Positions 1 through 33,778 of a stretch of 33,778 bases of DNA are shown piece after piece. A model generated the notes under the pieces. It ran no database searches. It worked only from the letters and a program-made list of their open reading frames with translations, and was not told the DNA's origin. Origin of the DNA: an uncultured Bacteroidota bacterium. Its GTDB lineage: Bacteria; Bacteroidota; Bacteroidia; Flavobacteriales_F; PHOS-HE28. Each line of letters opens with the position of its first letter. The stretch's first letter is position 1. Where the stretch lies: the NCBI GenBank assembly GCA_902825795.1, contig CADECG010000025.1, positions 1 to 33,778 of the forward strand. The letters run 5' to 3'. Both the position numbers and the translations under genes were made by a program.

Positions 1-366
1 CACGAGCGTGTCATCCCCGCTGCGGTAGTGGAGCTCCGAGGTACCGCTCTGGATCGCTCGGTCATCCTGCACGTGAAGTTCTTCGATCACGTGATCCCAG
101 GAGACCCCGTTGCCTTGCAGCATATCCCAATACACGCGGATGTTCTCCTTTCCGTGGATCACACGCCCAACAGAAAGGATGTCGGCGGAATCCGAATAGA
201 CATCGGCGATCGCTGCCATCCGGTCCAAGGCGAACAGGCTGTCCATGGTGTGGTATCGGGCGCGGATCCGCGCTTCATCAGGACGGCGGTCAGTGGTCGT
301 GGTTGGTTCAGTCCCACATGCGATGAGCAGGACGGCGAACGGAAAGACCCTCAAGCAGCTATGCAT
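1..366 (-). CDS. NTF2/SnoaL-like lipoprotein, 3' end cut by window edge
   Basis: The reading frame is open from an ATG at 366 to the first base of the window, giving 122 codons without the C-terminus. The N-terminus is a lipoprotein signal: a hydrophobic stretch followed by the lipobox LIAC with the acylated cysteine at residue 17. The mature part has a helix (RARYHTMDSLFALD), then a pattern seen in SnoaL/DUF4440 proteins of the NTF2-like fold: an acidic run (ADVYSDSADIL), VGRVIHGKENIRVYW, then alternating strands. These proteins form small conical-pocket dimers with varied roles, so no substrate can be assigned. The fold call is from pattern only. The next gene on the same strand starts upstream at 2091 and ends at 442, so the two may be co-transcribed across 75 bases. 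Confidence 0.6.
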   Translation of the reverse strand, partial: MHSCLRVFPFAVLLIACGTEPTTTTDRRPDEARIRARYHTMDSLFALDRMAAIADVYSDSADILSVGRVIHGKENIRVYWDMLQGNGVSWDHVIEELHVQDDRAIQSGTSELHYRSGDDTLV

Positions 367-441
367 ATGGCCTATGACGCATGAAGATCCGAAAACGACT
401 TCTGTGCGGTGCACGAAGATGAGTGTGCTACCGGGTTCGCA

Positions 442-2091
442 TCAGCGGAATACTACGAAGCCCACCGTCCGTCCTGTAGTACGAACAAAGTACAGGCCTC
501 CGGACCAGGTCGTCACATCGATGCTGCCATCCTGCGCTACAAAGGGCATTTCTCTTCCAATGCTGTCGTAGATCGTGAAGACAGATGAATTGGGCGGGCC
601 GGTCACGATGATCCGATCGGTCGCAGGGTTCGGTACGACCATCAGGTCGTTGATCGTGAGACCACCCACTTCCGTGCTGAAGTCATTGAACGTGTCGCTC
701 AACATCGCAACGAACAGGTTCGGATCCGCGCAGCACGATACGTAGTTCCAATTGAGCCATTGTGTCGATCCCCATGTGGAGCCGGTGAGGAAGAACGTGC
801 TGTCGTTGGCGAGGGCGAGCCCGAAACCGACATCATCCGACCCGCCGCCCATGCGTTTAGCATAGATGATCTGCCCGTTCGCATCATAGCGCGCGATGAA
901 GCAATGGAGGCTCTGCGACACGATATCCACTTGGATGCCATCGAAGTCGGCATAAGGGATGTTGCCACCGAGCATGCCGGTGATCACGGTATTGCCTTGC
1001 GCATCGGCGATGATGTCCAGCGCCTCGTCGTTCTGTTCGCTTCCACCGCGCCGCAACCACTGTACAACGCCGTTCGGGTCCAGCTTCGCCGTGAAGACCT
1101 CATCGTCGTAGAACGTATGGCCGATGAAGCTGTGCGCACCGAAGGTCACCGTATCGCCGCTGCATTCCCCTGTGATGTAGCTGTTTTCCATCGCGTCGAT
1201 CGCCAGTCCTTCGAGCGATGAGCCATACGTTGTGTTGTTCCCGCCACCCGCTGTGATCCATTGGGCGGTCAGCGCATCGTCGAGCTTCAGGGTGAATGTG
1301 CTCGATGTTGAAGTGAACACGCTGGAGCCGTCCAACTGTAGTTCCCCCCAGAAGCCGCCGCCAACATAGATGTTCCCACTGATCGGCGCTACCTCCACGG
1401 CTGTTGCCTGCTGGCTGTTGGCGCTGTCAGCCAGTTGCACCAGATCGGTCAGCGTGCCGTCCGGCAGGTAGCGGGCAAGCACGCCTTTGTTCGCGGTGGA
1501 GATGATCGTTTGTCCGTCGAACACGTTAGTGCCATCCGCGGAGCCCACGGCCACGATGCGCCCTTGGTCGTCGATGTCAAGATCGTTGAAGCGCGCGCCA
1601 TAGGGTGTACCCCCGCCGTGCCGCATCCATTGGAAATTCCCGTTCAGATCATACTTCGCCAAGAAGGCATGCAAGCTGTTGCCGTTGTAGGTGAACGAAT
1701 CCGTACCGAAGTACACCGTAGGGTTGGCGAACTGCGTGCGCATTTGGCCACACACATATACCGCGCTGTCTGCACTGGAGACTTTCACAGCGGTCTCCTG
1801 GATATCCACGAAGCCAGGGCCACCGAAGACACGAACCCACTCTACGTTACCGATGGTGTTGTACTTGGCCAGGCAGCCATCTTGATGGGCGGCAACAGGA
1901 AGGCCGGAGAACTGGCTGTCGATCGACAGATGTCCGAGCACGTACGCATTCCCTTCCATGTCTGTATCTACAGCATCGCCGTGCTCGTTTGCGGAGAAAG
2001 GAGTGGAACCGGCATCATACATCCACTGGATCGTTTGCGCGCCCATCTGCATGCTGATGGCGATCGGGAGGAGTGAGAGAGATCTTTTCAT
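442..2091 (-). CDS. Secreted beta-propeller (SBBP-like) protein with T9SS sorting domain
   Basis: 549 residues. The frame is open 50 codons further upstream, but the ATG at 2091 starts a clear signal peptide (MKRSLSLLPIAISMQMGAQ), so I chose it. The body repeats a motif of the kind D(L/I)xxDxxGxxxxxG with ITG or VVG strands (for example DLDIDDQGRIVAVGS, GLAIDAMENSYITGE, IIADAQGNTVITGM). This is typical of SBBP/seven-bladed propeller proteins. The last 70 residues (VVPNPATDRIIV ... YDSIGRE ... WSGGLYFVR) match the type IX secretion C-terminal sorting domain. The protein should therefore cross the inner membrane by Sec and the outer membrane by T9SS, and end up on the surface or outside the cell. 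Its ligand or function is unknown. No T9SS machinery gene lies in the window. Confidence 0.85.
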   Translation of the reverse strand: MKRSLSLLPIAISMQMGAQTIQWMYDAGSTPFSANEHGDAVDTDMEGNAYVLGHLSIDSQFSGLPVAAHQDGCLAKYNTIGNVEWVRVFGGPGFVDIQETAVKVSSADSAVYVCGQMRTQFANPTVYFGTDSFTYNGNSLHAFLAKYDLNGNFQWMRHGGGTPYGARFNDLDIDDQGRIVAVGSADGTNVFDGQTIISTANKGVLARYLPDGTLTDLVQLADSANSQQATAVEVAPISGNIYVGGGFWGELQLDGSSVFTSTSSTFTLKLDDALTAQWITAGGGNNTTYGSSLEGLAIDAMENSYITGECSGDTVTFGAHSFIGHTFYDDEVFTAKLDPNGVVQWLRRGGSEQNDEALDIIADAQGNTVITGMLGGNIPYADFDGIQVDIVSQSLHCFIARYDANGQIIYAKRMGGGSDDVGFGLALANDSTFFLTGSTWGSTQWLNWNYVSCCADPNLFVAMLSDTFNDFSTEVGGLTINDLMVVPNPATDRIIVTGPPNSSVFTIYDSIGREMPFVAQDGSIDVTTWSGGLYFVRTTGRTVGFVVFR

Positions 2092-2352
2092 GTTCGGTAG
2101 CGACGTATGTTCAAATGCACGGTGATCCCTGAGGATGGGCCGGAAGGTGAACCACAGCATTCCCACACCGCACAGCCAAAGTGATGAAGCAGGAAGATGG
2201 GGTACCCTGACCGAGATCAGGCGCAGCGAACCGCTGGTCACGGGACTTCGCTCATTCCTAAGTCATTCACTACTGGTGTGTAAGCGCAGTCGGTGGTTCA
2301 TCCTATTTAAGTCGGGACCATTTTGGGCAAGGCACAGGCGTTCCGAAACGCT

Positions 2353-2380
2353 GGAAGGGCCATCGCAAGATGACCCTTCC
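2353..2380 (-). terminator. Hairpin downstream of the small lipoprotein gene
   Basis: A 7-bp stem (GGAAGGG/CCCTTCC) continues, after one mismatch, into a 4-bp stem (CATC/GATG) closed by a GCAA-type loop. It lies 37 bases past the stop of the minus-strand gene 2417-3013 and has no strong U-run. Together with weak pairing at 2388-2400 (GTCCT/AGGAC), it is the only structure I see in the 325-base gap 2092-2416. No credible gene or clear promoter was found in that gap. Confidence 0.4.
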
Positions 2381-2416
2381 ATAACCTGTCCTATCAGGAC
2401 GGAACGTTCGTCTCGA

Positions 2417-3013
2417 TCACTCGCACAATGGGGTGGGCGCTGCCGCTTGCACGCTCCAGCACATGTACGTTGAAGCAAGTGCATGGGCGGTCCACGTGCC
2501 ACCAACACCACTACAGGTGAACCACGATTGACCGGCGGGCAGCGCTGGCAATACACCGCGCTTGATCCGCAGTTTCAAGCACTGGCCGTTGTTGCCGCTT
2601 TTGCGCGGTGTCAGGTAATATGTGGCGCCACAGGTTGCCGCGTTGGCACCTTTGGTCATGCGGAACCCGCCTTGGTTCGGCACATCCCCGTCGCAAATGC
2701 CTGCCGGGTAATTGCCACCATCACCCACGCGCAACGATGTTGCGTTCTCGGTGCGTATGGTCGACCGTCCGGTGTTGTCGATGTTCGCTTCGAACTCGCC
2801 CAGTTCGGCGGCGACGTTGCTTACATCGAAACTGTCCCATCCGTTCAAGCCATTGATGAATCGCCCACCCACGGCCTTCGCCATACCATCGTCTCCCACG
2901 GTGTTGGTCGTGAGTTCATCCTGCAGATCTTCCTTGCTGCAACCCACAAGGCTTGCACTTACCGCCGCAACACCCAATAGGATAGCTGCGGTCATCGTCC
3001 ACTTCGTTCTCAT
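2417..3013 (-). CDS. Small lipoprotein of unknown function
   Basis: 198 residues from the ATG at 3013. An upstream extension of 15 codons is open, but it would put a charged segment before the signal peptide. Residues 1-25 are a lipoprotein signal with lipobox LVGC (Cys25). The mature protein is Gly/Asn/Thr-rich and has several cysteines spread through the second half (GICDGD, AATCGATYY, NGQCLKL, WFTCSG, MCW, PLCE). This suggests disulfides and a beta-rich exported domain. I do not recognise a family. It is divergent from the sugar-nucleotide reductase gene at 3216. The 202-base gap between them holds a small hairpin (CACTCG/CGAGTG at about 3056-3072) but no promoter I would defend. Confidence 0.7.
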   Translation of the reverse strand: MRTKWTMTAAILLGVAAVSASLVGCSKEDLQDELTTNTVGDDGMAKAVGGRFINGLNGWDSFDVSNVAAELGEFEANIDNTGRSTIRTENATSLRVGDGGNYPAGICDGDVPNQGGFRMTKGANAATCGATYYLTPRKSGNNGQCLKLRIKRGVLPALPAGQSWFTCSGVGGTWTAHALASTYMCWSVQAAAPTPLCE

Positions 3014-3215
3014 CGTCTCTCGGTTTTGTTCTGCCAGGCTCCTCCCGGCACAGGACACTCGTTCATCGAGTGCGGAACAAACCTCACCGCAACGTCCAGG
3101 ATGGCATCATTGGATCCACTCATCCGGTTGTTGGTACCGATGAAATGGGAGACCGACGATGCCGAACCGGAATGAAGACACTCTTTTATTCGACCGGTTG
3201 CCGCATCTTAGCCAC

Positions 3216-4121
3216 ATGCGCGTCCTCGTTACAGGCAGCAATGGCCTGCTGGGTCAGAAGCTGGTTTCCGCGTTGCGGGAGGACAAGGACGTGAAGCTCA
3301 TTGCCACCTCGCGCGGTGAGGATCGCACACCTGATCCCGGGGAATACCTCTACCTGTCGCTGGATTGCACCTATGCCGCAGCAGTGAACCGCTGTTTCGA
3401 TGAAGTGCATCCGGATGTGGTGATCCACACCGCCGCGATGACGAACGTCGACGCATGCGAGTTGGATCCGGTGAACTGCCAATTGCAGAACGTTACCGCC
3501 ACCAAGAACCTCGTGAACGCATCGGTGGTGTGCGGCGCGCACTTCATCCACCTCAGCACCGATTTCATTTTCGACGGTGAGGCCGGGCCATACAGCGAAG
3601 ACGACGAGCCGAAGCCGTTGAGCATCTACGGCCAGAGCAAGCTCGATGCGGAACACGTTGTGATGAATGCCGGCTTGGCGAAGTGGGCCATCGCGCGCAC
3701 GATCATCGTGTACGGCGTGGCGCCGGGCCTCAGTCGCAGCAACGTGGTGTTGTGGGCGAAGAGCGCACTGGAGAAGGGGCAGCCCATCAAGGTGGTGCAC
3801 GATCAATGGCGCATGCCCACGTTGGCCGAAGACCTTGCCGATGGTTGTATCCGTATCGCTAAGCGCGGTGCAACGGGCATCTTCAACCTATGCGGTCCGG
3901 ATGGTATGAGCATACTTGAACTGGTGCAGCGTGTGGGTGCCTACTTCGATCTCGACACTTCAGTGATCACGCCTACCGATAGCGCCAGCTTGAACCAACC
4001 CGCCAAGCGTCCTCCGAAGACAGGCTTCGTTCTGGACAAGTCGCACCGGGTGTTGGGCTATGCGCCGCGCGGCTTCGAGGCCGGACTTCATGAGTTGGAA
4101 AAGCAACTCCAACAACTCTAG
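3216..4121 (+). CDS. RmlD-like NAD(P)-dependent sugar-nucleotide reductase (SDR family)
   Basis: 301 residues from ATG 3216. The longer frame from 3159 adds a polar tail before the Rossmann strand, which is unlikely. The start MRVLVTGSNGLLG carries the GxxGxxG dinucleotide-binding loop at residues 7-13. Ser114/Thr115 in HLSTDFIFDG and the YGQSK motif (Tyr138, Lys142) are the extended-SDR catalytic residues. RmlD (dTDP-4-dehydrorhamnose reductase) and its relatives share the STDYVFDG-type motif, the substrate-binding C-terminus and a length near 300. The exact sugar cannot be fixed here because no other dTDP-rhamnose genes are adjacent. The stop TAG is followed within two bases by the next ATG, so it is probably co-transcribed with the helix-hairpin-helix gene. 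Confidence 0.85.
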   Translation: MRVLVTGSNGLLGQKLVSALREDKDVKLIATSRGEDRTPDPGEYLYLSLDCTYAAAVNRCFDEVHPDVVIHTAAMTNVDACELDPVNCQLQNVTATKNLVNASVVCGAHFIHLSTDFIFDGEAGPYSEDDEPKPLSIYGQSKLDAEHVVMNAGLAKWAIARTIIVYGVAPGLSRSNVVLWAKSALEKGQPIKVVHDQWRMPTLAEDLADGCIRIAKRGATGIFNLCGPDGMSILELVQRVGAYFDLDTSVITPTDSASLNQPAKRPPKTGFVLDKSHRVLGYAPRGFEAGLHELEKQLQQL

Positions 4122-4122
4122 C

Positions 4123-5190
4123 ATGCTCCGCGATCTGCCTAGCCGAGCAAAGCACGCTTCCAGTTCCTGGTTCAAGCGTTGGTTCGGATCGGGCGTAGCG
4201 AAACCCCAGCATCCGCAGGACAGTTCCCTCGCCGATCAGCGATCAACGAAGGATGGATTGAAGGACGTCTTCAGCCTGCACAGGGGCGAGGGTGCCGCAT
4301 TCGGCATTGGTGCTATGGTGTTGCTCGCGGGAGCCGCTTGGCTCAGCTACTTGCAATGGTTCGTTCCACCGCCACCGGTTGATCTCGGCCCGATGACCGC
4401 TGAGATCCAAGCCTTCGTTACCGCGGAACAGCAGTATGCGTCATCGAAGAAGGACACACGGATCGTCGCCGACCTTCAACCCTTCGATCCCAATGCGCTC
4501 GACCAAGCGGGTTGGATGGCGCTCGGGCTGAGCGAGCGACAAGCTGCGGGCATTATGCGCTATGTAGATCGCGGTGGTCGCTTCCGTTCGAAAGAAGATG
4601 TGGCCAAGATTTACACCATCCACGCCGAGCAGTTCGCGCAACTGAAGCCCTTCATTCTTCTGCCGGACAGCTCACTAGCACGTTCGTACGAACGCGGGAA
4701 TAACCAGTGGCCCACCCGCCAACGATGGGAGAGGAGCGACACCAGCGATCGGCAATACGCTCCGCGAAAGGAGGCCGTAGTGGTTGAAGTGAACACCGCC
4801 GACACTGTGCTACTGGCGGAGGTAAAGGGCATCGGCCCGGCATTCGCGCGAGGCATTGTGAAGTACCGCGAAAAACTCGGCGGCTACGTGAGCCTCGATC
4901 AGCTCAGCGAGGTCTTCGTGTTGAAGGACAAGCCCGATGCCGTGGCCAAGTTGAAAGACCTGCTGGTACTCGATCCGCTGATGGTGCGCCGCATCAACAT
5001 CAACACCTGTTCGGAAGAGGAACTCAGCAGCCACCCCTACATGTGGAAGAAGTGGAGCATCTCCAGAGCCATCATCGCTTATCGAACGCTGCATGGGGCC
5101 TTCGCAACGGTTGAAGGCGTGAAAGCCTGTTTGGTGGTGGATGAGGAACTCTACCAGAAGCTGGCGCCGTACCTGACGGTTGGAGAGTAG
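4123..5190 (+). CDS. Membrane-anchored helix-hairpin-helix (ComEA-like) protein
   Basis: 355 residues from ATG 4123, one base after the previous stop. An in-frame ATG at 4090 overlapping the upstream gene is also possible. A basic cytoplasmic N-terminus is followed by one transmembrane helix (about residues 58-80, GIGAMVLLAGAAWLSYL). Three helix-hairpin-helix units follow: about 118-168 (LDQAGWMALGLSERQAAGI), 221-268 (VEVNTADTVLLAEVKGIGP) and 290-350 (ININTCSEEELSSHPY). HhH repeats bind DNA backbones non-specifically, and ComEA uses them to take up DNA. The architecture suggests an inner-membrane DNA-binding protein facing the periplasm. Bacteroidota carry many such proteins whose role is not proven, so competence is only an inference. 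The middle repeat has the canonical GIG hairpin; the third does not. Confidence 0.8.
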   Translation: MLRDLPSRAKHASSSWFKRWFGSGVAKPQHPQDSSLADQRSTKDGLKDVFSLHRGEGAAFGIGAMVLLAGAAWLSYLQWFVPPPPVDLGPMTAEIQAFVTAEQQYASSKKDTRIVADLQPFDPNALDQAGWMALGLSERQAAGIMRYVDRGGRFRSKEDVAKIYTIHAEQFAQLKPFILLPDSSLARSYERGNNQWPTRQRWERSDTSDRQYAPRKEAVVVEVNTADTVLLAEVKGIGPAFARGIVKYREKLGGYVSLDQLSEVFVLKDKPDAVAKLKDLLVLDPLMVRRININTCSEEELSSHPYMWKKWSISRAIIAYRTLHGAFATVEGVKACLVVDEELYQKLAPYLTVGE

Positions 5191-5202
5191 CAAGAGAGGG
5201 AA

Positions 5203-5325
5203 TTTTCACGCGGAGGCACGGAGGGCGCGGAGAATGCCATGTCTGAAGTTGCAAGTTCCGAAAACCGGGGGCGTTCTGTCCGCTGGATGGCGGACCTCTG
5301 CGTTCTCCGCGGCTCTGCGTGAAAT
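5203..5325. repeat. Imperfect inverted repeat of the CGCGGAGAA / TTCTCCGCG type
   Basis: The left arm (5203-5237) reads TTTTCACGCGGAGGCACGGA and continues to GCGCGGAGAATGC. The right arm (5296-5325) carries CTGCGTTCTCCGCG and then CTCTGCGTGAAAT, which is its reverse complement with a few changes and a 4-8 base length difference. The 58-base centre includes a second small hairpin (GTCCGC/GCGGAC at about 5278-5295). The element fills most of the 181-base gap between the HhH gene and apt. I remember similar purine-rich 'cgcagaggcgcggagg' elements between genes of unrelated bacteria. It could also act as a terminator for the upstream gene. Confidence 0.7.
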
Positions 5326-5371
5326 GGATCCCGTCCGACCGGTCCATGGCCTAAACTTGCGCCCCCGTTCC

Positions 5372-5911
5372 ATGTCCACCGCCGATCTCGAAACCCGCCT
5401 GCGCACTGCCATCCGCGCCGTGCCCGATTTCCCGAAGCCGGGTATCCTCTTCCGCGACATCACACCGGTAATAGAGGACCCCGTGCTCAGCAACGCGGTG
5501 CTCGATGGATTGATCCTCGGGCTGAAAGGCCAACGCATCGACGCGATCGCCGGTATCGAAAGCCGTGGCTTCCTCTTCGGGATGCCCTTGGCCATGCGCC
5601 TCGGCGTGCCCTTCATCACCGTGCGCAAAAAGGGCAAGCTGCCGTGGAAAACGGTGGCCTACAAATACGATCTGGAGTACGGCAGTGCCGAGATCGAAAT
5701 GCACACCGGCGTGGTGCAGCCGGGCATGCGCGTGCTGGTGCACGACGACCTGCTGGCCACCGGAGGCACGGCCGCTGCGGCCGCCGAGCTGGTGCGTATG
5801 CAGGGCGGCACGGTCGCCGGTTTCAACTTCCTCATTGAATTGTCCTTCCTCAACGGCGCGCAGCGCCTCGAATCTTATGGCGCGGACATCATCCGCCTAG
5901 TTACTTACTGA
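5372..5911 (+). CDS. apt: Adenine phosphoribosyltransferase
   Basis: 179 residues, the usual length. It converts adenine and PRPP to AMP in purine salvage, in the cytoplasm. The 13-residue PRPP-binding loop VLVHDDLLATGGT is at residues 121-133. The N-terminal IRAVPDFPKPGILFRDITP and the AGIESRGFLFG segment are hallmarks of bacterial Apt. The frame is open back to 5180, but that extension runs through the inverted repeat, so the ATG at 5372 is chosen. TAAACTTG at 5352-5359 resembles the Bacteroidota -7 box with one mismatch and would give a very short leader, but no -33 TTTG is visible. The acyl-CoA dehydrogenase gene starts 4 bases after the stop. Confidence 0.96.
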   Translation: MSTADLETRLRTAIRAVPDFPKPGILFRDITPVIEDPVLSNAVLDGLILGLKGQRIDAIAGIESRGFLFGMPLAMRLGVPFITVRKKGKLPWKTVAYKYDLEYGSAEIEMHTGVVQPGMRVLVHDDLLATGGTAAAAAELVRMQGGTVAGFNFLIELSFLNGAQRLESYGADIIRLVTY

Positions 5912-5914
5912 ACC

Positions 5915-7057
<1,143 letters not shown>

Positions 7058-7701
7058 GTAGGTCGGCGAGGATGCGCTACGAACAGGATCGAACGGCAAC
7101 CCGATCCTAGCAAGCGGGTACCCGACCGCAGGGATCGTGTACCCGATCATCGGAAACGGCTGCCCGATCGGAGCGAAAGGGTAGCCAGCCGGAACGATCG
7201 GGTTCCCGTTCCATGCAAGCGTGTTACGATCCGGGGCGATCGGGTATTCGACCATCGCCATCGTATTGCCGTTCGCATCGATCGGGTAGCCGATCGGCGT
7301 GAACGGGTAGCCGATCATAACGATCGGGTAGCCAACGGGGACTATCCTGTACCCGATGGCGGCAAACGGGTAGACAGCGGCAACGATCGCGTATCCGATC
7401 GTAGCCAACGTGTACCCGATCGTTGTGATCGGGTTGCCAATTGCAGCCATCGGGTACCCTTTTGCAACAAACGGGTACCCGTTCGTTGCAAAAGGGTTCT
7501 CGATCCTGACATCCGTAAACGGTCGAGCGCAGCACGGCAACGGTGGCTGTTGAGCGGGAACGGTCGCTTTCGGTGGGCTATCGGTTATCGCCCGGGAACC
7601 AGCGCCAGTGTTAAAAAGCAGCCCATACGCAATGATCACCCGTTCCTGCGCATTCATAGCTGTGGAGGCCGAACGAACGGCTTCCGGTAAACCAAGTAGC
7701 G
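7058..7701. other. 644-base region between acd and the fn3 gene, mostly repeat array
   Basis: Apart from the array at 7086-7505, this gap holds 28 bases before it and 196 bases after it. The tail 7506-7701 shows no hairpin with a U-run, no TAnnTTTG promoter and no recognised gene. A minus-strand frame begins with ATG at 7657 and runs through the array, then on through the antisense of the dehydrogenase. A plus-strand frame in phase with the dehydrogenase runs from 7058 to a TAA at 7688-7690. Neither has a recognisable domain or signal peptide, so I do not annotate them as genes. Confidence 0.6.
7086..7505. repeat. Array of 20 tandem 21-bp near-palindromic units
   Basis: Reading from 7086 in steps of 21, twenty units follow with no inserted or missing base. 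The core consensus is CGATCGGGTACCCGATC, so each unit is close to a perfect palindrome. Units have diverged at many positions. Position 7 (A) is the same in all 20 units; position 10 (G), position 13 (T) and position 17 (C) are the same in 19. Position 16 is C in 17. Positions 6, 8, 15 and 19 vary freely. Because 21 is a multiple of three, a single frame is kept. It reads as GYPI/GYPF-type heptads on the minus strand and DRVPDR-type heptads on the plus strand. 21 bp is also two turns of B-DNA. The unit length, copy number and phase are directly visible; the function is unknown. Confidence 0.95.
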
Positions 7702-8319
7702 ATGAAGACGATCATAGTGGGGATGGATGGGTTGACCGCATTGCAGAAGGTGGCCCGCGCGCTGTACATCGAAACAAAATTGACCGGCAATGTGCCCTTC
7801 GCCAGCCTGTCGGCCTTGGTGGTGCTGCTGGCTGCTGCCCGGGTGAAGCTGGAGAACGCCATTGCCAACAGCCTCGACGGCGGCAAAACCGCCACCTTCC
7901 TGAAGAACGAGGCCGAGGAAGAACTGGATGTGCTGGTGGCGCAGATAGCTGGTGGTGTGCAGAGTATTGCCGGCGACAACGAGGCGCTGATCCTCAGCGC
8001 CGGTTTCGAGGTGCGCCACCGTGGCGGGCCCATCGGGCCGCTGCCGGCACCTGCCAACCTGCGCGCCGACCTAACGGACATGGCGGGCCAGAGCAAGGGG
8101 GACTGGGGCGTGGGGTATGGCGCGTTGGAGTACGAACTGGAGCGCAACGACTTGGATCCCATGGATCCCAATGGCTGGAAACCGCTGGACACGGTGACCC
8201 CGAGCAAGTACCTGGACGAAGGCTTGGCCAGCGGTAGCACGCATTGGTACCGCGTGCGCGCCCGCGGCACCGCAGGCCCCAGCCCGTGGAGCGATCCCGC
8301 CAAGGGCACGGCAAGGTGA
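7702..8319 (+). CDS. Fibronectin type III domain protein, function unknown
   Basis: 205 residues from ATG 7702, with no signal peptide. The N-terminal half is helical: GLTALQKVARALYIETKLTG, then a second helix of Ala/Leu pattern, DGGKTATFLKNEAEEELDVLVAQIAGGVQ. The C-terminal 90 residues form a fibronectin type III domain: PLPAPANLRADL, the YELERN strand, STHWYRVRARG, and a terminal SPWSDPAKG. Proteins of this two-part build of about 210 residues are common in Bacteroidota. They are often annotated only as fn3-containing, and I know no proven role. The codon use looks like the neighbourhood. The next gene downstream is clearly lower in GC. Confidence 0.8.
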   Translation: MKTIIVGMDGLTALQKVARALYIETKLTGNVPFASLSALVVLLAAARVKLENAIANSLDGGKTATFLKNEAEEELDVLVAQIAGGVQSIAGDNEALILSAGFEVRHRGGPIGPLPAPANLRADLTDMAGQSKGDWGVGYGALEYELERNDLDPMDPNGWKPLDTVTPSKYLDEGLASGSTHWYRVRARGTAGPSPWSDPAKGTAR

Positions 8320-8353
8320 GGAGGATGGTGGGAGAGAGCGGTCCCGCTCGGAG

Positions 8354-8370
8354 CGATCCGGGCGGGATCG
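8354..8370 (+). terminator. Weak terminator candidate after the fn3 gene
   Basis: CGATCC/GGATCG form a 6-bp stem with a five-base loop. It lies 35 bases after the fn3 stop and is followed by TTCGTTT. The stem is short and the T-run poor. Confidence 0.35.
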
Positions 8371-8667
8371 TTCGTTTGAGGGGCGATGTTGTGTTTGGAA
8401 GTACTTGCGGAGGGCGCCGTTGTTGCGCGTAGTTTCACGCACCCATCATGCATTCATGCAGCCTGCTCGCAGGCGGGCGGAACGCCCTAGACAGAGAGAC
8501 ACTCGGCGAAAAGCCAAGCGTCTGCCCACGCGCGCTGACAGCCGAGGTGGTGCGGGGGGCATTGCGACCACCGGTTGGCCAGCGGTTATGAACGAACAGG
8601 GCGATCGACGCACTCCAGCACTGCGTAATCGCGCGCACTATCCCTCACGTCCATTCGTTTTGGATCC
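8371..8667. other. Intergenic stretch before the low-GC gene
   Basis: The 348-base gap 8320-8667 contains the hairpin above and a second small one at about 8462-8475 (GCCTGC/GCAGGC). The rest shows no gene I believe in. The short frames on either strand lack homology I recognise and have unlike starts. No clear TAnnTTTG box is seen before 8668; CATTCGTTTTGG at about 8652-8663 is only a loose match. Confidence 0.5.
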
Positions 8668-10063
<1,396 letters not shown>

Positions 10064-10088
10064 TACCAACCTGTTAGCAAGTCCCGTT

Positions 10089-10132
10089 GAAGGGGAGAAG
10101 ACCACGAGTGGTTGTCTCCCCTTCTTTGTTTT
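10089..10132 (+). terminator. Rho-independent terminator after rpsU
   Basis: The outer stem GAAGGGGAG (10089-10097) pairs with CTCCCCTTC (10116-10124). An inner stem ACCAC/GTGGT closes the loop. TTTGTTTT follows directly. Confidence 0.9.
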
Positions 10133-10150
10133 CCGTGCAGGACTATCGGG

Positions 10151-10196
10151 TTCATCTCAGAACCATCTGTGTTCATCTGTGTCCATCTGTGGTTCA
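10151..10196. repeat. Tandem 10-bp CATCTGTG repeat element
   Basis: Four 10-base units stand in a row: TTCATCTCAG, AACCATCTGT, GTTCATCTGT, GTCCATCTGT, then GGTTC. The last three share CATCTGT. The reverse complement reads as the peptide NHRWTQMNTDG, which I remember from many unrelated genomes as a misannotated small protein. It lies in the 116-base gap between the rpsU terminator and xerC. Confidence 0.75.
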
Positions 10197-10248
10197 AATT
10201 CAGGAAATCGCCCGCAGGGCGCTCAAGACCTAAAAGCCCCGGTTCTCC

Positions 10249-11142
10249 ATGCTGTTGCAGCGCTTCATAGAGCACCTTACCTACGAGCGGCGCAGCAGTC
10301 CGCACACCGTACTGGCCTACCAGCGCGATCTGGGGCAATTGGCGGCGTTCATCAAGGAGAAGACCGGTAAGGAAGGGGCGGAGCATGCCGATGACCGCAC
10401 CGTGCGGTCGTGGATGATGCACTTGCTGGAGCGCGGCGATTCGCCCCGCACCGTCAACCGGAAACTCAGTGCCGTGCGGGCGTTCTTCCGTTTTGCCCGC
10501 ACCGTGGGCAGTGCGGATAGCGATCCCACGGCGCTCATTGAGCCGCCGAAAACGCCGAAGCGCTTACCGGAATTCATTGAGGAAGGGCGCATGGCCGCGG
10601 TGTTCACGGGAGATGAAGCCGCCCTCACCTTCAAAGGCCTTACGGACCGCACGATCCTTGAACTGCTCTACGGCACCGGTATGCGTTTGGCCGAGCTGCT
10701 GGGTCTGCGTCCGGGCGATGTGGATACCGCCTCGCGCACCTTGCGGGTACTGGGCAAACGGAACAAGGAACGCATCATTCCGCTCAGCGACCACTTGGCC
10801 CACGTGTTGATAACCTATATGAACGCCCGGAAAGTCGCTCTGGGCGGGGAGTCCGTTGCATTGCCGCTGTTGGTATCGGAAACCGGTGAACCCGTGGCAA
10901 GAAGAAGCGTACAACGTACCGTGGAACGCTACCTTAGCAGGGCCACCACGCAACGAAAACGCAGTCCACACGTTTTGAGACACACCTTCGCAACACACCT
11001 TCTGAACAACGGCGCCGATCTGAACGCCGTGAAGGAATTGCTGGGCCACGCCAACCTCGCTGCAACGCAAGTGTACACGCACAACACCGTGGAGAAACTG
11101 CGCAACGCACACCGGAAGGCCCACCCGCGCGGCGGCGAATGA
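10249..11142 (+). CDS. xerC: Tyrosine recombinase of the XerC/XerD family
   Basis: 297 residues. Such enzymes resolve chromosome dimers at dif with FtsK. The N-terminal SAM-like core-binding domain (1-90) holds TVLAYQRDLGQL and SPRTVNRKLSAVRAFF. The catalytic domain (about 105-285) shows Arg146 in GTGMRLAEL, Lys170 in VLGKRNKER, His241 and Arg244 in HVLRHTFATH, His267 in LLGHANL and the nucleophile Tyr276 in VYTHNTVEK. All catalytic residues are present. The place between rpsU and hpf is, to my knowledge, conserved in Bacteroidota and speaks for the housekeeping copy, not a mobile integrase. XerC versus XerD cannot be decided from sequence alone. It starts at ATG 10249 after a short gap with the CATCTGTG repeat and no clear promoter. 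Confidence 0.9.
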   Translation: MLLQRFIEHLTYERRSSPHTVLAYQRDLGQLAAFIKEKTGKEGAEHADDRTVRSWMMHLLERGDSPRTVNRKLSAVRAFFRFARTVGSADSDPTALIEPPKTPKRLPEFIEEGRMAAVFTGDEAALTFKGLTDRTILELLYGTGMRLAELLGLRPGDVDTASRTLRVLGKRNKERIIPLSDHLAHVLITYMNARKVALGGESVALPLLVSETGEPVARRSVQRTVERYLSRATTQRKRSPHVLRHTFATHLLNNGADLNAVKELLGHANLAATQVYTHNTVEKLRNAHRKAHPRGGE

Positions 11143-11173
11143 CCACGACACAACGAACCAAAATTCCCAGAAC

Positions 11174-11482
11174 ATGAACGTGCAAGTCCAGTCCATCCAT
11201 TTCGATGCCGACCAGAAACTCATCGCCTTCATCCAGGAGAAACTCGGCAAACTCACCCTCTTCCACGATCGTATCGTCAACGCGGAGGTCTTTCTGAAGA
11301 TCGACAAGGACACCAGCAACCGGGAGAACAAAGTGGCCGAATTGCGGTTGTCCGTGCCCGGTCGCGACCTGTTCAGTCAGCGCCGCAGCCGCACCTTCGA
11401 AGAAGCCGTGGACCAAGCTGCTGAAGCATTGCGGCGCCAGATGGAGCGCACCAAAGCCGTGCGGTTGCGCAAGGCTTCTTAA
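11174..11482 (+). CDS. hpf: Ribosome hibernation promoting factor, short form (HPF/RaiA)
   Basis: 102 residues, the size of the short form. The beta-alpha-beta-beta-beta-alpha fold is visible: MNVQVQSIHFDADQKLIAFI, then VFLKIDKD, KVAELRLSVPG, then the long C-terminal helix EEAVDQAAEALRRQMERTK. It binds between head and body of the 30S subunit at the A and P sites and blocks translation under stress. The long-form C-terminal dimerisation domain is absent. It lies 31 bases after xerC and is probably on one transcript with it, ending at the hairpins 11494-11543. Confidence 0.93.
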   Translation: MNVQVQSIHFDADQKLIAFIQEKLGKLTLFHDRIVNAEVFLKIDKDTSNRENKVAELRLSVPGRDLFSQRRSRTFEEAVDQAAEALRRQMERTKAVRLRKAS

Positions 11483-11493
11483 CCAGCACTTTC

Positions 11494-11543
11494 GCCGGTG
11501 GAACACCGGCTGGAACGACGGCCAAGGAATTTCCTTGGCCGTC
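11494..11543 (+). terminator. Double hairpin after hpf
   Basis: A first hairpin is GCCGGTG/CACCGGC (11494-11510, three-base loop). Six bases later a perfect 11-bp stem GACGGCCAAGG/CCTTGGCCGTC (11517-11543) has a five-base loop. No U-run follows; GTTT at 11547-11550 is part of the next promoter. It separates hpf from the tRNA/tuf promoter. Confidence 0.8.
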
Positions 11544-11547
11544 GGCG

Positions 11548-11577
11548 TTTGGTGCTACCGAACTAATCCTACATTTG
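11548..11577 (+). promoter_or_regulatory. Bacteroidota-type promoter for the tRNA/tuf operon
   Basis: TTTG at 11548-11551 is followed by 18 bases and TACATTTG at 11570-11577, which matches TAnnTTTG. The first tRNA begins 61 bases later. A 5' leader with a possible hairpin at about 11592-11613 lies between. Confidence 0.75.
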
Positions 11578-11638
11578 CAGTCCTTTTTCCGGACGAGTGC
11601 CCGGTTGAAGGGCTGTAGTTCTTTCTCTTGCTGTACCT

Positions 11639-11712
11639 GCCAATGTAGCTCAGCCGGCTAGAGCAGCTGATTTGTAATCAGCAGGTCGTGGGTTCGAGTC
11701 CCTCCATTGGCT
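11639..11712 (+). tRNA. tRNA-Thr (anticodon TGT)
   Basis: Acceptor stem GCCAATG/CATTGGC. The anticodon stem GCTGA/TCAGC encloses TTTGTAA, which gives anticodon TGT. The T-arm loop TTCGAGT is present, with one T-T mismatch in the T stem. The discriminator is T and CCA is not encoded. First tRNA of the tuf cluster. Confidence 0.95.
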
Positions 11713-11727
11713 CCTTGCGCCGATCAA

Positions 11728-11813
11728 GGGGAGATACCCAAGTGGCCAACGGGGGCAGACTGTAAATCTGCTGCTTCACAGCTTCACAGGTTCGAATCCT
11801 GTTCTCCCCACCA
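11728..11813 (+). tRNA. tRNA-Tyr (anticodon GTA), CCA encoded
   Basis: Acceptor stem GGGGAGA/TCTCCCC. The anticodon stem GCAGA/TCTGC encloses CTGTAAA, which gives GTA. A long variable arm (CTTCACAGCTTCA region) is typical of class II tRNA-Tyr. T loop TTCGAAT. CCA at 11811-11813 is encoded. Confidence 0.96.
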
Positions 11814-11866
11814 CAAGGAGCCACACTCTTTGGGACGACCGGCCGGATCTGGGTGAATGGATCAAC

Positions 11867-11939
11867 GCGGGAGTAGCTCAGTTGGTAGAGCATCAGCCTT
11901 CCAAGCTGAATGTCGCGGGTTCGAATCTCGTCTCCCGCT
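11867..11939 (+). tRNA. tRNA-Gly (anticodon TCC)
   Basis: Acceptor stem GCGGGAG/CTCCCGC. The anticodon stem TCAGC/GCTGA encloses CTTCCAA, which gives TCC. T loop TTCGAAT. Discriminator T; CCA is not encoded. Confidence 0.96.
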
Positions 11940-11999
11940 CTGCGACATCGAAAAGCGCATCGTTCTGCGTCGATCGATGAATGAGCAATAAGAATGTAG

Positions 12000-12071
<72 letters not shown>

Positions 12072-12203
12072 CAATCGGCAGAAACGCAATTCCCCGAGGG
12101 ATCGGTGGAAGTGCAGGTACAGTAGTAGAACGCGCACAGCGATCAGGCACCGCAACATCAACAACAAATCAACCCGATAGGTTCGGGAGCAAACACCGAG
12201 ATC

Positions 12204-13391
12204 ATGGCAAAGGAGACTTTCAAGAGGGACAAACCCCACGTGAACGTGGGCACCATCGGCCACGTTGACCACGGCAAGACAACGTTGACAGCAGCGATCA
12301 CCACCGTGCTGGCCTCCAAGGGCCTCAGCGAGGTGCGCAGCTTCGACTCGATCGACAATGCTCCTGAGGAGAAAGAGCGCGGTATCACCATCAATACCGC
12401 ACACGTAGAGTACTCAACAGCCAACCGTCACTACGCGCACGTTGACTGCCCAGGCCACGCTGACTATGTGAAGAACATGGTTACGGGTGCCGCCCAGATG
12501 GACGGTGCCATTCTGGTGGTCGCTGCTACGGACGGCCCCATGCCACAGACCCGTGAGCACATCCTGCTCGGCCGCCAAGTAGGTGTGCCCCGCATCGTGG
12601 TGTTCATGAACAAGGTGGATATGGTGGACGACGTCGAGTTGCTCGACCTCGTTGAAATGGAGATCCGCGAACTGTTGAGCTTCTACAGCTACGACGGCGA
12701 CAACACGCCTATCATCCGTGGTAGCGCTCTCGGCGCCCTCAATGGCGAAGCCAAGTGGGTGGACGAGCTGATGAAGCTGATGGACGCTGTTGATACCTAC
12801 ATCGAACTGCCTGTTCGTGCGGTGGACAAGCCTTTCCTGATGAGCGTGGAGGACGTGTTCTCCATCACCGGTCGTGGTACGGTTGCAACCGGCCGTATCG
12901 AGGCAGGTGTGATCAACACCGGCGACGAAGTGGACATCATTGGTATGATGAGCGAGAAACTCAAGAGCACCTGCACGGGTGTGGAGATGTTCCGCAAGAT
13001 CCTGGATCGTGGTGAGGCTGGCGACAACGTCGGTATCCTCCTCCGCGGTATTGAAAAGGACCAGATCCGTCGCGGTATGGTTATCGCGAAGCCGGGCAGC
13101 ATCACCCCGCACTTGCACTTCAAGGCCGAGATCTACGTGCTGAAGAAGGAAGAGGGTGGCCGTCACACGCCGTTCCACAACAAGTACCGTCCGCAGTTCT
13201 ATTTCCGCACCACCGATGTAACCGGCGAGATCACGCTGGAAGCCGGTCGCGAAATGGTGATGCCGGGCGATAACGTAACGATCGACGTTAGCCTGATCCA
13301 ACCGATCGCCATGGACAAGGGCCTCCGCTTCGCTATTCGCGAAGGTGGCCGTACCGTGGGTGCCGGTCAGGTAACCGAGATCCTGAAGTAA
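12204..13391 (+). CDS. tuf: Elongation factor Tu
   Basis: 395 residues, full length. It delivers aminoacyl-tRNA to the ribosomal A site using GTP. G1 GHVDHGKT is at residues 19-26, G3 DCPGH at 81-85 and G4 NKVD at 136-139. Domain 2 starts near [20 protein letters not shown] and domain 3 carries [21 protein letters not shown]. It lies 132 bases after the last tRNA with no terminator between, so it should share their promoter at 11548-11577, as in E. coli tufB. It begins at ATG 12204; upstream bases are A-rich with no Shine-Dalgarno. Confidence 0.98.
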
Positions 13392-13402
13392 CAACCACCA
13401 TT

Positions 13403-13436
13403 GGTAGTGGGGGCCCGACTTGTCGGGCCCCAGCTA
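13403..13436 (+). terminator. Long GC hairpin between tuf and tRNA-Trp
   Basis: GGGGCCCGAC (13410-13419) and GTCGGGCCCC (13422-13431) are perfectly complementary around TT. Outside them GGTAG (13403-13407) can pair with CTACC (13433-13437). There is no U-run. It may partly terminate after tuf or be a processing point that frees tRNA-Trp. Confidence 0.65.
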
Positions 13437-13460
13437 CCGAAGGCTAACCAACAAGAACGA

Positions 13461-13536
13461 ACGGGTGTAGCTCAATTGGTAGAGCGACGGTCTCCAAAAC
13501 CGTAGGCTGCGGGTTCGATTCCTGCCACCCGTGCCA
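13461..13536 (+). tRNA. tRNA-Trp (anticodon CCA), CCA end encoded
   Basis: Acceptor stem ACGGGTG/CACCCGT. The anticodon stem ACGGT/ACCGT encloses CTCCAAA, which gives CCA. T loop TTCGATT. Discriminator G followed by encoded CCA. It sits between tuf and secE, a common arrangement in bacteria. Confidence 0.96.
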
Positions 13537-13559
13537 AGCACCCATCACCGAACATCAAC

Positions 13560-13793
13560 GTGGCCAACTTCAAGACATACCTCGAAGAGTCCTACAACGA
13601 GCTGGTCAACAAAGTGAGTTGGCCTACGTGGAAGGAACTGCAGGGCAGCGCCATCGTGGTGCTTGTATCGGCCATGATCCTTGCGTTGCTGGTGTTCGTC
13701 ATGGACTACATCTTCGGCGCCCAGAACATGGGCCAGGGCAATACGTCATTCTGGAAAGGAATGGTCGGGTTCATTTACACTCTGTTCCAATAG
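13560..13793 (+). CDS. secE: Preprotein translocase subunit SecE
   Basis: 77 residues from a GTG start at 13560, 23 bases after the tRNA-Trp CCA end. The short SecE form has an amphipathic helix FKTYLEESYNELVNKVSWPTWKEL with the conserved KVSWPT motif. One transmembrane helix follows (about 29-49, SAIVVLVSAMILALLVFVMDY). It clamps SecY in the inner membrane. The nusG ATG follows after 7 bases, so the two are translated from one message. Confidence 0.95.
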   Translation: MANFKTYLEESYNELVNKVSWPTWKELQGSAIVVLVSAMILALLVFVMDYIFGAQNMGQGNTSFWKGMVGFIYTLFQ

Positions 13794-13800
13794 TCTCAAG

Positions 13801-14355
13801 ATGGCAGAGGTAGCAACGAAGAAGTGGTACGTGGTGCGCGCCATCTCCGGTAAGGAGAAGAAGGTGAAGGAGATGATCGATCTGGAGGTGAAGCGTTCCA
13901 ACATGGGGACCTACATCAGCCAGGTGCTAATCCCCATGGAGAAGTTCTACCAGATCCGCGAGGGCAAGAAGGTGAGCAAAGAGCGCAACTTCTTCCCCGG
14001 TTACGTGCTGATCGAAGCGGACCTCACCGGCGAGATCGCGCACACGTTGAAACAACTGCCCAATGTGATCGGTTTCCTCGGCAGCGAAAAGGGCGGCGAT
14101 GCCGTTCCCTTGCGCATCAGTGAGGTGAACCGGATCCTGGGTAAGGTGGACGAATTGGCCGAGAGCACCGAATCGAACAACAATCCTTACCACCTCGGTG
14201 AGGGTGTGAAGGTGATCGATGGTCCCTTCAATGGCTTCAATGGAGTGATCGAGGAGATCAACGAAGAGAAAAAGAAACTGAAAGTGATGGTGAAGATCTT
14301 CGGGCGTAAGACCCCGCTGGAACTGAGCTTCATGCAAGTAGAGAAAGAGTCATAG
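13801..14355 (+). CDS. nusG: Transcription termination/antitermination factor NusG
   Basis: 184 residues from ATG 13801. The frame is open upstream within secE, but the N-terminal NGN domain begins here at MAEVATKKWYVVRAISGKEKKV. NGN motif FFPGYVLIEAD is near residues 63-73. The C-terminal KOW domain holds VKVIDGPFNGFNGVIEEI. It binds RNA polymerase beta' and links it to Rho or ribosomes. It lies between secE and rplK as in most bacteria. A strong hairpin begins in its stop codon. Confidence 0.96.
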   Translation: MAEVATKKWYVVRAISGKEKKVKEMIDLEVKRSNMGTYISQVLIPMEKFYQIREGKKVSKERNFFPGYVLIEADLTGEIAHTLKQLPNVIGFLGSEKGGDAVPLRISEVNRILGKVDELAESTESNNNPYHLGEGVKVIDGPFNGFNGVIEEINEEKKKLKVMVKIFGRKTPLELSFMQVEKES

Positions 14356-14402
14356 GATGACGCTTGCGTCGTCCTGTTGTAAGGGCGACGTTAACGTCGC
14401 CC
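14354..14402 (+). terminator. Two hairpins between nusG and rplK
   Basis: The first (14354-14375) has a 10-bp stem AGGATGACGC/GCGTCGTCCT with one G-T wobble. It starts inside the nusG TAG and is followed by GTTGT. The second (14383-14402) is a perfect 20-base palindrome, GGGCGACGTTAACGTCGCCC. A third small one, GCCCT/AGGGC, lies at about 14435-14449 before rplK. They could attenuate read-through or be processing sites. Confidence 0.65.
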
Positions 14403-14476
14403 CGACAGAAAGGATAGAGAAAGTAAACCCGTCCGAGCCCTGACCAAGGGCGCTAGAGGACACAAATTCGAAAGCA

Positions 14477-14923
14477 ATGGCAAAGGAGATCGGAGCTCTG
14501 GTGAAGCTCCAAGTAAAAGGAGGGGCAGCGAACCCCTCACCGCCCATCGGCCCGGCATTGGGCGCGAAAGGCGTTAACATCATGGAGTTCTGCAAGCAGT
14601 TCAACGCTCGCACGCAGGACAAGGCAGGCAAAGTCCTCCCCGTGGTGATCACCGTGTACGTCGACAAGTCGTTCGACTTCGTGATCAAAACGCCGCCCGC
14701 AGCGGTGCAGATCATCGATGCAGCCAAGATCAAAGGCGGCAGCGGAACCCCGAACAGCAAGAAGGTGGGTACCATCAATTGGGAGCAGGTGAAAGCCATC
14801 GCTCTCGATAAGATGCCCGACCTGAACTGCTTCACCGAGGAAAGCGCCATGAGCATGGTGGCCGGTACGGCCCGCAGCATGGGCGTTACGGTTACCGGTA
14901 CGAACCCATTCGAAAAAGCTTGA
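14477..14923 (+). CDS. rplK: 50S ribosomal protein L11
   Basis: 148 residues, slightly above the usual 141-142. The N-terminal domain [24 protein letters not shown] is the thiostrepton and release-factor contact. The C-terminal rRNA-binding domain has [19 protein letters not shown]11 forms the GTPase-associated centre with L10 and L7/L12, and it is needed for RelA activation where RelA is present. It is followed at 4 bases by rplA. Confidence 0.97.
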
Positions 14924-14927
14924 ACCC

Positions 14928-15623
14928 ATGCCGACCCTGAGCAAGAAGCGCAAGGCCGCCATGGCCAAGTTCGATAGCACGAAGAGCTACAACCTCGCAG
15001 AGGCCACCAGCATCGTGAAGCAAGTGAGCACCACCAAGTTCGATGCAACGGTCGATATCGCCGTGCGCCTTGGTGTTGACCCCAAGAAGAGCACCGAAAT
15101 GGTGCGTGGAACGGTGAGCTTGCCACATGGCACCGGCCGTACCGTGAAGGTGTTGGTGCTCGCTGACCCCGCCAAGTGCGAGGAAGCGATGGCCGCCGGT
15201 GCCGACATGGCCGGATTGGACGAGTACGTTGAGAAGATCAAGGGCGGGTGGACCGCTGTTGATGTGATCATCTGCACGCCCGCCGTGATGGCGAAAGTGG
15301 GTGCACTGGGCCGCGTGCTCGGTCCCCGCGGTTTGATGCCGAACCCCAAGACCGGTACCGTTACCATGGACGTGGCCAAGGCCGTGAAAGAGGTGAAGGC
15401 CGGTAAGATCGACTTCAAGGTGGACAAGGCCGGTATCATCCACGCGGTGATCGGCAAAGCCAGCTTCGACGCCGTGAAATTGAGCGAGAACGCGAACGAA
15501 CTGTTGCAGACCCTGCTGAAGCTGAAGCCCAGCACCAGCAAAGGGGTTTACATCAGGAGCATTTGTATCAGCAGCACCATGAGCCCTGGTGTTCTTGTGG
15601 ACGCAAGGACCGTAGCCAACTAA
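14928..15623 (+). CDS. rplA: 50S ribosomal protein L1
   Basis: 231 residues, usual length. The family signature around [18 protein letters not shown] is clear. L1 forms the mobile stalk at the E site and in many bacteria represses its own rplKA message. A specific L1-binding leader could not be identified here. The stop TAA is followed by a perfect palindrome before rplJ. Confidence 0.97.
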
Positions 15624-15631
15624 ACATGTAC

Positions 15632-15651
15632 GGGCCGATGATCATCGGCCC
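15632..15651 (+). promoter_or_regulatory. Perfect 20-base palindrome in the rplA-rplJ gap
   Basis: GGGCCGATGATCATCGGCCC spans 15632-15651 and ends 14 bases before the rplJ ATG. In E. coli the region before rplJ holds the L10-L12 autoregulatory leader; a link is only inferred from position. It could equally be a processing site or a weak terminator without a U-run. Confidence 0.5.
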
Positions 15652-15665
15652 CAACGATCTTCCAC

Positions 15666-16199
15666 ATGAACCGCACAGAGAAAGACAACATGATCAATGA
15701 GCTCGTCGGCGAGCTCAGCGAGGCGAACGTGTTCTACCTCACCGATAGCTCGGCCATGTCGGCCGAACAGACCAGCAAGCTGCGTCGCGCCATGTTCACC
15801 AGCGGCATCCGTATGCGCGTTGTGAAGAACACGCTGCTGCGCAAAGCGCTGGAGCGTGTCGAAGGCAAGGACTACAGCGAACTGTACCCCACACTCGTTG
15901 GCCAAACGGCACTGCTCTTCGCACAGAAGGGCAACGCACCGGCCAAAGTGATCTCCGATTTCCGCAGGAAGAGCCCCAAGCCCGTGCTGAAGAGCGCGTG
16001 GATCGATGAGGCCATCTTCGTTGGCGACGACCAATTGGCCATCCTCACCAGCCTGAAGGGCAAAGAGGAGCTGATCGGCGACATCATTGCATTGCTCCAA
16101 AGCCCGCTCAAGAACGTGATCAGCGCCCTGCAAGGCGGTGGTGGCCACAAGATCGCAGGCTTGGTAAAATCATTGGAAGAACGCGCAGCAAAAGCCTGA
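15666..16199 (+). CDS. rplJ: 50S ribosomal protein L10
   Basis: 177 residues. The N-terminal domain has [21 protein letters not shown], then [17 protein letters not shown] and [15 protein letters not shown], the L10 rRNA-binding face. The C-terminal helix ([23 protein letters not shown] region) is the attachment site of L7/L12 dimers. It anchors the stalk and usually controls translation of the rplJL message. Confidence 0.96.
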
Positions 16200-16257
16200 C
16201 GCACTTCCTGAACCCGTTACGCACTTCCACACAAGAAATCTCAACAACCCGAATAAC

Positions 16258-16635
16258 ATGGCAGACGTGAAATCACTGGGCGATACCCTCGTGGGCCTCA
16301 CCGTGAAAGAGGTGAGCGAACTCGCTCAATACCTGAAGGATACTTATGGCATCGAGCCTGCTGCTGCAGCCGTTGCTGTTGCAGTTGGTGGTGGTGCTGG
16401 TGGTGGCGAAGCCGCTGCAGCTAAGACCAGCTTCGATGTGATCCTGAAAGCCGGTGGCCAGAACAAACTGGCCGTGGTGAAGCTCGTGAAAGAGCTTACC
16501 GGACTGGGCCTGAAGGAGGCAAAAGACCTCGTTGACGGTGCTCCGAAGCCGCTGAAGGAAGGTGTTTCCAAAGAGGAAGCCGAGAGCCTGAAGCAGCAAC
16601 TGACGGAAGCCGGCGCCGAAGTTGAGGTTAAGTAA
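16258..16635 (+). CDS. rplL: 50S ribosomal protein L7/L12
   Basis: 125 residues. The N-terminal dimerisation helix ([24 protein letters not shown]) is followed by an Ala/Gly/Val-rich hinge at residues 36-57. The C-terminal domain ([23 protein letters not shown] ... [16 protein letters not shown] ... [21 protein letters not shown]) recruits GTPase factors. It lies 58 bases after rplJ and is probably made in excess over the other stalk proteins. Confidence 0.97.
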
Positions 16636-16663
16636 GCACCTCCGCGCCAAGCATTGAGCAGGC

Positions 16664-16686
16664 CGGACCGCTGAAGGAGCGGTCCG
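16664..16686 (+). terminator. Hairpin between rplL and rpoB (attenuator candidate)
   Basis: CGGACCGCT/AGCGGTCCG form a perfect 9-bp stem around GAAGG, 28 bases after the rplL stop. No U-run follows. E. coli has a partial terminator at the same place that lowers rpoBC transcription; here that role is inferred from position alone. Confidence 0.6.
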
Positions 16687-16752
16687 TGCCTGCCTGCGGC
16701 GTTTATGCCGTACCACGTATTTCCTCCTTCACTTCAACCCCGATCGCACCCC

Positions 16753-19700
16753 ATGGCCCAGGCGAAGACCAGCACCACCAAGAAGAACAAGCGCATCGAT
16801 TTCGGGTCGAACTTGCTCTCGAAAGACTACCCCGACTTCCTTGACATCCAGCTCAAGAGCTTCGAGGAGTTTTTCCAGATCGAGACCCTCCCGGAGAACC
16901 GTTCGCACGAAGGTCTTTTCAAGACTTTCCAAGAGAACTTCCCCATTACCGATACGCGCAACCAGTTCGTACTGGAATTCCTCGATTATTTCATCGACCC
17001 GCCCCGGTACAGCATCGATGAGTGCATCGAGCGTGGTCTTACCTACAGCGTGCCGCTGAAGGCCAAGCTGAAGCTGTATTGCACCGATCCCGAGCACGAG
17101 GATTTCGAGACCATCGTGCAGGACGTGTATCTGGGCCAGATCCCCTACATGACCCCCAAAGGCTCGTTCGTGGTGAACGGGGCCGAGCGTGTGGTCGTTA
17201 GCCAATTGCACCGTAGCCCGGGCGTGTTCTTCGGCCAAAGCCGCCACGCCAACGGCACCAAATTGTACAGCGCCCGTGTCATCCCGTTCAAAGGGTCGTG
17301 GATCGAATTCGCCACGGACATCAACGGCGTGATGTACGCATACATCGATCGTAAGAAGAAGTTGCCGGTGACCACGTTGTTGCGTGCCATCGGTTTCGAA
17401 AGCGACAAGCAGATCCTGGAGATCTTCGGCCTGGCCGACGAGATCAAGGTGACCAAGGCCGCGCTGAAGGAAAGCGTGGGCCGCAAGCTGGCTGCCCGTG
17501 TACTGAAGACCTGGGTTGAGGACTTCGTGGACGAGGATACCGGCGAAGTAGTGAGCATCGAGCGGAACGAAGTGCTGATCGATCGTGAAACGATCATCGA
17601 AGAGCACCACGTGGAGATGATCGCGGAGAGCGGTGCCAAAACCGTGATCCTGCACAAGAAGGAGATCAACGCCGCCGATTACGCGCTGATCTACAACACC
17701 CTGCAAAAGGATACCTCGAACAGCGAAAAAGAAGCTGTGGAAGTGATCTACCGCCAATTGCGGAATGCGGAACCACCCGATATCGAAACCGCCCGTGGCG
17801 TGATCGACAAGCTGTTCTTCAGTGAGCAGCGTTACGACCTCGGTGAAGTGGGTCGTTACCGGATCAACAAGAAGCTCGGCCTCGAGAGCGAACTGAGCGT
17901 TCGCGTATTGACCAAAGAGGACATCATCAGCATCATCAAGTTCCTGATCGAACTGGTGAACGTGAAGGCCGATGTGGACGATATCGACCACTTGAGCAAC
18001 CGTCGTGTACGTACCGTGGGCGAGCAGTTGCACGCCCAGTTCGGCGTGGGTCTGGCCCGTATGGCCCGCACCATTCGCGAGCGTATGAACGTGCGCGACA
18101 ACGAGGTCTTCACGCCTACCGATCTGATCAATGCCAAAACCCTGAGCTCGGTGATCAACTCGTTCTTCGGAACGAACCAGTTGAGCCAGTTCATGGACCA
18201 GACGAACCCGCTGGCCGAGATCACCCACAAGCGTCGTATGTCGGCACTCGGACCCGGAGGTCTGAGCCGCGAGCGCGCTGGCTTCGAGGTACGTGACGTG
18301 CACTACACGCACTACGGTCGTCTTTGCACCATCGAGACGCCTGAAGGACCGAACATCGGTTTGATCAGCAGCTTGTGCGTGTACAGCAAGATCAACAGCC
18401 TCGGCTTCATCGAGACGCCTTATCGCCACGTGAAAGCAGGCAAGGTTGATCTGAAGAGCGAGGTGGTTTACCTCACCGCCGAGGAGGAGGACAACAAGAT
18501 GATCGCCCAGGCCAACGCCTTGGTGAACGAGGACGGTACGTTCGAAGGGCACCGCGTTAAAGCGCGCCTCATGGGCGACTTCCCTGTGGTGGAGCCGACC
18601 GAACTGCACTTGATGGACGTGGCGCCGAACCAGATCGCGTCGATCGCAGCGTCGTTGATCCCGTTCCTGGAGCACAACGACGCCAACCGTGCGCTCATGG
18701 GATCGAACATGATGCGTCAAGCCGTGCCGCTGCTGCGGCCCGAGGCCCCGATCGTGGGTACCGGCTTGGAAGAACTGGTTGCACGCGACAGCCGTGTGCT
18801 ATTGACCGCGGAAGGCGAAGGCACTGTGAAATACGTGGACAGCGATCGCATCCTGATCGAATACAAGCGTACCGAAGACCAACGCACCGTAAGCTTCGAA
18901 GGGGACGAGAAAGAGTACAAGCTCACCAAGTTCCTGAAGACCAACCAAAGCACTTGCATGAACCTGCGCCCATTGGTGCGCAAGGGTGATAAGGTGACAG
19001 CGGGCCAGACGCTCTGCGAAGGCTACGGCACACAGGACGGTGAGCTGGCTATCGGCCGGAACCTCGTTGTGGCGTTCATGCCATGGAAGGGGAACAACTT
19101 CGAGGATGCTATCGTGCTCAGCGAGCGCGTGAGCCGCGAGGACGTGTTCACCTCGATCCACATCGACGAGTACAACATGGAGGTGCGCGATACCAAGCGT
19201 GGCTTGGAGGAACTCACCGCCGATATCCCGAACGTTTCGGAAGAAGCGACGAAGGACCTCGACGAGAACGGCTTGATCCGCATCGGTGCCGAGATCAACG
19301 AAGGCGATATCCTCATCGGCAAGATCACGCCGAAAGGGGAGACCGATCCAAGCCCGGAGGAAAAACTGCTCCGTGCCATCTTCGGTGATAAGGCGGGTGA
19401 TGTGAAGGACGCTTCGATGAAAGCGCCTCCAAGTACCAAGGGTATTGTCATCGACAAGAAACTCTTCAGCCGCGCCATCAAGGACAAGAAGAGCAAGGGC
19501 AACGAGAAAGGAGTTCTGGAGGCCATCGACAAGGATTACGACAAGGAGCTCGCGACCTTGAAGGATCTCCTCGTGGAGAAGATGATGAAGTTCATGGGTG
19601 GTCTCACCTGCAACGGCATCTTCAACAAGTACAAGGAGGATATGGTGAAGAAGGGAACCAAGTTCACGGCCAAGGTGCTACAGGGCATCGACTACGTGAC

Positions 19701-20598
19701 GGTGGACCCCACGGATTGGACGAGCGACAAGAAGACGAACGAACTCGCTCGTCAGCTCATCCACAACTACAACATCCGCTACAACGACATCGGCGGTGCT
19801 TACAAGCGGAAGAAATTCCAAGTGAGCATCGGCGACGAATTGCCAGCAGGTATCGTGAAACTGGCGAAAGTCTATGTGGCCGCGAAGCGCAAGCTGAGCA
19901 TCGGCGACAAGATGGCCGGACGTCACGGCAACAAGGGCATTGTGGCGCGTATCGTTCGCGATGCCGACATGCCGTACATGGCCGACGGAACACCGGTGGA
20001 TATCGTTCTGAACCCACTGGGTGTACCAAGCCGCATGAACTTGGGCCAGATCTATGAGACCGTGCTCGGATGGGCCGGCATGGTACTGGGTCGTAAGTAT
20101 GCTACGCCGATCTTCGATGGTGCAACGATCGATGAGATCAACGCTGAAACCGAGGAAGCCGGTCTGCCCCGCAGCGGCAAGATGCATCTGTACGATGGTG
20201 GTACCGGGGAACGGTTCCATCAACCCGCTACGGTAGGCGTGATCTACATGATCAAACTCGCGCACATGGTGGACGACAAGATGCACGCACGTTCCATCGG
20301 ACCATACAGCTTGATCACGCAGCAGCCGCTAGGTGGTAAGGCCCAATTCGGTGGTCAACGTTTCGGTGAAATGGAAGTGTGGGCGTTGGAGGCCTTCGGT
20401 GCCGCCAACATCCTGCAGGAGATCCTCACCGTGAAGAGCGATGACGTGCAGGGTCGTGCGAAGGCTTACGAGGCCATCGTCAAAGGCGAACCCATGCCGA
20501 CCCCGGGTATCCCTGAATCCTTCAACGTGCTTCTCCACGAATTGCGTGGCCTCACGCTCAACGTGAGTTTGGAGAACACTGAAACCATCAATAACTGA
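16753..20598 (+). CDS. rpoB: DNA-directed RNA polymerase subunit beta
   Basis: 1281 residues from ATG 16753. The upstream 16 codons from 16705 lie beyond the hairpin and are not conserved-looking. The rifampicin region (from about residue 475) reads [15 protein letters not shown] and [14 protein letters not shown]. It has Asp, His and Ser at the places of E. coli D516, H526 and S531, so a rifampicin-sensitive type is predicted. Other core motifs are present: KPLIRK-like [34 protein letters not shown], and [16 protein letters not shown]. The C-terminus is complete ([15 protein letters not shown]). It is co-transcribed with rpoC, 19 bases downstream. Confidence 0.98.
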
Positions 20599-20617
20599 TC
20601 GTTCAACAGCACCTACG

Positions 20618-23600
20618 ATGAAGAAGGATGTAAAGCTGACCAGCAACTTCAACAAGATCGTCATCAGTCTTGCGAGCCCGGAATTGATCCTGGAGCGCAG
20701 CCATGGTGAAGTGATCAAGCCGGAGACGATCAACTACCGCACATACAAGCCCGAACGCGATGGTTTGTTCTGCGAGCGGATCTTCGGTCCGGTAAAGGAT
20801 TTCGAATGCCACTGCGGTAAGTACAAGCGTATCCGGTACAAGGGTATCGTTTGCGATCGCTGCGGTGTGGAGGTAACGGAGAAGAAGGTGCGTCGCGAGC
20901 GCATGGGCCACATTTCGCTCACCGTTCCGGTGGCGCACATCTGGTACTTCCGCAGCCTGCCCAACAAGATCGGTTACTTGCTGGGCCTGCCCACCAAGAA
21001 GCTCGACCAGATCATCTACTACGAGCGCTACGTGGTGATCCAAGCTGGCACCGGTACTGCGACGAACAAGGAGGGTGTTGCTATACAATACCTCGACTTC
21101 CTCACGGAAGAAGAGTACCTCGACGCGCTCGAGCAATTGGGCAAGGACAACCAGCACCTCGACGACAGTGACCCGAACAAGTTCATCGCCAAAATGGGCG
21201 CTGAAGCGTTGAACGACCTGCTCCGTCGTTTGGACTTGGACACCTTGAGCTATGATCTGCGTCACAAGGCGAATACCGAGACCAGTCAGCAGCGTAAGAA
21301 CGAAGCACTGAAGCGCCTCAACGTGGTGGAGGCACTGCGTGAAGCAAACACGCGCCGCGAGAACAAGCCCGAGTGGATGATCGTGAAGGTGGTACCGGTC
21401 ATTCCGCCTGAGTTGCGCCCCCTGGTGCCCCTGGATGGTGGCCGTTTCGCCACCAGCGATCTGAACGATCTCTATCGCCGGGTGATCATCCGTAACAACC
21501 GCTTGAAGCGGTTGGTGGAGATCAAAGCACCTGAAGTGATCCTGCGCAACGAGAAGCGCATGTTGCAGGAAGCGGTGGACAGCCTCTTCGACAACAGTCG
21601 CAAGAGCAGTGCGGTGAAGAGCGAGAGTAACCGTCCCTTGAAGTCATTGAGCGATTCGCTCAAGGGCAAGCAGGGCCGGTTCCGTCAGAACCTGCTCGGT
21701 AAGCGTGTGGACTACAGCGCACGTTCCGTGATCGTTGTAGGTCCCGAACTGAAATTGCATGAGTGCGGTCTGCCGAAGGATATGGCCGCCGAGCTCTTCA
21801 AACCGTTCATCATCCGCAAGCTCATCGAGCGTGGTATCGTGAAGACGGTGAAGAGCGCCAAGAAGATCGTGGACAAGAAGGAACCCGTGGTGTGGGACAT
21901 TTTGGAGAGCGTGCTGAAGGGCCATCCGGTGCTCCTGAACCGCGCACCAACGCTGCACCGTCTGGGTATCCAGGCGTTCCAACCCAAGCTGATCGAGGGC
22001 AAGGCCATCCAATTGCACCCGCTCGTTTGTACGGCGTTCAACGCTGACTTCGACGGTGACCAAATGGCCGTACACGTGCCCCTCGGACACGCTGCTATCC
22101 TGGAAGCCCAACTGCTCATGTTGGCCAGCCACAACATCCTGAACCCTGCCAACGGCGCGCCTATCGCGGTGCCTAGCCAGGACATGGTGCTAGGGTTGTA
22201 TTACATCACCAAAGGGCGCAAGAGCGAAAAGGACCATCCTGTGAAGGGTGAAGGCCGTACGTTCTACAGCCCTGAGGAGGTGGTTATCGCTTACAACGAG
22301 AACCGCGTGGACTTGCACGCTTGGATCAAGGTGCGTTGGACCGGTGTGGATGGCAAGAGCCAGATCATCGAGACGACCGTTGGTCGTGTATTGTTCAATG
22401 ACGTGGTGCCCGACGAGGCTGGCTATATCAACGAACTGCTGACCAAAAAAGCACTTCGCGATATCATCGGCCGCGTGCTGAAAACGGCTGGCACTGCCAA
22501 AGCCGCCAAGTTCCTCGACGATATCAAGGAGATCGGCTTCAACATCGCCTTCAAGGGCGGTCTATCCTTCAACTTGGAGGATGTGATCGTGCCCGATGAG
22601 AAGGAGAAACTGGTGAAGTCCGCACAGAAGGAAGTGGACGAAGTGATGGGCAACTACAACATGGGCCTTATCACCAACAACGAACGCTACAACCAGGTCA
22701 TCGACATCTGGACACACACCAACAGCCGTGTGACCAAGACGTTGATGGACCGCCTAGCGGCCGACCGTCAGGGCTTCAACTCCATCTTCATGATGATGGA
22801 CAGTGGTGCTCGCGGTAGCAAGGAGCAGATCCGTCAGCTCAGCGGCATGCGTGGTCTTATGGCCAAGCCGCAGAAGAGCGGTGGTGGGGGTTCGCAGGAC
22901 ATCATCGAGAACCCCATCCTCTCGAACTTCAAAGAGGGTCTTTCGATCCTCGAGTACTTCATCAGCACGCACGGTGCCCGTAAGGGTCTTGCCGATACCG
23001 CGCTGAAGACCGCTGACGCAGGTTACTTGACCCGTCGTCTGGTGGATGTTGCGCAGGACGTGGTGATCAACGCCGAGGATTGCGGAACGCTCCGTGGTCT
23101 GGTGGCGACAGCACTGAAAAAGAACGAGGAGATCGTGGAGTCCCTCCATGATCGCATCCTTGGCCGTTGTGCGGTGCACGATGTGTATCACCCACAGACC
23201 GGCGAACTCATCGTGTCGAGCGGTGAACAGATCACCGAGGACATTGCAGCGGTCATCGGTGCCAGCCCGATCGAGGAAGTGGAGATCCGCAGCGTGCTGA
23301 CCTGCGAGCAGAAGAAGGACGTATGCAGCAAGTGCTACGGCCGAAACCATGCCACAGATCACATGGTGCACATTGGTGAGGCTGTAGGCGTTATCGCCGC
23401 ACAGTCCATCGGTGAGCCCGGTACACAGCTTACACTGCGTACGTTCCACGTGGGTGGTGTCGCTGGTAAGATCACCGAGGAAAGCGAGGTGAAAGCCAAA
23501 TACGATGGCAAGCTCGAGATCGATGAACTGCGCACGGTGAAGCGTAAGGACCGCAAAGGCGATGATGCCGAGGTGGTCATCAGCCGCAGCACGGAAATGC

Positions 23601-24916
23601 GCATCGTTGACACCAACACGGGCATTGTGCTCACCACGAGCGTGATCCCTTACGGCGCTTTCCTGTACGCCAAGAACGGCAAGTCAGTGAAGAAGGGCGA
23701 CGTGATCTGCACATGGGACCAGTACAACGCCGTCATCATCTCCGAACTGAGCGGTAAGCTCGAGTTCGAGAGCATCGAAGAGAGCGTCACCTACCGTGAG
23801 GAGATCGACGAACAAACCGGGTTCACCGAGAAAGTGATCGTGGAAAGTCGCGACAAGCGCAAGAACCCCACGATCAAGATCATGGACCTGAAGAGCAAGG
23901 AGGAAGTGAAGAGCTACTCCCTGCCAGTCGGTGCGCACATCATGGTGAAAGAGGGTGATAAGGTCGAAGCCGGCGACGTGCTGGTGAAGATCCCCCGTAC
24001 CAGTGGAAAGGGCGGTGACATCACCGGTGGTCTGCCACGCGTTACCGAGCTGTTCGAAGCGCGTAACCCGAGCAACCCCGCTGTGGTCAGTGAGATCGAT
24101 GGTATCATCTCCTACGGCAAGATCAAACGCGGTAACCGCGAGATCAACGTGGAGAGCCGTACCGGCGAACGCAAGACCTATCTCGTTCCCTTGAGCAAGC
24201 ACATCCTTGTGCAGGAGAACGACTTCATCAAGGCGGGTGCCCCGTTGAGCGATGGCAGCATCAGCCCGATGGACATCCTGGATATCCAGGGTCCCACGCG
24301 TGTGCAGGAGTACCTCGTTGACGAGGTACAAGAGGTGTACCGCATGCAGGGTGTGAAGATCAACGACAAGCACTTCGAGGTGATCGTGCGCCAGATGATG
24401 CGCAAGGTCGAGATCGAGGATCCAGGCGATACCCGCTTCCTCGAGAAGCAGAGCGTCAACAAGTCCGAGTTCATGAGTGCGAACGACGGCATCTACGACC
24501 TGATGGTCGTTGTTGATGCCGGCGACAGCGCCAGCTTCAAGGAAGGCCAGATCATTACCGCACGCAAATTGCGCGATGAGAACAGCGCCCTGAAGCGGAA
24601 GGATGCGAAACCGGTTGAGGCCCGCCACGCGGCGCCCGCAACCGCGCGCACCATGTTGCAGGGTATTACCCGTGCCTCCTTGCAAACGGAGAGCTTCATG
24701 AGCGCTGCGTCGTTCCAAGAAACGACCAAGGTGCTGAACGAAGCTGCTGTGAGCGCGAAGGAGGATTTCCTCACCGGCTTGAAGGAGAACGTGATCGTTG
24801 GTCACTTGATCCCTGCCGGTACCGGTACGCGTCGCTTCCAGAAGAACATCGTTGGCAACAAAGACGATATGGAGCGCATGGCCGCTGAGCGTGTTGTTGC
24901 GGTTACCGAGGACTGA
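20618..24916 (+). CDS. rpoC: DNA-directed RNA polymerase subunit beta'
   Basis: 1432 residues, unsplit. An N-terminal zinc site is formed by Cys64, Cys66, Cys79 and Cys82 (CHCGKY ... CDRCG). The catalytic NADFDGDQM motif places Asp477, Asp479 and Asp481 for magnesium. The rudder and lid region [18 protein letters not shown], the bridge helix and trigger-loop region ([17 protein letters not shown]), and a second cysteine set ([15 protein letters not shown]) are all seen. The active-site regions show nothing abnormal. The DUF3467 gene follows after 11 bases. Confidence 0.98.
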
Positions 24917-24927
24917 ACAGAAGCACC

Positions 24928-25245
24928 ATGGCCGAGACCGAAAAACCCAAGGGCAACCAGCTGAACATCGAGATCAGCGAGGAGGTGGCTGATGGCATCT
25001 ACAGCAATCTGGCCATCATCACCCACAGCAACTCGGAATTCGTGCTCGATTTCGTGCGCGTTATGCCGGGGGTGCCCAAGGCGAAAGTGAGGGCCCGTGT
25101 GCTCCTCACCCCTCAGCATGCCAAACGACTGATGCGTGCGCTTGCGGACAACATCAGCAAGTTCGAGCAGGTACACGGCCAGATCAAGGACACCGAGATG
25201 CCCCAGATCCCGATGAATTTTGGTGGACCGGCCGCACAGGCCTGA
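24928..25245 (+). CDS. DUF3467 family protein
   Basis: 105 residues, cytoplasmic. The pattern LNIEISEEVADGIYSNLAII, then HSNSEFVLDFVRVMPG, KAKVRARVLLTPQHAKRLMRAL, and the C-terminal IPMNFGG, is that of DUF3467. To my knowledge this family often sits right behind rpoC in Bacteroidota. The function is not known; its fixed place suggests a tie to transcription or translation. The gene ends at a strong terminator. Confidence 0.9.
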   Translation: MAETEKPKGNQLNIEISEEVADGIYSNLAIITHSNSEFVLDFVRVMPGVPKAKVRARVLLTPQHAKRLMRALADNISKFEQVHGQIKDTEMPQIPMNFGGPAAQA

Positions 25246-25262
25246 CCTTACCTAACACAAGG

Positions 25263-25292
25263 AACAGCCCCCGGCGAAAGTCGGGGGCTGTT
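25263..25292. terminator. Bidirectional terminator between the DUF3467 and patatin genes
   Basis: AACAGCCCCCG (25263-25273) and CGGGGGCTGTT (25282-25292) form a perfect 11-bp stem with loop GCGAAAGT and a T-run on the right. The two flanking genes converge here, so it can serve both, although it is 93 bases beyond the patatin gene's stop. Confidence 0.9.
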
Positions 25293-25385
25293 TGCGTTAA
25301 GGTCGAAAGGATGTGTCTGACCAGTCGATCCGAAAAAGACGAACACTATTTCGATGATGTGCTTCAGGGCTATCTCAGAGCCCGG

Positions 25386-27671
25386 TCACTCCTGCGCCCG
25401 CTGCGCGAAGATCACGTACCCGAAATTCAGGCTAACAGCCCATGGGTTCGTTAGGCCGTCGATGTAGCTGGTATTGAACCAGACCGGTCCGATGGGGCTC
25501 TGGTAGATGAGCGAGCCGCTGGCCAGGAAGTAGCGGTCGGAGATCGCAGTGCCTTCCGTCGAGCCGTCGTCCTCCGATCGTTGGATCTTCTTGTAGGGCT
25601 GGAATACATAGCCCTCCAGCCGCAGATCGAACTTGTTCTTGGCCACGGCAATGATCGTGCGCACGCCACCAGCGGCGTACTGGCTGGCCCTGAAATCCTC
25701 AAGAAAGTACGTCTTGCTTTCCGGCGTCGGTTGGAACACCGGTGCCCGCGCAACGGTGGCCGTGTAGTTGCTGAAGAACGGATAGCCGCTGTACACCGCT
25801 TCCAACAGGAAGCCGAATTTGAACACCCCACGCGGCAGGAAATATTTGTCCAGCGTGACTTTTGCCACGAGCCATTCGTGGTGATGGCCGATGGGTTCGC
25901 GGGAAGTTTCACCAACGGTCCCGGGCGTTGTCACCTCATTGCCGCCGAAATACCGCAGTTCCGCCTTCAAGCACTCGCCGGCGTTCGCGTGCTGTTTCCG
26001 GTTGAGGCTGTTGCGCTCGAGCAGCAGGCCGGTGGTGGCGTAATTGAACTCGGTAACGTCAGCCGTGTCTATCGCACTCCACTCGAGCGACTGGTAATAG
26101 CTATCACGGCTCTGGGCGTATTTGAAGTCGTAGCGCAACAGCCCCTTGTTGCCAACGCTCAGCCCGGTGCTTACGCCACCCCAACTCTCGCGGAGCACGA
26201 TGTAGCTGGGCCGCACTTCATCGAAGAACGTGGTGAAGCTGCTGAAATGATCCCAGCGATGGATGGTGAAGGCAGGCTCCACGTACAACGGGATCTTCGT
26301 ACTGAAATCGATGCGCAGCTTGGCTTGCCCGGCCGCGTAGAATTTTCCGAAGTAGGAAAGCGCTTCCAGACGGGCGCTGGCGCGCCCGAAGATGTTGTAG
26401 CGCAAGCCGACCATCCCGGTGTTGATCGGTCGACTACTGAAGATCCCTCCGAACCGCACATCCAGCTTCTTCTCACGCTTCACCAACAACTCAAGATCAT
26501 AGTTCCCGTTCTGCGGGTTGTAGGTGGACTTCGGATGCAGCCCGGCCACGTTGTTGTCCGCATACAGTCTGAAATAGCGGGGTTTCAGTTCGGCCGTGGT
26601 CAGCGGCTGCGGATCACGGCCCAGCAGTGTGCGTTCCACATATTTCGATTGTTTCTTCGTCAAGCCCTCAATGCGCACATCGCCGAAAACGGGCGCATGC
26701 ATCTTTCGCTTCCAATCCGCGCGTCGCACCTTGGTGTCTTCAGCAGTGCGGTATTTCTCGATCATCGCCTTGATCTCCGGCATCCGTGCCATGGTCGCCT
26801 TGTAGCCGTCCTCGATCGTGGTGGCTGGATCGCTGAAATCGAACAGCGTCGTGGCGCTTTGCGGTAGCACGATCACGCTGTGCTCGCAGGGAATGGTGTA
26901 ATCCGTTTGCTGCTGCATCATTGCGCGCAACTGGCTCATCAGGTCGTCCTCGTTGGGGGGAGGGCCATTGTTGCCCACATTGCTGCCAATGATCACATCG
27001 GGTAGGAACGCGTTGTACAGCACGTCGCTCGGGAAGTTGTTGAAGAGCCCACCGTCCATCATCAAATGCCCATCAACACGGATGGGTTTGAAGTAGAACG
27101 GGTAGCTCATGCTGGCCCTAACAGCTTGTGCCAGATCGCCTTTGGAGAAAATGACCGGTCTGTTCGCGGTGATGTCGCTGGCGACGCATCGGAACGGGAC
27201 GAAGAGGCTGTCCATGTTGTATCCGGCCGCCGCGCTTGCCGGAGCGAAACTCCGCATCTGTTCAAAGTCGATGAGCACCGGGCTGCGCAGGTTGGTGGGC
27301 AGGCTTAATTGAATGGTGGTGTCGAGATCCAACTTGACCGTCACCAGAGAGGCATCCGGTGCATCCTGCTTGAAGTAGTACATGTACTCATCCTCGATCC
27401 CACCCCTCGCCATTAGTTTATTCAGGTCCGTATTGAACACCGAATCGATCTCCTGGGGCGAGTATCCGGCAGCGTACATCCCACCGATCAAGGCCCCCAT
27501 ACTGCTCCCGGCGATGCAATCGATGGGGATGTCGTTCTCCTCCAATGCCTTCAGCACCCCGATGTGCACCATGCCCACTGCGCCGCCGCCACTGAGCACT
27601 ATGCCCACGCGTTGCGCGCTGACGCTGAGCGCCAGCACAAGCAACAAGAACAGGGCATGGATGCGCGGCAT
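25386..27671 (-). CDS. Patatin-like phospholipase with outer-membrane barrel
   Basis: 761 residues from ATG 27671; a TTG two codons earlier is less likely. There is a signal peptide (residues 1-20, LFLLLVLALSVSAQ). The patatin domain (about 21-310) has the oxyanion loop SGGGAVG at 27-33, the nucleophile Ser57 in GSSMG and the dyad Asp206 in DGGLFNNF. A POTRA-like segment follows (about 320-390, VFGDVRIEGLTKKQSKYVERTLLGRD). The last 350 residues have BamA/Omp85-type strands. This is the PlpD-like architecture: a lipase tethered to an outer-membrane barrel, either displayed or acting at the membrane. The catalytic residues are intact. It is the last gene of a five-gene minus-strand run. Confidence 0.9.
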   Translation of the reverse strand: MPRIHALFLLLVLALSVSAQRVGIVLSGGGAVGMVHIGVLKALEENDIPIDCIAGSSMGALIGGMYAAGYSPQEIDSVFNTDLNKLMARGGIEDEYMYYFKQDAPDASLVTVKLDLDTTIQLSLPTNLRSPVLIDFEQMRSFAPASAAAGYNMDSLFVPFRCVASDITANRPVIFSKGDLAQAVRASMSYPFYFKPIRVDGHLMMDGGLFNNFPSDVLYNAFLPDVIIGSNVGNNGPPPNEDDLMSQLRAMMQQQTDYTIPCEHSVIVLPQSATTLFDFSDPATTIEDGYKATMARMPEIKAMIEKYRTAEDTKVRRADWKRKMHAPVFGDVRIEGLTKKQSKYVERTLLGRDPQPLTTAELKPRYFRLYADNNVAGLHPKSTYNPQNGNYDLELLVKREKKLDVRFGGIFSSRPINTGMVGLRYNIFGRASARLEALSYFGKFYAAGQAKLRIDFSTKIPLYVEPAFTIHRWDHFSSFTTFFDEVRPSYIVLRESWGGVSTGLSVGNKGLLRYDFKYAQSRDSYYQSLEWSAIDTADVTEFNYATTGLLLERNSLNRKQHANAGECLKAELRYFGGNEVTTPGTVGETSREPIGHHHEWLVAKVTLDKYFLPRGVFKFGFLLEAVYSGYPFFSNYTATVARAPVFQPTPESKTYFLEDFRASQYAAGGVRTIIAVAKNKFDLRLEGYVFQPYKKIQRSEDDGSTEGTAISDRYFLASGSLIYQSPIGPVWFNTSYIDGLTNPWAVSLNFGYVIFAQRAQE

Positions 27672-27685
27672 CGGCAAGGGGTGGG

Positions 27686-27693
27686 CGAAAGTA
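27686..27693 (-). promoter_or_regulatory. Possible -7 box TACTTTCG before the patatin gene
   Basis: On the minus strand TACTTTCG differs from TAnnTTTG at one place and lies 15 bases before the start. No -33 TTTG is seen, so support is weak. Confidence 0.3.
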
Positions 27694-27713
27694 CGTGCCC
27701 CTCAACGGCCGCT

Positions 27714-28523
27714 TCAGGCCGATAGTGTGCTCAACAGACCGTTGAAATAAGCAGGTGCTTTGAGCAGCCGACTGCCGTACCAGCTGAACAGCTCACCATC
27801 CACCAAACGCACCGGAGTGCCCGGGCAGATCATGTTGAACGCGGCAATGTGCTTTTCAGTGAACGGATAGGGTTCGGAGGGAAGTAGAATAATATCCGGG
27901 TCCGCCTCGGCCACTTCGCGGGCAGTGAGTTCGGGGTAGCGCGGGTCGCCCTCGTCGAACACGTTCACCAATCCACACCGGTGAAGCATGTCGTTGATGA
28001 ACGTGCCTTGACCCGCCGTCATGAACGGTTCCCGCCAAATGAAGTACGCCACGGTGAGGGGCGGGTCCAACGGGCGAACCTCCGCGAATCCCTTGCTGAT
28101 GTTCGAGGCCAGATTTTCCGCTTTGGCTTGCGTGCCTGTGAGATCGCCAAGTCGGCGGATCATGTCAAGTGCTCCGGACAGGTCGCGCACGTCGCTCATC
28201 CACACCGGGAATTCCTTCTCCAGCACTTCGATGTCCTTGCGATCGTTCTCCTCTTTGTTGCCGATGACGAGGTCAGGCTTCAGGGCGTGGAGCTTCACCA
28301 TGTCCACTTTCTTGGTGCCGCCCACACGGTGTTTCGTGCGGAACCACGTATCAGGATGTATGCAGAACTTGGTGATCCCGACCACGCGCTCGCCCAAGCC
28401 GAGATCATAAAGCAGCTCGGTTTGGGAGGGGACGAGGGAGATGATGCGTTGGGGATGCGTAGGCACCAGGACCGAGCGGCCCATCTGGTCGACCTGCGTG
28501 GGTGTGTTCTCAGAGGTGCGCAT
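27714..28523 (-). CDS. Helical-backbone metal-receptor/BtuF-like binding protein, no signal peptide
   Basis: 269 residues from ATG 28523 (a GTG four codons earlier is possible). The fold markers of class III periplasmic binding proteins are clear: RIISLVPSQTELLYDLGLGERVVGIT, then KVDMVKLHALKPDLVIG, and ADPDIILLPSEPYPF. Relatives bind vitamin B12, haem or iron siderophores for ABC transporters. Unusually, no signal peptide or lipobox precedes the domain at either start. The protein may therefore be cytoplasmic, or the true exported start is missing. It overlaps the end of the upstream lipoprotein gene by 14 bases. No ABC permease or ATPase gene is in the window. Confidence 0.82.
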   Translation of the reverse strand: MRTSENTPTQVDQMGRSVLVPTHPQRIISLVPSQTELLYDLGLGERVVGITKFCIHPDTWFRTKHRVGGTKKVDMVKLHALKPDLVIGNKEENDRKDIEVLEKEFPVWMSDVRDLSGALDMIRRLGDLTGTQAKAENLASNISKGFAEVRPLDPPLTVAYFIWREPFMTAGQGTFINDMLHRCGLVNVFDEGDPRYPELTAREVAEADPDIILLPSEPYPFTEKHIAAFNMICPGTPVRLVDGELFSWYGSRLLKAPAYFNGLLSTLSA

Positions 28524-29187
28524 CCAAGGAGTCACGTTCGACCGCCCGCTTCACATGCCGACCGATCTCATAGAGAAACTCATTCGCTCTGGAGCCTGTC
28601 TGGAGGTCGCATTCGACTTTGGCTCGTGCCTCCACCTTCGCCCCGTACGCCAAGAATCCCAACCAAGGATCGTCCTCATGCTCGATAAGGATCTCCATTG
28701 CAATGGCCTGAGACCACAAAAGCAAACCCTTGTGACCATCGCACCCGTTCTCCCAACAGCAGGACAGCAATGAGCAAGGACAGTCCAGCAGATCGTCGTG
28801 GATCGCCATACCAAGAGGCTCAGCGTAGTATCCATCGGCCTTCCCGATGCTGCGCAACAGGACGGCGGAATAGAAGGCGTGATGCGGTGAGTGCTGAAAG
28901 CTGTCGATCAGCGCAAGTGCTGCGGGTTCATCGGCAGCATCCCATGGTCTGTTGTTGGCAATGTTGCGGGCCAATTGCGCAGCGGTACTATATCCGGGCA
29001 TCAATCGTGGATCGCAAGGATCGGCCGCAGGGGTCTGCTGATCTTTTGAAACAAAGAGATAGTCCCCAACCAAGAGCGAGTCCTCTTGCGCCTTAGTGAA
29101 TTGATAGGAGCCTGCGGCAGGATCCGGGTTACCGCAGGATGCAGCTACAAGTGCGCAAACAAGGAAGCCGGGTCGCAGATGGATCAT
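28510..29187 (-). CDS. Lipoprotein with a cysteine cluster, unknown function
   Basis: 225 residues. There is a lipoprotein signal with lipobox AASC (Cys18). The mature part is helical and has a striking run DCPCSLLSCCWENGC at about residues 136-150, plus a C near PCDPRLM and KVECDLQ near the end. This points to metal binding or disulfides. I do not recognise a family. The gene starts 6 bases after the previous gene's end and overlaps the next by 14 bases. Confidence 0.7.
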   Translation of the reverse strand: MIHLRPGFLVCALVAASCGNPDPAAGSYQFTKAQEDSLLVGDYLFVSKDQQTPAADPCDPRLMPGYSTAAQLARNIANNRPWDAADEPAALALIDSFQHSPHHAFYSAVLLRSIGKADGYYAEPLGMAIHDDLLDCPCSLLSCCWENGCDGHKGLLLWSQAIAMEILIEHEDDPWLGFLAYGAKVEARAKVECDLQTGSRANEFLYEIGRHVKRAVERDSLDAHL

Positions 29188-29193
29188 ACGATC

Positions 29194-29796
29194 CTACTTC
29201 AATCCCCCCTTGCCGCCCTTTCCACCCCGCCCTGTGGCCATGCCTACGAACAAGTCGAGTACCTCGATCTCGCTCTGTGTACAGTCCGAGCAGACTGACT
29301 TCATACCACGAAGGATCTCACTTGCCTCAGTTGTCAACCCGGTGGACTTGGGTCCTCCTCTCAAACGTTCGGCCCAGGCCTGCAGTTCGATCTTACCCAT
29401 ATTGTTCGGTGGATTGAAGAGGCCAAGGAACTCACGCGCATGGGTGGACAGGTAGCGCGGGATCTGCTGGTCCAATGCGGTTGCGTAGTCGCTCTTGGCT
29501 CCGGCCATAGTAAGCGAGATGGCTCTTACCGCCGTGATGCGGGTTTGCTTGTCGTCGCTGGACAAGTTCCTGGCCATGGCTACATAAGCATCCCCTGATG
29601 CTGGTACAGGCTCACCACTTTTCGATATGGAGTTGGCATCCTTGGGCAATGCTTCAAGCGTTGCCTGATCCACCCATGGTTTTGACCTTGCTGCGCCGAC
29701 GACAGTGTTCGTGGAGGCGGCTTCGGTTCCCTTGCTAGTTTGATCCCCACAAGCCGCGAAGGCGATAAGCGCGATCGGAAGAAGCAGTTGTTTCAT
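29194..29796 (-). CDS. Lipoprotein of unknown function with Gly-Lys tail
   Basis: 200 residues. Signal peptide with lipobox FAAC (Cys16). The middle is helical (AYVAMARNLSSDDKQTRITA, then TLMAGAKSD-like segments, EFLGLFNPPNNMGKIELQAW). It holds a CSDC pair near the end and a terminal GRGGKGGKGGLK tail. The CxxC has no following His, so it is not a c-type haem site. It starts 3 bases after the cystathionine beta-synthase stop, so it is very probably co-expressed with that gene. Confidence 0.7.
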   Translation of the reverse strand: MKQLLLPIALIAFAACGDQTSKGTEAASTNTVVGAARSKPWVDQATLEALPKDANSISKSGEPVPASGDAYVAMARNLSSDDKQTRITAVRAISLTMAGAKSDYATALDQQIPRYLSTHAREFLGLFNPPNNMGKIELQAWAERLRGGPKSTGLTTEASEILRGMKSVCSDCTQSEIEVLDLFVGMATGRGGKGGKGGLK

Positions 29797-29799
29797 GTG

Positions 29800-31155
29800 T
29801 TATTTCAGTTTTCCGATAATGTCTTGTTTGGTAAGAATACCCAAGCCATTGGGCATTTGCACGAGCACGGCTGGTGAGCCGTTGCCCAAGCGTTTGGCCA
29901 CATCCTCCAGTTTGCTGTCCTGCGGGATCACCGGCAGGGCGGGGCCCATTACGGTGCGTGACTTCTGATGGCGCACTTCGGCATCCTCAAGGATCGCATC
30001 AAAAAGGCGCGCATCGGTAATGGTACCGACCGGCTTTCCATTCTCCATTACAGGTAGCTGATCGATGTTGTGCTTGCGCATGCGCTCGATGGCGATGAGC
30101 ACGGGCTCCTCCGCCTCCACCGAGACCAGTCCCAGGTCCTTGCCTTTCAGCAGGTCGCCAGCGGTGGGTTTTTCTTCCACGAGGAAGCCGCGCTCGCGCA
30201 TCCAATCGTCGTTGAACATTTTGCCCACGTACCGCGTGCCGTGGTCGTGGAAGATCACCACCACCACTTCGCCCTTCTTGAAATTGTCCTTTAACTGGAG
30301 CAGCCCGGCCATAGCGCTGCCTGCGCTGTTGCCCACGAAGATGCCTTCCTCCTTCACGATACGTCGCGTCATGATCGCCGCGTCGCGGTCGGTCACTTTC
30401 TCGAAGTGATCGATGAGGTCCATGTTCACGTTCTGCGGAACGAAATCCTCGCCGATGCCTTCGGTAATGTACGGGTAGATCTCGTTCTTGTCGAAGATGC
30501 CCGTCTCCTTCAACTTCTTGAAGACCGATCCATAGGTATCGATGCCCCACACTTTCAAGTTCGGGTTCTTCTCCTTCAGGTATTTCGCGGTACCGCAGAT
30601 GGTCCCGCCTGTACCCACGCCAACCACGAAGTGATCGATCTTGCCACCGGTCTGCTCCCAGATCTCGGGTCCTGTGGTCTCGTAATGTGCTTGGCTGTTG
30701 CTGGGGTTGTCGTACTGGTTCGCTTTCCAGCTGTTCGGGGTTTCAGCCACTAGACGTGAGCTCACGGAATAGTAGGAGCGCGGGTCCTCGGGATCGACGT
30801 TGGTGGGGCACACGATCACTTCCGCGCCGAAGGCGCGCAGGATGTCCACCTTCTCCCGGCTTTGTTTGTCAGTTGTGGTGAAGATGCACTTGTAGCCCTT
30901 GATGATGGCTGCTATGGCCAAGCCCATCCCGGTGTTGCCGCTCGTTCCCTCAATGATCGTCCCACCCGGTTTCAAGCGGCCATCCCGTTCGGCATCTTCC
31001 ACCATCTTCAACGCCATGCGGTCCTTGATGCTATTGCCGGGGTTGAAGGTTTCCACTTTGGCCAGTACCGTGGCCGCAACGTCTTTCGTGAGGCGGTTGA
31101 TGCGCACCATCGGTGTATTGCCGATGGTGGATAGGATGTTGTCGTGGATCTTCAT
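29800..31155 (-). CDS. Cystathionine beta-synthase (PLP fold plus CBS domain pair)
   Basis: 451 residues. It should condense serine with homocysteine to cystathionine, or act as an O-acetylserine-type cysteine synthase. The PLP lysine is Lys44 in NPGNSIKDR, the phosphate loop is GTSGNTG at 70-76, and the second loop is GVGTGGTICG. Residues about 320-451 form a CBS domain pair (KDLGLVSVEAEEPVLIAIER ... VPQD-like VIPQDSKLEDVAKRL) that may sense adenosine ligands. No haem domain is present, as in bacterial forms. It is the first gene of the five-gene run. TACCTTCG on the minus strand at 31172-31179 resembles TAnnTTTG with one mismatch. Confidence 0.92.
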   Translation of the reverse strand: MKIHDNILSTIGNTPMVRINRLTKDVAATVLAKVETFNPGNSIKDRMALKMVEDAERDGRLKPGGTIIEGTSGNTGMGLAIAAIIKGYKCIFTTTDKQSREKVDILRAFGAEVIVCPTNVDPEDPRSYYSVSSRLVAETPNSWKANQYDNPSNSQAHYETTGPEIWEQTGGKIDHFVVGVGTGGTICGTAKYLKEKNPNLKVWGIDTYGSVFKKLKETGIFDKNEIYPYITEGIGEDFVPQNVNMDLIDHFEKVTDRDAAIMTRRIVKEEGIFVGNSAGSAMAGLLQLKDNFKKGEVVVVIFHDHGTRYVGKMFNDDWMRERGFLVEEKPTAGDLLKGKDLGLVSVEAEEPVLIAIERMRKHNIDQLPVMENGKPVGTITDARLFDAILEDAEVRHQKSRTVMGPALPVIPQDSKLEDVAKRLGNGSPAVLVQMPNGLGILTKQDIIGKLK

Positions 31156-31171
31156 TGTGCTATCGATCGGG

Positions 31172-31179
31172 CGAAGGTA
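31172..31179 (-). promoter_or_regulatory. Possible -7 box TACCTTCG before the cbs gene
   Basis: One mismatch from TAnnTTTG on the minus strand, 17 bases before the ATG. No -33 TTTG. Weak, but similar TAnnTTCG boxes recur before other minus-strand genes here. Confidence 0.35.
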
Positions 31180-31192
31180 GGAGGGTCATCGG

Positions 31193-31210
31193 GGGCGGTC
31201 ATGACCGCCC
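31193..31210 (-). terminator. Perfect 18-base palindrome at the stop of the LolC/E gene
   Basis: GGGCGGTCATGACCGCCC begins, on the minus strand, with the last base of the TAG stop. It is followed by CCGATGACC without a U-run. It separates the permease gene from the cbs gene 37 bases downstream. Confidence 0.65.
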
Positions 31211-32820
31211 TAATCGAACTGTATGGCGCGCACCGGCGGAATGCGCGTTACCAACATGCTCGGTAGCACGAGAGCCGCCAAACAGACCAGCAATACACCC
31301 ACATTCAGCGCAACGATCGGCAAGGGGTCGATCGCTACCGGCACGGCATGCACATAGTACACATCCATGTTGAGCGTGGCGAGACCTGTCCAGCGTTGCA
31401 GGAAGCACAGGCCAACTCCCAACAGGTCGCCCGAGAGTATGCCGATGCCCAGAATGTACGTCGCATCGATAAGGAAGATGCGCCGGATGACCCCGTTCGG
31501 GCTGCCCAGCGATTTCAGCACACCGATCATGGCCGTGCGCTCCAGAATGATGATGATCAGCGCACTTGTCATGTTGATGATGGCAACAATGGTCATCAGC
31601 ACGATCACCACCCAAACGTTCGTGTCCAGCAATTCGAGCCATGCGAACATTTCCGGGGATCGCTGCCGCACCGTGACCGTGCGCATCCCGTACCCCAAAT
31701 GATCCTGGTAGATGACATCGTCCATCGCGATGAGATCATTGTAGCTCTCCAGTGCGACCTCGAAGCCACCCACATACTGTTCATGCGTGCTGCCAACATG
31801 GGAGCGTTCAACTCGTGCGCGTTGCACGACCCAGTCTGTCCCCAGACTATGTGTGATAGGTATTGATAGATCCGGGACGATCCGCACACTGGACGTGTCG
31901 GGGTTGGTGCCGCTGTTGTCGTGCACCACCAACGTGAAGGAGGTGTCCTTGGGTTCTGTGGGGAATTGGTCGGGCCGCCAGTTCGGGTTGTGCCAGTCCC
32001 ACACTTGAACACGGTGGGGTCCCGGGCCTTTCAGGTCGGTGCCGGGCCATTCGTAGGTGTAGTTGCGGTCGCCGCCAAAAGCCGAAGCTGTGATGGTCAC
32101 GAAGCGACCGTCCTCCACGTCGCCAACGCTGATCTCCGCCTGCAGGCCCCAGCCACTGAAGCGCTGCAGGTGCCCAATGTCAATGAACACCACTTGCTGG
32201 TCCAACTGCTCCAACCCGGTGCGGTAGATCCCGCACACATTGAATTTCCGTGGCCGTATGTCCTCCCGACCCTTTACCAAGTAGACGGTGATCGTATCGC
32301 CAACACCAATGCCCAACCGTTCCGTCATCCATTGGCTCAGCAGCATCTCATTGTTGTGGCCTGAGCTGTCGCTCTTTTCCGCCGTGATCGCAGGGACCGA
32401 TCCAGCCACCAAGTGTTGTTGCAGGAAGGTCCAATCGTGGTCGGCGTCAACGCCTTTCACCATCACACCTTGTATCTCTTCCTCGGTTTCAATGATGCCC
32501 GGTTTGGTGGCATACACCTGAATATGTCGAACGCCGGGCAACGTGTCCAAGTGCGGATAGAATGCTTGGTTCACCGAGATGCGCGGGGTTTCCTTGGCAT
32601 CGGTCTGCTGCATGCTGGTGATCTGCAGGTGGCCGCCCGCACCGATCAGTTTGTTGCGCACTTCGTCCTGAAAACCGGTGCTGATGGCAACGGTGATGAT
32701 CATGACCGCCATGCCGATCACGATCCCGAGCACAGCGATCCATACGATGGGGCGCGATAGCCGGTCGTGACGATCTTTGGCCGAAAGGATGCGCTGCGCG
32801 ATGAAATGTGCGAAACCCAC
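31210..32820 (-). CDS. LolC/LolE-type permease (FtsX/MacB family) with inserted periplasmic domain
   Basis: 536 residues from the GTG at 32820; the family's usual size is about 400. The start GFAHFIAQRILSAKDRHDRLSRPI then a first transmembrane helix (VLGIVIGMAVMIITVAIS) is the standard LolC/E opening. Three transmembrane helices close the protein (VVIVLMTIVAIINMTSALIIII, then YILGIGILSGDLLGVGL and LNVGVLLVCLAALVLPS). Between the usual MacB-type periplasmic region and GFEV, residues about 226-348 hold an extra domain with PKD/Ig-like strands (RFVTITASAF, YTYEWPGTD, SFTLVVHDN, SSVRIVP). LolCDE moves lipoproteins out of the inner membrane; the ATPase LolD is not in the window. An in-frame ATG at 32895 is an alternative start. 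Confidence 0.85.
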   Translation of the reverse strand: MGFAHFIAQRILSAKDRHDRLSRPIVWIAVLGIVIGMAVMIITVAISTGFQDEVRNKLIGAGGHLQITSMQQTDAKETPRISVNQAFYPHLDTLPGVRHIQVYATKPGIIETEEEIQGVMVKGVDADHDWTFLQQHLVAGSVPAITAEKSDSSGHNNEMLLSQWMTERLGIGVGDTITVYLVKGREDIRPRKFNVCGIYRTGLEQLDQQVVFIDIGHLQRFSGWGLQAEISVGDVEDGRFVTITASAFGGDRNYTYEWPGTDLKGPGPHRVQVWDWHNPNWRPDQFPTEPKDTSFTLVVHDNSGTNPDTSSVRIVPDLSIPITHSLGTDWVVQRARVERSHVGSTHEQYVGGFEVALESYNDLIAMDDVIYQDHLGYGMRTVTVRQRSPEMFAWLELLDTNVWVVIVLMTIVAIINMTSALIIIILERTAMIGVLKSLGSPNGVIRRIFLIDATYILGIGILSGDLLGVGLCFLQRWTGLATLNMDVYYVHAVPVAIDPLPIVALNVGVLLVCLAALVLPSMLVTRIPPVRAIQFD

Positions 32821-32830
32821 GTTGGCCGTT

Positions 32831-32863
32831 CCACCTACCTGCCGGACAGGCAGGTTCAGGTGG
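32831..32863. repeat. Hairpin element ACCTGCC...GGCAGGT between divergent genes
   Basis: ACCTGCC (32837-32843) and GGCAGGT (32849-32855) pair around GGACA. Outside, CCACCT (32831-32836) pairs with AGGTGG (32858-32863) after a two-base bulge. I remember CCTGCCGGACAGGCAGG-type elements as scattered between genes of Bacteroidota. It lies between, or at the very start of, the two divergent genes. Confidence 0.6.
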
Positions 32864-32867
32864 CGGC

Positions 32868-32875
32868 CGAAGATA
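32868..32875 (-). promoter_or_regulatory. Possible -7 box TATCTTCG for the permease gene
   Basis: Minus-strand TATCTTCG, one mismatch to TAnnTTTG, 47 bases before the GTG at 32820. No -33 TTTG was found. Confidence 0.3.
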
Positions 32876-32881
32876 GCTGCC

Positions 32882-33778
32882 TTGGTTGCGGGCATTGTTT
32901 GCACTACCCCGGCCTGCACCCAGGTTGCTCCGGCCAGGCAACAGCCTCCGAAGGATGGCTCTGTTCCGGTGGTATCGACCCAAGCGGTGCTTGCTTCCGA
33001 GCCCGCTGTTGCGCCGATGGTCGGCGCGGAGCGCACGGGTGAGTACTTGTCGCGGATCGTGGGCAAACGGATCGCGGTGGTCACGAACCACACGGGCCTC
33101 ATAGACGGCGTATCGCTGGTCGATTCGCTGCTCGCGCTGCGCGTTGACGTGAAGAAGGTCTTCAGTCCGGAACATGGCTTTCGCGGGGATGCTGACGCGG
33201 GTGCACATGTAGGCGATGAGCGCGATGCGCGCACTGGTCTTACGGTGATCTCCTTGTATGGCGATAACAAGAAGCCAACGCCGGAAGCCTTGGCGGATGT
33301 CGATGTGATCCTCTTCGACCTGCAGGATGTGGGTGTGCGGTGCTACACGTATATCAGTACACTGCACTACGTGATGGAGGCTTGTGCTGAGCAACGCAAA
33401 CCGCTGATCGTTCTGGATCGGCCGAACCCCAACGGCTTTTTCGTCGATGGTCCTGTGCTACGGCCGGAGCACTCGTCCTTCGTTGGCCTGCATCCTGTGC
33501 CGCTGGTGCATGGTATGACGGTAGGGGAGTACGCCCGTATGATCAACGGCGAGCATTGGTTGAAGGATGGGGCACAATGCGACCTTACTGTTGTGGCGTG
33601 CGAGGGATACGATCACAAGACCTACTATAACCTACCGGTGAAGCCCTCCCCGAACCTCCCGAACATGTCGGCGGTGTACCTCTATCCATCGCTCGTGCTG
33701 TTCGAGGGTACTGCTGTGAGTGTTGGGCGCGGCACCGAAAGGCCGTTCCAGTGCATCGGCTTGCCCGGTGGCAAACTC
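32882..33778 (+). CDS. NamZ-type exo-muramidase (DUF1343), 3' end beyond window
   Basis: The frame is open to the last base. The domain from about 33056 is unmistakable: GKRIAVVTNHTGLIDGVSLV, KKVFSPEHGFRGDADAGAHV, VISLYGDNKKPTPEALADVD, FDLQDVGVRCYTYISTLHYV, VLDRPNPNG, DGPVL, GMTVGEYARMINGE and LPVKPSPNLPNM. Proteins of this group (GH171) release MurNAc from muropeptide ends. The N-terminus (VAGIVCTTPACTQVAP) is a signal peptide. The start is not certain: an ATG at 32801 would overlap the divergent permease start and include the hairpin element, whereas TTG 32882 begins at the hydrophobic stretch. I give the latter with low trust. The NamZ name rests on family memory. Confidence 0.85.
   Translation, partial: MVAGIVCTTPACTQVAPARQQPPKDGSVPVVSTQAVLASEPAVAPMVGAERTGEYLSRIVGKRIAVVTNHTGLIDGVSLVDSLLALRVDVKKVFSPEHGFRGDADAGAHVGDERDARTGLTVISLYGDNKKPTPEALADVDVILFDLQDVGVRCYTYISTLHYVMEACAEQRKPLIVLDRPNPNGFFVDGPVLRPEHSSFVGLHPVPLVHGMTVGEYARMINGEHWLKDGAQCDLTVVACEGYDHKTYYNLPVKPSPNLPNMSAVYLYPSLVLFEGTAVSVGRGTERPFQCIGLPGGKL

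Follow-up and report, generated by a model that had tools for sequence, protein, structure and literature searches.

A LolE-like permease of Bacteroidota with a predicted PKD/Ig-like inserted domain and its probable kinship to T9SS surface-protein units

The permease gene and its partner components

The window, by which we mean the whole stretch of DNA analyzed (33,778 nucleotides from an uncultured Bacteroidota bacterium), contains close to its end a minus-strand frame at 31213-32820 that translates into 536 residues without a stop. Its GTG start was inferred from relatives. The features of this gene, in window positions, are as follows.

31210-32820, minus strand: gene for a LolE-like ABC permease of 536 aa, with the stop codon at 31210-31212 (translation, Pfam and fold)
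32635-32757, minus strand: first long helix, residues 22-62, comprising TM1 and its extension (DSSP of the model; TM assignment inferred from the family)
32152-32634, minus strand: periplasmic domain preceding the insert, residues 63-223 (secondary structure of the model and MacB_PCD)
31777-32148, minus strand: inserted domain, residues about 225-348 (83 of 118 aligned proteins have 60 or more residues inserted here; separate predicted fold)
31864-32151, minus strand: PKD/Ig-like core within the inserted domain, residues 224-319 (VIA-align to 4l9d)
31798-31842, minus strand: return strand of a long hairpin, residues 327-341, running back to the permease (model strands 308-324 and 327-341)
31672-31743, minus strand: helix 360-374, loop and strand 379-383, the likely counterpart of the LolE cleft from the order of elements (DSSP and PMC12846838)
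31249-31656, minus strand: C-terminal transmembrane region with the FtsX domain, helices within residues 389-524 (Pfam and model)

Residues 63-223 are presumably the Porter/Sabre part in the nomenclature of the family. The inferred start at 32820 lies within the 5' part of a divergent plus-strand frame (32777-33778) that is open at the end of the window; depending on which start codons are the true ones, each gene may begin inside the other. The downstream neighbor (29800-31155, minus strand) looks by eye like a cysteine synthase or cystathionine beta-synthase with a C-terminal CBS-like part. A frameshift or assembly artefact in the permease gene is ruled out, as the protein is matched over its full length, at 56-65% identity and without stops, in 37 further genomes of the genus.

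Pfam assigns MacB_PCD to residues 27-222 (1.3e-14; 55.4 bits against a cut-off of 27) and FtsX to residues 404-529 (3.5e-12; 46.9 bits against 25.5). The order MacB_PCD then FtsX, with both above the cut-offs, is the architecture of LolC/E-type permeases of the FtsX/MacB superfamily. Between the two domains Pfam detects a weak SprB repeat alone, at residues 242-258 with E = 0.11. The AlphaFold2 model of the whole protein (71 sequences) has a mean pLDDT of 92.2 and a pTM of 0.85. Its top structural match is the LolE chain 9rld_E, with Z = 30.9 and rmsd = 3.5 over 394 of the 536 residues, and ranks 1-11 are all occupied by LolE or LolC chains. The preliminary description of the gene as a LolC/E-type permease is therefore upheld. 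The 142 residues outside the 9rld_E alignment are similar in number to the insert, a comparison of totals and not of residue-level alignment. In sequence the best PDB match is LolF (9w37, 9w35 and 9w2w), followed by LolE and LolC.

The protein thus resembles LolE and LolC of the E. coli LolCDE complex, a type VII ABC transporter, in its fold and in its combination of MacB_PCD and FtsX. The genome also encodes a second permease, just as LolCDE has two. LolF on the other hand works as a homodimer, according to the passages of the literature covered, whereas the window genome has two different permeases with the domain in one of them. The NCBIfam lolCE model TIGR02212 gives the permease a score of 154.6 bits. 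This is below the cut-off of 362.45, and we have therefore named the protein LolE-like and not LolE. The insert is ruled out as the cause of the low score, because the cut-off is missed in the same manner by all four relatives tested that have no insert (148.6-185.2 bits). It is missed also by all four insert-bearing relatives tested (132.9-148.5 bits) and by the partner permease of the same genome (174.1 bits).

The partner permease has 407 aa and is encoded on contig C37. In a second GTDB order, described below, we found a second permease in 60 of 60 genomes, each time as a single match of about 1150-1240 bases, which leaves no room for the domain. The domain is confined to one of the two permeases in these 60 genomes, and for them it is ruled out that both carry it. 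The two permeases probably form one complex of the LolCDE type. LolD gave 39 matches in the window genome, all of them below the cut-off (the best 269.3 against 307.75 bits), which is passed in one of 14 control genomes. LolA gave two PF03548 matches above the cut-off, a family that is matched by two archaeal controls as well. It is strongly supported that the gene encodes the LolE-like subunit of a Lol-type transporter with two permeases, whose predicted role is the release of lipoproteins from the inner membrane.

The inserted domain and its relatives

The insert is flanked by the Porter helix ending in LQRFSGW and the strand GGFEV, that is in the periplasmic region just before GFEV, where it had been placed at the outset. 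In relatives from other families the tryptophan that ends the Porter helix is linked to GGFEV by a loop of some seven residues. By eye, the domain of about 125 residues in the window permease takes the place of a loop of some three residues (218-221) in E. coli LolE. The boundaries originally proposed, 31780-32145, agree within a codon or two with the 31777-32148 found here, and the peptides YTYEWPGTD, SFTLVVHDN and SSVRIVP by which the insert was first recognized are all present in the translation.

In the model of the whole protein the 10-residue blocks of the insert (221-350) have mean pLDDT values of 87-97, with a lower value of 76 for 271-290. Modeled by itself (66 sequences) the insert has a pLDDT of 90.3. 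Structure prediction thus returns the separate domain that had been anticipated. Its strands comprise residues 226-236, 240-249, 254-257, 269-272, 293-301, 308-324 and 327-341, and it is confidently predicted to be a domain of its own, probably a PKD/Ig-like beta sandwich with a return hairpin. The top VIA-align match is PKD1 of Vibrio cholerae PrtV (4l9d; Z = 6.5, rmsd = 2.5 over 78 residues), tied with several Ig domains. The match spans residues 1-96 of the domain model, and a Z below 8 is weak and may reflect merely a common arrangement of strands. Foldseek returned nothing for the insert model at E <= 0.001. PKD and Ig domains are therefore the best matches to the compact sandwich that had been surmised from the sequence, yet at a Z of this size the PKD/Ig label depends upon the VIA-align match and the sequence pattern together. 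The nearly invariant positions of the insert are G, GG, W, G, D and DT.

We built a profile from 66 insert domains and ran it on 395 genomes of the class, 203 of which match at E <= 1e-5. Among the matches listed, the strong ones outside the permease lie nearly all in long frames, mostly of 600 to several thousand codons, and the best of these reach 2e-13 to 3e-15. Five such loci were read: a type B-like tail closes L107 and L108, and the remaining stretches are truncated or incomplete. The window genome itself has two unit-bearing proteins of 1008 and 1060 aa (L142 on C152 and L143 on C157), both of which carry the T9SS type B sorting domain TIGR04131 above the cut-off. Their unit shares the motif GxGPHxV with the insert. 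Across seven aligned surface units, the common elements with the insert are GG, Y.Y.W, L.G.GPH (GPH not in every row), TT..V.V.D and DT. Comparison of the insert with the surface units by hhalign gives a probability of 99.3 over 67 columns, a value that is partly circular because the unit rows were picked via the insert profile. The SprB family PF13573, with a gathering score of 28 bits, is matched at E <= 1 by nine of the 66 insert domains (best 0.016). The insert of the window scores 15.0 bits, and four of six surface-protein units tested score 14.7-22.0 bits, all below the gathering score, with no match for the remaining two. In the PDB the best two entries for the insert profile are both named Decoration protein (E = 4.5e-4 and 3.2e-3).

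We are highly confident of the LolE-like identity of the permease taken together with the kinship of its insert with units of T9SS surface proteins. The kinship is most simply read as the capture of a surface unit by the permease, and transfer in that direction is suggested because the units are widespread in surface proteins. There are differences. The SprB-/PKD-like T9SS type B units belong to long frames, of about 1000 aa and upward, whereas the insert is a single copy nested in a membrane permease and has the extra return hairpin.

Distribution, history and selection

Searches at the level of the genus and of the order gave an identical set of 45 genomes, so that this genus alone represents its GTDB family and order in the sample. 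The match is of full length in 38 of these, including that of the window, and it covers the insert in 40, where G034 and G042 are split over contigs yet cover the insert. G011 and G036 match in the second part only and G018 in the first 186 residues only. Two further genomes of the genus, G027 and G031, give no permease match at E <= 1e-20; G031, which is 99% complete, gives none at E <= 1e-15, through either an assembly gap or a true loss. The alignment includes 34 proteins of the genus.

The second GTDB order is that of G104. Here E <= 1e-40 is reached in 105 of 120 genomes, and a near-identical draw gives 104 of 120. We read 52 of the proteins: eight from a draw on the class, 29 best matches (biased toward a good insert) and 15, mostly weak, from a set chosen to seek exceptions. 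That set comprised 20 genomes, three of them unmatched at E <= 1e-15, and from it we excluded L117, which is cut, and L126, whose frame is interrupted by a stop. Of the 52 proteins, 49 carry 60 or more inserted residues. In L112, L113 and L127 the site has just 10-14, and in some other rows the insert is divergent or shorter, such as the 85 residues of L120. The three proteins without the insert are apparent losses, in rather small genomes (G496, G464 and G432) of 2.2, 2.4 and 1.5 Mb, the last being 78% complete. The frame of L111 (G459) has 933 aa and extends some 460 residues upstream of the permease homology, either as a fusion or merely as an open frame.

Over both orders the insert is present in 83 of 86 proteins read, from ten GTDB families. 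The 32 proteins that we read outside these orders all lack it, but they were picked for matching in pieces without the insert and are not a random sample. Counted from the beginning of the match, the 118 aligned proteins fall into 83 of at least 466 aa, whose insert has 60 residues or more, and 35 of 398-437 aa with 7-14 residues at the site. This confirms the excess of about 130 residues over the usual length that was first noted. An insert unique to this one genome is ruled out. As it is common to the genus, so far as this can be read, and to the second order, it is a trait of the clade and not a peculiarity of one protein.

Among the listed matches in the class, permease-sized frames with the domain are found in families f1, f52, f75 and f19 only, in 25 of 395 genomes. 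No insert of another family of the class is found among the listed matches to the insert profile, a list that stops at the weaker ones. Direct reading reveals a divergent insert in four more genomes of family f19, G062, G280, G304 and G384. G280 is absent from the listed matches, and the other three are weak profile matches of unlisted place, so that a divergent insert elsewhere could escape notice in the same way. In a draw of 247 genomes from the phylum only the window and G104 match at E <= 1e-50, a threshold that is too strict as it misses G062 too.

The tree was calculated under LG+G4 from 98 rows with the columns of the insert excluded; 20 surplus or near-duplicate rows were omitted, and the midpoint root serves for drawing only. 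Presence and absence of the insert require four changes of label on the tree, and 32 of the 35 rows without it form one group (99/97). A root on the no-insert side is consistent with one gain and three losses, and a root among the insert-bearing rows with four losses. Gain is favored because solved LolC, LolE and LolF chains of other phyla (393-414 aa) lack the domain. L127 joins L120 on the tree and both have long branches, so the loss in L127 carries less weight. The data are consistent with a single capture before the split of the two GTDB orders, followed by losses. The domain appears to be dispensable at least in the second order, given the three proteins without it and the others in which it is divergent or shorter.

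Within the insert pN is lower than pS in all 38 insert-bearing close pairs among the 40 listed of 41, which are not independent of each other; for L061 and L062 the values are pN = 0.054 and pS = 0.44. In most pairs from the genus the insert has a pN two to four times as high as the periplasmic part before it. The exceptions are two pairs with ratios of 7 and 10, the closest pair where the two are about equal, and L042/L043 where the insert has the lower value. Mean pairwise identity is lowest in the insert (0.30), followed by the short Porter segment after it (0.33) and the periplasmic part before it (0.39), and reaches 0.53 in the membrane parts. Purifying selection acts on the insert, but in most comparisons it changes faster than the rest of the permease. 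This is consistent with a constrained fold that has a variable surface.

The faster evolution, together with the three proteins without the domain and the divergent forms inside the clade, would also suit a tolerated passenger. Such a domain would have entered a permissive loop in frame long ago and would lack a specific function, its fold being maintained because misfolding is selected against. We think this rather unlikely. A domain retained in nearly all the proteins read, with pN below pS and a near-invariant core, is long-lived for ballast, and the Porter segment following the insert evolves about as fast.

Position beside the cleft and possible role

In E. coli the linkers of lipoproteins cross a shallow cleft in LolE formed by the helix Val231-Val244, a loop and the strand Val249-Ser253, located before TM2 (PMC12846838). 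In the passages covered of that 2026 study, the cleft elements 231-253 touch three cargoes, and swapping out residues 235-252 impairs function (PMC12846838). In our model the insert is followed by the strand 352-357, the helix 360-374, the strand 379-383 and then a membrane helix, and the order of elements ahead of TM2 in LolE is identical. The insert begins one strand ahead of the elements that correspond to the cargo-linker cleft of E. coli LolE. The N-terminal match of the family profile stops at LolE 219-220, paired with the first residues of the insert, which likewise places the insert shortly before the cleft in sequence. The domain would lie beside the cleft on the periplasmic face, a placement deduced from the order of the elements. 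By eye there is no obvious counterpart in the permease of the Tyr248/Tyr250 clamp of E. coli LolE.

The domain might alternatively be a docking site for a periplasmic partner and not for cargo, most likely a LolA-type chaperone, or else a cell-envelope protein. The two LolA matches above the Pfam cut-off in the window genome would provide such a partner, and a related permease does recruit one through its periplasmic domain, as LolA binds to LolC (PMC10865981). Yet in E. coli it is LolC and not LolE that recruits LolA, via its periplasmic domain and hook, in the passages covered of both studies (PMC10865981, PMC12846838). The hook hairpin of the LolE-like subunit is short irrespective of the insert, with 27-29 residues over the measured stretch in all 83 rows with the insert and in 32 of the 35 without; the other three have 36-39 residues. 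It is therefore ruled out that the insert replaces a lost LolC-type hook. The hairpin of the partner permease is longer by eye. A short hook is as expected for a subunit that would not recruit LolA, and we regard the docking site as unlikely.

The position before the cleft and the short hook together lead us to think of the domain as a cargo-side accessory, a role that is plausible though far from assured. Tentatively, the best explanation of the whole is that a captured domain of the surface type acts as an accessory platform on the cargo side, next to a LolE-like cleft. While the acyl chains are turned and handed to LolA, the domain might grip the folded passenger or its linker, or guide it. 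As in E. coli, LolA would bind the other permease, here the one with no insert, and the fast evolution of the domain might mirror lineage-specific cargo. A bolder version seems to us improbable: a unit of the surface-adhesin type, captured once, would have become a built-in cargo receptor by the linker cleft, with which the Lol machine selects or pre-sorts classes of lipoprotein. Anchoring of the transporter to peptidoglycan or glycan, as such repeats may do on the cell surface, would agree with the kinship with surface-protein units, but the near-invariant positions resemble fold residues, ligand binding by SprB/PKD-like repeats has to our knowledge not been generally demonstrated, and we consider this reading very improbable.

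In the passages covered of a study of Bacteroidota, LolA and LolB are the subject and LolCDE/F is called essential, with no word of an insert in LolC/E (PMC11885536). A survey of titles and the openings of abstracts, with subscription papers mostly outside its coverage, found no description of such an insert. The combination of a known transporter type with an extra domain of unusual kin appears to be new.

A folded domain added to one of the two permeases bears on the adaptation of the Lol machine in Bacteroidota, which export many outer-membrane lipoproteins and where this subject is little explored. Were the domain a true cargo receptor, classes of lipoproteins, for instance those bound for the surface or for the T9SS and gliding machinery, would be sorted already at the inner membrane. 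At this locus a domain within an inner-membrane exporter is akin to one found in secreted surface proteins. The insert-bearing clades, the clades without the insert and the apparent losers together constitute a natural experiment on a domain that probably lies near a cargo cleft of the E. coli type.
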